64,000 nt of DNA, from positions 186,001 to 250,000 of the forward strand of contig NZ_VKCZ01000007.1 in assembly GCF_009299835.1 (NCBI RefSeq). The letters are read 5' to 3'. Below the pieces are notes generated by a model, which was not told the origin of the DNA, searched no databases, and worked only from the letters and a program-made list of their open reading frames with translations. Shown here piece by piece: positions 1-64,000 of this stretch. A program made the position numbers and the translations under genes. The stretch's first letter is position 1, and the number at the start of each line of letters is the position of its first letter. The DNA is from Microlunatus speluncae. Lineage in GTDB: Bacteria > Actinomycetota > Actinomycetes > Propionibacteriales > Propionibacteriaceae.

Positions 1-14
1 CCCGGCTGACGCCG

Positions 15-584
15 GTGCCGGATCCGCCACGGTCCGAGCCGGATCGCCTGGTCGAGCTGCTCGGGCGCACCGCCCGCGGGCACGAGGACGCGTTCGAGAC
101 GCTCTACGACCTGACGTCGACGCGGGTCTACGGGGTCGTGCTGCGGGTGCTGCGGTCCCCGGACCAGGCGGCGGAGGTCGCCCAGGAGGCGTACCTGGAG
201 GCGTGGAAGCAGTCCGCCCGGTATCGCCCCGAGCTGGGTTCGGTGCTCGCCTGGTTGCTGACCATCGCCCATCGCCGCGCCGTCGACCGGGTCCGGTCGG
301 TGACGAGTCAGACTGGTCGGGACGAACGGTACGGCCGGGAGCAGCAGCCGGAGGCGAGCGACGTGGTGTGGGACGACGTGTCCCGGCAGGTGGACGTGGA
401 ACGGGTGCGGCGGGCGATGCGATCATTGACCGAGGTTCAGCGGGAAGCCCTGTCGCTGGCCTATTTCGGCGGCTACACGCACCGCCAGGTGGCGCGGATG
501 TTGAGCCTCCCGCTGGGCACCGCAAAGACCAGGATCCGGGACGGATTGATCGGGCTTCGAGACGCGTTGGGGGTGGAATCGTGA
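15..584 (+). CDS. sigK: ECF RNA polymerase sigma factor, SigK-like
   Basis: A 189-residue extracytoplasmic-function sigma factor that would direct RNA polymerase to a small stress regulon. The sigma-70 region 2 block covers about residues 25-95 (AFETLYD, QEAYLEAWKQ, LAWLLTIAHRRAVDRVR). The region 4 helix-turn-helix covers about 130-185 (LTEVQREALSLAYFGGYTH, GTAKTRIRDG). Length is normal for the SigK/ECF19 type. The GTG start gives the usual short N-terminus, but no ribosome binding site can be seen so close to the window edge. The stop overlaps the next start (GTGA), so it is translationally coupled to the anti-sigma gene downstream, the usual pairing for this family. Confidence 0.8.
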   Translation: MPDPPRSEPDRLVELLGRTARGHEDAFETLYDLTSTRVYGVVLRVLRSPDQAAEVAQEAYLEAWKQSARYRPELGSVLAWLLTIAHRRAVDRVRSVTSQTGRDERYGREQQPEASDVVWDDVSRQVDVERVRRAMRSLTEVQREALSLAYFGGYTHRQVARMLSLPLGTAKTRIRDGLIGLRDALGVES

Positions 585-1381
585 ACGACATTCACGGCTA
601 TGTCGGCGCCTACGTGGCGCACGCGCTCGACGACGAGCTCCGGCTCGTGTTCGCCGAGCACCTGGAGGACTGCGAGTCGTGCCGGCAGGAGGTGCGCGAG
701 TTCCGGGAGGCGCTGGCCGAGCTCAGCCTGCTCGAGGCGGCGCAGCCACCGGACTCGGTCCGGTCCGGGGTGATGGCCGGGATCTCGCGGACCCGGATCG
801 AGCCGCCGGAGGATCCCGAGCGGCCGGACGCGCCGTCGGACTCGGTCCGGTCCGGGGTGCTCGCCGCGATCGCCGACGACCGGCCGACCGAGGTCGTACG
901 GGAGCCGTCGACAACCGACCGACACCGGCTGTCGCGTACCTCCCGCTGGCTCACCCTGGCCGTCGCGGCCAGCCTGCTGATCGCTGTCGTGCTCGGCGGC
1001 TGGGCGGTGTTGCAGCAACGCCGGATCTCCGACCTGGAACGGGCGCAGCAGGCCGAGAGCGACCTGTTGCACGCACCCGATCTGAGGTCGTACCCGATCG
1101 ATCTGTACGGCACACCCGGCACCTTCCTGGTCTCCCGGGCGCAGGACCGGGCCCTGTTCATGGCCGAGGTGCCACCGCCGCCGGCCGGTCGGGACTACCA
1201 GCTCTGGATCATGCGCGACGCCGGCGTGGTCCCCGGCCCGGTCTTCGACAGCGGCCACGTCAGGGAGTGGCTCAACGGCGTCGACGGCGCGAGCGGGTTC
1301 GCCGTCTCGGTCGAGGCCGACGGTGGTTCACGGACCGGGGCGCCGTCGTCGACTCCGACCCCGAGGTCCACCACGATCTGA
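581..1381 (+). CDS. Membrane zinc-type anti-sigma factor (RskA-like)
   Basis: A 266-residue membrane anti-sigma factor expected to hold the upstream sigma factor inactive. The N-terminal cytoplasmic part carries an H-x3-C-x2-C signature (HLEDCESC, around residue 25), typical of zinc anti-sigma domains. One membrane helix (WLTLAVAASLLIAVVLGGWA) lies near residue 125. The extracytoplasmic RskA-type domain follows, with YQLWIM and GFAVSVEADGGS. The linker holds a near-duplicate (PDSVRSGVMAGIS, then SDSVRSGVLAAIA). The last twenty residues, rich in Ser, Thr and Pro, look unlike the usual RskA ending, so a late frameshift is possible. The start is chosen because its GTG overlaps the sigma stop. 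Confidence 0.8.
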   Translation: MNDIHGYVGAYVAHALDDELRLVFAEHLEDCESCRQEVREFREALAELSLLEAAQPPDSVRSGVMAGISRTRIEPPEDPERPDAPSDSVRSGVLAAIADDRPTEVVREPSTTDRHRLSRTSRWLTLAVAASLLIAVVLGGWAVLQQRRISDLERAQQAESDLLHAPDLRSYPIDLYGTPGTFLVSRAQDRALFMAEVPPPPAGRDYQLWIMRDAGVVPGPVFDSGHVREWLNGVDGASGFAVSVEADGGSRTGAPSSTPTPRSTTI

Positions 1382-1519
1382 TCAACGGCGTCCGGCTCCG
1401 AGGCCGTCGGCTCGGCCTCGTCGCTACTGATCCCGGAAACGTACCCGATCGATGTCGATCCCCGGGTCGACTCTTCGTCGGTGGGGCAAACCGACCGAGA
1501 TCGAGAGAAGGGCAGATCG

Positions 1520-1983
1520 ATGAGCAACCCGAGCTACACCGACGGCTTCACCGTGACCGAGACCCCGGACCGCGTCTTCGCCGGCGTGACCGACGTCCGG
1601 ACTGGTGGACCGAGACCATCGAGGGCGATTCCGGCCGGGAGGGCGACACCTTCGTCTTCCGGGATGAGGGCATCCGGTTCGCCCGGTTCCGGCTCACCGA
1701 GGTCATTCCGCAGCAGCGCGTCGTCTGGACCGTGGAGGACTCCGAACTCGTCTTCGTCGAAGATCGCGACGAATGGACCGGCACCCGGGTGATCTTCGAC
1801 ATCACCGCCGACGGCGACGCGACCACCCTGCACTTCACCCACGAGGGTCTGCTGCCGGCCGTCGAGTGTTACGACGCCTGCTCGGACGGCTGGAGCCGCT
1901 GCATGCGCAGTCTGGAGCAGCTGATCGTGACCGGCCGGAGCCAGACCGGGCCCAAGCGCGGCCTCGACGCCATCGTTCCCTGA
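1520..1983 (+). pseudogene. SRPBCC/AHSA1-like protein, frameshifted
   Basis: The ATG at 1520 follows a good ribosome binding site (GAGAAGGG) and encodes an AHSA1/START-like beginning (GFTVTETPDRVFAGVTDVR). The family then expects a WW-containing segment. DWWTETIEGDS is present, but one frame over, and that frame runs on to the stop at 1983 through VVWTVEDSELVF, LHFTHEGL and GWSRCMRSLEQLI. One extra G in the GG at 1599-1600 would restore a protein of about 154 residues. This is either a real single-base deletion or a sequencing error. Such small hydrophobic-ligand domains are often of unknown substrate. The gene ends Val-Pro-stop in CGTTCCCTGAG, the start of the dispersed repeat described elsewhere. 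Confidence 0.7.
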
Positions 1984-2043
1984 GTCGCGGCGGGTCTGCC
2001 GGAATGCGCCCGGCTGTCGGCGCCAACCACCACACTGGCAGTC

Positions 2044-2646
2044 ATGACCAGGTCCGAGCAGGCGCTGACGATCGTCCCGGCCAACGAGGCGAGCTGGGAC
2101 GATCTGCAGGCGATCTTCGGCACCCGCGGCCCCGGCTCCCGTTGCTACTGCCAGCGTTTCAAGCTGGCCCACCGGGAGTCGTTCGGATCGATCCCGGCGG
2201 AGGACCGGGCGCGCCGGCTGCGGGAGCAGACCGACTGCGGCCATCCTGACGCCGAGGCGACCAGTGGGCTCGTCGCCTATCTGGGTGGCGAGCCGGCCGG
2301 TTGGTGCGCGGTCGAGCCGCGGCCGCTCTACGTCGGACTGGTCCGCGTCTTCCGGGTGCCCTGGGAGGGACGGACCGAGGACAAGACCGACGAAACCGTC
2401 TGGGCCGTGACCTGCTTCCTGGTCCGGGCCGGCTTCCGCAAGCGCGGCGTCGGCCGGGCGTTGGCGGCCGCCGCGGTCGACTTCGCCCGCGACCGCGGCG
2501 CCCGGGCCCTCGAGGGTTACCCGATCATCGGCAACGTGATGTCCGACGAACTGCACGTCGGCACCGAACGCATGTACGCCGACGCCGGCTTCACCGTCGT
2601 CACCCGCCCCGGTGTCCGCCGCCTGGTGATGCGCATCGACTTCTGA
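2044..2646 (+). CDS. GNAT family N-acetyltransferase
   Basis: A 200-residue GNAT-fold acetyltransferase. The acetyl-CoA binding region is visible as AVTCFLVRAGFRKRGVGRAL (about residues 122-141), containing the R-x-x-G-x-G/A loop. The later strand and helix include ERMYADAGFTVV, typical of the C-terminal part of the fold. The N-terminus has an unusual CYCQRFK segment seen in a subgroup of actinobacterial GNATs. The substrate cannot be told. The next gene, on the opposite strand, ends at the adjacent base with no gap. Confidence 0.85.
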   Translation: MTRSEQALTIVPANEASWDDLQAIFGTRGPGSRCYCQRFKLAHRESFGSIPAEDRARRLREQTDCGHPDAEATSGLVAYLGGEPAGWCAVEPRPLYVGLVRVFRVPWEGRTEDKTDETVWAVTCFLVRAGFRKRGVGRALAAAAVDFARDRGARALEGYPIIGNVMSDELHVGTERMYADAGFTVVTRPGVRRLVMRIDF

Positions 2647-3189
2647 TCATGAAACCCCGGCGATCGGGTAGCCTTCCGCAGCGCAGCTGCTGATCACGTC
2701 CTCCGCGACCTGATCAATCGGTCGTTCCGCGTCGATCATGATCGCTCCGCGCTGCTCGAGTGCGGCTTCGACCGTGTCCCGCCAGCCGAGCGACCACTCG
2801 GCCGTGTCGCCCTTCTTGCCGAAGACGTTGTTGCGCTCGGGCGCCGTGACCCGGGCTTTGAGGGTCGCGTCCCCGATGCACAGGACCAACAGCAACGCGA
2901 AGCGATCGAGGTGCGCTGTCATGTTGAAGGCCGTGCCGGCCAGCACGGTTGTGTGATCGGCGCTGTCGGCCACCGCGGCGGCCAGGCGGCTATCGATCCA
3001 GTTCCAGTGGTGCGTCGTCAACCAGCCGAGCCCGGGTGCCGGCGGCAGGTCGACTGTCACTCCGGCCTCGTCCTCGAATCGGGCGTAGCCGTAGTCCAGG
3101 TCGATCGACCGGAGATCACGATCGCGCAGCCACTGGGACACGGTCGACTTCCCGGCACCCGGACCCCCGGCCAGCAGGATGGCAGCCAT
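2647..3189 (-). CDS. P-loop AAA/kinase-like protein
   Basis: A 180-residue P-loop protein. The start is taken at the ATG giving MAAILLAGGPGAGKSTVSQW, which puts the Walker A motif (GGPGAGKST) at residues 8-16 as in small nucleoside or adenylate-type kinases. An acidic DLDYG segment and an RVTAPERNN lid-like stretch follow. No clear substrate-specific motif was recognised, so the function stays general (ATP-dependent phosphotransfer or nucleotide binding). An upstream in-frame extension of 20 residues looks non-coding. The gene meets the acetyltransferase tail to tail. Confidence 0.75.
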   Translation of the reverse strand: MAAILLAGGPGAGKSTVSQWLRDRDLRSIDLDYGYARFEDEAGVTVDLPPAPGLGWLTTHHWNWIDSRLAAAVADSADHTTVLAGTAFNMTAHLDRFALLLVLCIGDATLKARVTAPERNNVFGKKGDTAEWSLGWRDTVEAALEQRGAIMIDAERPIDQVAEDVISSCAAEGYPIAGVS

Positions 3190-3247
3190 CCGTCCACTAT
3201 CCAGCGGCCATCGCCGTTCCCGCCACCGACTTTCCGGCCATCCGATC

Positions 3248-3308
3248 ATCGAGAGTGACGATAGCGACGTCGGCGGTCGGGATTCGCGTCGTTATCGTCA
3301 CACTCGAT
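3248..3308. repeat. Inverted repeat hairpin downstream of the DUF559 gene
   Basis: The left arm at 3248-3269 (ATCGAGAGTGACGATAGCGA and two more bases) pairs with 3287-3308, with about 20 of 22 positions complementary and a 17-base loop. It lies just past the stop of the DUF559/AbiEi-like gene and just before the start of the kinase-like gene. A related pair sits on the other side of the same DUF559 gene (4298-4356). It may act as a terminator, but the repetition suggests a dispersed element. Confidence 0.7.
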
Positions 3309-3320
3309 GCGCCCGAGCTC

Positions 3321-4220
3321 TCACGATCTATGGTCGGGATCGAAGAGGCGGTGCCACTCCGGGGTGAAGCGGGGCGATGGGCCTTGATAGCCACGTTCGC
3401 GGAGGCGAGCGTCGACGGTCTGGACGATCTCGCGCGGATGCATCATCCGGCCGTTGGTGATCCGGATGATCGCGTAGCCGGCGTTGACGGCCGCCTCGTG
3501 CCGGGCGATGTCGCGGGCCCACTGCCACCGGTCGGTGCGATGGTGATCGCCGTCGTACTCGATGATGATCATGAACTCGCCGAGTACGAGATCGAAGTGC
3601 CCGATCGGCTCCGTCCGGTTGCCGATCATCGGGTTGCAGGCCGGTTCCGGCAGCCCGGCCAGGACCAGCATCAGCCGCAGCGTGGACTCCTTCGGTGAGT
3701 CGACACCGGTCCGGGCCAGGGCCGCGGCACGCTGGGCCAGCCGACGGCCCCGGCCGCCGGTCGCCTGGGCCGCGGCTCCGAGTTCGGCCAGCTCACATCG
3801 ACCCAACCGCATCAGCCAGTCCGCGGCCGCCACCGCCTGGACCAGGTCGAGCTCGGAGCAGGACCCGACCCAGGCCTGCACTGGGCTCACCATCCGGCTC
3901 CGGGTCTGCGGCACCCGGCCGACCCGACTGAGCCGGATCCCGCGGCGCCGGGACTGCCCGGTCGTCGCGGTCGCGGCCCGGATCGGCTCCGGCGAACCGA
4001 GCTCGACTCCGTAGAGCCAGAGCGCCGTGACGCCGGTGATCACCGCGTCCGCGGGCAGCACGAGTAACGCGGCGGCGGCGCGCTCGGTGAGGCTCGGTTC
4101 GGCCGGTCCCGCGGCGTACACCCCACGGGTCAGCCGCCGGAACCGCGGTCCGCGCAACTGTCGGATCGTCAATCCGTACCGGCGGGCACTGCGCACCGTG
4201 AGCAGTCTCGGAAGTTCCAC
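3321..4220 (-). CDS. DUF559-type endonuclease-fold protein with AbiEi-like N-terminus
   Basis: About 299 residues from the GTG at 4220 (VELPRLLTVRSARRYGLTIRQ); longer in-frame starts reach 4298. The N-terminal winged-helix part (RRYGLTIRQLRGPRFRRLTRGVY) resembles the AbiEi antitoxin domain. The C-terminal half resembles the DUF559/Vsr-like endonuclease fold (FDLVLGEFMIIIEYDGDHHR, then AVNAGYAIIRIT). This architecture is common and multicopy in actinobacteria, and its role is not established. No partner toxin gene lies beside it. Related hairpins flank it on both sides. Confidence 0.75.
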   Translation of the reverse strand: MELPRLLTVRSARRYGLTIRQLRGPRFRRLTRGVYAAGPAEPSLTERAAAALLVLPADAVITGVTALWLYGVELGSPEPIRAATATTGQSRRRGIRLSRVGRVPQTRSRMVSPVQAWVGSCSELDLVQAVAAADWLMRLGRCELAELGAAAQATGGRGRRLAQRAAALARTGVDSPKESTLRLMLVLAGLPEPACNPMIGNRTEPIGHFDLVLGEFMIIIEYDGDHHRTDRWQWARDIARHEAAVNAGYAIIRITNGRMMHPREIVQTVDARLRERGYQGPSPRFTPEWHRLFDPDHRS

Positions 4221-4297
4221 GTCCGCATCCTCAGCCGCCACTCCCCCGAACGCCACCCGGGACCCCCATTTCTGTGGACAACCCGGGCTCCGATTCA

Positions 4298-4356
4298 CCG
4301 AGTGGGACCCTAGCGACGCGAAATCGGCGAACCTATGTCGCTATCGTCACACTCGG
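4298..4356. repeat. Second copy of the flanking hairpin, upstream of the DUF559 gene
   Basis: CCGAGTGGGACCCTAGCGAC near 4298-4317 faces GTCGCTATCGTCACACTCGG at 4337-4356 in inverted orientation, with an 18-19 base loop. The right arm matches the arms at 3248-3269 and 3287-3308 closely (shared core GTGACGATAGCGAC on one strand). The left arm is more diverged. Confidence 0.6.
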
Positions 4357-4468
4357 CGATCCGCACCTCCGCGAAAAGGGAACTCGGCCCATCGACAGGG
4401 CAAGGGAGCGTAGACAGGGCCGGGGAGCGTCGACGAAGCAGAGCCGACTACCCACCCTGAAGCCTCAT

Positions 4469-4525
4469 CGACCCGTCACATCCGCGTCGACACGCCGCCA
4501 AAACGGCCGCGGATGTGACGGGTCG
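4469..4525. terminator. Long hairpin terminator after the nuo-polyprenyl synthase operon
   Basis: Perfect 18-base arms at 4469-4486 and 4508-4525 (CGACCCGTCACATCCGCG and its complement) with a 21-base loop. It sits about 20 bases beyond the polyprenyl synthase stop, at the end of the minus-strand operon. There is no clear U-run, as is common for actinobacterial hairpin terminators. Confidence 0.7.
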
Positions 4526-4545
4526 GCGGAGGTTTGGGGCGGGGG

Positions 4546-5529
4546 TCAGGCGGTGCGGGTGACTACGGTGTCGCAGAGTTCGGTGAGGGCGGATCTGGCG
4601 GGGCCGGGCGGGAGGGGTTCGAGGAGGGCGCGGGCGGCTTCGGCGCGTTTGCCGACCTGTGCGCGGGCCTCGTCGATCACCGGGTGCCGGCGCAGCTCGG
4701 CCAGCACCTCGGCGAGGACGGCGTCGTCGCGGAGATCGCCGTCGAGCCGCTCCCGCAGGGCGCGGTCCGCGGGGGCGTCATGATCGCGGAGCAGCAGGGT
4801 GGGCAGGGTGGGGATGCCGGCACGGAGGTCGGTGCCTGGGGTCTTGCCGGTGTCGTCGCTGGTGATGTCGATGATGTCGTCGCTGAGCTGGAAGACCATC
4901 CCGATCTCCTCGCCGAACCGGGCCAGCCGCTGCTGGATGTCCGGATCGGCGTCGGCGACCATCGCGCCGAACAGGGCCGAGGTGGCGATCAGGGCGCCGG
5001 TCTTGCCGGCCAGCACATCCAGGTAGTGCTGCAGCGGGTCCTCGCCGTCGGTCGGGCCGACGGTCTCGGCGATCTGCCCCTGCACCAGCCGGGCGAAGGT
5101 CTGGGCCTGGACCCGGACGTAGTCGGGCCCGAGCTGGGCGACCAGGTCGGAGGCGCGGGCGAAGAGATAGTCACCGACCAGGATGGCGACGGTGTTGCCC
5201 CACCGGTCGTTGGCGCTGGGCGAGCCGCGGCGCAGCACCGCCTCGTCCATCACGTCGTCGTGGTAGAGGCTGGCGACGTGGGTCAGTTCGACCACCGTCG
5301 CGGCCCTGACCACCGCCTCCGGATCCTGCCGCGGTCCCAGCGAGGCGGCGAGCACGACCAGCAGCGGCCGGAACCGCTTGCCGCCGGCGGCGATCACATG
5401 CTGGGCCGCCTCGGTGACCAGCGCCGTGTCCGCCTCGGCGGCGCGCAGCAGCGCGGTCTCGATCTCGGCCAGCCGCTCCTCGACCGTGGCGTCAAAGACC
5501 GTACTGCCGGCGTTCGGCTCTGCAGTCAC
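4546..5529 (-). CDS. Long-chain polyprenyl diphosphate synthase (menaquinone side chain)
   Basis: A 327-residue trans-prenyl diphosphate synthase that would condense isopentenyl diphosphate onto an allylic diphosphate to build the menaquinone tail. The first aspartate-rich motif is DDVMD at residues 91-95 and the second is DDIID at 217-221. GGKRFRP lies near residue 50. Small residues ahead of the first motif (VASLYH; Ala at minus 5) fit a long-chain product, as an inference. The gene lies 34 bases after nuoN and is probably part of the nuo transcript, linking quinone supply to complex I. Exact chain length is unknown. Confidence 0.88.
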   Translation of the reverse strand: MTAEPNAGSTVFDATVEERLAEIETALLRAAEADTALVTEAAQHVIAAGGKRFRPLLVVLAASLGPRQDPEAVVRAATVVELTHVASLYHDDVMDEAVLRRGSPSANDRWGNTVAILVGDYLFARASDLVAQLGPDYVRVQAQTFARLVQGQIAETVGPTDGEDPLQHYLDVLAGKTGALIATSALFGAMVADADPDIQQRLARFGEEIGMVFQLSDDIIDITSDDTGKTPGTDLRAGIPTLPTLLLRDHDAPADRALRERLDGDLRDDAVLAEVLAELRRHPVIDEARAQVGKRAEAARALLEPLPPGPARSALTELCDTVVTRTA

Positions 5530-5563
5530 GGTCCTCCCTCAGACGGATCAGCGGCGGCGCGGG

Positions 5564-7150
5564 CTATCCGGCGCGCAGGAACTCTCCGGCGGACTGGGCG
5601 ATGTCCAGCACCGGTCCGGGGAAAATTCCCAACGCAACAGTAGCGACCACGCCGACACCGACCGCGACCAGTGTGGTCCAGCCCGGCCGGATCACGTTCG
5701 GCGCGCCCTCGCCCGACTCGGCGAAGAACATCAGCACGATCACCCGGACGTAGAAGAACGCGGCGACCACGCTGAGCACGACGGCGGCGACGACCAGCCA
5801 GTGCGCGCCGCCGGACCACGCCGCGGCGAACACGGTCCACTTGCCGATGAAGCCGCCGGTCAGCGGGATGCCGGCGAAGCTGAGCAGGAAGATCGAGAAC
5901 ACGATCGCGGTCAACGGGGATCGCTTGCCCAGGCCGGCCCAGCTGGCCAGCCCGGTCGACTCGCCACCGGCGTTGCGGACCATCGTGACGATCGCGAACG
6001 CGCCGATCGTCGCCGCGCCATAGGCCACCAGGTAGAACATGATCGACGAGACGCTGGACAGCCCGCCGCCGGCGCCGGTGGTGCCCTGGAAGGCCCCGAC
6101 GAACGCCGTCATCAGGAACCCGGCGTGGGCGATCGAGGAGTACGCCAGCATCCGCTTGATGTCGGTCTGGGCGATGGCCAGCACCGCGCCGACCGCCATC
6201 GTGAGGACGGCGATGATCGTCATCAGCGGCTGCCAGTCCCACCGGTCGGCGCCGAGCGCCACGTAGAACACCCGGAGCAGGGCGCCGATCGCGGCGATCT
6301 TGGTGCAGACGGCCATGAAGCCGGTGACCGGGGTCGGAGCGCCGACGTAGACGTCGGGAGTCCAGGAGTGGAACGGCACCGCGCCGAACTTGAACAGCAG
6401 ACCGACGCCGAGCAGCCCCATCCCGGCCAGCAACAGGCCGGTGCCCTGCTGGCTGGTCCGCAGCGCCGCGTCGATCGCGGACAGCTCGAACGAGCCGGAG
6501 TAGCCGTACAGCAGCGCCACGCCGTAGATGAAGAACGCCGAGGACAGCGCGCCGAGCAGGAAGTACTTCAGCGCCGACTCCTGGCTGAGCAGCCGGCGCC
6601 GCCGGGCCAGGCCACAGAGCAGGTAGAGCGGCAGCGACAGGATCTCCAGCGCGATGAACATGGTGATCAGGTCGTTCGAGGCCGGGAACAGCATCATCCC
6701 GGTCAGCGCGAACAGGGCCAGCGGGAAGACCTCGGTGTGCTCCACCTTGGCCTCGATCGCCTCCCGCTCGGCCACCGTGCCGGGCACCGTCGCCGCCTGG
6801 GCGGCGAACACGCTGGCGCCGTTCTCGATCTTGCGCTCGGCGAAGGTCAGGAACGAGACCGCGCCGAAGATCAACAGGATGGCCCAGATGAAGTAGACCG
6901 GGCCGTCGACCACGACCGAGGTGCCGGCGGTGATGCCGGCCCCGATCCCGGAGACATTGAGTACGGTCACCACCAGCGCCGCGATGATCACGGCGAAGCT
7001 GACGATCAGCTGGGCCGGCAGCCGCAGTGCGCGCGGCACCAGCGCTTCGACCAGCACGCCGAGACAGCCGCCGACGAAGATCAGCAGCAGCGGCATGACC
7101 AACCCGTAGTCGATCACCGGCGGGGTGATCTCCAACACCGGAACGATCAT
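5564..7150 (-). CDS. nuoN: NADH-quinone oxidoreductase subunit N
   Basis: A 528-residue, roughly 14-helix antiporter-like subunit of complex I that forms one of the proton channels in the membrane arm. Recognisable segments include NDLITMFIALEILSLPLYLL, KFGAVPFHSWTPDVYVGAPT and AQTDIKRMLAYSSIAHAGF, which carry the conserved Glu, Lys and His positions of the Mrp/Nuo family. Start and length are normal. Its ATG overlaps the nuoM stop by four bases. It is the last nuo gene and is followed by the polyprenyl synthase. Confidence 0.96.
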   Translation of the reverse strand: MIVPVLEITPPVIDYGLVMPLLLIFVGGCLGVLVEALVPRALRLPAQLIVSFAVIIAALVVTVLNVSGIGAGITAGTSVVVDGPVYFIWAILLIFGAVSFLTFAERKIENGASVFAAQAATVPGTVAEREAIEAKVEHTEVFPLALFALTGMMLFPASNDLITMFIALEILSLPLYLLCGLARRRRLLSQESALKYFLLGALSSAFFIYGVALLYGYSGSFELSAIDAALRTSQQGTGLLLAGMGLLGVGLLFKFGAVPFHSWTPDVYVGAPTPVTGFMAVCTKIAAIGALLRVFYVALGADRWDWQPLMTIIAVLTMAVGAVLAIAQTDIKRMLAYSSIAHAGFLMTAFVGAFQGTTGAGGGLSSVSSIMFYLVAYGAATIGAFAIVTMVRNAGGESTGLASWAGLGKRSPLTAIVFSIFLLSFAGIPLTGGFIGKWTVFAAAWSGGAHWLVVAAVVLSVVAAFFYVRVIVLMFFAESGEGAPNVIRPGWTTLVAVGVGVVATVALGIFPGPVLDIAQSAGEFLRAG

Positions 7151-8712
7151 CGTTCTCCCTCCGCGCTGATCATGGGTTGCGGATCAGTCACTCCGGTCTG
7201 GCTCATGGTGGCCGTGACGGCCGGCTCGATCACGTCCAGCAGCGGCTTCGGGAAAAACCCGATCGCCAGGATCAGCAGCACCACCGGTGCCAACGCCAGC
7301 CGCTCGCGCAGCCCGACGTCGGACATGGTGGCCTCGACGTCGGCCGAGATCGGCCCGGTCATCGTCCGCTGGTACGTGAGCAGCATGTAGACCGCCGCCA
7401 GCACGATGCCGGACGTCGCGATGATCGCGAACACCGGGTGCCGGCCGAAGGTCCCGGCCAGCACCATGAACTCGGACACGAAGCTGGACAGGCCGGGCAG
7501 CGACACGGTGGCCAGTGCGCCGAACAGGAACAGCCCGCCCATCACCGGCGCCACCTTCTGCACCCCGCCGAAGTCGGCGATCAGGGCCGACCCGCGGCGC
7601 TTGATCAGATAGCCGGCGACCAGGAACAGTGCCGCCGTGCTCAGCCCGTGGTTCAGCATGTAGAGCGTCGAGCCCACCATGCTCTGGGTGGTGAAGGCGA
7701 AGATGCCGAGCACGATGAAGCCGAAGTGGCTGATCGAGGTGTAGGAGATGAAGCGCATCAGGTTCTTCGACGCCACCGCCATGATCGCGCCGTAGATGAT
7801 CGAGATCACCGCCAGCACCAGGATCACCGGGGTCGCCCAGCGGCTGGCGTCGGGGAACAGCTCGAGGCAGAACCTGATCATGCCGAAGGTGCCGAGCTTG
7901 TCCATCACGCCGACCATCATGGTTGCGCCGCCGGGCGTCGACTCCTCCGCGGCGTCCGGCAGCCAGGTGTGGAACGGCACCAGCGGGGCCTTGATCGCGA
8001 AGGCGAACATGAAGCCGCAGAACAGCAGCCGCTGGGTGTTCTCGTCGATCGGCAGGTTGCGCAGGTCGGACAACAGGTAGCTCGGATCGCCCTGCTGGGA
8101 GGACACCACCCAGAGTCCGATCACCGCGGCCAGCATGACGAAGCCGCCGAGCAGGCCGTAGATCAGGAACTTGGTCGCCGCCTGCGCCCGGCGGGCGCCG
8201 CCGAAACCGCCGATCAGGAAGTACATCGGGATCAGGATGATCTCGAAGAAGATGTAGAAGAGGAAGACGTCGGTCGCGGTGAACAGCAGCAGCGCGACGC
8301 CCTCGACCACGAGCACCAGGGCGAAGAACACCCGGGCGTCGTACTTCGGCGCGACCCGGGTCGTGCCGGCGATCGGCTCAGAGGTTGAGGAGTCGACCGG
8401 GTCGGCGTCGTTCCAGGCGGCGATGATCACCACCGGCGTGACGACGGCGACCAGCAGCACCAGGGTCAGCCCGATGCCGTCCAGGCCGAGGGCGTAGTTG
8501 ACGCCCAGGGCCTCGATCCACGGCACCTGCTCGATGAACTGCATCCCGCCGGCCGGGTTGAAGCGGACCGCGACCACGATCCCGATGATCAAGGTCAGCA
8601 CCGAGACCGCGACCGCGACCTGCTTGGCCGCGGTGCCCTTGATGAAGATCAGCGCCGCGGCGCCGAGCAGCGGCAGCACCGCCAGTGTGGTCAACCAGGG
8701 AAATTCCATCAT
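7147..8712 (-). CDS. nuoM: NADH-quinone oxidoreductase subunit M
   Basis: A 521-residue antiporter-like proton-channel subunit of complex I. Typical segments are LFYIFFEIILIPMYFLIGGF, AIKAPLVPFHTWLPDAAEES and RFISYTSISHFGFIVLG, with the conserved Glu in the FFEIILIP helix and Lys in IKAPLVPFH. It overlaps nuoN by four bases at its 3' end and begins six bases after the nuoL stop. Length is normal. Confidence 0.96.
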   Translation of the reverse strand: MMEFPWLTTLAVLPLLGAAALIFIKGTAAKQVAVAVSVLTLIIGIVVAVRFNPAGGMQFIEQVPWIEALGVNYALGLDGIGLTLVLLVAVVTPVVIIAAWNDADPVDSSTSEPIAGTTRVAPKYDARVFFALVLVVEGVALLLFTATDVFLFYIFFEIILIPMYFLIGGFGGARRAQAATKFLIYGLLGGFVMLAAVIGLWVVSSQQGDPSYLLSDLRNLPIDENTQRLLFCGFMFAFAIKAPLVPFHTWLPDAAEESTPGGATMMVGVMDKLGTFGMIRFCLELFPDASRWATPVILVLAVISIIYGAIMAVASKNLMRFISYTSISHFGFIVLGIFAFTTQSMVGSTLYMLNHGLSTAALFLVAGYLIKRRGSALIADFGGVQKVAPVMGGLFLFGALATVSLPGLSSFVSEFMVLAGTFGRHPVFAIIATSGIVLAAVYMLLTYQRTMTGPISADVEATMSDVGLRERLALAPVVLLILAIGFFPKPLLDVIEPAVTATMSQTGVTDPQPMISAEGER

Positions 8713-8718
8713 CGCCTC

Positions 8719-10650
8719 TCAGCCCAGCCGACCCAGCACGAGCACGATGCCGACGATGGCCGCGCCGGCGGTCATGGTCAGCGCGTACGTCCGGACGAAT
8801 CCGTTCTGCAGCAGCCGGAGCCGGGCTCCGAAGCCGCCGATCATCCCGGCCACTCCGTGCACCACTCCGTCGACGCCGCCACGATCGGTGGCCGCGACCC
8901 CGTCGGTCAGGGTCTGGCCCGGCCGCATGAAGACCGCCTCGTTGAAGGCGTCGCCGTAGAGATCGTTCCGGCCGGCCAGGGTGAGCGGCGACCGCGAGGC
9001 CGGCGCCACCTTCGGGATGTCCTTTCGCGGGCCGAAGACCAGGAAGGCGATCACCACGCCGACCGCGACCACACCGATGGTGATCAGGCCGATCGGCGAG
9101 AAGTGCAGCAGGCTCGGATGATGATCACCGTGCGAGACGCCGACCGCCGGATCCAGCCAGCCGTTGATCCAGTTGTTCAGCACCAGGCCGCCGACGACCG
9201 AGCCGGCGCCGAGCAGGATCAGCGGGATGGTCATCACCAGCGGTGACTCGTGCGGATGCACGCCCTTCTCCCAGCGCTTCTTGCCCAGGAACGTCATCAG
9301 CATCAGCCGGGTCATGTAGAAGGCCGTCACCCCGGCGCCGACCATGGCGAGCACCCCGACCACGGTGTTGTGCTCGAAGGCCGCCTCGATGATGTGGTCC
9401 TTGGAATAGAAGCCGGACAGGAACGGGAAGCCGATGATCGCCAGGTAGCCGGCGGCGAAGGTGACGAAGGTGATCGGCATCGCCCGGCCCAGGGCCCCAT
9501 AGCGGCGCATGTTCACGTCGTCGTTCATCCCGTGCATCACCGAGCCGGCGCCGAGGAACATGTTGGCCTTGAAGAAGCCGTGGGTGATCAGGTGGAAGAT
9601 CGCGAACGCGTAGCCGGCCGGGCCGATGCCCGCCGCCAGCATCATGTAGCCGATCTGCGACATGGTCGAGCCGGCCAGCGCCTTCTTGATGTCGTCCTTG
9701 GCGCAGCCGATCCAGGCGCCGGCCAGCAGGGTGACCGTGCCGACGATCACGACCGCGGTGCTGGCCGCCTCGGACAGCTCGAAGATCGCGTGCGACCGGA
9801 CCACCAGATAGACGCCGGCGGTGACCATGGTCGCGGCGTGGATCAGCGCCGACACCGGGGTCGGGCCCTCCATCGCGTCCAGCAACCAGGACTGCAGCGG
9901 CACCTGGGCCGACTTGCCGCAGGCGCCGAGCAGCAGCAGGCAGCCCAGCGCGGTGGCGACCCACGGGGTGACGCCGGCGATCCCGGCGTTGACATCGACG
10001 AAGGCCGAGGAGCCGAAGGCGAAGAGCATCAGCATGATCCCGATCGCCATGCCGAGATCACCGACGCGGTTGACGATGAAGGCCTTCTTGGCCGCGACCG
10101 CCGCGCTCGTCTTGTGCTGCCAGAAGCCGATCAAGAGGTACGAGGCGAGGCCCACGCCCTCCCAGCCGACGAACAGCACCAGGTAGTTGTCGGCCAGCAC
10201 CAGCAGCAGCATCGCGGCCACGAACAGGTTGAGGAAGGCGAAGAACCGCCGCCGCCGCTCGTCGTGGGCCATGTAGCCGATGGAGTAGATGTGGATCAGG
10301 CTGCCGACCCCGGTGATCAACAACGTGAACAGGATCGACAGCTGGTCGATCTGCAGGCCGACGCCGATGTCCCAGTTGCCGGTGCCGATCCAGTCCCACA
10401 GGGGCAGGCCGACGGACCGCTGGGCCTCTTCCCGGCCGAGCAACTGGACGAACAGGGTCAGGCCGAGAGCGAAGGAGGCGATCGGCGCCAGGGTGCCGAG
10501 GAAGTGGCCCCAGCGATCACCGAGCCGGCCGACCAGCAGCAGGATCGCGGCGCTGACCAGCGGCATGGCGATCAGCAGCCAGGCATAGCCGAACAGCCCG
10601 TCCGCCGGCACCGGCGTAGGCACTTCGAGCAAGATCATGTTGGGGTCCAC
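8719..10650 (-). CDS. nuoL: NADH-quinone oxidoreductase subunit L
   Basis: A 643-residue distal proton-channel subunit of complex I, with the long C-terminal lateral helix expected of NuoL. Visible family segments are [39 protein letters not shown] and [14 protein letters not shown]. The C-terminal part after about residue 500 (HYDxxF-type linker region, then [17 protein letters not shown]) fits the amphipathic arm. It lies seven bases after nuoK. Confidence 0.96.
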
Positions 10651-10657
10651 TATCTCG

Positions 10658-10957
10658 TCAGAACTTCAACAGGTTCGCGTCGTCGACCGAGGCCGAGCGT
10701 CGGGTACGGAAGATGGTGACGATGATCGCCAGCCCGACCACCACCTCGGCCGCGGCCACCACCATCACGAAGAACGCGGCGAGCTGGCCGTCCAGGTTGC
10801 CGTACAGCCGGGAGAAGGTGACCAATGCCAGGTTGGTCGCGTTCAACATCAGCTCGACACACATGAAGGCGACGATCGCGTTCCGGCGCACCATGAAGCC
10901 GACCGCGCCGATCGTGAACAGCAGCGCCGACAGGATGATGTAGTAGTTCGGATCCAT
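10658..10957 (-). CDS. nuoK: NADH-quinone oxidoreductase subunit K
   Basis: A 99-residue, three-helix membrane subunit of complex I. The conserved acidic helix is seen as [17 protein letters not shown], and the first helix begins [18 protein letters not shown]. Size is exactly that of the family. It starts two bases after the nuoJ stop. Confidence 0.96.
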
Positions 10958-10959
10958 GA

Positions 10960-11898
10960 CTACTTCTCCTCCTCACCGGTCGAGTTATCGTTCGCTGAGC
11001 CCGTCGAAGGGCCGCCCTCCGTGGTCTGCCCCTCGACAAGCTCCGGGCGCGCTGTGGTCTCCGGGGTCGGCGGCGGCCGGTAGATCGACAGCTTGTCGCC
11101 GGCAACCGACTTCAGCGACTCCTCGATCGGCCGGGTCAGGTCGCGGGCATCGAGCACCGTACCGCGTGCCTTGAGCGTCTGCGACACCGACTTCTCCGAC
11201 ACGGTGCCGTCCGGCAACAGGGCCGGCACGTGCACCCCGTTGTGCCGGGCGAAAACGCCCGGGGTGGGCAGGGCGCCGGGGTGCTCGCCGGTCTCGGCAT
11301 AGCGGCGCATCCGCTCGCCGGACAGGTCGCGCTGCGACTTCTTCTCCTTCAGCCGCTCCCGGTGCGCCAGCACCATCGCGCCGACCGCGGCGGTGATCAA
11401 CAGCGCCGCGGTCGCCTCGAAGGCGAAGACGTAGTCGTTGAAGATCAACGCGGCCAGCCCCTGGGCGTTGCCGCCGAAGCCGCCCTCGCCGAGCCCCGCG
11501 TTGGCCTGCGTCAGGCCGAGCGGGTTGCCGACGATGGCGTTGCCGACGGCGCCGATCAGCAGGACGGCGAAGCCGAGGCCGGCGATCCCGGCCAGCACCC
11601 GCTGGCCCTTGATCGTTTCGACCAGCGAGTCCGCCGCGTCGACGCCGACCAGCATCAGCACGAACAGGAACAGCATCAGGATGGCGCCGGTGTAGACGAT
11701 GATCTGCACCGCGAACAGGAACGGGGCCTCCAACGCCGCGTACTGGATCGCCAGCGAGATCATCACCACGGCCAGGCAGAGCGCGGAGTGCACCGGGCGC
11801 TTGGCCAGCACCAGGCCCAGAGCGCCCAAGATCATGATCGGCGCCAGCAGCCAGAAGGCCACCTCGGCCCCAGTCACCATCGGAATGAGGCTGATCAT
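10960..11898 (-). CDS. nuoJ: NADH-quinone oxidoreductase subunit J with repeat-derived C-terminal tail
   Basis: A 312-residue membrane subunit of complex I. Five helices occupy about residues 1-185 ([56 protein letters not shown]). Most bacterial NuoJ proteins end soon after this point. Here a hydrophilic tail of about 120 residues follows. The last 35 residues include RPELVEG and PSTGSA, which are translations of two inverted copies of the dispersed repeat (10990-11051), so the tail end appears to be repeat-derived. The ATG overlaps the nuoI stop by four bases. Confidence 0.95.
10990..11051. repeat. Inverted pair of dispersed 23-base repeats inside nuoJ
   Basis: GTTCGCTGAGCCCGTCGAAG begins at 10990 and a degenerate opposite-orientation copy (CCCCTCGACAAGCTCCGGGC) begins at 11029. 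Both lie in frame in the 3' end of nuoJ and are translated as PSTGSA and PELVEG. They match the consensus CCCTTCGACAGGCTCAGGGA found elsewhere in the window. Confidence 0.8.
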
Positions 11899-12554
11899 CG
11901 GTTCGCCTCCTGCTGCTGCGCGGCAGCGCGTTCTTCCTCGAGCTTGGCGGCCTGCTTGGCTTCCTTCTTCTTCTGCTTCCAGCCCTTGATGCCCTGGTTG
12001 ATCGGCTTCGGCTCGACCCCGCTGATGTCGCCGGCCCGATCGTCGGGTCGGCCGGTCGCCGGCAGGCCGAGGAAGTACTGCTGCTCGTCGTCGCCGAGGC
12101 GGCGCGGATGCGGCGGCTGCTCCATCCCGGGCAGCAGCGGCGCCAGCAGCTCCTGCTTCTCGTAGATCAACGCCTTGCGGTTGTCGTCGGCCAGTTCGAA
12201 CTCGTTGGTCATCGTCAGCGCCCGGGTCGGGCAGGCCTCGATGCAGAGCCCACAGAGGATGCAACGCAGGTAGTTGATCTGGTAGACCCGGCCGTACCGC
12301 TCACCCGGGGAGAAGCGCTCCTCCTCGGTGTTCGACGCACCCTCGACGTAGATCGCGTCCGCCGGGCAGGCCCAGGCGCACAGCTCGCAGCCGACACACT
12401 TCTCCAGCCCGTCCGGCCAGCGGTTCAGCTGGTGCCGGCCGTGGAAGCGCGGGGCGGTGATCCGCGGCGCCAGCGGATACTCCTCGGTGAACGTCTTGCG
12501 GAACATCGTCTTGAACGTGACGCCGAAGCCCGCGATCGGATCCAGCACACCCAT
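11895..12554 (-). CDS. nuoI: NADH-quinone oxidoreductase subunit I
   Basis: A 219-residue iron-sulfur subunit linking the peripheral and membrane arms. Two 4Fe-4S sites are complete: C53, C56, C59, C63 ([12 protein letters not shown]) and C98, C101, C104, C108 ([12 protein letters not shown]). A charged lysine/alanine-rich tail of some 40 residues follows the usual domain. The start shares one base with the nuoH stop, and the stop overlaps nuoJ by four bases. Confidence 0.96.
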
Positions 12555-13927
12555 CAGGAATCAGCCCTCTCTGCGGACTCGCCCGCGGCGCTGTTGGACA
12601 CCGTGGCCGACCGTCTCGGTTGGTGGTCCTCGTCGGGGGTGACCACGCCGGACAGCTCGGGCAGTTGTTGCCCGCCCATCGGCGGCACCGGATAGCCACC
12701 GGCGAACGCGTCGAACGGTTCGACCGCCACGTCCTCGTCCTCCTCCGGCTTCCGGTCGCCGACGAACAGGACCACGAGCAGCGCGATCAAGATCACCGCG
12801 GCGGCGATCCAGAACAACTGCGGCGGGAACCAGCCCTCGTTGGTGCCGAGCCGGAACGCCGAGACCAGCACGATCCAGGCCAGCGAGATCGGGATCAGGA
12901 ACTTCCAGCCGAAGTGCATGAACTGGTCGTAGCGCAGTCGCGGCAGGGTGCCCCGCAGCCAGACGAACAGGAACAGGCAGGCGACGACCTTGAGCAGGAA
13001 CCAGAGCAGGCCCCACCAGCCCACGTCCAGCCCCGGGATCAGGTTGAACGGGAGCGGCGCGTGATAGCCGCCGAGGAACAGCGTGGTGGCCAGCGCGGAG
13101 ACCGTGATCATGTTCATGTACTCGGCCATGAAGAACATGGCGTAGCGCATCGAGGAGTATTCGGTGGCGAAACCGGCGACCAGCTCACCCTCGGCCTCGG
13201 GCAGGTCGAACGGGGCCCGGTTGGTCTCGCCGACCATCGAGATCAGGTAGATCACGAACGACGGGATCAGCACCACCGCATACCAGGTCGGCATCGGGAT
13301 CTCGGTGTTGAACAGGATCGCGGTCCGCGGCACCGCCTGTGCCTCGACGATCTCCGAGGTGGACATCGAGCCGGAGTAGAGGAACACCGCGACCAGGGCC
13401 AGGCCCATCGCGACCTCGTAGCTGATCACCTGGGCGCTGGAGCGCAGTCCGCCCAGCAGCGGGTACGTCGAGCCGGAGGACCAACCGGCCAGCACGATGC
13501 CGTACACGCCGACCGCGGCCACGGCGACGATGAACAGCACCGAGACCGGGAAGTCGGCCACCTGCAGCGGCGTGACGATGTCGGTGAACGGCACCTGCAC
13601 CGGACCGGCCATCGGGATCACCGCGAAGGCGGTGATCGCCGGGATGGCGATCACGAACGGCGCCAGCATGAAGACCAGCTTGTCCGCCGCCTTGGGCGTC
13701 AGGTCTTCCTTGAACATCAGCTTCATGCCGTCGGCCAGGGACTGCAGGCTGCCGAACGGGCCGTTCATGGTCGGACCGTGCCGGTGCTGCATCCGGCCGA
13801 CGACCTTGCGCTCGTAGACGATCGTGAACAGCGTCATCACCAGCAGCACCACGAACGCGAAGACGGCCTTGAGCAGCACCACCCACCAGGGGGCGGTGCC
13901 GAAGATCGTGAGATCGAGCGGATTCAT
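12554..13927 (-). CDS. nuoH: NADH-quinone oxidoreductase subunit H
   Basis: A 457-residue membrane subunit that shapes the quinone chamber of complex I. Diagnostic stretches are [40 protein letters not shown] and [20 protein letters not shown]. About eight to nine helices are seen. A soluble tail of about 70 residues rich in Asp/Glu and Pro extends beyond the last helix, longer than in E. coli and common in actinobacteria. It begins two bases after nuoG stops. Confidence 0.96.
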
Positions 13928-13929
13928 GA

Positions 13930-16415
13930 TCAGGCTCCCTGCTCATCCTCGACCGGGTCGGCCGACGCTTCCGGTGCCGCGATCCGGACCACGTCACCGG
14001 CCGCGGCGGCCAGTCGGTCGGCCACCCCGATGCCCGGGGCCAGGGTCGGCACCCAGACCACTCCGTCGGCCATCTCCGGCACCAGTTCGACCGGCAACTG
14101 CAACGATCCATGATCATTCTCGATCCGGATCTGATCACCGATCCCGGCGGCCTCGGCGGTCGCCGTGCTGAGCCGGGCCACGGTGCGGCGGGCCGTCGCC
14201 AGCAGTTCCGGCTCGTTGTCCACCGACCGGCTGGCGTCGATCGCCAGCCGCCAGGTGGCCAGCACCACGGTCGTGGTGCCGGGGACGCTGGCCCGGCCGG
14301 GCTCGATGTTCGGGGCCGGCGCCACGTGGCCGTCCCAGGGGCCGAGCTCGGCCAGTTCGGCGCTCGCCTCGGCGGCCGAGCGGACGCCGAGATCCTTGCC
14401 CAGCAGGTCGGCCAGCGCGGCCAGCACCCGCAGGTCGGTCATCACGTTGTCCCGCTTGATCACCACCGGGAACGGCCGCTCCCGGCCCTCCCAGGTGAGG
14501 AAGCTGCCGGCCCGCTCCTCGATCAGCGACACCGGCAGCACCACGTCGGCCCGCTCGGTCACCGACGACGCGCGCTGCTCGACACTGATCACGAAGCCGA
14601 CCTGCTCCAGCCCCTCCAGCGCGGACTGCGGGTCCATCAGGTCGCCCGGGTCGACGCCGGCCACGACCAGCGCGCCGAGCTCGGCGTCGGCGGCCGACAT
14701 CAGCATCTCGTCGCCGTCCCGGCCTTCCAGGGCCGGCACCTCGGTGACGCCCCAGGCGCTGGCCAGGTCGACCCGCGCGCTCGCGTCGGAGATCGGGCGA
14801 CCACCGGGCAGCAGGTTGGGCAGACAGCCGGCCTCGACCGCGCCGCGATCACCGGCCCGGCGCGGGATCCAGGCGATCCGGGCGCCGGTCGACCGGCTCA
14901 GCGCCAGCACCGCGGTCAGAGTGCCGGACGACAGCGCCGCCCGCTCGCCGACCAAGATCACCGAGTCGGCGTCGAGCTGGACGCCGGCCGGCAGCTGGTT
15001 CAACGTCGCCGCCTCGGCCCCGGGCACGGTCTTGATCAAGGTCGCGCCGTGCTTGCGGGCGCCGTTGCTCAGGTACGGGGCCAGGGTCCAGGACTTGAGC
15101 TTGCTCTTCCGGTGCGCCTTGCGCAGCCGGAGGAAGATCGTTCCGGCCTCCTCCTCGGCCTCGAACGACACCAGCAGCACGCCGGAGGCGGACTCCAGGT
15201 CGTCGAAGCTGACCGGGGCGGCGCCCGGCCGGGACGCCGAGCCGGCGACCGCGTGGGCCAGGAACTCGGCCTCCTCGGCGGTGTTGGGCCGGGACCGGAA
15301 GTCGATGTTGTTGGTGCCCAGGACCACCCGGGCGAACTTCGAGTAGCCGTAGGCGTCCTGCACGGTGAGCCGGCCGCCGGTCAGCACGCCGACCGAGTCG
15401 CCGGCCTGCTTCAGCCCGTCGGCCGCGGCCTGCAGCGCCTCGGGCCAGGAGGCCGGCCGGAGCACGCTCTCGCCGGTCGCCGCGTCGGTGTCACGGACCA
15501 GCGGGTACGTCAGCCGATCGTCACCGCGGCCGTAACGGAAGGCAAACCGGTCCTTGTCGGTGATCCACTCCTCGTTCACCTCGGGATCGTTGCCGGCCAT
15601 CCGGCGCATCACGGTGCCGCGGCGATGATCAACCCGGATCGCCGAACCACAGGCGTCGTGCTCGGCCACCGACGGCGTCGAGACAAGATCAAAAGGCCGG
15701 GACCGGAACCGGTAGGCGGCGCTGGTCAGCGCGCCGACCGGACAGATCTGGATCGTGTTGCCGGAGAAGTAGGACTCGAACGGCTCGCGCTCGTAGATGC
15801 CGACCTGCTGCAGCGCGCCGCGCTCGACCAGCGCGATGAACGGATCGCCGGCGATCTGCTCGGAGAACCGGGTGCAGCGGGCGCAGAGCACGCAGCGCTC
15901 GCGGTCCAGCAGCACCTGGGCCGAGATGTTGATCGGCTTCGGGAAGGTCCGCTTGAGATCGGTGAACCGGCTCTCCGCATACCCGTGGCTCATCGCCTGG
16001 TTCTGCAGCGGGCACTCACCGCCCTTGTCGCAGATCGGGCAGTCCAGCGGGTGGTTGATCAGCAGGAATTCCATGTTGCCGTGCTGCGCCTTCTCGGCGA
16101 CCGGCGAGGAGACCTGGGTCCGGACCTGCATCCCCGGCATCACCTCGAGCGTGCACGAGGCCTGCGGCTTCGGCATCCCGCGGCCGTTGCCGGCATCCGG
16201 GATCTCGACCAGGCACTGGCGGCAGGCGCCGACCGGCTCGAGCAGCGGATGATCACAGAACCGCGGCACCTCGACACCGATCAGCTCGGCGGCGCGGATC
16301 ACCAGGGTGCCCTTGGGCACCGACACCTCGACGTCGTCGATGGTGACCGTGACCAGGTCTTCCTTCGGAACCACGTCCCCTGAGCCCGTCGAAGGGCTCT
16401 TATCGGCGGTGACCG

Positions 16416-16419
<4 letters not shown>
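13930..16419 (-). CDS. nuoG: NADH-quinone oxidoreductase subunit G
   Basis: An 829-residue large iron-sulfur subunit. The N1b 2Fe-2S ligands are C55, C66, C69 and C89. The N5 site is H123, C127, C130 and C136. The N4 site is C176, C179, C182 and C226. A molybdopterin-oxidoreductase-like domain follows. The extra N7 cluster found in some bacteria seems lost: the expected Cys block reads [18 protein letters not shown], with one displaced cysteine. Residues 9-14 (PSTGSG) are encoded by a copy of the dispersed repeat, directly ahead of the conserved start of the domain. The ATG overlaps the nuoF stop by four bases. Confidence 0.95.
16376..16398. repeat. Dispersed repeat copy inside the 5' end of nuoG
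   Basis: GTCCCCTGAGCCCGTCGAAG starting at 16376 is a copy of the dispersed repeat. In the nuoG direction it is translated as SPSTGSGD, only eight codons after the start, in a region that varies among NuoG proteins. Confidence 0.75.
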
Positions 16420-17740
<1,321 letters not shown>

Positions 17741-17741
<1 letters not shown>

Positions 17742-18496
17742 CAGGCCTTTCCTTCCTCGGACTCGGCCGAAGCCTCCGGAACCGCCCCGGGCTCCGGTGC
17801 CTTCCAGCCGTTGCGTCGCGCGATCTCCAAGCCCAGCACGGATTCCGGGCCGGCCGCCGGACCCTCGTCGGCCCGGCCGTCGGGGAAGCCGGCCAGCACC
17901 CGCTCGGCCTGCTTCCAGGTGCAGATCCGGGCGCCGCGGGTGGACTGGACTTCCGCACCGGCCCGCAGCTTGTCCACGACCTCGACCGCCGACTCCGGGG
18001 TCTGGTTGTCCATGAACTCCCAGTTGACCATCATCACCGGGGCGAAGTCGCAGGCGGCGTTGCACTCGATGTGCTCGAGCGTGATCTTGCCGTCCTCGGT
18101 CGTCTCGTCGTTGCCGACCTCGAGATGATCTTGCAGCCGGGACAGCACCTCGTCGCCGCCCATGATCGCGCAGAGCGCGGTGGTGCAGACGCCGACGTGG
18201 TAGTCACCGACCGGCTTGCGCTTGTACATGGTGTAGAACGTCGCGACGCCGGAGACATCGGCCGCGGTCAGGCCGAGGAGGTCCGCGCAGATCTCGATCC
18301 CGGCCGGGGTGACCCGGCCCTCGACGCTCTGCACCAGATGCAGCATCGGCAGCAGAGCCGACCGGGCCTGCGGATAACGGGCCGCGATCTGCCGCAGCTC
18401 GTTGATCGTGTCCTCGCCGATGCTCGTCTCGGTGACCGAGTAGTCCAGGCTCGGCTCGTCGAAGTGGGTCTTCAGGTGGCCGTTCTCGCCGCTCAC
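17741..18496 (-). CDS. nuoE: NADH-quinone oxidoreductase subunit E
   Basis: A 251-residue thioredoxin-fold subunit holding the N1a 2Fe-2S cluster. Ligands are C104, C109, C145 and C149 (CTTALC; CNAAC). The N-terminal helical part contains [19 protein letters not shown]. An acidic tail of about 40 residues ([14 protein letters not shown]) is longer than in E. coli. It overlaps nuoD by four bases at its start. Confidence 0.95.
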
Positions 18497-19833
18497 CGAT
18501 CAACACCTCCCATAACCGGGTCCAAGGAAGCGACCGCAACGATCACGTCCGACACCATGCCGCCCTCGCACATCACCGGCATCGCCTGCAGGTTGACGAA
18601 GCTCGGGTCGCGGAAGTGGGCCCGGAACGGCCGGGTGCCGCCGTCGGAGACGACGTGCGCACCGAGCTCGCCGCGCGGGCTCTCGACCGGCACGTAGGCC
18701 TGGCCGGGCGGCACCCGGAAGCCTTCGGTGACCAACTTGAAGTGGTGGATCAGCGCTTCCATCGACTCACCCATGATGTGCTTCAGGTATTCGTTGGAGT
18801 TGCCCATGCCGTCGCTGCCGATGGCCAGTTGGGCCGGCCAGGCGATCTTGCGGTCGGCGACCATCACCGGGTCGCCCTGCATCTTCTCCAGCCGCTCGAT
18901 GCACTGCTCGACGATCTTGACGCTCTCCCACATCTCGTTCAGCCGGATCCGGAACCGGCCGTAGGAGTCGCAGGTGTCCCAGGTCTGGACCTCGAAGTCG
19001 TACGTCTCGTAGCCGCTGTAGGGCTGCTTCTTGCGCAGGTCCCAGTCGTAGCCGGTGGAACGCAGCGTCGGGCCGCTGATGCCGAGCGCCATGCAGCCGG
19101 CCAGATCGAGGTAGCCGACGTCGCTGAGCCGGCCCTTGAAGATCGGGTTCTCGTTGCAGAAGTCGGCGTATTCCGGCAGGTGCCGCTTCAGCCACTTGAC
19201 CAGATCGCGAAGATGATCAAGGCCGTTGTCGGGCAGGTCGTTGGCGACGCCGCCGGGCCGGATGTAGGCGTGATTCATCCGAAGGCCCGTGATCAACTCG
19301 AACGCGTCGAGGACCTTCTCCCTTTCGCGGAAGCCGATCGTCATCACGGTCAGCGCGCCGATCTCCATCCCGCCGGTGGCGATGCAGACCAGGTGCGAGG
19401 AGATCCGGTTCAGTTCGAGCATCATCACCCGGATGACCTCGGCCTTCTCCGGGATCTGATCTTCGATGTCGAGCAACCGCTCCACGCCGAGGCAGTAGGA
19501 CATCTCCTGCGACAGCGGCGACAGGTAGTCCATCCGGGTGCAGAAGGTCACGCCCTGGGTCCAGGTGCGGAACTCCATGTTCTTCTCGATCCCGGTGTGC
19601 AGATAGCCGATGCCGGTCCTGGCCTCCGTGACCGACTCGCCTTCCATCTCCAAGATCAACCGGAGCACGCCGTGGGTGGACGGGTGCTGCGGGCCCATGT
19701 TGACGACGATCCGCTCGTCGCCGCGTTCGGCCTGATCGGCGACGACCGTGTCCCAGTCCTGCCCGGTGACGGTGTAGGTCTGATCGGCGTCGTCGTCGGT
19801 AAAGGTGCCGTAGGGATCCGTGGTGCTCGACAT
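18493..19833 (-). CDS. nuoD: NADH-quinone oxidoreductase subunit D
   Basis: A 446-residue, 49-kDa-type subunit lining the quinone site. The quinone-proximal loop is [15 protein letters not shown], with His at 50 and 54. Other conserved stretches are [29 protein letters not shown] and [15 protein letters not shown]. Length is normal. Its start shares one base with the nuoC stop. Confidence 0.96.
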
Positions 19834-20630
19834 CAGTTGTAGCTCCTCCGCTGATCGGGAGGCGGAATCGAGGCGCCCTTGTATTCGACGTCGATTCCGC
19901 CGAGCGGATAGTCCTTGCGCTGAGGGAAGCCCGGCCAGTCGTCGGGCATCAGGATCCGGGTCAACGACGGGTGACCGTCGAAGATGATCCCGAACATGTC
20001 GTACGTCTCCCGCTCGTGCCAGTCGGCCGTCGGGTAAGTCGGCACCACCGAGGGGATGTGCGGATCGGCGTCCGGTGCGGTGACCTCGACCCGGATCCGC
20101 CGGTTGTGGGTCATCGACTGCAGGTGGTAGACCGCGTGCAGTTCGCGCCCGTTGTCGGCCGGGTAGTGGACGCCGGAAATGCTGCTGCAGAACTCGAACC
20201 GCAGCACCGCGTCGTCCCGCAACTGCGGCACCAACTCGGCGAAGTGCTCCCGCTCGACGTAGAAGGTGATCTCGCCCCGGTGCACCACCACCCGGGTGAT
20301 CGCCTCGGCGTGATTCGGCATCAGCTCGCAGATCCGGTCGTACACCTCGTCGAACCAGCCGCCGTACGGAGGCAGCGATCCGGCCGGGAACTCGACGGTC
20401 TTGATCAAGCCGCCGTAGCCGGAGGTGTCCGACGAACCCGTGGCGCCGAACATGCCGCGACGCACACCGATCACCTCGGCCCGGGTGGTGCCGTCTTGAT
20501 CAGCTTGATCAGCTTCGGTCGCCAGGGCATCACTCGGGGCGGCGGTGCCGCCGGTGTGCTGGGCCTTGGCCGACTGGCTCTCGGTCGGCTCCTCGTCGGG
20601 GCCCTTGGCCCGGCGCGGCTTGTCGCTCAT
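19833..20630 (-). CDS. nuoC: NADH-quinone oxidoreductase subunit C
   Basis: A 265-residue, 30-kDa-type subunit of the peripheral arm. The conserved end is REVYDMFGI-like ([20 protein letters not shown]) followed by [20 protein letters not shown]. The first 70 residues are a charged, poorly conserved extension typical of actinobacteria. The start overlaps the nuoB stop by four bases. Confidence 0.95.
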
Positions 20631-21181
20631 CGCAACAGACCCTTCATCTCGTGCGTCGGGACCATGCTCAAGGCCCGCTGCTCGGCGCGCTCGTTGGCCT
20701 CGATCTCGTTCAACCCGACCGGACGCTCGCGGACCTTGTCGCGGAGCTTGAACATCGCGTCGATCAACATCTCCGGCCGCGGCGGGCAGCCGGGCAGATA
20801 GATGTCGACCGGCACCACATGATCAACACCCTGCACGATCGCGTAGTTGTTGAACATGCCGCCGGTGCTGGCGCAGACGCCCATCGCGAGCACCCACTTG
20901 GGGTTGTGCATCTGGTCGTAGATCTGGCGCAGCACCGGGGCCATCTTCTGGCTCACCCGGCCGGCGACGATCATCAGGTCGGCCTGGCGCGGCGAGGCCC
21001 GGAAGACCTCCTGGCCCCAGCGACCGGAGTCGTAGCGCGGCGCGCCGTACGTCATCATCTCGATCGCGCAGCAGGCCAGGCCGAACGTGGCCGGCCAGAA
21101 CGAGGCACTGCGCATGTAACCGAAGATGTTCTCGACGGTGGTCAGCAGCACCCCGGTGGGGAGCTTCTCTTCTACGCCCAT
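20627..21181 (-). CDS. nuoB: NADH-quinone oxidoreductase subunit B
   Basis: A 184-residue subunit carrying cluster N2, the last iron-sulfur centre before quinone. Ligands are C37, C38, C103 and C132 ([25 protein letters not shown]). The start is [10 protein letters not shown] at 21181, preceded by GGAGGT. An in-frame start at 21235 would overlap nuoA and lacks the family N-terminus. Confidence 0.95.
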
Positions 21182-21212
21182 CAGCGCACCTCCGAAGCCT
21201 TGCGGTGGTTGT

Positions 21213-21572
21213 TCAGTCCCATTCCAGTCCCCCACGTCGGAGCACGTAGACGTACGCCACGAAGACGGTGACGATGAACAGCACCATCTCGACCAGCGCG
21301 AACGTGCCCATCTGCTCGAAGGACACGGCCCAGGGATAGAGGAAGACGATCTCGATGTCGAAGACGATGAACAGCATCGCGGTGATGTAGTACTTCACCG
21401 GGAAGCGCCCGCCGCCGATCGGCTGCGGAGTCGGCTCGATGCCACACTCGTACGAGTCGTATTTGGCCCGGTTGTAACGCCCCGGGCCGACGATCATGGT
21501 GGTCAGGATGGTCAGGCCGACGAACGCGGCGGCGATCGCCAGCATCATCACGATGCCGATGTAGGGGCTCAC
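21213..21572 (-). CDS. nuoA: NADH-quinone oxidoreductase subunit A
   Basis: A 119-residue, three-helix subunit and first gene of the operon. Diagnostic segments are [31 protein letters not shown] and FLYPWAV. The GTG at 21572 gives the family N-terminus ([11 protein letters not shown]). AAGGAGG lies about 11 bases upstream, and the GTG overlaps the stop of a 31-codon leader ORF. Confidence 0.94.
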
Positions 21573-21664
21573 CGCTGGCCGGCCCTCCTTGTCGAGAAAC
21601 GGCCGGCTCGCTCGGTCTCGGCGTCGTCGCGCAGGCGGATGACGCCGGACAGGGTGGGACCCAT
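21569..21664 (-). CDS. Small leader ORF coupled to nuoA
   Basis: A 31-codon ORF (MGPTLSGVIRLRDD through STRRAGQR) with CAGGAG seven bases before its ATG. Its TGA overlaps the nuoA GTG start (GTGA), the same coupling used elsewhere in this operon. Basic and hydrophilic with no membrane segment. It could be a leader peptide that helps load ribosomes on nuoA or a small protein. No homologue is recognised, and the evidence is only the site, the spacing and the overlap. Confidence 0.5.
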   Translation of the reverse strand: MGPTLSGVIRLRDDAETERAGRFSTRRAGQR

Positions 21665-21728
21665 TGCCGCTCCTGCTAGGTGTTGTTGCCTGGCGCGCTC
21701 GGCACCACAGCACTACGGGGTCACGAGT

Positions 21729-21746
21729 TAGTGAAAACAATCACTA
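21729..21746. promoter_or_regulatory. Rex-like operator upstream of nuoA
   Basis: TAGTGA-N6-TCACTA is a perfect 6-base inverted repeat. The GTGA-N6-TCAC core has the same spacing as known Rex operators (TGTGAA-N4-TTCACA). In Streptomyces, Rex is a redox sensor whose targets include nuo and cydAB. The site lies about 65 bases ahead of the leader ORF and 157 ahead of nuoA, a sensible promoter position. Confidence 0.6.
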
Positions 21747-21843
21747 GCTCGGCGTCAGTCTACGACTCCTGCTTCTGGGCCGCCACTTGACCCACCCGCG
21801 GCGCGCCGCACGGGATTTCCCAAGCCTGTAAGGAAGATCCGCG

Positions 21844-21875
21844 CTAATTACGCATGGCTGATCTTGCGTAATTAG
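21844..21875. repeat. AT-rich perfect inverted repeat upstream of nuoA
   Basis: CTAATTACGCA at 21844 and TGCGTAATTAG at 21865 are perfect 11-base arms with a 10-base spacer. Such AT-rich symmetry stands out in this GC-rich DNA. It may be an operator or promoter element. The half-sites TACGCA and TGCGTA recur near menF (24516-24531). Confidence 0.55.
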
Positions 21876-21886
21876 GGCCCCGGCTA

Positions 21887-22286
21887 CGTTCCTTCAGCCT
21901 GTCGAAGGGACGACGACTGGCCGGTGCGGCGGGGTTCGATTTCGCGGCAGGGTGCGGTCCGGCGACGGTGGAAAGACGCACCAAAGGGCGGCCGGGTTCG
22001 GTGCTGGGGTCGTGATCGCGGCCGGCTGCCGGTTTCTCGCCGAGTGGACGCTTTGGCCACCAAAAGTGCAGAAATCGTGGCCAAAGCGTCCACTCGACGT
22101 GCGCGCAGGCGAATCGGTCGGGCGGGCCGTGGGCCGGCCGACAGCCGGCCGGCCCAGCCCGCACAACGACGAACCCGGCCCGTCCTTGGCGCGTCTTTCA
22201 CCGTCGCCAGACCGAACCGACACTCGCGGAACCCAACCAACGATCCGCCCAGTCGGGCGCGCGCCCTTCAATCGGCTCAGGGAACG
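21887..22286. mobile_element. Non-coding repeat element E1 with nested inverted repeats
   Basis: This 400-base stretch has no convincing gene. It is bordered by opposed copies of the dispersed repeat (21887-21909 and 22264-22286). Inside, imperfect arms of about 40 bases at 21960-22000 and 22170-22208 share the core AAAGACGCRCCAARGRCGGG and face each other. At the centre is a perfect 20-base hairpin (22041-22060 with 22077-22096, CGAGTGGACGCTTTGGCCAC). The nested symmetry and relatives at 41.8 kb and 46.4 kb suggest a MITE- or REPIN-like element without its own transposase. Confidence 0.65.
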
Positions 22287-23134
22287 TTCACCCAGAGATC
22301 CACACCGTCCGGGCCCAGCGGATCGCCGACCGAGCGGAGCGCGATCCGGAGGGCGGAGGTCCGGGCGCTGGCCGGGTCGTCCGTGAGCAGGACCGCCGTC
22401 GTCCAGCCGGCCGACGCCGCCGACTTGCTCGGGCCGGCAACGAACCCGCGCCGAGCCAGGACTACCGCGCGGACCAGCGCGGTGACCGCGGCCGGCTCGG
22501 CGCCGAGCAAGATCAACTTCGCCGGGGCCTCGGCGTCGATCGCGGCCAGGATCTGCCGCACCGCCGGGGAGTCGCGCCAGGCCCAGGCCCGGTGCTGGTC
22601 GGGCGTGTCGATGTCCCAGGTCTCCGCCGCGGCCAGCTCGACTTGGGTCAGGCCGAGCGGCAGCACCAGTCGCCGGGCGGAGGCATTCGCACCGCCCTCG
22701 GCGCCGGCGGCCTCGATCAACCGTTCCGCCGCCGGCCGCCGGATCGCGAACTGCAGCGGCTGCTCCTGGCCCGACTGGTCGACGGCGATCACGCCCGCCT
22801 CGTCCGGCAGCTCGGCGAGCCTGGCCAACAGGGTCTCCGCCGCGGTGCCGCCGCCAGGTGCGTCCCCGGGGTGGACCGTGATCAACTCCGCCGGGGTGGC
22901 CAGAGCGGCCCGCAGCCCGGTGATCATCGCCGCCGCCGGCCCGCCGCCCGGATGATCATCGGCGACGAACTCCACCGGCCGGCCGATCGTGCGGGCCGGG
23001 CCGACGATGATCACCCGCCGGTCCCCGGCCAACCCGGCGACGGCCCGGTCGAGCAGCGGTGCCCCCACGACGTCGGCGGCCAGCTTGTCCGCCCCGTACC
23101 GCCGCGAAGCCCCGCCGGCCAGCACCACGGCCAC
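22277..23134 (-). CDS. MobA-like nucleotidyltransferase with C-terminal extension
   Basis: About 285 residues from a GTG at 23134. The N-terminal part has the molybdenum-cofactor guanylyltransferase signature VLAGGASRRYGADK, then DHPGGGPAAAM and HPGDAP (in place of the usual CDMP/VDMP acidic site). It would transfer a nucleotide to molybdopterin or a sugar. About 100 residues after residue 190 form an unrecognised second part. The last codons and the stop (Val-Pro-stop) come from a dispersed repeat at 22264-22286, so the original C-terminus may have been replaced. The start is uncertain; the gene follows menF by about 30 bases. Confidence 0.7.
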   Translation of the reverse strand: MAVVLAGGASRRYGADKLAADVVGAPLLDRAVAGLAGDRRVIIVGPARTIGRPVEFVADDHPGGGPAAAMITGLRAALATPAELITVHPGDAPGGGTAAETLLARLAELPDEAGVIAVDQSGQEQPLQFAIRRPAAERLIEAAGAEGGANASARRLVLPLGLTQVELAAAETWDIDTPDQHRAWAWRDSPAVRQILAAIDAEAPAKLILLGAEPAAVTALVRAVVLARRGFVAGPSKSAASAGWTTAVLLTDDPASARTSALRIALRSVGDPLGPDGVDLWVNVP

Positions 23135-23166
23135 GGCGGACTCGTTAACGTGAAAGACCGACCGGG

Positions 23167-24429
23167 TCAGTTCTCCCCCAACGCGTCCCGCATCGGGACC
23201 AGCTTGGCGTTGGACTCGGCGAACTCGAGCTCGGGGTCGGAGCCGGCGACGATGCCGCAACCGGCATAGACGCGGATCTGTCGCGGGTCGGTGTCGTCGA
23301 TCTGGCCGCAGCGCAGCGCGATCCCCCACTCGCCGTCGCCGCGGGAGTCGATCCAGCCGACCGGGCCGGTGTAGCGACCGCGGTCCATCTTCTCCAGCTC
23401 GGCGATCGTGTCCCGGGCCAGATCGGTCGGGGTGCCACAGACGGCGGCGCTCGGATGCAGGGCGGCGGCCAGGCCGAGCGAGCTGGTGCCGGGATCGAGG
23501 GCGGCGGTGACGTCGGTGGCCAGGTGCAGCACGTTGGGCAGTTCGAGCACGTACGGGGCGTCCGGCACGTTCATCCCGGAGCAGTACGGAGCCAGTGCCG
23601 CGGCCACCGAGCGCACGGCGTATTCGTGCTCCTCCAGATCCTTGCTGGACGTGGACAGCGCGGCGGCCAGGGCAAGATCATGATCATCGCGGCCGGTCCG
23701 GCGGATCGTGCCGGCCAGCACCCGGGAGGTGACCAGGCCGGCCTCGGACCGGACCAGCATCTCCGGCGTGGCACCGACCAGTCCGTCGATCAGGTAGGTC
23801 CAGCAGCGCCGGTAGGTGGTCTCCAGGGACCGGAACAGCCAGCGCGGGTCCAGATCCTCGTCGGCCACGGCGAGCAGATTGCGGGTGAGCACGACCTTGT
23901 CCAGACCGCCCGCGTTGATCCGCCGCACCGCCTCCGCGACGGCGCCCTCCCACTGCGGCCCGCTCAGCGCTCCGTCGGCGTACCGGATCGTGCTCGGCGG
24001 CCGCGGCGGCGCCTCGGGCTCCGGCACCGCCGAGAGCGGCGGGGTCAAGCGGGTCGGATCGGAGATCTCGGTGATCCAGCTGCGGCCGTTGCGATGTCCG
24101 TAGACGATCTCCGGCACGATCAGCAGCGACTGGGCGTCGGTGTTGTTCGGATCGAAGACGAAGCTGCCGAACGCCACCAGGCCCGCGCCGGACGGCGGAT
24201 CGTCGAGGTCGGACTCGATCTCGGCGGCGTCGACCAGCTCGGTCCACCACCGCTCGGCATCGACGAACGAGCCGGCCTTGTAGCGGGCCACCTCGCCGCG
24301 GCCGATCAGCCCGGCGCCGTCCCGCACCCAGCCGCACGCCTCCCGCCGCGCCAGCCGCACGACCAGGTCCCCGAGATCGGCGACCTCCGTGGTTTTCACC
24401 CGGAGGGCCGGCCGCTGCACAGCATCCAC
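23167..24429 (-). CDS. menF: Isochorismate synthase
   Basis: A 420-residue chorismate-binding enzyme converting chorismate to isochorismate, the first committed step to menaquinone (or to a siderophore). Family segments include KVVLTRNLLAVADEDLD, LVGATPEMLVR, SRVLAGTIRRTG, SSKDLEEHEYAVRSV, HPSAAVCGTPTDLA and YTGPVGWIDSRGDGEWGIAL. The start is placed at the GTG giving MDAVQRPALRVKTTEV; the longer in-frame extension looks non-coding. The window also holds menD, menC, menE, menA and menG, which favours the menaquinone role. No siderophore genes are visible. Confidence 0.88.
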   Translation of the reverse strand: MDAVQRPALRVKTTEVADLGDLVVRLARREACGWVRDGAGLIGRGEVARYKAGSFVDAERWWTELVDAAEIESDLDDPPSGAGLVAFGSFVFDPNNTDAQSLLIVPEIVYGHRNGRSWITEISDPTRLTPPLSAVPEPEAPPRPPSTIRYADGALSGPQWEGAVAEAVRRINAGGLDKVVLTRNLLAVADEDLDPRWLFRSLETTYRRCWTYLIDGLVGATPEMLVRSEAGLVTSRVLAGTIRRTGRDDHDLALAAALSTSSKDLEEHEYAVRSVAAALAPYCSGMNVPDAPYVLELPNVLHLATDVTAALDPGTSSLGLAAALHPSAAVCGTPTDLARDTIAELEKMDRGRYTGPVGWIDSRGDGEWGIALRCGQIDDTDPRQIRVYAGCGIVAGSDPELEFAESNAKLVPMRDALGEN

Positions 24430-24515
24430 GGGATCAGGGTATGTCGTGCCGGGAACCTCGCCGCGCCCCGCGAGCGTCGAGTGTGACCAATCAAGCACGG
24501 AACGGCCGCACGCCC

Positions 24516-24531
24516 TACGCAGGATTGCGTA
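24516..24531. promoter_or_regulatory. Palindrome between menF and the divergent membrane gene
   Basis: TACGCA-GGAT-TGCGTA is a perfect 6-base inverted repeat, about 87 bases upstream of menF and 74 upstream of the forward membrane gene. The half-sites match those inside the repeat upstream of nuoA at 21844-21875, with a different spacing. It may be an operator; no regulator can be assigned. Confidence 0.4.
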
Positions 24532-24604
24532 CGCCGGGGCCGTCGATCGGCCGATGCGCCCGGGCCGGTTCGCCGCGACGATGAAGGGGCCGAAGGGAGC
24601 CACC

Positions 24605-25399
24605 ATGAACACCGTGCTGACCGCGTCCCGGGCGGCCGTCGGGGCGCTGCCCCGGATCTGGATCGGAGCCCGTCCGCTGGAGCGGCTCTGGTACGTCGTC
24701 GCCGGGGTGCTGTTCGCCGGCGGCCTCGGCCACGTCGCCGTGCTGCTGCTGACCGGGGCGTCGTGGGAGGGTCCGACCTCACTGCGCAAGGCGGCGACGT
24801 TCGGTCTGTCGTTCGGGCTGACCCTGGCGACCGTCGTCTGGGCCAGCTCGTTCATCCGGCTGGGCTCCTGGTTCCGGGCGGCGGTGTTGTCGATCTTCAC
24901 CGTGGTCTGCGTGCTCGAGACGGTGTTGATCACGCTGCAGGCCTGGCGCGGCGTGCCGTCGCACTTCAACTTCGAGACGCCGTTCGACACGTCGGTGTCG
25001 ATGACGCTGGCCGGTGGCGGCTTCGTGATCATCGCCGTCGGGCTGATCCTGGCCGGGGCCGCGCTGCGGCGCACCGCCGACCTGACCCCGGAGCTGCGGC
25101 TGGCGCTGCGCTACGGCTTCGGCACGCTGCTGGCCGCGTTCGGCACCGGGGCGATCATGATCGCCACCGGTGTCACCCTCGCCCGCTCGGGCGATCCGGC
25201 CGCGGCGTACGCGACCGCCGGTTTCCTCAAGCCGCTGCACGCGGTCGCCCTGCACGCGATCTTGGTGCTGCCCGGCCTCGCCTGGCTGATCGGTTTCACC
25301 GGTTGGGATGCCGGCCGCCGACTGCGGGTGGTCCGGTGGTCGATCATGGGATACTCGGTGCTGCTCGTCGGGGCGGTGATCATCTCCTTGGTCGGTTGA
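24605..25399 (+). CDS. Multi-pass membrane protein of unknown function
   Basis: A 264-residue protein with about seven membrane helices (LWYVVAGVLFAGGLGHVAVL, AAVLSIFTVVCVLETVLITL, GFVIIAVGLILAGAAL, ALHAILVLPGLAWLIGF). Conserved-looking polar stretches are FNFETPFD and FLKPLHAVALHA. GAAGGGAG precedes the ATG by about seven bases. I do not recognise a named family. The sulfatase gene follows after 16 bases, so the two may share a transcript. Confidence 0.75.
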   Translation: MNTVLTASRAAVGALPRIWIGARPLERLWYVVAGVLFAGGLGHVAVLLLTGASWEGPTSLRKAATFGLSFGLTLATVVWASSFIRLGSWFRAAVLSIFTVVCVLETVLITLQAWRGVPSHFNFETPFDTSVSMTLAGGGFVIIAVGLILAGAALRRTADLTPELRLALRYGFGTLLAAFGTGAIMIATGVTLARSGDPAAAYATAGFLKPLHAVALHAILVLPGLAWLIGFTGWDAGRRLRVVRWSIMGYSVLLVGAVIISLVG

Positions 25400-25415
25400 G
25401 AAACAGGGGTGAGAC

Positions 25416-26840
25416 GTGAGCCAGCGCAACGTGATCTTGATCTGTGTCGATCAGTGGCGCGGGGACTGTCTGTCGGTCGACGGCCATCCCGAGCTGCACA
25501 CCCCGCACCTGGACGCGCTCGCCCTGGACGGCGCCCGCTTCAGCCGCGCCTACTCCGCGACGCCGACCTGCGTGCCGGCCCGGGTGGCGCTGATGACCGG
25601 GCTGTCCCAGCGGACCCACGGCCGGACCGGCTATCAGGACGGGGTGCCGTTCGACTATCCGGTCACCCTGGCCGGCGAGTTCCGGCGGCACGGCTTCCAG
25701 ACCCAGGCGATCGGGAAGCTGCACGTCGAGCCGCCGCGGTCCCGGATCGGGTTCGACGACGTCCTGCTGCACGACGGCTACATGCATTACGGGCGGCGGC
25801 GGTCGAGGCCGGTCGAGTTCTACGACGACTACGTGCCGTGGCTGCGCAATCGCGAGGGCCAGGAGGCCGATGCCGACTACTTCGCGGACGGGGTGGAGTG
25901 CAATTCCGTCGTCGCCCGGCCGTGGAGCAAGCCGGAGTCGACCCACCCGACGAACTGGGTGGTCAGTCAGGCGATCAACTGGCTCTACCGGCGCGACCCG
26001 GCCGATCCGTTCTTCCTCTATCTGTCCTTCCACCGCCCGCACCCGCCGTTCGACCCGCCGGCCTGGGCCTTCGAGCAGTACCTGCGGTTGCCGCCCTATC
26101 AACCGGTCGTCGGCGACTGGACCGACACCTTCGCCGATCATCGCCAAGATCAACGGCACACCGCCTTCGTAGCCCGGATGCGCGCGGACGTGTTGCACCG
26201 GGCCCGGGCCGGCTATTACGGCCACATGGCGCACATCGATCTGCAGCTCAACCGGCTGCGCGAGGTGCTGGCCGAGTTCGAGCTGGCCAAGGACACCACC
26301 GTCGCCTTCATTTCCGATCATGGCGAGATGCTCGGCGAGCACGAGCTGTTCCGGAAGGGCTATCCGTACGAGGGATCGGCGCGGATCCCGTTCCTACTGG
26401 CCGGCCCGGGGATCGAGAAGGGCGTCCGCCGGGACGAGGTGGTCGAGCTGCGCGACGTGATGCCGACCCTGCTCGACTGTGCCGGCCTGCCGGTGCCGGA
26501 CTCGGTCGAGGGACGCAGTGTGCTGCCCCTGATCCGGGGCGAGTCGACCGGCTGGCGCTCGTACCTGCACGGCGAGCACGTGCTGCTCGGGCAGTCCCTG
26601 CAGTGGTTGACCGACGGCCGGGAGAAGTACGTCTGGCTGTCCGGCACCGGCCAGGAGCAGCTGTTCGACCTGGTCGCCGATCCGCGGGAGACGACCGATC
26701 TCGGCCGGCAGCCGGAGCAGGCCGACCGGGTGGCCCGATGGCGGAAGTTGTTGATCAAGGAGCTGGACGGCCGACCCGAGGGCTACGTCGGTGCGGGGCA
26801 CCTCATCCCGGGCCGGCCGCCGATGGCGCTGATCAACTGA
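25416..26840 (+). CDS. Sulfatase family hydrolase
   Basis: A 474-residue alkaline-phosphatase-superfamily sulfatase. The formylglycine site is C52-V-P-A-R56 (PTCVPARVALMTG), matching C-x-P-x-R. Metal ligands begin at VDQWRGD and continue at ISDHGEMLGEH. It would need a formylglycine-generating enzyme, which is not in the window. No signal peptide is seen, so it probably works in the cytoplasm. Substrate unknown (sulfate esters or phosphonate/phosphate esters). The GTG start has an AGGGGTGAG site upstream. The last eight bases overlap the convergent DUF6463 gene. Confidence 0.88.
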   Translation: MSQRNVILICVDQWRGDCLSVDGHPELHTPHLDALALDGARFSRAYSATPTCVPARVALMTGLSQRTHGRTGYQDGVPFDYPVTLAGEFRRHGFQTQAIGKLHVEPPRSRIGFDDVLLHDGYMHYGRRRSRPVEFYDDYVPWLRNREGQEADADYFADGVECNSVVARPWSKPESTHPTNWVVSQAINWLYRRDPADPFFLYLSFHRPHPPFDPPAWAFEQYLRLPPYQPVVGDWTDTFADHRQDQRHTAFVARMRADVLHRARAGYYGHMAHIDLQLNRLREVLAEFELAKDTTVAFISDHGEMLGEHELFRKGYPYEGSARIPFLLAGPGIEKGVRRDEVVELRDVMPTLLDCAGLPVPDSVEGRSVLPLIRGESTGWRSYLHGEHVLLGQSLQWLTDGREKYVWLSGTGQEQLFDLVADPRETTDLGRQPEQADRVARWRKLLIKELDGRPEGYVGAGHLIPGRPPMALIN

Positions 26841-27261
26841 GCCCGACCCGGGCCCCGACCGGGATGGCGGGGGCCGCGCCACGACGTCGGGCCCGATGGG
26901 CGCCGACGAGCAGCAGTACGGCGGCGACCGGCAGCAGCAGCAGCGGTGAGAGCCCGGCCAGCACCGTGGTGACGACGGTCCAGCCGACCAACGCCCAGGC
27001 GATGAAGGCGGGCGGCGTGATGCCACGGAGGCCGAGCCACAGCACGATCAGGCCGACCAACAGCAGCAGCGGGCCGAAACTGTAACTGCTGAACCAGAAC
27101 GACGCGGTCAGCGGTGTCATCAGCACCAGATCGGCGTTCGCCGGCTGCCACAGCTCCAGACCCAGCCACGCCGCCCCGTACCGCGGCACCGTCATCACCA
27201 GCGACCCGGCCGTGTGACCGATGCCGCACAACGTGATCAGAACACCAGCCCAGATGATCAT
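26833..27261 (-). CDS. DUF6463-like small membrane protein
   Basis: A 142-residue protein with four predicted helices (MIIWAGVLITLCGIGHTAGS, FGPLLLLVGLIVLWLGLRG, FIAWALVGWTVVTTVLAGL, LLLLPVAAVLLLVG). The beginning WAG-x3-TLCGIGHT resembles the DUF6463 family. The start is set at MIIWAG because AGGAAAGGGG lies just upstream. It is divergent from the TetR gene, with a strong palindrome between, so it is probably that repressor's target. Confidence 0.75.
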   Translation of the reverse strand: MIIWAGVLITLCGIGHTAGSLVMTVPRYGAAWLGLELWQPANADLVLMTPLTASFWFSSYSFGPLLLLVGLIVLWLGLRGITPPAFIAWALVGWTVVTTVLAGLSPLLLLPVAAVLLLVGAHRARRRGAAPAIPVGARVGLS

Positions 27262-27296
27262 CGGATCCCCTTTCCTCGATTTCGTTGCCACCAAAG

Positions 27297-27322
27297 TAAC
27301 AAACATGTGTGTATGTTTGTTA
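27297..27322. promoter_or_regulatory. TetR-type operator between DUF6463 and tetR genes
   Basis: Arms TAACAAACAT and ATGTTTGTTA are perfect 10-base complements separated by six bases. The site is AT-rich, lies 36 bases upstream of the membrane gene and 80 upstream of the regulator, and has the size of a TetR dimer site. Autoregulation plus control of the divergent gene is the simplest reading. Confidence 0.7.
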
Positions 27323-27401
27323 GTGATCTAGGACTCGTTCGGAGCCGGGTGGAGCGTCGCCTAGGCTTCGACAGCGGAATCCAGCAGAGGAGAGGAGCCG
27401 G

Positions 27402-28004
27402 GTGAACACGATCCAGCCGCGACGGACCCAGGCAGAACGCCGGGCCGCGAGCCGTACGGCACTGGTCGAGGCGGCCGCCCGCGGCATCGCGCGCCACGGC
27501 TACACCCGGCTGTCGCTGGCCGACGTGGCCCGGGAGGCCGGCTACACCCGTGGCGCGCTTTACCATCAGTTCCCCGGCAAGGAGGAGTTGGCGCTCGCCA
27601 TCGTCGAATGGGTCACCGAGACCTGGCAGGCCGAGGTCGGCCACCTCTTCGACATCGACGCCGACCCGGCCAGCACGCTGATCGCGGTCGCCCGGCAGCA
27701 CACCGTCTACTGCCGGCGCGACATCGCCGCGGTGATGCAGATGCTGCAGATCGAGTTCAACCAGCGTGATCATCCGGTCGGCGCCGCAGTGGGCGAGTTG
27801 ATCGACCGGCTCGCCGCGCGGTGTCGGCGGCTGATCATGGCCGGGCGGCGCGACGGCTCGATCCCGCCCGGTCCGCCGGCCACGCACACCGCCCAGGCCT
27901 ACCTCGCCGTGATCGAGGCGGTCGCCATCGCCGTGGCCGGCCACCGGCCACACGACGTCGAGCTCACCGAACGCGCGGTCCGCGGCGTCCTCGGGCTGAG
28001 CTGA
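27402..28004 (+). CDS. TetR family transcriptional regulator
   Basis: A 200-residue TetR-type repressor. The DNA-binding helix-turn-helix is at about residues 20-65 (ALVEAAARGIARHGYTRLSL, ADVAREAGYTRGALYHQF, PGKEELALAIVEW). The C-terminal ligand-binding half is divergent, so the inducer is unknown. The GTG start follows GGAGAGGAG. Divergent from the DUF6463 gene across the palindromic operator at 27297-27322. Confidence 0.9.
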   Translation: MNTIQPRRTQAERRAASRTALVEAAARGIARHGYTRLSLADVAREAGYTRGALYHQFPGKEELALAIVEWVTETWQAEVGHLFDIDADPASTLIAVARQHTVYCRRDIAAVMQMLQIEFNQRDHPVGAAVGELIDRLAARCRRLIMAGRRDGSIPPGPPATHTAQAYLAVIEAVAIAVAGHRPHDVELTERAVRGVLGLS

Positions 28005-28018
28005 GAGCGACCAGTTGA

Positions 28019-28936
28019 TCAAGCCAGCAGCGGCAGCACCGATCGCACCTTGAGCAGGGAGTCGGCGTACTCCTCGGCGTCGTCGTTGTCGACCGACCAG
28101 GCGACACCGCCCAGATTGCGGGCGATCCGGAACAACCGCACCCGCTCGGCCAGCGAGCCATCCGGGCCGAGCTGATCTTGATAGCCGCGCAGCAATGCCG
28201 CACCCAGGGCCGGATCGATGTCCCACACCGGCGCCAGGTCCACCGCCGGATCGGCCAGCTCGGCCGCTTCCCAGTCGATCACCCCGGCCAGGCCGTCCGG
28301 TCCGATCACCAGATTGTCGTGCCAGAAGTCGCCGTGCACCACGACCACGTCGCGGTCGCCGAGCCCGCAGATCCGGGGCACGAATTCGGCGCGATGCCAA
28401 CGGGTCAGCCGGCCGTGATCGGCCGACGACAGTTCGCCCGCGAGCAGCGCGATCGACGACTCGACCATCTCGAGCACCCAGGTCCGCCAGACCTCCAAGG
28501 AGTCGACCGAGTCCCGGACCGCCGGATCGGTGATCCCGTGCAGCCGGGCCAGGAACCGGGCCAACTGGCCGACCACCTCGGCCGAGACCGGCCGATCCCA
28601 GGGCAGCGTGATCCCCTCGATCGTCGGGTAGGCCGCCGCCCCGAACCGCACCTCCGGCCCGGGCGGCACCTGCCACTCCGGCCGGGGCACCGCGACCGGA
28701 AGATCATCCAGCAGCGACACCACCCGCCACTTGCGCTCGTGCGTGTCCCCCGCCTGCTGATTCCGCCCGATCCGTACCGTGAATCCGGAGCCGGTGCTGA
28801 CCACCACGCTGGAGAACCCGGTGTAGATCGTCCGGAGCGGAGGCCGGGCGAGATCCGGCCGGTCCCGCCGCAACGCGGCGAGCGCCGGCTCCACCAGAGC
28901 GTTGCTCACCCCGGCATCCTCGATCGCAACCACCAC
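28019..28936 (-). CDS. Aminoglycoside phosphotransferase family protein
   Basis: A 305-residue APH/ChoK-fold kinase. The catalytic loop is VVVHGDFWHDNLVIG (H-x-D-x4-N) and the metal-binding segment is GVIDWEAAE. The N-terminal lobe is visible (GFTVRIGRNQ). The family phosphorylates small molecules such as antibiotics, choline or sugars, so resistance cannot be inferred. It stands tail to tail with the TetR gene. Confidence 0.85.
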   Translation of the reverse strand: MVVAIEDAGVSNALVEPALAALRRDRPDLARPPLRTIYTGFSSVVVSTGSGFTVRIGRNQQAGDTHERKWRVVSLLDDLPVAVPRPEWQVPPGPEVRFGAAAYPTIEGITLPWDRPVSAEVVGQLARFLARLHGITDPAVRDSVDSLEVWRTWVLEMVESSIALLAGELSSADHGRLTRWHRAEFVPRICGLGDRDVVVVHGDFWHDNLVIGPDGLAGVIDWEAAELADPAVDLAPVWDIDPALGAALLRGYQDQLGPDGSLAERVRLFRIARNLGGVAWSVDNDDAEEYADSLLKVRSVLPLLA

Positions 28937-28972
28937 TTCCCGCCACCCCTTTACCCGACACCCCTGTTCGGC

Positions 28973-29071
28973 GTTCGCTCCCTGAGCCTGTCGAAGGGCG
29001 AGACCGATGATCCGACGACGCAGAGGAACAGAGCCGCGAACGGGCCGGCCCTTCGACGAGCTCAGGGAACG
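28973..29071. repeat. Inverted pair of dispersed repeats between two genes
   Basis: CGTTCGCTCCCTGAGCCTGT starts at about 28972 and CCCTTCGACGAGCTCAGGGA starts at about 29049, in opposite orientation with about 50 bases between. The second copy reaches into the 3' end of the next minus-strand gene and supplies its stop codon. Confidence 0.75.
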
Positions 29072-29973
29072 AAACCGGCCCAGTGCTCCCGGTAGGTGCG
29101 GATCAGCCAGGCGTCGATCCAGGGCCGATCCGGCTCGTCCGGCAGCCCGCCCCGCTCGAGCTCGCGTTCCAGCTGCTCGCGGAAGCCGGTGATCACGGTC
29201 AGCGTCTCGGCCAGCGACAACTGGCCGGCCCGGATCTGCCGTAGCAGGGCGCGGTGCGGCTCCGGGATCGGCAGCGTGATGGACCGAGTCGTGGCGAACT
29301 CGACGCCCTGGACGCCGAGCCGGGCGGCGTGCATGGCGAACTTGGTGTCGTAGCCGTGCTCGGCGACCAGCTCGGGCCGGTTGGTCCGCGCCGACCGCTC
29401 GCCGGTCATCGCCTTGACCTGGCTCTCCAGATAGCCGAGGAACCGCTCGATCGACCGCTTGCTGGCGAACCGGTGAGCGTTGGCCCTGACCTCGTCCGCC
29501 GTCGCCGAGCCGACCACGATCTCATCCTCGGGGACAAACAGCGGCAGCAGCACCGTCGGGTTCCCGTCGGCGGCCAGCCCGGCCCACTTCCGCAGCGAGT
29601 AGACGATCACGTCCAGATCCCCCGCGCCGGAACGATTCCGCAGGCCGCCGTCGCGATCCCAGGCGGTGTGCCGTTCGAACTGCTCGAACCGGATCGAGCC
29701 GCGCTCGCCGGCCGGGACCCGGGCCAGCCCGATCACGTACTCCGGCGGCTCGAGGCAGAACCCCATCTCGTCCCGGTCGTCCTGCCCGGCGATCGAGGTG
29801 CCGTGGACGCCGGAGCCGACCTGCACCAGCAGCCGCAGGCCCTGTTGGGCGATCTCCCGGGCCACTGCCCCGGCATGCGGGTGGCCCGGATAGGGCGACG
29901 GCAACTGATGCATCCGGACACCCTGATCGATCGAGGCCGGGCCGGGCAAGTGGGATAAGGGCCGTGGCGTCAA
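29062..29973 (-). CDS. Nucleotidyltransferase, RlaP/DNA polymerase beta-like
   Basis: A 303-residue predicted nucleotidyltransferase. The polymerase-beta-type signature is VGSGVHGTSIAGQDDRDEMG (G-S-x-x-H-G-T-S then D-x-D-like), followed by DLDVIVYSLRKW. This resembles the RNA-ligase-associated RlaP group (COG3541), but no RNA ligase is adjacent. The first 20 residues may be non-coding, and MHQLPSPYPGHPH is an alternative start at 29913. The final Phe-Val-Pro-stop is written by the dispersed repeat at 29049-29071. Confidence 0.75.
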   Translation of the reverse strand: MTPRPLSHLPGPASIDQGVRMHQLPSPYPGHPHAGAVAREIAQQGLRLLVQVGSGVHGTSIAGQDDRDEMGFCLEPPEYVIGLARVPAGERGSIRFEQFERHTAWDRDGGLRNRSGAGDLDVIVYSLRKWAGLAADGNPTVLLPLFVPEDEIVVGSATADEVRANAHRFASKRSIERFLGYLESQVKAMTGERSARTNRPELVAEHGYDTKFAMHAARLGVQGVEFATTRSITLPIPEPHRALLRQIRAGQLSLAETLTVITGFREQLERELERGGLPDEPDRPWIDAWLIRTYREHWAGFVP

Positions 29974-30050
29974 TCCCCGGCGGGATGGTCGACGACGCGG
30001 GTGAGCAGTCGGACGAGCTGGTCGCGCTCGCCGGCCGAGAGCGGTGCCAA

Positions 30051-30818
30051 TCAGACGGGTTCGACCCGCAGCTTGCCGTCGCTCACCTTCGCGGCGATCC
30101 GGTGCTCGGAGTCGGCGTCCTGGCCTACGGTGATCGTGGACTTGGCCGACGAGAGATCGGTCTTGACGCGGTAGTCGGCGGCGGGCAGCCGGATCGTGGT
30201 GTTGCCCCGGGTCGACCGGGTCGCGACGTCGGCCGGCGGCCGGTCGAACTCCAAGATCACGTAACCGTCGACGGCCTTGGCGGCGACGCGCTCGGAGGTG
30301 AGTCGTTCGGCCCGCATGCTGCCGTTGCTCGTGGCCAGCTCGACCGGACCCGACACCCGATCGAGATTGATGTTTCCCTCCGACACGTCGATCTCAAGCG
30401 GGGCGGTGAACTGGCTGGCCACGACGCTGCCGGACTCGGCCTTGATCTTGACCGGCAGATCGGCCGGCACCTCGATCCGGTGCCGCAGTCGGCAGTCGAT
30501 GATCACCCCGGAGCAGACCCCGCCGAGCCGGATCGTGTCGTCGCCTTCCTTGGCCCACTCCGCGTGGGCATCACCGGCCGTCTTCTCCACCTCGAACCAG
30601 CGGGTGATCCGGACCTCGTGGTCGGGCCCGCCGGTCGGCGGCACCGGGACCACCTCGACCGAGCCGAAGTCGGAGCGAATGATCACGGCCGCACCGGTCA
30701 GCCGGAAACTGGTGGTCTCCGGCGCGCCGCCGATCCTGGTCACGGCACAGGACGAGACGGCCAGGGCGACCATGATCACCAGCAGGGCGGCGGCGCGTCG
30801 GAGCTTGGAAGAGTTCAT
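30051..30818 (-). CDS. Lipoprotein with DUF4097-like beta-helix domain
   Basis: A 255-residue exported lipoprotein. The start MNSSKLRRAAALLVIMVALA gives a signal peptide with lipobox AVSSC near residue 22. The body has the repeating short-strand pattern of DUF4097-type putative adhesins (VKIKAESGSVVASQF, EIDVSEGNINLDRV, VELATSNGSMRAERL, GNTTIRLPAADYRV). The role is unknown; proteins of this kind sit on the outer face of the membrane. It is divergent from the phosphotransferase gene at 30968. Confidence 0.8.
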   Translation of the reverse strand: MNSSKLRRAAALLVIMVALAVSSCAVTRIGGAPETTSFRLTGAAVIIRSDFGSVEVVPVPPTGGPDHEVRITRWFEVEKTAGDAHAEWAKEGDDTIRLGGVCSGVIIDCRLRHRIEVPADLPVKIKAESGSVVASQFTAPLEIDVSEGNINLDRVSGPVELATSNGSMRAERLTSERVAAKAVDGYVILEFDRPPADVATRSTRGNTTIRLPAADYRVKTDLSSAKSTITVGQDADSEHRIAAKVSDGKLRVEPV

Positions 30819-30967
30819 GGCATCGAAGGCTAGGAAGATCACTGGCCGAGCACATGCGGTACGTCCCCGGTTCCGACCCGTACGCCCGTCGGCCGATCGA
30901 CTACGACCGTGGGCGGAAGGTTGAATTCCGATCGACACCTCGTCGTCGATCGGGCACCCTGATCGCC

Positions 30968-31951
30968 ATGGTCCGGCCCTCCCCGATCCCCACCGCTGCC
31001 ACCGCGCGACGTCCGGTCTGGTCCGAGCTCCCTGCTCCGGTCCGGCGCGAGATCGAGCGACTGGCCGGCGGGACCGTGGTGCGGGCCGAGTCTCAGGGCG
31101 GCGGCTACACCCCCGGCTTCGCCTCCCGGCTGCTGCTGGCCGACGGGAGCCGGGTCTTCGTCAAGGGGGCCAGCTCGGAGTATCCGTGGATGATCGAGGC
31201 CTATCAGGCCGAGGTGGACAAGCTGCGCCTGCTGCCCGCGGCCGTGCCGGCGCCACGGGCGATCTTCGATCACCGGTTCACCTCATCGATCCCCGAGCCC
31301 GCCGCTGGGCAAACTCCGCCAGTCGCGGAGTGGCTGATCACCGGCTTCGCCGACGTCGCCGGCCGGCCACCGATCCGGCCGTGGCGCGAAGACGAAGCCA
31401 AGGCCGTGCTCGACCGGGTCGCAGCGATGAGCCGGGTCCTCACCCCGCCACCGAGCGGTGCCGACTGGATCGGCTTCGACGACGAGTTCGCCGCCAACGC
31501 CGCCGACTGGTCCGCCGCGGTCGAGCGACGCCTCGTGCCGGATTCGCTGGTCGGGACCGGACCGGCGCTGGCCCGAGAGTTCCTGGCTCACTGCGCGAAG
31601 ACGACCCTGGTGCACTGCGATCTCCGCGACGACAACGTGATCATCGGGTCCGAGGTCTGGGTCTGCGACTGGAACTACCCGGTCCTCGGCCCGACCTGGA
31701 CCGACGCGATGTCGCTGCTGATCTCCATGCACGGCGACGGCCTCGATGCCGACCAACTCCTCGCCGCCACCGGCCTCGCCCCCGAGTCCGAACGATCCTT
31801 GATCAACGGCTTCCTGGCCACCCTGCTCGGCTACTTCGCCATCGCCGGCCACCGCCCCGAGGTCGACAACTCCCCCTACCTGCGCACCCTCCAACGCTGG
31901 TACGCCGACGCCGCCGCCGACTGGCTGCTCCGACGCCTCGACCGGATGTGA
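30968..31951 (+). CDS. Aminoglycoside phosphotransferase-like kinase
   Basis: A 327-residue APH-fold protein. The nucleotide lobe includes GGGYTPGFASRLLLADGSRV and FVKG. The catalytic loop is LVHCDLRDDNVIIG (H-x-D-x4-N) and the metal segment is VWVCDWNYP. Substrate unknown. The start is the ATG giving MVRPSPIPTAATARR; an upstream in-frame extension to 30854 is unlikely. It is unrelated in sequence detail to the other APH protein at 28 kb. Confidence 0.82.
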   Translation: MVRPSPIPTAATARRPVWSELPAPVRREIERLAGGTVVRAESQGGGYTPGFASRLLLADGSRVFVKGASSEYPWMIEAYQAEVDKLRLLPAAVPAPRAIFDHRFTSSIPEPAAGQTPPVAEWLITGFADVAGRPPIRPWREDEAKAVLDRVAAMSRVLTPPPSGADWIGFDDEFAANAADWSAAVERRLVPDSLVGTGPALAREFLAHCAKTTLVHCDLRDDNVIIGSEVWVCDWNYPVLGPTWTDAMSLLISMHGDGLDADQLLAATGLAPESERSLINGFLATLLGYFAIAGHRPEVDNSPYLRTLQRWYADAAADWLLRRLDRM

Positions 31952-32041
31952 CCGTCGAAATCTCTGCCGTGAGCTAAACGATCTTGGGTGTGGCGGTCCG
32001 GTCGGCCAGGGTTGATCACAACACCACAGGCAGGAGTGATC

Positions 32042-32650
32042 ATGACCACCACCCAGACCGAGCGGCCACAGCCGTTCGGCGACCATCTCAACGCCCGGCT
32101 GCTGGAGCAGCGGATCATCGTGCTCGGGGTCGAGGTCGATGACGCCATCGCCAACCAGATCTGCGCCCAGCTGTTGCTGCTGTCGGCCCAGGACGCGCGC
32201 CGCGACATCAGCATCTACATCAACTCGCCGGGTGGCTCGGTGTCGGCCGGCTTGGCGATGTACGACACGATCCAGATGATTCCCAACGATGTCAGCACGT
32301 TGGCGATGGGGCTGGCCGGCAGCATGGCCCAGATCCTGTTGTGCACCGGCACCAAGGGCAAGCGGTACGCGCTGCCGCATGCGCAGGTGCTGATGCACCA
32401 GGGATCGGCCGGTTTCGGCGGCACCGCGGCCGACATCGAGATCTACGCCAAGCAGCTCGACCGGACCTCGCAGATCGTCAACAAGCTGATCTCCGATCAC
32501 ACCGGCCAGCCGGTGGAGAAGATCATCGCCGACAGTCAACGGGACCGTTGGTTCTCCGCCCAGGAAGCACTCGACTACGGCATGGTCGACAAGATCATCC
32601 ACCGGATGGAAGACGTCCGGCCGGCAACACAGGGAAAGGTGGGGCTGTAG
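32042..32650 (+). CDS. clpP: ATP-dependent Clp protease proteolytic subunit, active type
   Basis: A 202-residue ClpP that degrades proteins fed to it by a Clp ATPase. The full triad is present: S94 (GLAGSMAQ), H119 (VLMHQ) and D164 (IADSQRDRW). The oxyanion region [11 protein letters not shown] is normal. The ATG at 32042 follows GGCAGGAG. A second clpP gene begins two bases after its stop. Confidence 0.95.
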
Positions 32651-32652
32651 GC

Positions 32653-33264
32653 ATGGGTCAGTACACGATTCCGACAGTGGTGGAGCGGACGCCGACCGGC
32701 GAGCGGGCGTTCGACATCTATTCCCGGCTGCTGGCCGAGCGGATCATCTTCCTCGGCACCGAGATCGACGACGGCGTCGCGAACGTGATCATCGCGCAAC
32801 TGTTGCACCTCGACTCGGCCAGCGCCGATCTCGATATCAACCTGCACATCAATTCACCCGGCGGCTCGTACACCGCGATGATGGCGATCTACGACACCAT
32901 GCAGTTCGTCCGGTCCGATGTGGCGACCTTCTGCATGGGGCAGGCGGGCGCCGCGTCCGCGGTGCTGTTGGCGGCCGGGACGCACGGCAAGCGGGCGGCG
33001 CTGCGGCACAGCAAGATCATGTTGCAGCAGCCGGTCGGTCAGTCCCGCGGCACGCTGCCCGATCTGGCCGTGCAGGCCAAGGAGATGTCACGACTCCGGG
33101 AGGAGATCGAAGAGGTGATGGCGCTGCACACTGGGCACTCGGAGAGCAAGATCAGGATCGACAGCGATCGCGATCGGGCGTTCAATGCCGACGAGGCGGT
33201 GGCGTACGGACTCGTCGATCAGGTGGTGACGACGCGTAAGACGGTCGATGCCCTGGCCCGCTGA
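32653..33264 (+). CDS. clpP: ClpP paralogue lacking catalytic Ser and His
   Basis: A 203-residue ClpP-fold protein ([43 protein letters not shown]). Aligned with the gene before it, the catalytic Ser position is Ala100 ([13 protein letters not shown], with a Ser two residues later) and the catalytic His is Gln125 (KIMLQQPVG). Asp170 is kept. It therefore looks like a non-catalytic ClpR-like partner ring for ClpP1 rather than an active protease. Whether Ser102 can substitute is unknown. It is co-transcribed with clpP1, with a two-base gap. Confidence 0.88.
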
Positions 33265-33293
33265 GGATCGGCCGCCGACGCCGGAGCGTAAGG

Positions 33294-33725
33294 TCAGGCG
33301 GCGAGCAGGCAGGTGACGTCGCCGCCGGAGCGGCGCGAGGTGTGCGGCCGGGCGATCTCCAGCGGGCGCTCGTCCCGGGCCGGCAGCTCGGCGTACCGGC
33401 CACGCAGCCGGCGCCGGGCGCGCCGGCTGCCGATCGGCACCACGACCCGGTCCGCTCGCAATGCGACCAACTGCCGGCCGACCATGGCGACCAGGTCGAC
33501 CAACTCGATCCGCAGCGCGTCGCAGACCGCACCGAGCACCTCCGACGACGGCTCCTTGCGGCCCCGCTCGATCTCGGAGAGGTAGGGCACGGACACCCCG
33601 GCGGCGTCGGCGACATCGGCCAACGTGCGCTTCTGCTCCTGCCGGGTCCGACGCAGCGCGGCGCCGATCAGTGACCGCAACAGCGGGTCCTTGGTCCTGA
33701 CCTGGTCCGCCTCGTCCGCGCGCAT
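33294..33725 (-). CDS. XRE-family regulator, ClgR/PopR-like
   Basis: A 143-residue regulator with a helix-turn-helix at about residues 18-75 (LRRTRQEQKRTLADVADAAG, VSVPYLSEIERGRKEPSSEV). In other actinobacteria the ClgR and PopR proteins of this family activate clpP and clpC genes and are themselves degraded by Clp. Lying tail to tail with this clpP pair supports that role. I could not identify a clear ClgR or PopR box ahead of clpP1. The last 60 residues are basic and not recognised. Confidence 0.82.
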   Translation of the reverse strand: MRADEADQVRTKDPLLRSLIGAALRRTRQEQKRTLADVADAAGVSVPYLSEIERGRKEPSSEVLGAVCDALRIELVDLVAMVGRQLVALRADRVVVPIGSRRARRRLRGRYAELPARDERPLEIARPHTSRRSGGDVTCLLAA

Positions 33726-33806
33726 GGGCCCACGCTAACCGGATTCCGGTCCCGCGACCGGCCCGGTTCGCTGCCGGCTGAACGACTTCGGTGGCACGAT
33801 CGAGAC

Positions 33807-34517
33807 ATGCTCAACGAAGAACGGGTGTGGACCGAAACCTTCGAAGGGCAGGAAGGCCGGCCGCCGAACTCCTCCATCTGGACCCGCGAGCTCGGCCGCG
33901 GCGGCATGCACCAAGATCAGCGCTACACCGACGCGATCGGCAATGCCGCCCATACCGGGGACGGCCAACTGGCGATCACCGCGCGCCGTGAGCCCGACGG
34001 CACGATCACGTCGGCCAAGTTGATCACTCAGCGCAAGTTCCTGATGCGGTACGGACACGTCGAGGCCCGGATCAAGGTCCCGGGCGGCCGCGGCACCTGG
34101 CCGGCCTTCTGGATGCTCGGCGAGAACCTGCCGGACGTCGGCTGGCCCGACTGTGGCGAGATCGACGTGATGGAGCACGTCGGCGGCGATCCGCACACGG
34201 TCCACGGCACGCTGCACGGACCGGGCTACAGCGGCCTGGAGGACGGGATCGGCGAGTCGTACGACACCGGGATCGACCTCAGCCACGACTTCCACCGCTA
34301 CGCCGTGCGCTGGACCGCGAACGAGATCAGCTGGTGGTTCAACGACCATCCGTACCTCCGACTGAGCCCTGGCGACGTGCCGGGCCCGTGGCCGTTCGAC
34401 CAGCCGTTCTTCCTGCTGCTCAACGTCGCCGTCGGCGGCGACTGGCCCGGCAACGCCGACGGATCACCGGACCTGCCGGCGACGATGCTGGTCGACTGGA
34501 TCACCGTCCGCGCATGA
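33807..34517 (+). CDS. Glycoside hydrolase family 16 beta-glucanase
   Basis: A 236-residue GH16 enzyme predicted to cleave beta-1,3 or mixed beta-1,3-1,4 glucans. The active site is E118-I-D-V-M-E123 (CGEIDVMEHVG), with the nucleophile and acid/base both present and W/F-rich substrate strands on each side. No signal peptide is visible from the ATG at 33807, unusual for a polysaccharide hydrolase. A start further upstream is blocked by the divergent ClgR-like gene. Confidence 0.88.
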   Translation: MLNEERVWTETFEGQEGRPPNSSIWTRELGRGGMHQDQRYTDAIGNAAHTGDGQLAITARREPDGTITSAKLITQRKFLMRYGHVEARIKVPGGRGTWPAFWMLGENLPDVGWPDCGEIDVMEHVGGDPHTVHGTLHGPGYSGLEDGIGESYDTGIDLSHDFHRYAVRWTANEISWWFNDHPYLRLSPGDVPGPWPFDQPFFLLLNVAVGGDWPGNADGSPDLPATMLVDWITVRA

Positions 34518-34571
34518 TGCCGGTCAGTTTGGCCGGGTAGTCGCGGCACGATTGACCGCCTTGACGACGGA

Positions 34572-35459
34572 TCAGGGCAGGACGTCGACGAGCAGGTCGA
34601 CGAGCAGCCGGGCGGCCGAACCATCGGGGTCGAGCTCGGGATCGAAGACGCAGACCTGCAGGCCGGCGGCGTCGCGGACCAGCGGCCGCAGCACGGCGGC
34701 CAACCGGTCGGGGTCGAGGCCGCCGGGCGAGGGCGAGTCGACCGCGGGCATCAGCGCCGGGTCGAGGACGTCGACGTCGAGGTGCACCCAGTAGCCGGTC
34801 AGCGGCGCGGCGGTGACGATCGGGCGCACCCGGTCCAGCACCGCGTCGGCCGACCTGATCACGTCGGCGGCCGATACGACGTCGGCGATCACGGTGCGGG
34901 CGTCGGCCGCGTGTTCGTCGTCCGCCCGGTGCCCGACATGCACGCTGTCCGTCGGCCGGAAGTACGGGCCGAGCCCGTCGACGTCGCTGATCGCGGGCCA
35001 GTGCAGTCCGACCGCCGCGGCCAGATCCTCACCGGCCAGGCTGGCGCACTGCTCCGGTCCGCCGGGACGGCGGAAGTCGAGGTGGCCGTCCACGTGCACC
35101 AACCCGAACCGGCCTCGGCGCCGCAGCCAGAGGCCGGCCGCCAGCAGCAGGCTGCAGTCGCCGCCGATCACCAGCGGCCGCCGGCCGGCGGCGTGGACGC
35201 GATCGAAGCGGTCGGCCAACGCTCGGGCATGCGCGACGATCGGCTCCTGGTTGCGCAGTCGGTCCACCCCGGCGACGACGTCGTCGCGATAACGGCCCGG
35301 CAGCACCGCGCCGAAGTCGGCCAGCGCGAGCCGGTCGTGCAGTCCTGCCTCACGGAGCGCCTCGGGCGCCTTGGCCGCCCCCGGCACGGCGGTCGGCTCC
35401 GGCGGCCGGAGTCCGAGATTGGTCGGTGCGGCGACGATCCCGTACGGCAGCAGCGTCAT
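34572..35459 (-). CDS. Arginase/agmatinase family protein
   Basis: A 295-residue ureohydrolase-fold protein. Two metal-binding motifs are complete: DGHLD (VHVDGHLDF) and D-x-D-x-x-D (HLDVDVLDP). The first family motif GGDH reads GGDCS, so the usual first His ligand is Cys. This variant occurs in some actinobacterial members, and the substrate (arginine, agmatine, guanidino acid or formimino compound) cannot be told. The start is MTLLPYGIV, at 35459. Confidence 0.82.
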   Translation of the reverse strand: MTLLPYGIVAAPTNLGLRPPEPTAVPGAAKAPEALREAGLHDRLALADFGAVLPGRYRDDVVAGVDRLRNQEPIVAHARALADRFDRVHAAGRRPLVIGGDCSLLLAAGLWLRRRGRFGLVHVDGHLDFRRPGGPEQCASLAGEDLAAAVGLHWPAISDVDGLGPYFRPTDSVHVGHRADDEHAADARTVIADVVSAADVIRSADAVLDRVRPIVTAAPLTGYWVHLDVDVLDPALMPAVDSPSPGGLDPDRLAAVLRPLVRDAAGLQVCVFDPELDPDGSAARLLVDLLVDVLP

Positions 35460-35534
35460 GGTCCTGATCGTGCGGCGCGCGGCCGTCGATGGCAACGCCG
35501 AATCGCGCAACGATCGATCAGCCGGACGAATCGA

Positions 35535-35756
35535 TCAGGGCGTCAGGGTCCAGAGCTGCTCGCACGGCAGCGGATCGAGGCCGGGGGTCGCCCCCTCGTC
35601 GACCGTGACCCGAAGCCCTTGGAATCGCCGGCCGATCGACCGCGCGTATTCCCTGGCTGCCGTGGGTTCGGCTCGATAGGTCCTGAGCACCACCGCGCCG
35701 AACCACAGTTGGACGCGATGCTCGTCGGTGATGTTGTCCTGTGAAGTGACGCTCAT
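35535..35756 (-). CDS. Small hypothetical protein
   Basis: A 73-residue soluble protein (MSVTSQDNITDEHRVQLWFG, then VVLRTYRAEPTAAREYARSI). GGAGGT is eight bases before the ATG, and codon use is normal for the window, so it is probably real. It resembles short actinobacterial proteins of unknown function with a VQLW/RTY strand pattern. No functional clue from neighbours. Confidence 0.6.
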   Translation of the reverse strand: MSVTSQDNITDEHRVQLWFGAVVLRTYRAEPTAAREYARSIGRRFQGLRVTVDEGATPGLDPLPCEQLWTLTP

Positions 35757-35899
35757 GGCTCGACCTCCGTGGTCGGACTACGTGAGAATGCCGTTGTCAC
35801 ATTCCAACCGGTGATCAGGTCGCGCGGGAGAAAGATCACCGCAGCATCACCTCAAGGTTTCACCCACGCGGGCGCGGCGGACTTCCGAACGGATCGGTG

Positions 35900-36430
35900 T
35901 CAGGGCAGGGCGTTGCGCAGCCGGATGCCGCTGAAGCCCAGCGTGCTGGTGATCACGGCGGCCCAGAATTCGTGCAGCCGGGGCAGCACCCGGAGCTGGA
36001 TCCCGGCCCGCTCGTGCAGGGCGAACAGGTCACCGACCGGCTCGGCCGGGCCGAGCGGGATCACCTCGTCCTCGTGCACGACGGCGGGTGGCTCGTCGGT
36101 GTCGTCGATCGGCCGGAAGCCGGCCGGATCGAAGCGGTAGACGTACAGCTCGACGGTCCGGATCGCCTCCAGCCAGCCGTACTCGATGGCGTGCACCCGG
36201 CTGCTGTCGGGGCCGAGGATCCGCTGCACCTCCGCCGGATCGCTGTCCGGCCGTGCCCAGGTCATCGCTCGCGGGCACTGCCGGGGAAACCAGTAGTCGC
36301 AGGCCCGGTGCGCCGGCACGGCCCAGACGTAGGCCCCCTTCACCTGGGCGGTCTTCGCCAGGTGCGGCGAGAACCGGGTGATCGTCGGGTCCTCGGAGAA
36401 GTGATAGACGACGTCCGCGGTGAACTCCAC
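35900..36430 (-). CDS. DUF6886-like protein
   Basis: A 176-residue protein from a GTG giving MEFTADVVYHFSEDPTITRF; a longer in-frame start exists at 36463. The beginning VYHFSEDPTITRFSPH and the middle WAVPAHRACDYWFPRQCPR resemble the DUF6886 family. Function unknown. The protein contains several paired Trp/Tyr/His positions that could form a binding site, but no motif was recognised. Confidence 0.65.
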   Translation of the reverse strand: MEFTADVVYHFSEDPTITRFSPHLAKTAQVKGAYVWAVPAHRACDYWFPRQCPRAMTWARPDSDPAEVQRILGPDSSRVHAIEYGWLEAIRTVELYVYRFDPAGFRPIDDTDEPPAVVHEDEVIPLGPAEPVGDLFALHERAGIQLRVLPRLHEFWAAVITSTLGFSGIRLRNALP

Positions 36431-36511
36431 GCGGGCAGCGTACGGACCCGACGCCGGCGACACGCCCGTCCCGATGCCACTCGGCGATCGGCGGCGGCGT
36501 GTCTCCAGCCG

Positions 36512-38167
36512 TCAGCGCTTGCGCTGCTTCTGCTGCTGCGTCGCCGCCTCGCGCCTCTTCTTCTGCTCGTCCAGCATCCGCTGCTGCTCCTGCTGCTGCG
36601 CCCGCAGGGTGTCGGCATCGACCGAGATCAACAGGAACAGCGAGACGATCGCGGCGATGGCGATGGACCACAGCGGTGAACCGCCGAGCAGCATCGGGAA
36701 CGTCACCAGGACGCAGATGTCGAAACCCGCGATGATCTTGGTCGTCAGCCCCGGCGGGAACGCACCGGCCTGGGTGGCGACCATCGGCGCGGCGAAGTTG
36801 ACCGGCTTGGACTGGGTCCAGCGGACCGCGCCGAGCAGCCCGGCGGCACCGGTGGCCACGCCCATCAGGAACGCGTCCGACACCGGCCGCTGCGTAGCTC
36901 CCTCGCCGAAGCCGACGAAAGAAGCGGTGATCGCGATCGCCCAGATCAGCGCGATCGCGGCCGGGATGGTGATCATGGCCAGCTTGATCGACCGGGTCGG
37001 GAACGGCAGGCAGCGGGCCAGGCCGCCGGTCCGGGTCAGCACCCGCAGGCCGCCGAGCAGCGGGATCAGCGCGGCGAACAGGGCGATGCTGCCGATCACC
37101 GGCGCGATCCGGCTCAGCCCGAGCGCGTCGGCCGCGTACGGGATCGCGATCGTGGCCAGCACCACCAGCAGGGGCTGGGGGAACCGCCTCAGCCGCTGCC
37201 ACTCCCGCCAGGTCAGTGCCTGCAGCCCGATTCCCTTGCCCCGCTTGGGTTTGACGTGGCCGATCTCGACGGCGCGCTGCTCCACCACGATGTCGCGGAC
37301 CAGGCCGACGTCGAGGGCGAAGAAGGCACCGGAGATGCCGCCGGCCAGGGCGCCGCCGCTGACCAGCCGGGCCCGCCGGATCCCGCGCAGCCGAGCGGCG
37401 GCCAGGATGAGGCTGATCACGAAGATCACCACCCCGGCGGCCAGCACGGCCAGCGCGATCTCGAAGGATCGGTCCGGGCCGAGATCGATCGACAGCCAGT
37501 TGGCGGCGACCGCGATCACGCCGCCCAGGGCCGCCACCCCGATCCAGGCGAACAGGTAGGCGAAGATCCGCACCGGGACCCGCCGCTCCACGCCCTGTTC
37601 GGCCGCTGCGAAGGCGACCCCGGCGGCCGAGGCGATCCCGGTCGCGCCGGCCCAGGCGAGCACCGCCGTCAAGCCGGAACCGGTCAGCGCCGACACGAGG
37701 GCACCGGTCGCGATGCCGCCGATCAGCGCGATCACCAGCGCCGACACCAGCCGTGAGCTGAGCAGCCGGCGCCGGTCGACCGGGCCGTCCAACAGCCAGA
37801 AACCCTCGGCCGCCGAGGCCAGCACCGGGCCGAACAGCCGGCTCGCGGTCAGCGCCACCGCGACCGTCAACGCCAGCGATCCCCAGGGCAGCACGGCCCG
37901 GGCCGACAGACAGGAGGCGCTGGAGCACTGCGCGACCACCTGCTGGGCGCTGATGATCACGTTGACGATCATGGCGCCGACCATGACCAGGCCGAGGATC
38001 GCGATATAGGCGTCGTGCAGCGCCTCACCCAGCTTCTTGGTGGCCCGGCCGGTCCGCCAGTCCTTGATCATCAGCTTCAGCTCGCGCGGCGAGGCGGGCT
38101 GGAGGTCCGGCATCACGTAAGGCGTGAAGTCGTCGTCGGAGTCCATGGCCTTGTCCATCGAGCTCAT
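36512..38167 (-). CDS. ABC transporter membrane protein
   Basis: A 551-residue membrane protein with about twelve hydrophobic segments in two halves, ending in a Gln/Arg-rich cytoplasmic tail (RAQQQEQQRMLDEQKKRR). The start MSSMDKAMDSDDD overlaps the upstream ATPase stop (ATGA), so the two form one transporter, probably an exporter of the ABC-2 kind. Substrate unknown. Repeated REL/TWREWQRLRR-type motifs in the loops fit coupling-helix positions, as an inference. Confidence 0.75.
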   Translation of the reverse strand: MSSMDKAMDSDDDFTPYVMPDLQPASPRELKLMIKDWRTGRATKKLGEALHDAYIAILGLVMVGAMIVNVIISAQQVVAQCSSASCLSARAVLPWGSLALTVAVALTASRLFGPVLASAAEGFWLLDGPVDRRRLLSSRLVSALVIALIGGIATGALVSALTGSGLTAVLAWAGATGIASAAGVAFAAAEQGVERRVPVRIFAYLFAWIGVAALGGVIAVAANWLSIDLGPDRSFEIALAVLAAGVVIFVISLILAAARLRGIRRARLVSGGALAGGISGAFFALDVGLVRDIVVEQRAVEIGHVKPKRGKGIGLQALTWREWQRLRRFPQPLLVVLATIAIPYAADALGLSRIAPVIGSIALFAALIPLLGGLRVLTRTGGLARCLPFPTRSIKLAMITIPAAIALIWAIAITASFVGFGEGATQRPVSDAFLMGVATGAAGLLGAVRWTQSKPVNFAAPMVATQAGAFPPGLTTKIIAGFDICVLVTFPMLLGGSPLWSIAIAAIVSLFLLISVDADTLRAQQQEQQRMLDEQKKRREAATQQQKQRKR

Positions 38168-38808
38168 CCGCGATTGATCCCCAGCTCGACCACCCGGGTC
38201 GCGACCGTCTCGACCAGCGACGGCTCGTGGCTCGCGAACACGATCGCCAGTCCCTTCTTCCGCTCGGACTTCAGCCGCTCCGCGAGCCATTTGACGCCTT
38301 CCGTGTCCAACCGCTGTTCCGGCTCGTCCATGATCAACAACTTCCGCGGCCGGATGAACGCGGTGGCCAGTGCCAGTCGGCGCCGCTGGCCCGAGGACAG
38401 GGTGCCGGGCAGCTGCCCGGACTGCGGCACCAGTTGCACCTCCTCCAGCACCTCGTCCACCACCGTCTCGGTGTCCTCGATGCCGTGCGCCCGGGCCAGC
38501 AGGTCGAGGTGCTCGACCACGCTGAGGTCGGGGAAGAAGTCGAGGTCGTCGATCACGGTCGCGACGTCGCGCCGGATCTGCGGCGAGGTCTCCGACATCG
38601 GGTTGCCGTCCACCTCGATGGTGCCCTCGTCCGGCTTGTCCGCGCCGACCAGGCAGCGCAGCAGGGTCGACTTGCCGGAGCCGTTCCGGCCGGTCAGAGC
38701 GATCGCCTCACCACTGTGCACCTCGATGCTGAACTTCTCCAAGATCGTGATCGGGCCGTAGGCGCGCTTCAGCCCGGAGACCTTGAGCACGGTGGGTCGC
38801 TTTGCCAT
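38164..38808 (-). CDS. ABC transporter ATP-binding protein
   Basis: A 214-residue ATPase. Walker A is GRNGSGKST, the signature is LSSGQRRRLALA, and Walker B is LLIMDEPEQRLD followed by the H-loop FASHEP. The start is the ATG giving MAKRPTVLKVSGLKR. It pairs with the overlapping downstream permease gene. The signature LSSGQ instead of LSGGQ is a common variant. Confidence 0.9.
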   Translation of the reverse strand: MAKRPTVLKVSGLKRAYGPITILEKFSIEVHSGEAIALTGRNGSGKSTLLRCLVGADKPDEGTIEVDGNPMSETSPQIRRDVATVIDDLDFFPDLSVVEHLDLLARAHGIEDTETVVDEVLEEVQLVPQSGQLPGTLSSGQRRRLALATAFIRPRKLLIMDEPEQRLDTEGVKWLAERLKSERKKGLAIVFASHEPSLVETVATRVVELGINRG

Positions 38809-38874
38809 GGCCCGATTCTGGCGCACCCCGCCGGGGCGACGACGCCGCCCTCGTCTTGGCGCGCGTCGCGGCCC

Positions 38875-39204
38875 TTGTCGTACGTCCGCGAACCGACTCC
38901 CACCACCCCACCACCGACCGGGAAGCCGGCCGACGGGAGCGATCTCGGCGCCTGCCGCGACGGCAACTGCCACGTCCGGGTCGAGTCCGGCGACCGGATC
39001 AAGGTCAAGGGCTGTTCGGCCATCCGGGTCGTCGACATCAGCAGGGACGGGATCACGCTGCAGCAGTCCTCGCCCGGCGGTGGCCGGTTCACCGCCACGG
39101 TCTCCGTCGGCGGACGGATCCAGTTCGGCAAGCTCGAGTTCGTGCCCGCCGTGGTCGGCCCCGGCGACACCGCCAACGTGCTGATGCGGCTCGCGAAATC
39201 CTGA
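38875..39204 (+). CDS. Hypothetical protein, start unclear
   Basis: The C-terminal 90 residues (DLGACRDGNCHVRVESGDRI, then VVDISRDGITLQQSS and FGKLEFVPAVVGPGDTANVL) have the strand-rich pattern of small exported actinobacterial proteins with a paired-Cys beginning. No good start codon, ribosome site or signal peptide is in frame. The TTG at 38875 is only a placeholder. A hydrophobic stretch in another frame just upstream (AALVLARVAALVV) hints that the N-terminus was lost by frameshift or overlap with the divergent ATPase gene. Confidence 0.4.
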   Translation: MSYVREPTPTTPPPTGKPADGSDLGACRDGNCHVRVESGDRIKVKGCSAIRVVDISRDGITLQQSSPGGGRFTATVSVGGRIQFGKLEFVPAVVGPGDTANVLMRLAKS

Positions 39205-39264
39205 CCGATGCCCCGACCGGCGGGTGCGGTCGTCGGTGTCGGTGCCGGGTGGCAGGCTGGGCGC

Positions 39265-39966
39265 ATGTCCGAACACCCTGCGCGGGCGACCCTGGCGAAG
39301 CGACGTGCCGACGTGGCCTCGATGTTTGACCGGGTCGCGGCCCGGTACGACTTCGTCAACGACGTGATCTCCCTCGGCCAGGACCGGGCCTGGCGCCGCG
39401 AGGTGGTGGCGGCGGTCGATCCCCGGCCGGGGATGCGGATCCTCGACCTGGCGGCCGGCACCGGCACCTCGAGCCAGCCGTTCGCCGACGCCGGGGCCCG
39501 GGTGTTCCCGACCGATCTGTCGCTGGGCATGCTGGCCGTCGGCAAGGAGCGGCTGCCCGGCCTCGACTTCGTCGCCGGTGACGCCCTGCAGTTGCCGTAC
39601 GCGGACGACGTCTTCGACGCGGTCACCATCTCGTTCGGGCTGCGCAACGTCGAGCACACCGTCGCCGCCCTGGCCGAGTTGCGGCGGGTGACCCGGCCCG
39701 GCGGGCAGCTGGTGATCTGCGAGTTCTCCACCCCGACGGTGGCCTGGTTCCGGATCGTCTACCGCAACTATCTGCTTGCCGCCCTGCCGACGATGGCCGA
39801 TCTCTTCGCCAGCAACCCGGTCGCCTACCGCTATCTGGCCGAATCGATCCTGGACTGGCCCGATCAGCCCGGTCTGGCCGATCTGATCGCCGAGGCCGGC
39901 TGGTCCGACGTCGAGTGGCGCAACCTCAGCAGCGGCATCGTCGCGCTGCATCGGGCCCGTGCCTGA
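39265..39966 (+). CDS. menG: Demethylmenaquinone methyltransferase
   Basis: A 233-residue SAM-dependent methyltransferase for the last step of menaquinone synthesis. UbiE/MenG family signatures are [55 protein letters not shown] and [20 protein letters not shown]. Length is typical. The ATG gives [20 protein letters not shown]. It overlaps nothing essential downstream; the nuclease gene starts 11 bases on. Confidence 0.93.
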
Positions 39967-39976
39967 GGTGACGCCC

Positions 39977-41770
39977 ATGAGCGAGATCCTGCTCGGGTCG
40001 TACGCGGCGCGAAGCTGTGCCGTGAAGACTCACAATGCCTTCGACGCAACGGTTTCCCAGGTCGAGTCCGAGCCGGACGACTCGCTGGCCGAGCTGTTCG
40101 ACGGCGGGCTGACCTATCAGCATCAGGTGCTGGACCGGCTGCTCGCCGCCTGCTCCGAGACGGTGCTCGACCTGCGGGCGCTCGATGATCATCCCGGCCG
40201 GATCCGGACCGGCGCCTGTGCCGAGGCGGTCGCCGCCGGCTTCCCGGTGATCATGGGGCCGACGCTGCCGCCGGACGCCGAGGGTCATCGGCTGGGCAGC
40301 CCGGATCTGCTGGTCCGTGGTGCCGACCGAGCCGATGGCCGGCCGGGCTACCATCCGGTCGAGGTCAAGTGGCACAAGATCATCGAGCGGCATCGCCCCC
40401 GCCGGGCCCGGCCCCAAGATCAGCAGCCGGAGCAGCGACCGACGGAGCCGCCTCCCGAGCTGCCACTGACGGAATTGATCAATCCCGGCCCGCAGCACCG
40501 CGAGCTGATCACCGGGTTGGGGTTGCGGGTCGGCAACCGGGAGGCCGACTTCCTCCAGCTGGCGCACTACTGGCGGATGCTGGAGCGGCTCGGTTGGGCC
40601 GCCGACGAGCCGGTCGTCGCGGTGATCGGGACCGATGGTCATCCGCTGCCCGAGCGGGACGGCCCGGTGCTGGCCTGGCTCCGGCTGGACCGGCCGGTGG
40701 TCCGGACCTTCTCCCGGAGCCGGCCCGAGCGCTGGCGGCTGCGCACCCTGCTTGAGCGGTACGACCACGAGTTCGACTTCCGCGTCGCCGTCGCCGAGAC
40801 CGCCGCCCGGCGGACCGGGGCGGCCGGCGACCCAGCGCCGCTGGTGCAGCCGATCGTGGTCGACGAGTGCGCCCGCTGCCAGTGGTGGCAGACCTGCCTG
40901 CCTCAGCTGCACACGGACGACGTCAGCCTGCGGGTGGACAAGGGCCGGCTCGACGTGCGGGAGATCTCGACCCTGCGCCGGAACAAGATCTTCACCATCA
41001 CCGATCTGGTCGACGCCGACCTGGAGGCGCTGCTCGAGGTCTACCTGCCCGAGGTGCAGCATCGCGCCGGCGCCGAGAGCCGGCTGCGGACGGCGGCCCG
41101 GCGGGCCCGGATGATCGTCCATGACATCGTCCTGGAGCGGGTCACCGAGGGCGCGATCGACCTGCCGCCGGCCGAGCTGGAGATCGACTTCGACATCGAG
41201 ACCACCGCCGGCGGTCTGGTCTATCTCTGGGGGTTCCTGATCATCGACGGCGGCCGGCCGCGTTATCGCGCCTTCTCCACCTTCGCCGACCTTGATCACG
41301 AAGCGGAGTCCGAACTCGCCGTCGAGGCCCTCGGCTGGCTGCGACAGGTCGTCGAGTCGGCGGGCTCGGTGTTGATCTATCACTACAGCGGCTTCGAGCT
41401 GGCCGCCATCGAGCGGCTGGCCAAGGCCCACCCGGATCCGGCATTGGAGTGGGCCCGTGACCTGGCCCGGACCGCTCCGGAGCAGGTCCGCGATGACCGG
41501 GTCGGCTTCGTCGACCTGCTCGAGACCGTGAAGGAGCACTATTTCGGCGCCGATGGCCTCGGCCTCAAGGTGGTCGCCCGGGCCGGCGCCGGCTTCGCCT
41601 GGCGCGACGACGATCCCGGCGGCCTCAACTCCCAGCTCTGGTTCGCCGAAGCGATCTCCGGCGAGTCCCCCGCCCAACGCGACGCCGCCCGCCAGCGGGT
41701 CCTCGACTACAACGAGGACGACGTCCGCGCCACCGCCGCCGTCCGCACCTGGCTCCGCACCCAGTCGTGA
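39977..41770 (+). CDS. TM0106-family RecB-like nuclease with RNase H-like domain
   Basis: A 597-residue two-domain protein. The N-terminal part holds a PD-(D/E)XK-type core (SPDLLVRG, then YHPVEVKWHK) and two Cys pairs, one of them CARCQWWQTC near 295. The C-terminal third is a DEDD exonuclease-like RNase H fold (EIDFDIETTAGGLVYLWGF, IYHYSGFELAAIERL, YNEDDVRAT). This matches the TM0106/YprB-like family. The precise DNA or RNA role is not known. It starts 11 bases after menG, so the two are probably co-transcribed. Confidence 0.82.
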   Translation: MSEILLGSYAARSCAVKTHNAFDATVSQVESEPDDSLAELFDGGLTYQHQVLDRLLAACSETVLDLRALDDHPGRIRTGACAEAVAAGFPVIMGPTLPPDAEGHRLGSPDLLVRGADRADGRPGYHPVEVKWHKIIERHRPRRARPQDQQPEQRPTEPPPELPLTELINPGPQHRELITGLGLRVGNREADFLQLAHYWRMLERLGWAADEPVVAVIGTDGHPLPERDGPVLAWLRLDRPVVRTFSRSRPERWRLRTLLERYDHEFDFRVAVAETAARRTGAAGDPAPLVQPIVVDECARCQWWQTCLPQLHTDDVSLRVDKGRLDVREISTLRRNKIFTITDLVDADLEALLEVYLPEVQHRAGAESRLRTAARRARMIVHDIVLERVTEGAIDLPPAELEIDFDIETTAGGLVYLWGFLIIDGGRPRYRAFSTFADLDHEAESELAVEALGWLRQVVESAGSVLIYHYSGFELAAIERLAKAHPDPALEWARDLARTAPEQVRDDRVGFVDLLETVKEHYFGADGLGLKVVARAGAGFAWRDDDPGGLNSQLWFAEAISGESPAQRDAARQRVLDYNEDDVRATAAVRTWLRTQS

Positions 41771-41810
41771 GTCCGACCAATGATCTTGGATCGGTCGGGT
41801 AGCAAGTCTT

Positions 41811-42204
41811 CGTTCCCTGAGCCTGTCGAAGCATGTCCTGAGCCTGTCGAAGGGGGCACACCTGGTGCCGCTTCCTCGGTTCGGCCTATCGACCAAAAGA
41901 CGCACCAAAGGGGCGGGCGGGGGACGGCGGTGGGTAGGTGTTGCCCGCCGGGTGCCGGTCTCGGCCGGGTCAGGGGTCGATGGTGGCGTCGTGATCGTGC
42001 CGCCAGGGTTCACTGAGGTCGGCGCACACGTCGAGTGGACTGCTTGGCCGCCGGTTTCGGCCCGGGGTTGGCCATTCAGCCGCTTCCGACGCCGGCTTCG
42101 CGCCCTTTTTGTACGGCTTCGCCCCACCTTTAACGGTCGCGAAGCACGAGTAAAGGGCGCGGAGTCTCCTGGCTTGCCCCCTTCGACAGGCTCAGGGAAC
42201 GAAC
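41811..42204. mobile_element. Non-coding repeat element E2
   Basis: The 481-base gap between genes holds no convincing ORF. It is bordered by dispersed repeats: two on the left (41811 and 41834, CCTGAGCCTGTCGAAG) and one opposed on the right (42178-42204). Inside, AAAAGACGCACCAAAGGGGC at 41895 matches the arm core of E1, and GTCGAGTGGACTGCTTGGCC near 42029 matches its central hairpin arm. The internal symmetry is more decayed than in E1 and E3. Confidence 0.55.
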
Positions 42205-42251
42205 AGAGAGGGCCATCTCCTCGCTTCCATTCACAGGATCGAGCAGAAAAT

Positions 42252-43880
42252 TCAGAGACTGGTGGCGAGTTCGGTGAGCTGGCGGTCCAGGGTGCGGCGG
42301 TGGCGGCGGTCGATCACGGCCTCGACCACCTCGACGCCGATCGGCGGCTCGGCCAGCACCTCGGTCATCTCGGCCGCGTCGATCACCCGGCGGAAGCCGG
42401 CGCCGACGCCGCCGGCCAGTTGCTCCAGGTCGATCTGCTGTGAGGTCCCGAAGATCCGCTCGAACGCCCGCAGGTGGGACGGTGCCCCGTATTCGAGGGT
42501 GGCGAAGATGCTGCCGCCGTTGTCGTTGGCGACGATCACCCGCAGGTCGGGTCGCGGCTCGTCCGGCCCGATCAGCAACCCGCCGAGATCATGCAGGAAG
42601 GTGAGATCTCCGACCAGCGCGTGGGTCGGCCGGCCGGTGGCCAGCGCGATGCCGGCCACGGTCGAGTTCGAGCCGTCGATGCCGGCCAGGCCGCGGTTCG
42701 CGTACACCGTCGGCGGATCGGTGGTGATCGGAGCCAGGTCGAGATCCCGGACCGGGTTGGACGATCCGGCAAACAGGGTGTCCGATCCACCGAGGCCGGT
42801 CCAGACCGCCCCGGCCAGTCGCGGGCCGGTGAAGTCGGCGTCCTCGATCAGTCGCCGGTCGATCAACTCCCGGAGCCGCCGATCATGATCACGCCAGCGC
42901 TGCAGCCAGTCCGGATCGCCGGGCTCCGGAGCCACGGCCGGGGCCACGACGGCGGCACCGATCCCGGCATCGTCCCAACGTGCGTGCGGCGTCACCGCGA
43001 TCAGTTCCACGTCGTCGCGGGCCAGCAGCCGGCTCACCGGCCGGGACAGCGTGGGGTGTCCGACCACGATCACCCGCTCGATCTCGTCGGACAGCTCGGT
43101 GGCCAGCAACAGCCGGTAGAGCCCGATCGCGTTCGGGCCGCGGCGGGCGTTACTGGACGGCTCGCCCAGCAGCGGCAGGTGGGCCTGCTCGGCCAGGGCG
43201 GCGGCCGCCAGTCCCGAAGCCGGATCGGTGTCGCCGACCATGATCACCGTCTGCGGTCCGGCCGGCAGCGACACCGGATCGGTCGGCCGACGGAGCGGTT
43301 CGATCACCACCGGCGGGCGGGTGTTGATCGCCACCGGAGTCGGCGTCAGCGGCTCACTGAACGCAATGTTCAGTTGCACCGGACCGGGGTCGGCCGTCCG
43401 TTCGCCGACGGCGGCGATCACCAGTCGGGCGGTGTGATACTGCCAGTGTCGTACGTCTCCGCGATGATCATCGAACTGGGCCGTGGCTCGGACGTGATCA
43501 CCGAACACACCGCGCTGCTCGGTGGTCTGGTTGGCCCCGGTGCCGATCAGATAGGCCGGTCGGTCGGCGGTGACCATGATCAACGGCAGCCGACTGTGCG
43601 ACGCCTCGAGCACCGCCGGATGCAGGTTGGCCACCGCGGTGCCCGACGTGGTGATCACCGCGACCGGTTCGCCGCTGGCCTTGGCCAGACCGAGCGCGGT
43701 GAACCCGGCACTGCGTTCGTCGGTCCGGATGTGCAGCCGGAGCAGGTCGATCCGGTCCGCCTCGAAGATCTCGTACGCCAGCGGAGCGCTCCGGGAGCCG
43801 GGGGCGACGACGACCTCGCGCACCCCGCGGGAGATCAACTCCTCGATCACGGTCCGGGCGCACTGGCTGGCGTCCGGCAT
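42252..43880 (-). CDS. menD: SEPHCHC synthase (2-succinyl-5-enolpyruvyl-6-hydroxy-3-cyclohexene-1-carboxylate synthase)
   Basis: A 542-residue thiamine-diphosphate enzyme joining isochorismate and 2-oxoglutarate. Family stretches include VREVVVAPGSRSAPLAYEIF, HIRTDERSAGFTALGLAKAS, PVAVITTSGTAVANLHPAVL, SRLPLIMVTADRPAYLIGTG and the cofactor segment ALVGDLTFLHDLGGLL with DNGGSIF. The start ATG shares one base with the menC stop. The next gene upstream in the pathway (menF) is 18 kb away. Confidence 0.94.
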   Translation of the reverse strand: MPDASQCARTVIEELISRGVREVVVAPGSRSAPLAYEIFEADRIDLLRLHIRTDERSAGFTALGLAKASGEPVAVITTSGTAVANLHPAVLEASHSRLPLIMVTADRPAYLIGTGANQTTEQRGVFGDHVRATAQFDDHRGDVRHWQYHTARLVIAAVGERTADPGPVQLNIAFSEPLTPTPVAINTRPPVVIEPLRRPTDPVSLPAGPQTVIMVGDTDPASGLAAAALAEQAHLPLLGEPSSNARRGPNAIGLYRLLLATELSDEIERVIVVGHPTLSRPVSRLLARDDVELIAVTPHARWDDAGIGAAVVAPAVAPEPGDPDWLQRWRDHDRRLRELIDRRLIEDADFTGPRLAGAVWTGLGGSDTLFAGSSNPVRDLDLAPITTDPPTVYANRGLAGIDGSNSTVAGIALATGRPTHALVGDLTFLHDLGGLLIGPDEPRPDLRVIVANDNGGSIFATLEYGAPSHLRAFERIFGTSQQIDLEQLAGGVGAGFRRVIDAAEMTEVLAEPPIGVEVVEAVIDRRHRRTLDRQLTELATSL

Positions 43881-44848
43881 CAGGTTCCGATCAACGCGCG
43901 GGTCTGCATGAGCCGAGCCTGCCAGAACCGCTGCTCGTCGGCCCCGGCGGCGAGCCGTTCCAGCCGATCCGGTGCCGGTTCGAGACCGGACACGTCGAGC
44001 CAACCGCCGGCGGCGATCAGCGGCCGGTCGACCAGGTCGTCGTGCAGCAGCGGCACCGTGTTCAGCCCGCAGGCGTACGGCAGCTCGGGCAGCGCCGCGG
44101 CCAGGGCCAGCCCGGCCCGGATCCCGACCGAGGTCTCCAGCGCGCTGGACACCACCACCGGCAGCCCGATCCGGTCCGCGATCTGCAGTGCGGCCCGGAC
44201 CCCGCCGAGCGGCTGCACCTTGAGCACCGCGATGTCCGCCGCCGCCAACTCGGCCACCCGGTACGGATCCTCGGCCCGCCGGATCGACTCGTCCGCCGCG
44301 ATCAGGATCCCCGACCCGCGCAGCCGCCGGCGCAGCTCGGCCAGCTCTTCGACCGTCCGGCACGGCTGCTCGGCGTACTCCAGTTCGTGCTCGTCCAACT
44401 GCCGCAGCGCGGTTTCGGCGGCCTCGACCGACCAGCCACCGTTGGCATCGACCCGGATCCGCCCGGCCGGGCCCAGGGTCGCCCGGACCGCGGCGACCCG
44501 GGCCAGGTCGTCGGCCAGGGTCTGGCCGGGCTCGGCCACCTTGATCTTGGCGGTCCGACAGCCCGAGCCGGCCGCGAGCTCGGCCGCCTGCTCCGGCCCG
44601 ACCGCCGGCACGGTGGCGTTGACCTCGACCCGGTCCCGGACCGGCTCGGGCCAGCCCTGCTCGGCGGCTTCGTCCGCGGCTCGCAGCCAGGGCACCAGCT
44701 CGGCGCCGTCGTAATCGAGAAACGGGCTCCACTCGCCCCACCCTGCCGGCCCGCGCCAGACCATCCCGTACCGCGTGGTGATGCCGCGGAACCGCGTCCG
44801 CATCGGGATCCGGTAGGTGATCGGCTGCACCGGCCCAGTCTCACCCAC
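43880..44848 (-). CDS. menC: o-succinylbenzoate synthase
   Basis: A 322-residue enolase-superfamily dehydratase. The base is in KIKV (RTAKIKVAEPG), metal ligands are in RVDANGGW, EYAEQPC and AADESI, and the second lysine region is AVLKVQPLGG. A GTG six codons in (VQPITYRIPMRTRFR) is an alternative start at 44830. It precedes menD on the minus strand with a one-base overlap. Confidence 0.93.
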   Translation of the reverse strand: MGETGPVQPITYRIPMRTRFRGITTRYGMVWRGPAGWGEWSPFLDYDGAELVPWLRAADEAAEQGWPEPVRDRVEVNATVPAVGPEQAAELAAGSGCRTAKIKVAEPGQTLADDLARVAAVRATLGPAGRIRVDANGGWSVEAAETALRQLDEHELEYAEQPCRTVEELAELRRRLRGSGILIAADESIRRAEDPYRVAELAAADIAVLKVQPLGGVRAALQIADRIGLPVVVSSALETSVGIRAGLALAAALPELPYACGLNTVPLLHDDLVDRPLIAAGGWLDVSGLEPAPDRLERLAAGADEQRFWQARLMQTRALIGT

Positions 44849-44992
44849 CCAAGGCTTCCCTCGGTCGGCAGGGATCCGTTCACCAGTGTTCGATCAGGCT
44901 TCGGCCGACGTTCCTGGTCCGGCACCAAGATCATTTCTAGCGTTGGTCGGAGCCACCGGAGTCGACCGGACCAAGCAGACGGGGAGCGCGCC

Positions 44993-46402
44993 ATGAGTGA
45001 CGCCGAAATGATCACCGACAGCACCGACGAGGCGAAGTCCGGCACCGGCCGGCGACAATTCCTGACCGGCGGTCTGGCGGCCGCCGCCGGATTGGCCGCG
45101 CTCGGTCCGCTCGAGGCGCTGGGCGCCCGGACCGCCGGTGCGGCGCCGCTGAAGAAGCACCGGGTCGGGCCCGACTACGGTCCGCTGCAGCCGGTCAAGG
45201 ACCACACGACCGGGCTGGCGCTGCTCCGGCTGCCGAAGGGATTCGAGTACCTGACGTACGGCTGGACCGGCGACGAACTGACCGACGGCCGGTCGACACC
45301 CGCCGCGCACGACGGGATGGCGGCCTTCCACCGGCGCGACGACAAGATCACCATCGTCCGCAACCACGAGGTCGGGTCGTTCAGCGGCGCCTTCACCGAG
45401 CCGAACTACAACCCGCAGGCCGGCGGCGGCACCACCAACCTCGTCTTCAACCCGAAGACCGGCGAGTTCACCGAGGCGTGGGGCAGCCTGTCCGGCACGA
45501 TCCGCAACTGCGCCGGCGGTCCCACCCCGGCCGGCAGCTGGCTGACCTGCGAGGAGACCACGGTGGTCGGCCCGGACGGCACCCGGCACGGGTACGTCTT
45601 CGAGGTGCCGCACCACAAGCCCGGCGACCCGACGCCGATCAAGGGCATGGGGCGCTTCAGTCACGAGGCCGTCGCGGTGCATCCGCGGACCGGCGTCGTC
45701 TATCTGACCGAGGACGACACCCCGTCCGGCCTCTACCGCTATCTGCCCAAGCGGCGTCATGATCTTGCTGCCGGCGGCCGGCTGCAGATGATGGTGATCG
45801 AGACCGAGGACGGCTCCTCCTACAGCACGTACGAGGATCCGACCGGCACCGAGTACCGGACCTCCTGGGTCGACATCCCCAACCCCGACTTCGCCCCCGG
45901 CGAGCAACGGCCGGCGTTGCAGGGCCAGGCGCTCGGCGCCGCCGTCTTCACCCGGCTGGAGGGTGCCTGGTGGGGCAACGACCGGATCTACGTCGTCTCC
46001 ACCAGCGGCGGCACGGTCGGCCAGGGCCAGGTCTTCGAATACGACCCGGCCGCGGAACGGATGCGGGTGCTGTTCGCCTCCCCGGACGCCGCCGTGCTCA
46101 ACAATCCCGACAACATCTGCGTCAGTCCGCGCGGCGGCATCGTGCTCTGCGAGGACGGCAGCGGCGTCGAGTTTCTGCACGGTCTCACCACCGACGGCGA
46201 GATCTTCCCGTTCGCCCTGAACGACGTGGTGATTCCCGAGTCCGGAGTGCCCGGCAAGTCGGTCGAGCCCGGCGACTACCGCGGCTCGGAGTGGTGCGGC
46301 TCGACGTTCGATCCGCGAAAGGGCGACTGGCTGTTCGCCAACATCCAGAGCCCCGGCATCACCTTCGCGATCACCGGCCCCTGGCAGGACGGCTCACTCT
46401 GA
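44993..46402 (+). CDS. PhoX/DUF839 family phosphatase with Tat signal
   Basis: A 469-residue exported protein. The N-terminus carries a twin-arginine signal (TGRRQFLTGGLAAAAGLAAL). The DUF839/PhoX body includes TIVRNHEVGSFSGAF, AGSWLTCEETTVVG, GRFSHEAVAVHPRTGVVYLT, EDDTPSGLYRYLP, NNPDNICVSPRGGIVLCEDG and GSTFDPRKGDWLFANIQSPG. PhoX enzymes are calcium/iron-dependent alkaline phosphatases. No PHO box was identified upstream. The Tat route fits folding with metal in the cytoplasm. Confidence 0.85.
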   Translation: MSDAEMITDSTDEAKSGTGRRQFLTGGLAAAAGLAALGPLEALGARTAGAAPLKKHRVGPDYGPLQPVKDHTTGLALLRLPKGFEYLTYGWTGDELTDGRSTPAAHDGMAAFHRRDDKITIVRNHEVGSFSGAFTEPNYNPQAGGGTTNLVFNPKTGEFTEAWGSLSGTIRNCAGGPTPAGSWLTCEETTVVGPDGTRHGYVFEVPHHKPGDPTPIKGMGRFSHEAVAVHPRTGVVYLTEDDTPSGLYRYLPKRRHDLAAGGRLQMMVIETEDGSSYSTYEDPTGTEYRTSWVDIPNPDFAPGEQRPALQGQALGAAVFTRLEGAWWGNDRIYVVSTSGGTVGQGQVFEYDPAAERMRVLFASPDAAVLNNPDNICVSPRGGIVLCEDGSGVEFLHGLTTDGEIFPFALNDVVIPESGVPGKSVEPGDYRGSEWCGSTFDPRKGDWLFANIQSPGITFAITGPWQDGSL

Positions 46403-46428
46403 TCACCCGCCCGGAGCAAGATCATCCG

Positions 46429-46749
46429 GCCCTTCGACAGGCTCAGGGAACGAACACCCAGAGCTGGCCGGTCCCAACGATCACAGCCCAGCGAAAGACG
46501 AAAGACGCGCTGAGGACGGCGGGGTTGAGCAGGGTTCAAGCCTCCCCTGCCGGCCGCCAGATGGTGACCGGCACCGACCCCGACAGAACAGCCAGGCTCG
46601 CTTGCCGATCTGCTGCGTTCTGCTCAGCCCGCCCGTCCTTGGCGCGTCTTTCCCTCCATAGGATCAACGCTGCCGAAGCGGTGGCGCACCCCTTGGCGAC
46701 ACCGGCGACCGCGCCAGCGGTGGATCCAGGCTGAGCCTGTCGAAGGGAG
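46429..46749. mobile_element. Non-coding repeat element E3
   Basis: A 486-base gap without a credible gene. It is bordered by opposed dispersed repeats (46429-46455 and 46729-46749). Inside, 32-base arms at 46501-46532 and 46620-46651 are about 27/32 complementary and share the core AAAGACGCGCCAAGGACGGG with E1. They enclose about 87 bases. The same design as E1 at a third place. Confidence 0.6.
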
Positions 46750-46888
46750 AGCCCGGTCAAATCCGCACCCATCAAGCCGGTCAATCGTGCCGCGACTACC
46801 CGGCCGAACTGACCGATATCCCGCGGAATCGACGCCCGGTTGACCCGACCGGTTCAGCGCCGGATCCCGGTTTGCCAGACTGAGCGCC

Positions 46889-48013
46889 GTGCAGATGACG
46901 GAGCCGACGGTTGCGACGCTCACGCCGGCGCTCGCCGCGGCCCTGGCCGGCGGCGAGCCGGTCGCGCCGCTGCCGTTGGATCCTGCCGAGCGTCGGGCGG
47001 CGATGGAGATGCTCCGACCGGCCGAGCCGCTCGAGGCCGACGACACCGCCGTGGTCATCTCCACCTCCGGCTCCACCGGCCGGCCGAAGGGCGTGCTGCT
47101 GTCGGCCGCCGCCCTGGTGGCCTCGGCCGAGGCGACTCACGCCCGGCTCGGCGGCCCGGGCCGGTGGACTCTCGCGCTGCCCGGTCACTATGTCGCCGGC
47201 CTGATGGTGATCGTCCGCGGCTTGGTCGCCGATCTTCCGGTACGCGAGGTGCGGGGCGATCTCGCCGACCTCAGCCGACCGACCGGACCCGGCCCGCACT
47301 ACCTGGCCCTGGTCCCGGCCCAGCTGGCCCGGGCCCTGCACGCCCCCGACCGGGCCCGGGCCCTGGCCGGCTACGACACGGTCCTGCTCGGCGGAGCACC
47401 GGCCGCGCCGGCTCTGCTGAACTCCGCGGCGACCGCCGGCGTGCGGGTCGTCCGCACCTACGGGATGAGCGAGACCTGCGGCGGCTGCGTCTACGACGGC
47501 GAACCGCTGCCCGGGGTCTCGATCAAGCTGCGACCGGATGATCACCGGATCTCGATCACCGGACCGATGATCTTTTCCGGCTACCGGCTGCGACCGGAGC
47601 TGACCGCCGAGACCCTACGGATCGACGGCCCGGACCTGACCATGATCACCGCCGACCGCGGTGCCTGGGCCGATCACCGACTGACCGTGCTGGGCCGGGT
47701 GGACGACGTCGTGATCACCGGCGGGATCAACGTCGATCTGGCCGAGCTGGAACGCCTGGCCCGCGCGACCCCCACCGCGGCCGACGCCGAGCTGGTGATC
47801 ATTGGCATCCCGGACTCGACCTGGGGCACCGTGATCGTCGCCGTCGCCGACCGCCCGATCGGCCTGGACCAGCTCCGCGCCGATCTGGCCGGAACCCTGC
47901 CCGAGCAAGGACTCCCCCGCCGCCTCATCCACCTGCCGGAGCTCCCCCGCACCAGCAGCGGCAAGGTCAACCGCCAACGGCTCATCGAAGCGGCCGGCAA
48001 CGACCAGCCCTGA
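46889..48013 (+). CDS. menE: o-succinylbenzoate-CoA ligase
   Basis: A 374-residue AMP-forming acyl-CoA synthetase, shorter than most (about 450-550) as is usual for actinobacterial MenE. The ATP loop is ISTSGSTGRPKGVLL. Other family parts are YGMSETCGGCVYDG, LGRVDDVVITGGINVDLAEL and the C-terminal lysine region LPRTSSGKVNRQRL. GTG 46889 or ATG 46895 may be the start. It stands alone between repeat-rich spacers. Confidence 0.92.
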   Translation: MQMTEPTVATLTPALAAALAGGEPVAPLPLDPAERRAAMEMLRPAEPLEADDTAVVISTSGSTGRPKGVLLSAAALVASAEATHARLGGPGRWTLALPGHYVAGLMVIVRGLVADLPVREVRGDLADLSRPTGPGPHYLALVPAQLARALHAPDRARALAGYDTVLLGGAPAAPALLNSAATAGVRVVRTYGMSETCGGCVYDGEPLPGVSIKLRPDDHRISITGPMIFSGYRLRPELTAETLRIDGPDLTMITADRGAWADHRLTVLGRVDDVVITGGINVDLAELERLARATPTAADAELVIIGIPDSTWGTVIVAVADRPIGLDQLRADLAGTLPEQGLPRRLIHLPELPRTSSGKVNRQRLIEAAGNDQP

Positions 48014-48224
48014 CCCGATCACGCAAGAACCCCTCATCAACTGGCCACTGCGGCCAGCGAGATCGCAACTGCCCTGACCCAGCGGTTCCGTGCCCGGACG
48101 CTCCGAGCACGCCCCTTCCGCGAGCCGGCCCGGCACCGAGCCGTCAAGACCATGACGCCCGCACCACCCGCCCGGCCGGCCGCCCCTAGCCCCACAGCCC
48201 CGAGATCCCACCCGTCCGATCCCG

Positions 48225-48570
48225 GACGTTTCTCCACCGGGGTCGACTTCCGCACCCCCAAGCCAGCCCCCCGCCCGGACGTTTCTCCACCAGGGTCGAC
48301 TTCCGCACCCCAAACCACCCCCGCCCGAACGTTTCTCCACCAGGGTCGACTTCCGCACCCCAAACCACCCCCGCCCGGACGTTTGTCGACCGGGGTCTGG
48401 ATTCCGCGCCCCCAAGCCAGCCCCCGCCCGAACGTTTCTCCACCAGGGTCGACTTCCGCACCCCCAAGCCAGCCCCCCGCCCGAACGTTTCTCCACCAGG
48501 GTCGACTTCCGCGCCCCCAAAGCCAGCCCTGCCCGAACGTTTCTCGACCAGGGTCGACTTCCGGCCCGCG
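48225..48570. repeat. Tandem repeat array of about 52 bases, seven copies
   Basis: Seven head-to-tail units begin at about 48227, 48280, 48330, 48380, 48433, 48485 and 48535, each with ACGTTTCTCCACC, GGGTCGACTTCCGC and a CCC-rich spacer (AAGCCAGCCCCC or AAACCACCCC). Units differ by small indels and substitutions. Frames stay open on both strands because the unit lacks stops, but none has a start or composition like a real gene. The rest of the 48014-48838 spacer shows nothing else I recognise. Confidence 0.8.
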
Positions 48571-48838
48571 CCGTACTTCGCTCCGACCCCGTTGACGGCC
48601 CGACGACGGAACCCTCCGACCCCGACGCGCCAAGGGGCCGCCCCAGCCGTCCTCCTCCCTGCCTCACTTTCCTGGGACCTGACCACGGGCCTTCCTGCGC
48701 CCCAACACCGGAAGGTCGCCGCGCCCAGGCAGCAGAAGGTCCCGAGGTACGTCGAGCGCACCCGGATCCTGATCACCCGCAGACCGACGTCGAAGACCCC
48801 GGAGCCGGCCCGGCCGCGAACGATGGCACGATCGTGGC

Positions 48839-49735
48839 GTGACCGAGGACGTGAGCACGGCGACTCCGCGACAGTGGCTGGCCGGAGCGCGGCCGCAGAC
48901 CCTACCCGCGGCGATCACTCCGGTCATCGTCGGATCGGCGCTGGCCCACGCGGACGGCGGGTTCGCCCTGGTGCCGGCAGTGCTGGCCCTGGTGGTGGCC
49001 CTCGCCCTGCAGGTCGGGGTCAACTACGCGAACGACTATTCGGACGGGATCCGCGGCACGGACAAGGATCGGGTCGGGCCGCTGCGGCTGGTCGGCTCGG
49101 GGCTGGCCCGCCCGAAGGACGTCCGGGCCGCGGCGTTCGTCAGCTTCGCCCTGGCCGCCGTCGCCGGCCTCGTGCTGGTGATCATCTCCCAGCAGTGGTG
49201 GCTGATCGCGGTGGGCGTCGCGTCGATCCTGGCCGCCTGGTTCTACACGGGCGGCAAGAAACCGTACGGCTATCTCGGCCTGGGCGAGGTGTTCGTGTTC
49301 GTCTTCTTCGGCCTGGTCGCGGTCTGCGGGACGACGCTGGTCCAGCTCGGCCGGATCAGCCTGCTGTCGGTGATCGGCGCGGTCGGCGTCGGTTGCTGGA
49401 CGACCGCGATCCTCGTCGCCAACAACCTGCGCGACATCAACGGCGACACCACCGCCGGCAAGGTGACGCTGGCGGTCCGGATCGGCGACCGGGCGACCCG
49501 CTGGCTCTATCTGATCTTGGTCGCGGTCGCCGTCGCGGCCCTGGTCGCCGTCTCGGCATTGACCACCTGGTGGGGATTGCTGGCCCTGGTCGGCCCGCTC
49601 TTGATCATCCCGTCGGTGCGCTCGGTGCTCCGCGGCGCCGTCGGCCGGGACCTGATCTCCGTGCTGAAGGCGACCGGCCGGTTCGAGGTGCTGGCCGCCC
49701 TCGGCCTGGCGATCGGAATGATCATCGGCGCCTGA
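48839..49735 (+). CDS. menA: 1,4-dihydroxy-2-naphthoate polyprenyltransferase
   Basis: A 298-residue UbiA-superfamily membrane prenyltransferase adding the isoprenoid tail to dihydroxynaphthoate. The first aspartate motif is NYANDYSDGIRGTD and the second is NNLRDINGDTTAGK. About eight helices. The GTG start gives MTEDVSTATPRQWLAGARPQ, family-like. Its prenyl donor is expected from the synthase at 4.5 kb. Confidence 0.94.
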   Translation: MTEDVSTATPRQWLAGARPQTLPAAITPVIVGSALAHADGGFALVPAVLALVVALALQVGVNYANDYSDGIRGTDKDRVGPLRLVGSGLARPKDVRAAAFVSFALAAVAGLVLVIISQQWWLIAVGVASILAAWFYTGGKKPYGYLGLGEVFVFVFFGLVAVCGTTLVQLGRISLLSVIGAVGVGCWTTAILVANNLRDINGDTTAGKVTLAVRIGDRATRWLYLILVAVAVAALVAVSALTTWWGLLALVGPLLIIPSVRSVLRGAVGRDLISVLKATGRFEVLAALGLAIGMIIGA

Positions 49736-49765
49736 CCGCAGTCGGATGATCTTGGTCCGGTCGGG

Positions 49766-50338
49766 TCAGCCGCCGGATCGATATCGCAGCCCGTCCATCA
49801 GGAGGTCGAGCAGCCGCGCCGCCTGCTCCCGCTGCTCGGGTTCGGACGCGACCAGCGAGACTCCGCCGATGCCGGTCAGCACGTCCTCCGCCGAAACGTC
49901 GGCCCGCACGATCCCGGCCTCGACGCTGGCCCGGAGCAGGGTGCCGATCGCCGTGAGCAGCCGGTCCCGGCTGTGCGCGTACGGATTCCCGCCCGAGGCG
50001 ATGATCGCGCGCAGGGTGTCGGACATGCCGCGCTTGGCCGTCATGTAGTCGACGAAGCGGTCCATCCAGGCCCGCAGTGCGACATCCGCCGGCTGCTCCG
50101 CCAACAACTCGTCGGCGGCGTCGCAGAGCCGGTCGAGCTCGTGCCGATAGGTCGCTTCGACCAGCGCCTCACGGGTCGGGAAGTGGCGATACAGGGTGCC
50201 GATGCCAACCCCGGCGTCCTTGGCCACCGCCTCCAGCGTCACGTCCTGCCCGTCCCGGGCGAACGCGTGGCCGGCGGCATCGAGCAGCCGGTCGCGGTTA
50301 CGCCGTGCGTCGGCGCGGAGTGGTCGGTCCTCGGGCAC
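49766..50338 (-). CDS. TetR family transcriptional regulator
   Basis: A 190-residue TetR-type regulator. The helix-turn-helix covers about residues 15-62 (DRLLDAAGHAFARDGQDVTL, EAVAKDAGVGIGTLYRHFPT). The C-terminal part resembles the group that controls reductase genes (GMSDTLRAIIASGGNPYAHS). It is divergent from the SDR gene, with two similar palindromes between, so repression of that gene and of itself is likely. Confidence 0.9.
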   Translation of the reverse strand: MPEDRPLRADARRNRDRLLDAAGHAFARDGQDVTLEAVAKDAGVGIGTLYRHFPTREALVEATYRHELDRLCDAADELLAEQPADVALRAWMDRFVDYMTAKRGMSDTLRAIIASGGNPYAHSRDRLLTAIGTLLRASVEAGIVRADVSAEDVLTGIGGVSLVASEPEQREQAARLLDLLMDGLRYRSGG

Positions 50339-50374
50339 GGCCCCATCCTTTCTCGTCCCACGATCGTTTGATAA

Positions 50375-50424
50375 TCGGAGGCACCTCCGGTTAATCTCGA
50401 AGAAGTACCGGAGGATCCTCCGGT
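50375..50424. promoter_or_regulatory. Pair of TetR-type operators upstream of the SDR gene
   Basis: ACCGGAGGATCCTCCGGT at 50407-50424 is a perfect 18-base palindrome. TCGGAGGCACCTCCGGT at 50375-50391 is a near copy with a one-base odd centre. Both lie between the TetR gene and the SDR start (50453), 16 bases apart. The shared half-site is CCGGAGG. Confidence 0.7.
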
Positions 50425-50452
50425 TTCATCGTACGTGGAATGGATGGAACCC

Positions 50453-51400
50453 ATGACCGACACCACCTCCCTGCTCAGCACCCCGTTCGGCGCCCAGTCC
50501 ACCGCGGCCGACGTGATCGCCGGCGTCGACCTGGCCGGCCGGCGCGCGATCGTCACCGGCGGCGCCTCCGGCATCGGCATCGAGACCGCCCGGGCCCTGG
50601 CCGGCGCGGGGGCCGAGGTGACCCTCGCCGTACGCGACACCGAGGCCGGCGAGCGCATCGCCCGGGATCTCGCCGCGGCCACCGGCAACGAGCAGCTGCG
50701 AGTCGCCCGGCTCGACCTGGCCGACCAGGCTTCGGTGGCCGCCTTCACCGCCGCCTGGCAGGGCCCGCTGCACCTGTTGATCAACAACGCCGGGGTGATG
50801 GCGTCCCCGCTCGGCCGCACCGCAGAGGGCTGGGAGCTGCAGTTCGCCACCAATCACCTGGGCCACTTCGCCCTGGCCACCGGCCTGCACGACGCGCTGG
50901 CCGCGGCCGGCGGCGCCCGGGTCGTCTCGGTCAGTTCCTCGGCCCATCTGCGCTCGCCGGTCGTGTTCGACGACGTCCATTTCGAGCGCCGCGAGTACGA
51001 GCCCTGGGCGGCGTACGGCCAGTCCAAGACGGCCAACGTCCTGTTCGCGGTCGAGGCCGACCGGCGCTGGGCGACCGACGGCATCCGGGTCAACGCCCTG
51101 ATGCCGGGCGGCATCCGGACCAACCTGCAGCGCTACGTCAGCGACGAAGAGCTGGAACGACTCCGGTTGGCCGCCGGCACCGAGGCCCCCACCTGGAAGA
51201 CCCCGGAGCAGGGTGCGGCGACGACCGTCCTGCTCGCCGCCTCGCCGTTGCTCGCCGGGATCGGCGGTCGCTACTTCGAGGACTGCAACGAGGCCGCCCC
51301 CAACCAGCCGGGCAGCCGTGCCGGCGTGGCTCCGTACGCCCTCGACCCCGACGCCGCCCGCCGACTCTGGCAGGTCTCCGAAGCCACCCTCACCGCCTGA
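50453..51400 (+). CDS. Short-chain dehydrogenase/reductase
   Basis: A 315-residue SDR oxidoreductase. The cofactor loop is IVTGGASGIGIETARALAGA. NNAGVMASPL follows, and the catalytic residues are SVSSSAH and AYGQSKTANVLF (Y-x3-K). The type resembles light-dependent protochlorophyllide-reductase/retinol-dehydrogenase-like SDRs that take NADP. Start MTDTTSLLSTPFGAQ; an upstream MEWMEP start is less likely. Probably repressed by the divergent TetR. Confidence 0.9.
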   Translation: MTDTTSLLSTPFGAQSTAADVIAGVDLAGRRAIVTGGASGIGIETARALAGAGAEVTLAVRDTEAGERIARDLAAATGNEQLRVARLDLADQASVAAFTAAWQGPLHLLINNAGVMASPLGRTAEGWELQFATNHLGHFALATGLHDALAAAGGARVVSVSSSAHLRSPVVFDDVHFERREYEPWAAYGQSKTANVLFAVEADRRWATDGIRVNALMPGGIRTNLQRYVSDEELERLRLAAGTEAPTWKTPEQGAATTVLLAASPLLAGIGGRYFEDCNEAAPNQPGSRAGVAPYALDPDAARRLWQVSEATLTA

Positions 51401-51411
51401 CCCCCCTCCTG

Positions 51412-51465
51412 CCGACTTGTCAGAACTGGGTTGTGCCAGAGGGCTACTCAGTTCTGACAAGTCGG
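51412..51465. terminator. Hairpin with the GACTTGTCAGAACTG repeat, after the SDR gene
   Basis: CCGACTTGTCAGAACTG at 51412-51428 and its exact complement at 51449-51465 form a 17-base stem with a 20-base loop. It begins 12 bases past the SDR stop and could end that transcript. The arms recur at 54.7 kb and 55.9 kb. Confidence 0.75.
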
Positions 51466-51587
51466 TGTTCGGGGCTCCCCGGGGCGTGGTCACCGGCGGG
51501 TCAACACCGCCGGACGCGGCGGCACCGGCAGGTGCGAATCGGCTAGGCTCACAACCGACTTCGTCCGTATCGCTGGGAGGGCCAGGA

Positions 51588-54500
51588 GTGCTGATCGCGG
51601 TAGCGGGCGCTCCCGCTCCCGCGCCCGCAATCTCAGCCCGGCTGCGCAACCAGTGCGCGGCGCTGCCGGCGCGGGCCCGCGCCCGGACGACCACGGTGCC
51701 GGACGGCGATACCGCCGGCGCGCTGATCGAGCTGGCCGAGTTGGCCACCGAGGCCGCCGCGAACGGTGAGCCGTTGGCGGTCTGCGCCGCCGATCTGCTC
51801 GTCTCCGACACCCCGCTGTTGCAGGTGCTGGACGACCCGCGGGACTCCTCCCGGGCGCTGGTCGGTGCCCGGCTCATCTCCGATCCGGCCGCGGTACGGA
51901 TCGAGCGCAACCGGCTGGTCTCCGCCGGCTCCGGGCGGCATCGGCTGACCGATCCCTCCGGCGCGTTCCTCGGCCTGCTGCTGCTCCGCCCGGCCGACCT
52001 GCCGGCCGCCGCCACTACCTGGCGGGATGCGGCCGCGGTGATCACGGACCAGGGCTGGTCCGACCTCGAGCCGGTGCAGACCGCTCTGCTCGCGCTGGTC
52101 CGTTCCGGCGTCACGCTGACCGCGGTCCCGGCGGATCCGTATCTCGGTGCCCGCGGGCCGGCGGCCAATGCCGAGCTGCTCGGCCGGGTCGAGTCGCTGG
52201 ACGAGCCCGATCTGGCCTGGCGTCAGGCCTCCCGGTCCGGCGACGGGGTCTGGTCGACGTTCGTGCTGCGCCGGATCTCCCGGCGACTCAGCCGGCTCTC
52301 GGTCCGGATCGGCCTGACCCCGAACGCCCTGACCTTGATCAGTCTGGTGATCGCGTTCGGCGCGGCGGCCATGATCGCGTTCGGTCCGCTGCCGGCGGTG
52401 ATCATCGGCGCGGTGCTGCTGCAGTTCTCCTTGATCATCGACTGTTCCGACGGCGAGGTGGCCCGGTCCACCCGCTCGTTCACCCCGTTCGGTGCCTGGG
52501 CCGATCTGACCTCGGACCGGTTGAAGGAATATCTCGCCCTGGCCGCGCTCGCGGTCAACGCCACCACTCAGGGCAACGACGTCGCCTGGCTGCTCGCCCT
52601 GGCCGGCATGGGATTGCAGACCGTACGCCATCTGCAGGACTACTCGTTCGCGGACACCGTGCTGGTCTGGTGGCGCGCGCCGCGGCCGGACGTGCGGCCG
52701 TTGACCGACACCGCGGCACAGGTCCCGCCCGCCGGTCCGAGCGACGCGGTCACCCGGTTGATCGGGACGCCGACCGGGCCGGCGCACTGGATCAAGCAGG
52801 CCCTGCACGCTCAGATCGGCGAACGCTGGCTGGTGCTCTGCGCCGGCGTGATCATCGGCGGCCCGCTGGTGGCACTGGTCGCCTATCTGATCTTGGTCGT
52901 GATCGCCGAGTTGTGGACGCTGACCGGGTGGGTGTTGCGGACCGTGACCCGCGCCGACCGGGCTCCGCTGCCGGAGGCGACGGCCGGCCTGCTGGCCCGG
53001 CTCCGTGACGACGGCGTCCTGACCCGCGTCCTGGCCGGCCGGCCGCGGCGACCCCTCTCCTGGTTGCTGCCGCCGCTGCTGACCGCGATCGAGGCGGCCG
53101 TGCTGATCGGCCTGACCACCGCGATCGCCCCGTCGGCGCACTGGCTTGCGTACGGCTGGCTGGCGGTCGTCGCCTGTCGCCGGTACGACCTCTTCTACCG
53201 TCATCGCACCGGCCGGCAACCGCTGCCGTACGTCATCTCGGCGCTCGGCGGCGGCTGGCCGATCCGGATCCCGGTGCTGCTCGCCGGGGCGCTGACCGGA
53301 CCCGTCGGTTTCACCTGGGTGCTCGGGGTCGGCACGATCTGGCTCGCCCTGGTGGTCGTGCCGGAGAGCATCGGGTCCGCCGTCGCCTCGCTGCGGCCGC
53401 CGGGCCGGGAGTACGCCGAGCGGGCGCCGCTGAACGGCCCGGCCCGGCTCCGGCTGGCGAAGTCGGTCATCCGGCGCGGCCTCTCGGTGCCGACCACCCG
53501 GCTGCTGATGGCGATCACGCCGCCGCGGCGGCAGGCGCTGGTCGGTGGGCTGCCCGACACCGAGGAGAACTCGCTGGCCACCGCCGTCGGCCTGACCCGG
53601 CGCTACTCCGGCCGGGTGTTGCTGCTGGCCAACGACGTCGATCGCACCCGGCTGCAGCTGAGTCGGGTCGCCACCCTGCTGGACGCGCCGGGTGCCGTCG
53701 GCCGGATCACGGTGATCCCGAAGGCGGGCTGGAGCACGTACTGGACCTTCGTCACCGCGGAACTGGTCTGCTACACCCACGGCCTGTACGACTCGCCCCG
53801 GCCCGGCCGGCGCCGGATCCACGTCAACCTCTGGCACGGCACCGGGCCGAAGTGGAACGCCAACGCCAACTTCGCCCAGCGGATCGGCGCCCAGGCGCAC
53901 TCCGCCTCCAGCCCGCTCTGGGGAGTCGAAGCGGTCCGGGCCCTGTCGATGCGGCCGGAGACCACGCTGGTCGCCGGCAACCCGCGACAGGACGTGATCA
54001 GCGCCGCCACCGATCGGTCGGTGGTGTCCGCGGTCGGGATCGACCCGACCCGGCCGTTCGTGCTCTGGCTACCGACGTTTCGCAGCTCGTCGGCCGCCGG
54101 TCTGGTCGGGCTGGCCGAGGGCGAACCGCTGACCGCCGAGGCCGCCCGGGCCTTCGCCGCCGCGGCCGACCTGGCCGGCGTGCAGTTGATCACCAAGCCA
54201 CACCGGCTGGACGCGGCCCGGCTGGACCAGCTCGGACTGCGGGTGATCACCGATGATGATCTTGGTGCGGCCAGCCTGACCCTGTATCAGTTGATCGGCC
54301 TGGCCGACGGGATGCTGTCGGACTACTCCAGCGTCTGGGTCGACTATCTGGACACCGGCCGATCGATCGGCCTGTACGTGCCAGATCTGGCCAGTTACAC
54401 CGATGGCCGCGGCCTGAACCTGCCGCTGCTCGGCGACGTCGCCGACGAGTTGATCATCACCGAGCACACCGTCTCGGACTTCTTCTCCGCGGTAGCGGAC

Positions 54501-54653
54501 GGCAAGTGCTTCGCCGAGGACGGCCAGCTCCGGCTCCGCCGCCGCCTGGCCATGATCACCGTGCCCCCGGGCGGCCGTACCGACCAACTGATCACCGACC
54601 TCCGCACCCTGGCCCTCCACCTCCACCACACCGACCTCGGCCTAACCCCCTGA
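51588..54653 (+). CDS. Fused CDP-alcohol phosphotransferase and CDP-glycerol glycerophosphotransferase
   Basis: A 1021-residue protein with three parts. Residues 1-215 are a degenerate nucleotidyltransferase-like region. Around 275-310 the CDP-alcohol signature is intact (DCSDGEVAR, G-x3-D-x3-D in GAWADLTSD) amid several helices. From about 680 the C-terminal third resembles CDP-glycerol:polyglycerophosphate transferases of teichoic acid synthesis (HVNLWHGTGPKWN, VAGNPRQDVI, DYSSVWVDYL). It would make a phosphate-containing wall or membrane glycan. GGGAGGGCCAGGA precedes the GTG start; longer in-frame starts overlap the SDR gene. Middle helices connect the two enzymes. Confidence 0.82.
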   Translation: MLIAVAGAPAPAPAISARLRNQCAALPARARARTTTVPDGDTAGALIELAELATEAAANGEPLAVCAADLLVSDTPLLQVLDDPRDSSRALVGARLISDPAAVRIERNRLVSAGSGRHRLTDPSGAFLGLLLLRPADLPAAATTWRDAAAVITDQGWSDLEPVQTALLALVRSGVTLTAVPADPYLGARGPAANAELLGRVESLDEPDLAWRQASRSGDGVWSTFVLRRISRRLSRLSVRIGLTPNALTLISLVIAFGAAAMIAFGPLPAVIIGAVLLQFSLIIDCSDGEVARSTRSFTPFGAWADLTSDRLKEYLALAALAVNATTQGNDVAWLLALAGMGLQTVRHLQDYSFADTVLVWWRAPRPDVRPLTDTAAQVPPAGPSDAVTRLIGTPTGPAHWIKQALHAQIGERWLVLCAGVIIGGPLVALVAYLILVVIAELWTLTGWVLRTVTRADRAPLPEATAGLLARLRDDGVLTRVLAGRPRRPLSWLLPPLLTAIEAAVLIGLTTAIAPSAHWLAYGWLAVVACRRYDLFYRHRTGRQPLPYVISALGGGWPIRIPVLLAGALTGPVGFTWVLGVGTIWLALVVVPESIGSAVASLRPPGREYAERAPLNGPARLRLAKSVIRRGLSVPTTRLLMAITPPRRQALVGGLPDTEENSLATAVGLTRRYSGRVLLLANDVDRTRLQLSRVATLLDAPGAVGRITVIPKAGWSTYWTFVTAELVCYTHGLYDSPRPGRRRIHVNLWHGTGPKWNANANFAQRIGAQAHSASSPLWGVEAVRALSMRPETTLVAGNPRQDVISAATDRSVVSAVGIDPTRPFVLWLPTFRSSSAAGLVGLAEGEPLTAEAARAFAAAADLAGVQLITKPHRLDAARLDQLGLRVITDDDLGAASLTLYQLIGLADGMLSDYSSVWVDYLDTGRSIGLYVPDLASYTDGRGLNLPLLGDVADELIITEHTVSDFFSAVADGKCFAEDGQLRLRRRLAMITVPPGGRTDQLITDLRTLALHLHHTDLGLTP

Positions 54654-54724
54654 ACACCCCGAGTTGTCAGACTCTGGGCACGCTATAGCGTGCCTAGAGT
54701 CTGACAAGTCGGGGTTCAGGGGGT
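54646..54724. terminator. Near-perfect palindrome containing both convergent stop codons
   Basis: The palindrome is centred at 54685/54686 (GGCACGCTATAGCGTGCC) and extends about 38 bases each way with one G-T pair, one mismatch and two bulges. It includes TTGTCAGACTCT, related to the hairpins at 51.4 and 55.9 kb. The TGA stops of the fused enzyme (54651) and of the glycosyltransferase (54716) both lie in its arms. It probably works as a bidirectional terminator. Confidence 0.75.
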
Positions 54725-55867
54725 GGTGACCTCGTCGTAGATGGTTTCGAGGGCGGCGGTGCAGTGGCGGATGTCGAACTGCTCCAGCACTCGTTGGCGG
54801 CCCTGGCGGCCGAGCCGGTCGGCCAGTTGATCATCGGTGAGGACGTGTTCCAGGTGCGCGGCCAGGCCGGCGACGTCCTTCTCCTGGGCCAGCAGGCCGG
54901 TCGTGCCGTGAGCGACGGCTTCGCGGAGCGGTCCGTGGGCGTACGACACCACCGGCGCGCCGTGCAGCCCGGCCTCGAGGAACACCATGCCGAAGCCCTC
55001 GGCGTCGCCGTCGGGCCCGGTCCGCGACGGGACGCAGAAGACGGCGGCCCGGTCGAGCATCGCGGCGACCTCGTCGGAGGTACGGAAGCCGGCCAGGGTC
55101 AGGTCCAGGCCGGCGGCATCGGCTCGGCGCCGCGCCTCCCCGGCCAACGGGCCGTCGCCGAGCATCGTGATCGGAGTCTTGCGCAGGTCTTCCGGCAGTT
55201 GCGCGACGGCGTCGAGCAGGTCCAGCACGCCCTTCTTCGGCACCAGCCGGCCGACGAAGACGATCCCGTTCCGGTCCGACCGCGGCAGCAGCGGGCTGGC
55301 CGCGTCGATGCCCCGCACATCGATGCCCGTGTAGTGCACGGTGACCCGGCTCTCCGGAGCGCCGAGCGCGATCAGTCGGTCGGCGATGAAGTCCGACACC
55401 GCGACCAGCCGGTCGGCGTAGTCGAACAGCCGCCGCAGCCGGCGCCGATACTCCCGGCCCCGCCCCATCGGCAGCCGCGGCACCCGGGTCACGTCGTAGC
55501 CGTGGAAGGTCGCCACCATCGGCAACCCGGCCCGCTTGGCCACCGGCAGCGCCCGGATCGCGGACGGCCCGAAGTGCGCGTGCAGGACCTGTGCCTCGGC
55601 CTCCATCAGGAAGTTGACGTACTGCCGCTCCCAACCCACCGTGCCGAGCAGCTCGCCGCGCAGCTTGCGCAGCCGGGAGGCGCCGGTGAACGGTGCGAAA
55701 TCCGCCGGCACCAAGGGATCCGGAAGCTCCTGCATCCCGACCCGGACGCCCTGCCAGCGGGCCATCGCGGCCATCTGATCCCGGATGAACGTCTCCGACG
55801 GCGGCAGCCAGACATCCCGCCAGACCGCGACGGTCGGCCGGTCGGCGGGGAGGTCGGAGTCGGGCAT
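54716..55867 (-). CDS. Glycosyltransferase family 4
   Basis: A 383-residue GT-B glycosyltransferase. The N-terminal half holds HAHFGPSAIRALP and ATFHGYDVTRVPRLP. The donor-binding half holds IVFVGRLVPKKGVLDLL, TMLGDGPLAGEARR and the E-x7-E segment (DAEGFGMVFLEAGLHGAPVV). It would add a sugar from a nucleotide donor to a cell-surface glycan or lipid. Facing the teichoic-type enzyme suggests a wall role, as an inference. Confidence 0.87.
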   Translation of the reverse strand: MPDSDLPADRPTVAVWRDVWLPPSETFIRDQMAAMARWQGVRVGMQELPDPLVPADFAPFTGASRLRKLRGELLGTVGWERQYVNFLMEAEAQVLHAHFGPSAIRALPVAKRAGLPMVATFHGYDVTRVPRLPMGRGREYRRRLRRLFDYADRLVAVSDFIADRLIALGAPESRVTVHYTGIDVRGIDAASPLLPRSDRNGIVFVGRLVPKKGVLDLLDAVAQLPEDLRKTPITMLGDGPLAGEARRRADAAGLDLTLAGFRTSDEVAAMLDRAAVFCVPSRTGPDGDAEGFGMVFLEAGLHGAPVVSYAHGPLREAVAHGTTGLLAQEKDVAGLAAHLEHVLTDDQLADRLGRQGRQRVLEQFDIRHCTAALETIYDEVTTP

Positions 55868-55920
55868 CTGCGCAACCCTAGCGGCACCGACGCCGGCCCA
55901 CCGTGACCCGCCACCCCTCC

Positions 55921-55988
55921 CCTCACGCCGACTTGTCAGAACTGAGAAGCCCTATGGCACAACTCAGTTCTGACAAGTCGGCGCGAGG
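55921..55988. terminator. Third hairpin of the GACTTGTCAGAACTG family
   Basis: Arms of 26 bases at 55921-55946 and 55963-55988 pair with one mismatch (core GCCGACTTGTCAGAACTGAG) around a 16-base loop. The loop sequence here (CCTATGGCACAA) is the inverse complement of the loop at 51.4 kb (TTGTGCCAGAGG), so the two copies lie in opposite orientation. It sits at the 5' side of the glycosyltransferase and of the MazG gene, not at a 3' end. Confidence 0.75.
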
Positions 55989-56005
55989 GGGTGTAGGAAA
56001 GGCGG

Positions 56006-56320
56006 GTGAGTCTTCCCGCGTTGCAAGATCAGCTGTCCGACTTCGCCGTACGCCGCGACTGGGGTCCGTTCCACACGCCGCGCAACCTGGTGCTGGCGCT
56101 GACCGGCGAGGTCGGCGAACTGGCCGCCGAGTTCCAGTGGCTGACCGAGGCGGAGACCGAGCGGGTGATGGACGATCCGGACAAGGCCCGCTCCGTCCGG
56201 CACGAGATGGCCGATGTGCTCATCTATCTGCTCCGCCTCGCCACCATCCTCGAAGTCGATCTCGAAGCTGCGCTGAAGGAGAAGATGGCCATCAACGAGA
56301 CCCGTTTCCCCGCCCCCTGA
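56006..56320 (+). CDS. MazG-like nucleotide pyrophosphohydrolase
   Basis: A 104-residue all-alpha NTP pyrophosphatase. Metal-binding acidic motifs are LTGEVGELAAEFQW (E-x-x-E) and RHEMADVLIYLLRLA (E-x3-D). This matches the small dCTP-pyrophosphatase-like (RS21-C6/MazG) type, which cleans up unwanted nucleotides. The start GTG begins 18 bases after the hairpin. Confidence 0.87.
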   Translation: MSLPALQDQLSDFAVRRDWGPFHTPRNLVLALTGEVGELAAEFQWLTEAETERVMDDPDKARSVRHEMADVLIYLLRLATILEVDLEAALKEKMAINETRFPAP

Positions 56321-56345
56321 CCCAGCCACCTCGGTCTGCGTTGCG

Positions 56346-56409
56346 GACGCGACCATCACGCGGCCGCGCGACCTCGGCAACGGTCGCGGCGGCCGACGAT
56401 GGTCGCGTC
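56346..56409. terminator. Bidirectional hairpin terminator
   Basis: GACGCGACCATC, GCGGCCG and GCGACC pair in order with GGTCGC, GCGGCCG and GATGGTCGCGTC across an eight-base loop, with two small internal bulges. The stem spans about 28 bases between the convergent MazG and ABC-ATPase genes. Confidence 0.75.
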
Positions 56410-56416
56410 GGCGGAG

Positions 56417-57181
56417 TCAGCCGTCGAGGCGGGAGAGGAATTCGCGGGTCCGTTGGTGGCGCGGCTCGGTGAACAGCTGCTCCGGCGGGCCCTGCTCCAG
56501 GATCGCGCCGGCGTGCAGGAAGCAGACCTTGTCCGCGACCTGCCGGGCGAAACCCATCTCGTGGGTGGCGATCACCATGGTCGTGCCCTCATCCCGCAGG
56601 CTGCGCAGCAGGGTCAGCACCTCCCCGACCAGCTCCGGGTCCAGGGCCGAGGTGACCTCGTCGAGCAAGATCAACATCGGCTGATTGACCAGCGCCCGAG
56701 CGATCGCGGCCCGCTGCTGCTGCCCACCGGACAGCTGATCCGGCCACGCCCGGGCCCGGTCGGCGAGCCCGACCCGGTCCAGCATCGCCATCGCCGCGGT
56801 ACGGGCCTGGGCCGGCGGGATCTTGTGCACCCGGATCGGCGCCAGGGTGACGTTGTCCAGCACCGACAGATGCGGAAACAGGTTGAACGCCTGGAACACG
56901 ATGCCGACCCGGGCCCGGATCCGGTCGGCGTCGACCCGCGGATCGGAGATGTCCTCGCCGGCCAGCAGGATCCGGCCGTCGTCGAGTTCCTCGAGCAGGT
57001 TGAGGCAGCGCAGCAGAGTCGACTTGCCCGAGCCAGAGCCGCCGATCAGCACGACGCACTCGCCCTCGGCCACGTCCAGGTCGAGCCCGTCCAGGACGAC
57101 CTGCGACCCGAAGGCTTTGCGCAGCCCCGTCGCCCGCAGCAGCCCCGCCGCCTGCAGCCCGGTGTCGTTCGCGTCGGTCAC
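56417..57181 (-). CDS. Polar amino-acid ABC transporter ATP-binding protein
   Basis: A 254-residue GlnQ-type ATPase. Walker A is GGSGSGKST, the Q-loop is VFQAFNLFPH, the signature is LSGGQQQRAAIAR, and Walker B is LILLDEVTSALDPE. Last of three coupled genes; its GTG overlaps the permease stop (GTGA). Confidence 0.92.
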   Translation of the reverse strand: MTDANDTGLQAAGLLRATGLRKAFGSQVVLDGLDLDVAEGECVVLIGGSGSGKSTLLRCLNLLEELDDGRILLAGEDISDPRVDADRIRARVGIVFQAFNLFPHLSVLDNVTLAPIRVHKIPPAQARTAAMAMLDRVGLADRARAWPDQLSGGQQQRAAIARALVNQPMLILLDEVTSALDPELVGEVLTLLRSLRDEGTTMVIATHEMGFARQVADKVCFLHAGAILEQGPPEQLFTEPRHQRTREFLSRLDG

Positions 57182-58077
57182 AGGTGGCTCCCGCCCGGTC
57201 CGTACCAACCCTGTCGCCGCGACACCCAATCGGTGATCCGGGCCAACGGGATGGTCAGCGCCACGAAGAGCGCCCCGGCGACCACGTACGGCGTGAAGTT
57301 GAAGTCCGTCGCGGTCTCGATCTGTGCTGCCCGGATCGCGTCGATCACGCCGAGCACGGCGATCAGGCCGGAGTCCTTCTGCAGGCTGACCAGGTCGTTC
57401 AGCAGCGGCGGCACCACCCGCCGGACGGCCTGCGGCAGCACCACGAAGCGCATCGTCTGGCCGTAGCCGAGACCGAGCGATCGGGCCGCGGCCCGCTGCG
57501 ACGGATGGATCGACTCGATCCCGGCCCGGAAGACCTCCGCGACATAGGCCGAGTACGTCAGCACCAGGGCCGCGCCGCCCCAGATCACCGCGTCGCTCGG
57601 CAGTCCCTGCAGCCGCAGTGCCGGCACCCCGAAGCCGAGCAGGAAGATCACCAAGAGCAGCGGCAGCCCGCGGAAGACGTCGGTGTAGCCGGCCGCGAAC
57701 GCCCGCAACGGGAAGAACACCGGACCACGCAGGGTGCGCAGCACGGCGATGATCAAGCCGAAGATCAGGATCAGTATCCCGGAGAAGATCATCACGCGGA
57801 TGTTCAGCCAGAGCCCGGCGGCCACGACCGGCAGGGCGTCGAGCGCCTTCACCGGGTCGAAGAACGTCTGCTGCACCCGCGGCCATCCCGGCGTGGAGGT
57901 GACACCGATGATCACCCCGGCGATCACCACCACGGTGCTGACGATCGCGATGATCATGGACCGGGTCGATCGTTGCCGCCGGTAGCGCATCCGCTCCAGC
58001 TGCACCGCCGACGGGCGCCAGGCCGGGCCGCGGGAGAACTCCTCGACCGGCTCGGCGGGTGGGGCGGAGTCGGTCAC
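57178..58077 (-). CDS. Polar amino-acid ABC transporter permease
   Basis: A 299-residue HisM/GlnP-type permease with about five helices. The coupling segment is EVFRAGIESIHPSQRAAARS (E-A-A loop), followed by LGLGYGQTMRFVVLPQAVRR. A variable N-terminal tail of about 45 residues precedes the first helix. The GTG start overlaps the binding-protein stop (GTGA). Confidence 0.92.
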   Translation of the reverse strand: MTDSAPPAEPVEEFSRGPAWRPSAVQLERMRYRRQRSTRSMIIAIVSTVVVIAGVIIGVTSTPGWPRVQQTFFDPVKALDALPVVAAGLWLNIRVMIFSGILILIFGLIIAVLRTLRGPVFFPLRAFAAGYTDVFRGLPLLLVIFLLGFGVPALRLQGLPSDAVIWGGAALVLTYSAYVAEVFRAGIESIHPSQRAAARSLGLGYGQTMRFVVLPQAVRRVVPPLLNDLVSLQKDSGLIAVLGVIDAIRAAQIETATDFNFTPYVVAGALFVALTIPLARITDWVSRRQGWYGPGGSHL

Positions 58078-58958
58078 GACAAGACGGGCGCGCCGCCGGA
58101 GCCCGACAGCCACTCCTGTTCCAGCCGCTTCAGGGTGCCGTCGGCCCGCAGCGCGTCGACGGCGGCCGTGACACAGCCGGTCAGCGCACTTCCCTGCCCC
58201 AGAACGAATCCGAACTGGTCCGGGGTGCCGGTTCCGGGCGGCAGCTGACCGACGATCATGCCGTCGTCCAGCTGGGCCGCGGTCATGTAGAAGGCGGTCG
58301 GCAGGTCGACCACGATGCCGTCGACCTGCCCGTTCTGCAGCGCCTGGACGGCAAGATCATTGGTGTCGTAGACGGCCGGCTGCTGGGTCGGCTTGATCTG
58401 CTCGATGATCGCCGTGTACGAGGTCGTACCCACCTGCGCCCCGAGCTTGGCACTGGCCAGCTCGGCGATCGTCGTCGCCTCGGCGATCGGTGAACCGTTG
58501 GCCGTGATCACCGTCTGCGCGACGTCGTAGTAGCCGGAGGAGAAGTCGACCGCCTTCCGCCGCTCCTCGGTGATCGACACCTGATTGACGTCGACGTCGA
58601 ACTTCTTCTCGCCCGGCGCGTACGCACTGGTGAACGGGACGACCGTCCAGGTCACCTGATCGGCGGAGAAGCCGAGCTTCTCGGCGACCGCGTAGGTGAC
58701 CGCCGACTCGTACCCCTTGCCGTTGCTCGGATCGTCGTCGACGAACCACGGCTCGTAGGCGGGCTTGTCGGTGGCCGCCGTGAAGGTGCCCGGCGTGACC
58801 AGGGAGAGCGAGTCCTTGGCGCACGCATCGGGACCGGTGGGCGGCGGTTGGGTTGCCACTTCCTGCGGCGCGCAGCCGGCGGCCAGGGCGCAACCCGCGG
58901 CGACAGTGAGCGCGGCCAGGGCGCCGAGAGCGCGCGATCGAGCCAGCCGAATGGACAT
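58074..58958 (-). CDS. Amino-acid ABC transporter substrate-binding lipoprotein
   Basis: A 294-residue lipoprotein. The signal peptide ends at lipobox LAAGC. The body is the SBP family 3 type (GYESAVTYAVAEKLGF, VDVNQVSITEERRKAVDFSS, YYDVAQTVI, LGAQVGTTSY, DGIVVDLPTAFY). GGGAGGC precedes the ATG at 58958; a longer in-frame start lacks a signal peptide. The ligand is probably a polar amino acid. Confidence 0.92.
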   Translation of the reverse strand: MSIRLARSRALGALAALTVAAGCALAAGCAPQEVATQPPPTGPDACAKDSLSLVTPGTFTAATDKPAYEPWFVDDDPSNGKGYESAVTYAVAEKLGFSADQVTWTVVPFTSAYAPGEKKFDVDVNQVSITEERRKAVDFSSGYYDVAQTVITANGSPIAEATTIAELASAKLGAQVGTTSYTAIIEQIKPTQQPAVYDTNDLAVQALQNGQVDGIVVDLPTAFYMTAAQLDDGMIVGQLPPGTGTPDQFGFVLGQGSALTGCVTAAVDALRADGTLKRLEQEWLSGSGGAPVLS

Positions 58959-59051
58959 GGGATGCCTCCCGGAAGTGGTCGTGCCGGTCGGCCCAAACAC
59001 TACTGGCTCCCGCCGGCACCGCGGACGCCGTGACGGAGCTACTCTTTGCAC

Positions 59052-59303
59052 ATGATCAGGTACCTGCCGATCATCGTCGTGGCACTCCTCACGATCTATT
59101 GCGTCGTCGAGGTGGCCCAGGCACGCCCGCTCGAGGTGCGCGGAATGCCCCGGTGGCTGTGGGCGACGATCATCATCTGCCTGCCCCTGGCCGGCGCGGT
59201 CTGTTGGCTGTTCTTCGGCCGGCCCAACCGCGAGTCGCGCCGCCGCGCCGAGAACCGCCCGATGGCCCCCGACGACGACGTCGACTTCCTCCGCGGCCTT
59301 TGA
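59052..59303 (+). CDS. Small PLDc_N-type membrane protein
   Basis: An 83-residue protein with two helices (MIRYLPIIVVALLTIYCVVE; WLWATIIICLPLAGAVCWLF) followed by FFGRPNRESRR, the pattern of the phospholipase D N-terminal (PLDc_N) small membrane family. Function unknown. It is divergent from the ABC importer. Confidence 0.8.
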   Translation: MIRYLPIIVVALLTIYCVVEVAQARPLEVRGMPRWLWATIIICLPLAGAVCWLFFGRPNRESRRRAENRPMAPDDDVDFLRGL

Positions 59304-59306
59304 CGC

Positions 59307-59810
59307 CTACCCGCTACCGAGGTCGAGGGCGGTCAGGGCGGTCTCGGCGATCTCGGCCGGGGTGCCTTCGATGGGTACGACCACCGCGTCCTCGTCCGGC
59401 TCCAAGGGCTCCAGGGTGGCCAGCTGGGAGTCGAGCAGGCCGAGGGGCATGAAGTGGTCGGTCCGGGCGGACATCCGCTCGGCGATCTCGTCCCGGCCGC
59501 CGTCGAGGTGGACGAAGCGGACCCGGGCGTCGGCCTGCCGGAGCACATCGCGATAGGTCCGGCGCAGGGCCGAGCAGGTGACCACCGAACTACCGGCGGC
59601 GGCGGAGATCCAGTCCCGGATCGCGGCCAGCCACGGGCCGCGGTCCTCGTCGGTCAGCGGAGTGCCGGCCGACATCTTGGCCACGTTCTCGGCCGAGTGG
59701 AACTCGTCCGCCTCGGCCAGCGGCCAGCCGAGCCGCTCGGCCAGGATCGCGGCGACGGTCGTCTTGCCCGACCCCGCGACCCCCATCACGACCAGGGACG
59801 TACGGCTCAC
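59307..59810 (-). CDS. gntK: Gluconokinase
   Basis: A 167-residue kinase converting gluconate to 6-phosphogluconate. Walker A is GVAGSGKTT (residues 10-18), followed by EADEFHSAENVAKMSAGTPL and TCSALRRTYRDVLR, and the substrate lid HFMPLGLLDSQLATLEPL. The GTG start overlaps the gnd stop, so the product is made alongside the enzyme that uses it. Confidence 0.92.
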   Translation of the reverse strand: MSRTSLVVMGVAGSGKTTVAAILAERLGWPLAEADEFHSAENVAKMSAGTPLTDEDRGPWLAAIRDWISAAAGSSVVTCSALRRTYRDVLRQADARVRFVHLDGGRDEIAERMSARTDHFMPLGLLDSQLATLEPLEPDEDAVVVPIEGTPAEIAETALTALDLGSG

Positions 59811-61243
59811 GCGGGGCTCTCGGACCGGTCCAGGCTCCACTCGGTGTGGAAGGTGCCCTCGCCGTCGACCCGCCGGTACGTGTGCGCGCCGAAGAAATCG
59901 CGCTGCCCCTGGATCAGGGCCGCCGGCAGCCGCTCCGCGCGGACACCGTCGTAGTAGGCGAGCGAGGAGGAGAAGGCCGGCGTCGGCACCCCGTGCTGGG
60001 CGGCGCTGACCACCACCCGGCGCCAGGCGGCCAGGCTGTTCGACACCGCGCCGGCGAAATACTCGTCGGCCAGCAGCAGCGCCAGCTCCGGGTGGCGCTC
60101 GTACGCCTCGGTGATCCGGTCCAGGAACCGGGCCCGGATGATGCAACCGCCGCGCCAGATCCGCGCCATCGCACCACGGTCGATGTCCCAGTCGAACTCC
60201 TCGCTGGCGGCCGCGATCTGGTCGAAGCCCTGCGAGTACGCGACCACCTTGGACGCGTACAGCGCGAGCCGGACGTCCTCGATGAAGGCGTCGGGATCCT
60301 CGACGTTCCACTCGGCGGCATGCGCCGGCAGCACCGGCCGGGCCGCCTCGCGCTGCGGCACCGACCCGGACAGCGCCCGGGCGAAGGTGGCCTCGGCGAT
60401 CCCGGTGATCGGGACGCCCAGGTCGAGTGCGTTCTGCACGGTCCAGCGGCCGGTGCCCTTCTGCTCGGCCTGGTCCAGCACGATGTCGACGAACGCCGAG
60501 CCGGTCTTGGCGTCGACGTGGCCCAGCACCTCGGCGGTGATCTCGATCAGGAACGACTCCAGGTCGCCCGAGTTCCAGGTTTTGAAGATCTCGGCGATCT
60601 CGGCCGCGGACTTGCCGGTCCCCTGCCGGATCAGGTCGTACGCCTCCGCGATCAGCTGCATGTCGGCATACTCGATGCCGTTGTGCACCATCTTGACGAA
60701 GTGCCCGGCACCGTCCGCCCCGACATGGACGCAGCACGGATCGCCGTTGACCTTGGCCGAGATGTCTTCCAGCATCGGCCCGAGTGTCCGGTACGACTCC
60801 TTCGAGCCACCCGGCATGATCGACGGGCCGTTCAGCGCCCCCTCCTCGCCGCCGGACACGCCGGTACCGACGAAGTGCAGCCCCTTCTCCTTCAACGCGG
60901 CCTCGCGCCGCCGGGTGTCGGGGAAGTGGGCATTGCCGGCGTCGATCACGATGTCGCCCTCGTCGAGCAGGCCGACCAGCTCGTCGATCACCGCGTCGGT
61001 CGCGGCGCCGGCCTTGACCATGATCACGACCCGGCGCGGCCTTTCCAACGAGGCAACGAAATTGCGCATCGACTCCGAGGGTACGAATGCCCCCTCGGCA
61101 CCATGATCATCGATCAAGGACTGGGTCTTGGCGTGGCTGCGGTTGTGCACCGCGACCCGGTAACCGTGCCGGGCGAAGTTGCGGGCCAGGTTGCGGCCCA
61201 TCACCGCCAGGCCGGTGACACCGATCTGAGCAAGGTCGGCCAT
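59807..61243 (-). CDS. gnd: 6-phosphogluconate dehydrogenase, decarboxylating
   Basis: A 478-residue enzyme of the oxidative pentose phosphate pathway. The NADP site is GVTGLAVMGRNLARNFARHG. Active-site parts are GTGVSGGEEGALNGPSIMPG and HFVKMVHNGIEYADMQLIAE. The C-terminal tail ends with SYRRVDGEG-type residues (AHTYRRVDGEGTFHTEW). Length is normal. It is divergent from the LuxR-type regulator. Confidence 0.95.
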   Translation of the reverse strand: MADLAQIGVTGLAVMGRNLARNFARHGYRVAVHNRSHAKTQSLIDDHGAEGAFVPSESMRNFVASLERPRRVVIMVKAGAATDAVIDELVGLLDEGDIVIDAGNAHFPDTRRREAALKEKGLHFVGTGVSGGEEGALNGPSIMPGGSKESYRTLGPMLEDISAKVNGDPCCVHVGADGAGHFVKMVHNGIEYADMQLIAEAYDLIRQGTGKSAAEIAEIFKTWNSGDLESFLIEITAEVLGHVDAKTGSAFVDIVLDQAEQKGTGRWTVQNALDLGVPITGIAEATFARALSGSVPQREAARPVLPAHAAEWNVEDPDAFIEDVRLALYASKVVAYSQGFDQIAAASEEFDWDIDRGAMARIWRGGCIIRARFLDRITEAYERHPELALLLADEYFAGAVSNSLAAWRRVVVSAAQHGVPTPAFSSSLAYYDGVRAERLPAALIQGQRDFFGAHTYRRVDGEGTFHTEWSLDRSESPA

Positions 61244-61403
61244 CGATGGAACTCCTCATCTACGGTTGCGTCCGGGCATCCTCTGCCGGAGGTCAGCGTA
61301 GCCGTGGGCCCGACAGGTGGACGACCTGCCCGCAGGCCGAGAACGCGGATCGCCCATCGGATACTGTGTCGAGAAGCCCCGATCATGCTCGAGGGGAGCA
61401 GCC

Positions 61404-62387
61404 ATGCTTCAGCCGCTTGGGATCACCGCCGACGCCGAGGCGGTCTATGTCGTCCTGGCGACCTCCGAAGCCGCCGCGGTCGAGGAACTGGCCGACCGGG
61501 CCGGCGCTGCCAAGGAGAGCACCGAGCAGTCGCTGTCCGAGTTGCGTGCCCTCGGGCTCGCCGCCGAGGTGACGCCGGGACTGTGGAAGGCCCTGCCGCT
61601 GCTCGACGTGGTCGGCGGGCTGCGGGCTCAGCGGCTGTCGGAGGTCGAGACGGCGATCATCGCCGCGGAATCCCTGGCCAGCCACCTGTTGGCCGCCTCG
61701 GAGTCGACCACGGACGCGATCAAGGTGCTGGTCGGCACCGACGCGATCGTCGCGGCCCACCGGGAGATCTTCGACTCCGCGAAGCGCGAGGCCTGCGCCT
61801 TCGACAAGCCGCCCTACGTCAAGGCCCGACCCGGCGCGACGCCGGAGAGCCTGCTCCGCGAGGCGCCGGAGTGGCGGGCCCTGGATCGCGGCGTCGGCAT
61901 CCGCGCGGTCTACCATCCCGGCTTCGACTCCGAACGACTGTCCGAGCTGTCGCTGTTCGCCAAGAAGGGCGAGCAGTCCCGGACCGCGCCGGTGCCGATG
62001 AAGCTGGTCCTGGTCGATGGCCAGGTGGCGCTGATCCCGTCGATGCGTTCGTACGGGCCGGGCCATGAACTGCGGGTGTCGGTCACCCGGCATCCGGCGA
62101 TCATCGAGATGCTGCAGTGGTTGTTCGAGGCGGTGTGGGAATCGTCGGTGCCGATCATCACCCACTACGGCCGCACGGATCCGCGGCGACAGATGTTGAT
62201 CTCGCTGCTGATGACCGGTTCGACGGACAACGCGATCGCCGGTCAGTTGGGAGTCACGGTGCGCTCGGTCCGGCGCTGGATCTCCGACTTGATGGATGAG
62301 CTCGGGGTGACCACCCGGCTGCAGTTGGGCGCGGCTCTGGTCCGAGCCGACACTCTCAATCAGATCCCCGACCGGCAACGCGGCTGA
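61404..62387 (+). CDS. LuxR-type regulator with TrmB-like N-terminal domain
   Basis: A 327-residue regulator. Residues 1-75 form a TrmB-like winged helix (EAVYVVLATSEAAAVEELAD, AAKESTEQSLSELRALGLAA). The middle (about 105-240) resembles the PLD-like sensor of this family (VLVGTDAIVAAHREIFDSAK, YHPGFDSERLSEL). The C-terminus is a LuxR helix-turn-helix (LLMTGSTDNAIAGQLGVTVR, VRRWISDLMDELGVTTR). It has no receiver domain, so it likely binds a ligand. GAGGGGAG precedes the ATG. It converges on the secreted-peptide gene with a shared terminator. Confidence 0.88.
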   Translation: MLQPLGITADAEAVYVVLATSEAAAVEELADRAGAAKESTEQSLSELRALGLAAEVTPGLWKALPLLDVVGGLRAQRLSEVETAIIAAESLASHLLAASESTTDAIKVLVGTDAIVAAHREIFDSAKREACAFDKPPYVKARPGATPESLLREAPEWRALDRGVGIRAVYHPGFDSERLSELSLFAKKGEQSRTAPVPMKLVLVDGQVALIPSMRSYGPGHELRVSVTRHPAIIEMLQWLFEAVWESSVPIITHYGRTDPRRQMLISLLMTGSTDNAIAGQLGVTVRSVRRWISDLMDELGVTTRLQLGAALVRADTLNQIPDRQRG

Positions 62388-62453
62388 GACCCTCGGGTCG
62401 GGGTCCTTCCCAACCGTCCCCGGGACCGTTACGATCTCCCCAGAAAGAAAGCC

Positions 62454-62488
62454 ACGCCCGCGGTCCTCTGGGAAAGGACCGCGGGCGT
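62454..62488. terminator. Hairpin terminator between the LuxR-type and peptide genes
   Basis: A perfect 14-base stem, ACGCCCGCGGTCCT at 62454-62467 with its complement at 62475-62488, and a seven-base loop. On the minus strand it is followed by GGCTTTCTTTCTGG, U-rich for this genome, so it can end the peptide transcript. It lies 66 bases after the regulator stop. Confidence 0.8.
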
Positions 62489-62564
62489 CGCCCAGGGGGA
62501 GGAGATCCTCATCAGCCTCGGGGGATGGCTGTTGAGGACATCAGCGACAGATTCGGTGCTCACA

Positions 62565-62633
62565 TCACCGGTCTGCCATTCCGGGAACGTCAGGTAATCC
62601 CGGCTTCCTTGCGGAAGTCTCTTTTGTTGTCAT
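62565..62633 (-). CDS. Possible 22-residue ORF downstream of the peptide gene
   Basis: ATG at 62633 begins a 22-codon ORF (MTTKETSARKPGLPDV, then PGMADR) preceded by GGTGAGGG. Between the peptide stop and this ORF lie a 7-base hairpin (CCTCACC with GGTGAGG), and inside the ORF a CTTCC-GCAA-GGAAG hairpin with a GNRA-type loop. It may be only a structured 3' leader. Nothing resembles a known peptide. Confidence 0.25.
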   Translation of the reverse strand: MTTKETSARKPGLPDVPGMADR

Positions 62634-62692
62634 CGCCGAGCCCTCACCCTGACGGTGAGGTAGGAGACTCGGCGACTCCTTGCGTCCAGCCC

Positions 62693-62896
62693 CTAGAGGC
62701 TGTTGACACCACTCTCGAACTGAAGGCTGTTGACTTCGGATCCCCATCCGTTCTCGGCCTTCAAACTGTTCACTGCACTTGCGGCTGTGGCTGCCGCAGC
62801 AAGCGTGCCGATTGCCAGCACGGCCGCGGCTACTACTCGAACCACGATGCGCTTGGTCGAACGCGTCCGACCTGCACTAACTCCCTTGTGAGACAT
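62693..62896 (-). CDS. Small secreted peptide with three VNSL blocks
   Basis: A 67-residue precursor. A basic beginning (RTRSTKRIVVR) leads to a hydrophobic stretch (VVAAAVLAIGTLAAAATAAS) ending in ASA at residues 39-41, a clear signal-peptidase I site. The mature part would be 26 residues, V42 to L67, with VNSL at 42-45, 55-58 and 64-67 and a single Trp at 51. The three blocks use different codons (GTGAACAGTTTG, GTCAACAGCCTT, GTCAACAGCCTC). AGGAAGGA lies about nine bases before the ATG. The small palindrome ATAAG-AAA-CTTAT sits at 62965. No family recognised. Confidence 0.75.
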   Translation of the reverse strand: MSHKGVSAGRTRSTKRIVVRVVAAAVLAIGTLAAAATAASAVNSLKAENGWGSEVNSLQFESGVNSL

Positions 62897-62964
62897 TCAA
62901 CTATTCCTTCCTGTTGGTGCCGGCCGAGACATCCCAGTTGCTTCGGCAGTCACCCCTGACGTTG

Positions 62965-62977
62965 ATAAGAAACTTAT
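62965..62977. promoter_or_regulatory. Small AT-rich palindrome upstream of the peptide gene
   Basis: ATAAG and CTTAT are five-base arms around AAA, 69 bases before the peptide ATG, in a locally AT-rich patch that could hold its promoter. It is a candidate site for the adjacent LuxR-type regulator, as inference only. Confidence 0.3.
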
Positions 62978-63139
62978 TCGACCTGGGAAGCGAAGTCATC
63001 ATTTTCGGGTGTCCGGTACTGGAAATGTCCTAAAGAGGACTCCTCCGGTGCCGTCACCAGGTCCGCCTCGACCGCCCCCAAAACCGCTCTGACCAGCATG
63101 TTCTCCGATCCGGTCAGCGGTCAAGGGTGAGTTATTCGG

Positions 63140-63168
63140 TTGCCGCCACCGAGGCCCTTCCCTACCGT
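63140..63168 (+). promoter_or_regulatory. Promoter ahead of the erm-type gene
   Basis: TTGCCG (63140-63145) and TACCGT (63163-63168) are separated by 17 bases, a standard sigma-70-type layout. Seven bases after the -10 box lies the ATG at 63176, the arrangement of leaderless transcripts. Confidence 0.55.
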
Positions 63169-63175
63169 CTGGGCC

Positions 63176-63298
63176 ATGGGTATGTGCGTGATGGTGCTCC
63201 GTGGCCGGGGCAGGGCGGTTCGACCGGGCATCCAGGTCCGGGCCGGGGACGCGAGCCGCTGCGCGGCCGCTCTGGGGTTGGCATCGACTTGCGCCTGA
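63176..63298 (+). CDS. Possible leaderless upstream ORF overlapping the erm-type gene
   Basis: A 40-codon ORF (MGMCVMVLRGRGRAVRPG, ending ASTCA) whose ATG falls at the predicted transcription start. It runs through and past the GTG start of the methyltransferase in another frame. Leader peptides control some erm genes by ribosome stalling, so a regulatory role is possible. It may also be chance. Confidence 0.35.
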   Translation: MGMCVMVLRGRGRAVRPGIQVRAGDASRCAAALGLASTCA

Positions 63299-63764
63299 TT
63301 GGGCCGGTCGACTGGTCGATCGAGCCGAGGTACGGCCGGGTCAGCTGGTCGTCGATCTGGGTGCGGGGACCGGCGCGCTGACGGCGCCGCTGCTGGATGC
63401 CGGCGCCGAGGTGATCGCCGTGGAGCTCCACCCGGGTCGCGCCGAGCGGCTCCGCCGGCGATTCGGCACCGATCGATTGCGGGTGCTGGAGCTCGACGCC
63501 CGGGAGCTGTGGTTGCCGGGGCGTCCCTTCCGGGTGGTGAGCAATCCCCCGTACGGGATCACGGCGTCACTGGTGTCCCTGATCACCCAGCGGTCCAGCC
63601 GGCTGATCCGGGCCGACCTGCTGCTCCGGCGCGGCGTCGTCAACCGGTATCTGACCCGGCCGCCGCGGCGCTATCTGGCCGCGCGCGGGATGACCATGCC
63701 GCGGCACGCGTTCACGCCGCCGCCACCGGTCGACTCCGCCGTCCTCACCCTGCGTCGGGGCTGA
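63201..63764 (+). CDS. erm: Erm/KsgA-like rRNA adenine N-methyltransferase
   Basis: A 187-residue Rossmann methyltransferase. SAM motif I is VVDLGAGTGALTAPLLDAGA, followed by VIAVELHPGRAERLRRRFG, and the catalytic NPPY is present (VVSNPPYGITASL). The end is the family pattern MPRHAFTPPPPVDSAVLTLR. It would methylate 23S rRNA adenine and could give macrolide-type resistance, as known for Erm. It is shorter than most Erm proteins because the C-terminal helical domain is reduced. The start is uncertain; the Trp-His-Arg-Leu segment (GWHRLAPDWAG) is conserved. Confidence 0.82.
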   Translation: MAGAGRFDRASRSGPGTRAAARPLWGWHRLAPDWAGRLVDRAEVRPGQLVVDLGAGTGALTAPLLDAGAEVIAVELHPGRAERLRRRFGTDRLRVLELDARELWLPGRPFRVVSNPPYGITASLVSLITQRSSRLIRADLLLRRGVVNRYLTRPPRRYLAARGMTMPRHAFTPPPPVDSAVLTLRRG

Positions 63765-63788
63765 GCCCGGACCCGTACGGTTCGGGCG

Positions 63789-64000
63789 TCAGGCTCCGGC
63801 GCGGGGCAGCAGGCCGGCCAACTCGTCCCAGCGGGACATCTCGCAGCCGTTGGTCCGGCTGAGCAGCGCGTTCACCGGGCGGCCGCGCCAGGTGCCGGTG
63901 ATCGCGGCCGTGTCCGGGCCGCCGTACTGCTCGGTGCAGGCCCGGTCCGGCGGCACGGGTTGCAGGGCCGCGTCGTGGGCGATCAGGGCCTGGCAGGCCG
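63789..64000 (-). CDS. Subtilisin-inhibitor-like protein, 3' part only
   Basis: The window ends inside this minus-strand gene. The visible 69 residues (ACQALIAHDAALQPVPPDRA, then CTEQYGGPDTAAITGTWRGR, PVNALLSRTNGCEMSRWDEL) resemble the C-terminal region of SSI-type protease inhibitors, with TGTWRGRPVN and two conserved-type cysteines. The N-terminus, signal peptide and reactive loop are outside the window. Confidence 0.7.
   Translation of the reverse strand, partial: ACQALIAHDAALQPVPPDRACTEQYGGPDTAAITGTWRGRPVNALLSRTNGCEMSRWDELAGLLPRAGA

Follow-up and report, generated by a model that had tools for sequence, protein, structure and literature searches.

The question raised by this locus of the soil actinobacterium Microlunatus speluncae is what a tiny, apparently secreted peptide does beside a regulator with the look of a sensor. 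In the 64,000-nucleotide stretch that was analyzed (the window), a gene for a TrmB/LuxR-type regulator converges on a gene for a peptide that carries three copies of the tetrapeptide VNSL. An earlier note on this DNA suggested a possible peptide signaling module, a suggestion now supported by conserved pairing of the two genes, codon selection, a common operator-like element, and comparable pairings in other genera. Our preferred reading, to which we assign a probability of about 0.65, is that the pair is a peptide signaling unit with the regulator as an intracellular sensor acting on the promoter of the peptide gene.

A regulator of modeled TrmB-PLD-LuxR architecture faces a repeat peptide gene

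Both open reading frames described in the earlier note are present (Table 1), and the export signal, ribosome site, 26-residue mature part, and three VNSL blocks that it listed can all be read in the sequence. The precursor has a basic and then hydrophobic N-terminus with an AxA site before residue 42, and the gene has a GGAAGG ribosome site; export signals here and below were judged from hydropathy and the AxA site rather than with SignalP. The predicted mature part, VNSLKAENGWGSEVNSLQFESGVNSL, opens and closes with VNSL and has a third copy midway. The blocks do differ in their codons as claimed, the three copies having three DNA spellings (GTG AAC AGT TTG, GTC AAC AGC CTT, and GTC AAC AGC CTC). 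The precursor lies ~309 bp from the regulator. A terminator shared by the two genes had been proposed, and the intergenic space does hold a 16-pair hairpin; its T-rich tail is on the peptide strand, and a separate, weaker hairpin at 62602-62619 is on the regulator strand, so that the proposal is right only in part.

Table 1. Features of the regulator and peptide genes, in window coordinates
Feature	Position	Strand	Basis
TrmB-PLD-LuxR regulator, proposed peptide receptor, 327 aa	61404..62387	+	ORF; genus-wide match; modeled fold
TrmB-type winged HTH, N-terminal, residues 1-60	61404..61583	+	TrmBL2/TrmB structural matches; Pfam TrmB below cut-off
Phospholipase-D-like domain, residues 104-250, proposed ligand-binding part, no HxK	61713..62153	+	Structural matches; sequence
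LuxR-type HTH, C-terminal, residues 258-315	62175..62348	+	Pfam GerE below cut-off; most conserved part in genus
Terminator-like hairpin between the convergent genes	62454..62488	-	Hairpin scan
Peptide precursor gene, 67 aa	62693..62896	-	ORF; ribosome site; export-signal-like N-terminus; orthologous slot filled in 19/20 genomes
VNSL copy 3, C-terminal	62696..62707	-	Codons
VNSL copy 2	62723..62734	-	Codons
VNSL copy 1	62762..62773	-	Codons
Predicted export signal, residues 1-41, cleavage ASA/VNSL	62774..62896	-	Hydropathy and AxA site
Ribosome-binding site GGAAGGAA	62904..62911	-	Sequence
Operator-like double palindrome upstream of peptide gene, one half degenerate here	63010..63041	-	Dyad and matrix searches

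The regulator fold was modeled with AlphaFold2 (pLDDT 79, pTM 0.49, 21 sequences), and the modeled architecture is a TrmB-type HTH, a phospholipase-D-like (PLD-like) domain, and a LuxR HTH. A structure search matched the model to TrmBL2 (5bpd) at E 2.5e-13 and to TrmB and PLD-like folds, and 2f5t, the TrmB sugar-binding domain, aligned with Z 14.3 over 130 residues. The combination that marks the TrmB family, an N-terminal TrmB HTH and a PLD-like effector domain, is seen in structure, with the Pfam TrmB match below cut-off. The modeled PLD-like fold occupies the region that had been called ligand-sensor-like. The phospholipase D catalytic motif HxKxxxxD is absent, there being no HxK anywhere in the 327 residues when read directly. 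Pfam up to E 1 gave no TPR family, no receiver domain, as the earlier note had said, and no autoinducer-binding domain; the protein thus fits neither the LuxR/NarL two-component regulators nor the LuxR AHL receptors. With Pfam and NCBIfam together, the regulator had only sub-threshold matches and the peptide nothing of use. Within the genus, the LuxR HTH is the best conserved part (mean pairwise identity 0.79), followed by the PLD-like part (0.58) and the first HTH (0.43).

The pair is conserved across Microlunatus and the motif differs between species

The survey covered 198 genomes of the family, including 20 of the genus Microlunatus. The peptide sequence as a query gave one clear relative, in G008 (E 8.4e-12), a weaker match in G042 (1.5e-4), and otherwise signal-peptide-like matches. 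The regulator was taken as the search anchor because peptide-only matches were mostly of this weak, signal-peptide-like kind. It has a match at E <= 1e-40 in 20/20 Microlunatus genomes. Across the family, E < 1e-100 is reached in 19 of them and in two genomes of Auraticoccus (genus g6); the twentieth Microlunatus regulator (G015), truncated at a contig end, reaches 7.7e-70. Reading of the DNA located a peptide gene downstream of the regulator in 19 of the 20 genomes, convergent in every case, with about 82-451 bp between the regulator match and the peptide ORF in the 18 pairs measured. G009 keeps the regulator, and no peptide gene was found downstream. Conserved pairing in related genomes, one of two computable points among those on which the earlier note had staked its proposal, is therefore found. 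A hydropathy-based export signal is present in 15 of the 19 precursors and absent in three (G001, G015, and G002), the remaining one (G004) being cut by a contig end. Several Microlunatus precursors exceed 100 aa.

Each genome has essentially a single motif type, and the type differs between species (VNSL, VNSI, VNGV, GRGY, AHNL, LNGA, and others) in 1 to about 28 copies (Table 2). By position the motif is [GVAIL]-[NRH]-[GSTN]-[LVYIFSA]. Three precursors (G005, G006, and G011) do not end in their motif. The frame change within the INGS array of the G011 precursor (L042 721-1518) may reflect assembly error, decay, or phase variation.

Table 2. Motifs of the Microlunatus precursors
Genome	Motif and copies
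G000 (window)	VNSL x3
G008 (Microlunatus parietis DSM 22083)	VNSI x2 and one VNGV
G016	VNG[VI] x7
G013	VNG[VG] x8
G001	GHTL x8
G015	GHSL x8
G007	[AD]HNL x21
G018	GRGI x2
G010	GRGV x2
G004	ANGL-type x8, in fragment cut by contig end
G019	GNSL x12
G012 (M. endophyticus)	VNGL x16
G006	VNGF x20
G002 (M. kandeliicorticis)	ING[VL] x24
G005	L[NT]GA x28, in-phase units
G017 (M. flavus), G003, G014	GRGY, single copy at very C-terminus (three species)
G011	INGS array, frame changes inside array

In the regulator tree, the VNGV, GRGY, GRG[IV], and VNG[LF] pairs or trios form supported clades and VNS[LI] nearly so; these five clades each share a motif type. The INGS and LNGA pair is strongly supported despite differing motifs, GRGY and GRG[IV] are not joined, and the deep forks lack resolution. 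Plain descent would explain the agreement of motif and tree as well as co-evolution.

Purifying selection acts on the motif

Chance recurrence was measured in 20 loci (19 Microlunatus and 1 Auraticoccus, window genome excluded) that together have 1491 ORFs of 35-300 aa. A recurring C-terminal tetramer was found in 28/1491 ORFs compared to 16.4 expected from shuffles, and the 8 ORFs with five or more recurrences were all in the peptide slot.

Ratios of pN/pS calculated on copies picked by their motif are biased by the picking and were discarded. The whole-array codon test covered G005 and G007 only, with copies set by phase. The 28 units of G005 gave a pN/pS of 0.04 for the motif and 0.62 for the spacers, and the 20 units of G007 gave 0.05 and 0.80. 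Among stretches selected for a constant period, the motif value was 0.00 in G012 (spacer 0.55), in G006 (spacer 0.18, hence constrained too), and in the five units of G001, where the spacer has no synonymous change and yields no usable ratio. The GNSL array of G019 has no spacers; its motif value of 0.30 reflects switching between the serine codons AGC and TCG. In both whole arrays the motif is under strong purifying selection and the spacers are under little. The codon patterns thereby bear out the second computable point raised in the earlier note, and the conserved thing is the peptide, not the DNA.

An operator-like double palindrome precedes the peptide genes

The double palindrome TGTCC-N6-GGACATGTCC-N6-GGACA, more or less degenerate, lies upstream of 18/18 peptide genes, which are those with a readable upstream region (that of G004 is missing). 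The dyad GTCC-N7-GACA is found in 10/10 representative upstream regions, and the best dyad in shuffles reached 3-4/10. A matrix built on 12 sites gives scores of 31-42 at 6/6 of the other peptide promoters and at most 7.4 in 200,000 random sequences; every one of the 18 upstream regions had been inspected beforehand, and the six promoters held out are related to those behind the matrix. The window copy is the only strong matrix match in the surrounding 19 kb (L113). A one-mismatch search of the window for TGTCC-N6-GGACA gave 3 matches against 2.5 in shuffles, which is not above chance, and there is no operator match between gnd and the regulator.

Among the matches listed, eight places in G018 carry exact copies of GTCC-N6-GGACATGTCC, 12 in all. 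With two mismatches, and again among the matches listed, there is a clear excess over the reversed control in G018 (41 versus 7) and little in G008 (40 versus 35) and G009 (44 versus 35). At one mismatch, 14 family genomes without an ortholog (E 1e-20) gave five matches in 3 genomes, none exact, and four control matches; the one-mismatch operator search in G009, G024, and G102 likewise gave none. We infer that the regulator acts at the palindrome, which could instead belong to another factor.

Operator sites recur beside similar genes in G018:C1 and G010:C1 (L234-L241, L205, L219, L230, and L233). By protein reading these neighbors include a desaturase-like protein with a small secreted protein, a lipoprotein, and a dehydrogenase-like lipoprotein beside a ROK-like regulator. 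The recurrence suggests a small conserved regulon.

At 63201-63764 (+) the window encodes a short rRNA methyltransferase resembling Erm(37)/Erm(41); its match (E 4.4e-51) falls below the curated cut-offs. The gene is divergent from the peptide gene with an operator-like element between the two, and an ORF of similar length occupies the same place in G008 (L074 7710-8255).

Proteases and hydrolases neighbor the peptide slot

A protealysin-like M4 protease gene lies near the slot in 13/20 loci (L055 8035-9384 and 12 further loci), of which 12 have a peptide gene and the other is that of G009; the member scanned has an emfourin inhibitor domain. The M4 gene has its own operator site in G012, G006, G011, and G005, and in G002 a separate emfourin gene has one. 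No M4 gene was found at the locus in the window genome or in M. parietis. The protease could be a maturation enzyme or a co-regulated effector.

Two operator-like sites precede a TAP-like hydrolase in G009, and in Auraticoccus a weaker one precedes a homologous hydrolase. The Auraticoccus enzyme is a secreted TAP-like hydrolase convergent to the regulator (L072 3029-5002 and L104 5138-7120) with 7 or 10 internal [DE]GQI copies, and the message may there be embedded in the hydrolase itself. A peptide-like repeat at L072 is antisense to the hydrolase and was rejected as a peptide gene. G008 also has a TrmB-LuxR paralog (L213, 539-1495), after which come an operator-like site and a further TAP-like hydrolase (1624-3021). 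No linked exporter or importer was found at the loci; the 39 SBP_bac_5 matches in the window genome would allow import of the peptide.

Homologous regulators outside the genus accompany tryptophan-containing peptides

Genus g5 of the same family has a divergent tiny secreted peptide that ends in GGFQW (two copies, G023) or NGFGW (G144). In genus g15 of the same order, which may be Kribbella, a divergent peptide of 38-48 aa has CW at or near the C-terminus in 21/21 loci of one regulator group (L123-L143), all 21 with GGAACnGACCATATACA between the regulator and peptide genes. The window regulator matches this group directly (G036:C1:654024, E 1.2e-20). By eye, 24 of the 30 homolog loci beyond the genus have a candidate peptide, L117 is doubtful, and none was recognized at L116 and L118-L121. 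Sampling of 296 genomes of the class gave a further set of 30 loci, with a candidate peptide in 11 by eye and none recognized in 19; motifs in this set include DGAGWQ x2, DPGWQ x2, DLPWT x2, NTWD, MIWG, SLWD, and NIWM.

A strict filter found Trp in the last five residues of 25/27 small secreted ORFs near homologous regulators compared to 0/16 in controls (exact test, 5.8e-10), a count in which the 21 loci L123-L143 are close relatives and one of the 25 (the L123 ORF ending KRAW) looks spurious. The class set alone gave 6/7 versus 0/16 (6.9e-5). Of the 59 control loci, most come from other genomes, and some are Microlunatus peptide loci. A loose filter was useless, reaching 15/30 class loci but also 9/19 distant-paralog loci.

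Five Streptomyces plasmid loci were taken from 112 matching records, and four of them have a peptide: GIGWD x3, DLGWQ x1, DPTWD x2, and DLPWT x2. Those at L245 and L247 escaped the filter and were taken from annotated ORFs, and none was recognized at L244. Similar-looking small proteins (by eye) of about 90-115 aa with no signal lie beside the regulator at L244 1079-1411, L245 1106-1375, and L246 1490-1834 and could be a third component. No peptide was recognized beside the two regulator paralogs of the window genome (L089 and L090). The regulator-peptide pairing is thus widespread, though far from universal, among the homologs.

Discussion

Sequence comparison establishes a small precursor with a species-specific motif, a convergent one-component regulator, purifying selection, and an upstream palindrome. 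In the mechanism that we propose, the precursor would be exported from the cell, and signal peptidase and extracellular proteases would free short peptides, about 4-5 residues long. These would return to the cytoplasm through an oligopeptide permease, and the PLD-like domain of the TrmB-LuxR protein would bind them there. The LuxR HTH at the palindrome would then alter expression of the peptide gene and of a small regulon, by activation or repression.

That the peptide is instead an output (an antimicrobial, matrix, or surface effector) and the regulator senses another ligand, such as a sugar, is unlikely. TrmB-type PLD-like domains do bind sugars in archaea, 2f5t being such a domain, an operator-like element at the peptide promoter is expected of any regulon member, and the genomes hold further operator sites. 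Single-copy precursors, however, keep only the four-residue C-terminus GRGY, and a very short, species-specific motif kept in every copy better suits recognition than a bulk effector; Trp-motif peptides also accompany homologous regulators elsewhere. We regard it as quite improbable that the precursor gauges proteolysis, its repeats feeding a secreted or neighboring protease (the protealysin-like M4 enzyme or the TAP-like hydrolase) so that the fragments report protease activity or protein-rich surroundings and not cell density. The M4 gene near the slot in 13/20 loci, the operator sites of M4 or emfourin genes in five genomes, and the operator-like sites at the TAP-like hydrolases of Auraticoccus and G009 are what this account would predict, but neither the window genome nor M. 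parietis shows an M4 gene at the locus, and the protease link could be inherited gene order.

The layout of a leader and then repeated cores would also fit a multi-core RiPP precursor modified by an unlinked enzyme. The leader is Sec-like, the motifs have no common modifiable residue, and no modifying enzyme was recognized among the neighbors examined, which makes this very improbable. Spurious ORFs abound in high-GC DNA, and tandem DNA repeats translated by chance beside a regulator would be an artefact of that kind; with the conserved pairing, codon selection, recurrence test, and dyad and matrix results all counting against it, we give coincidence almost no credence.

The signaling unit that we favor resembles the RRNPPA systems of Bacillota (Rap-Phr, PlcR-PapR, NprR-NprX, Rgg-SHP, and AimR-AimP) in the small, usually exported propeptide beside a receptor gene, the short signal, the presumed re-import, and the presumed intracellular sensing. 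PMC10075063 defines RRNPPA systems by a TPR receptor of 250-500 aa, an adjacent small Sec-exported propeptide, and re-import with receptor binding. The regulator is within that size range at 327 aa and the adjoining 67-aa propeptide has an export signal by hydropathy, whereas the sensor part matches TrmB and PLD folds rather than TPR repeats. Because the receptor has no TPR repeats, the Microlunatus pair is not an RRNPPA member and would only work like one. It differs further in belonging to Actinomycetota, in the TrmB HTH, PLD-like domain, and LuxR HTH of its receptor, in having up to about 28 motif copies, and in gene order, which is convergent in Microlunatus and divergent in several other groups. 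Bacillus phage Phr propeptides (Rap3T-Phr3T and Rap105-Phr105) hold several pheromones in one, freed by extracellular proteases, according to the excerpt of PMC11343458 consulted; the copies described there are far fewer and the receptor is unrelated to the TrmB-LuxR regulator. Archaeal TrmB and TrmBL2 (PDB 3qph, 2f5t, and 5bpd) share the N-terminal HTH followed by a PLD-like domain; the present regulator has a C-terminal LuxR HTH in addition, with a peptide gene as its neighbor. LuxR AHL receptors share the C-terminal LuxR-type HTH; their autoinducer-binding domain was not found in the present protein, whose neighbor is a peptide gene. Yeast alpha-factor-type precursors are secreted and carry tandem copies of a single short pheromone. 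The present precursors are bacterial, with a receptor presumed to be intracellular and one-component.

Actinobacterial signals are typically small molecules made by enzymes, according to PMC10075063. PMC4748050 lists gamma-butyrolactones together with cyclic or modified peptides; the phylum is therefore no stranger to peptide signals as such. A literature search that most subscription journals lay outside of gave no account of peptide signaling by TrmB-LuxR proteins, which makes the absence weak evidence. What the search did not find described is the receptor family, the regulator-peptide pairing, and short repeats that are unmodified. We put it at even odds that they represent an undescribed peptide quorum-sensing family of Actinomycetes, in which one-component TrmB-PLD-LuxR receptors would have tiny secreted precursors as partners, the signal being a short motif that is either C-terminal or repeated. 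Its messages would contain Trp in Streptomyces and other groups and follow x-[NRH]-[GSTN]-x in Microlunatus. Receptors would diversify along with their messages, which would form a multicopy array in Microlunatus and be embedded in a secreted hydrolase in Auraticoccus.

If the signaling reading is true, a plain peptide message that is genetically encoded and read by a one-component receptor would give an antibiotic-producing phylum a directly readable, engineerable cell-cell code. It would also point to the ligand of some orphan TrmB-LuxR regulators, and the natural variants of the message, more than a dozen of them and each with its receptor, would be at hand for studying the evolution of signal specificity.
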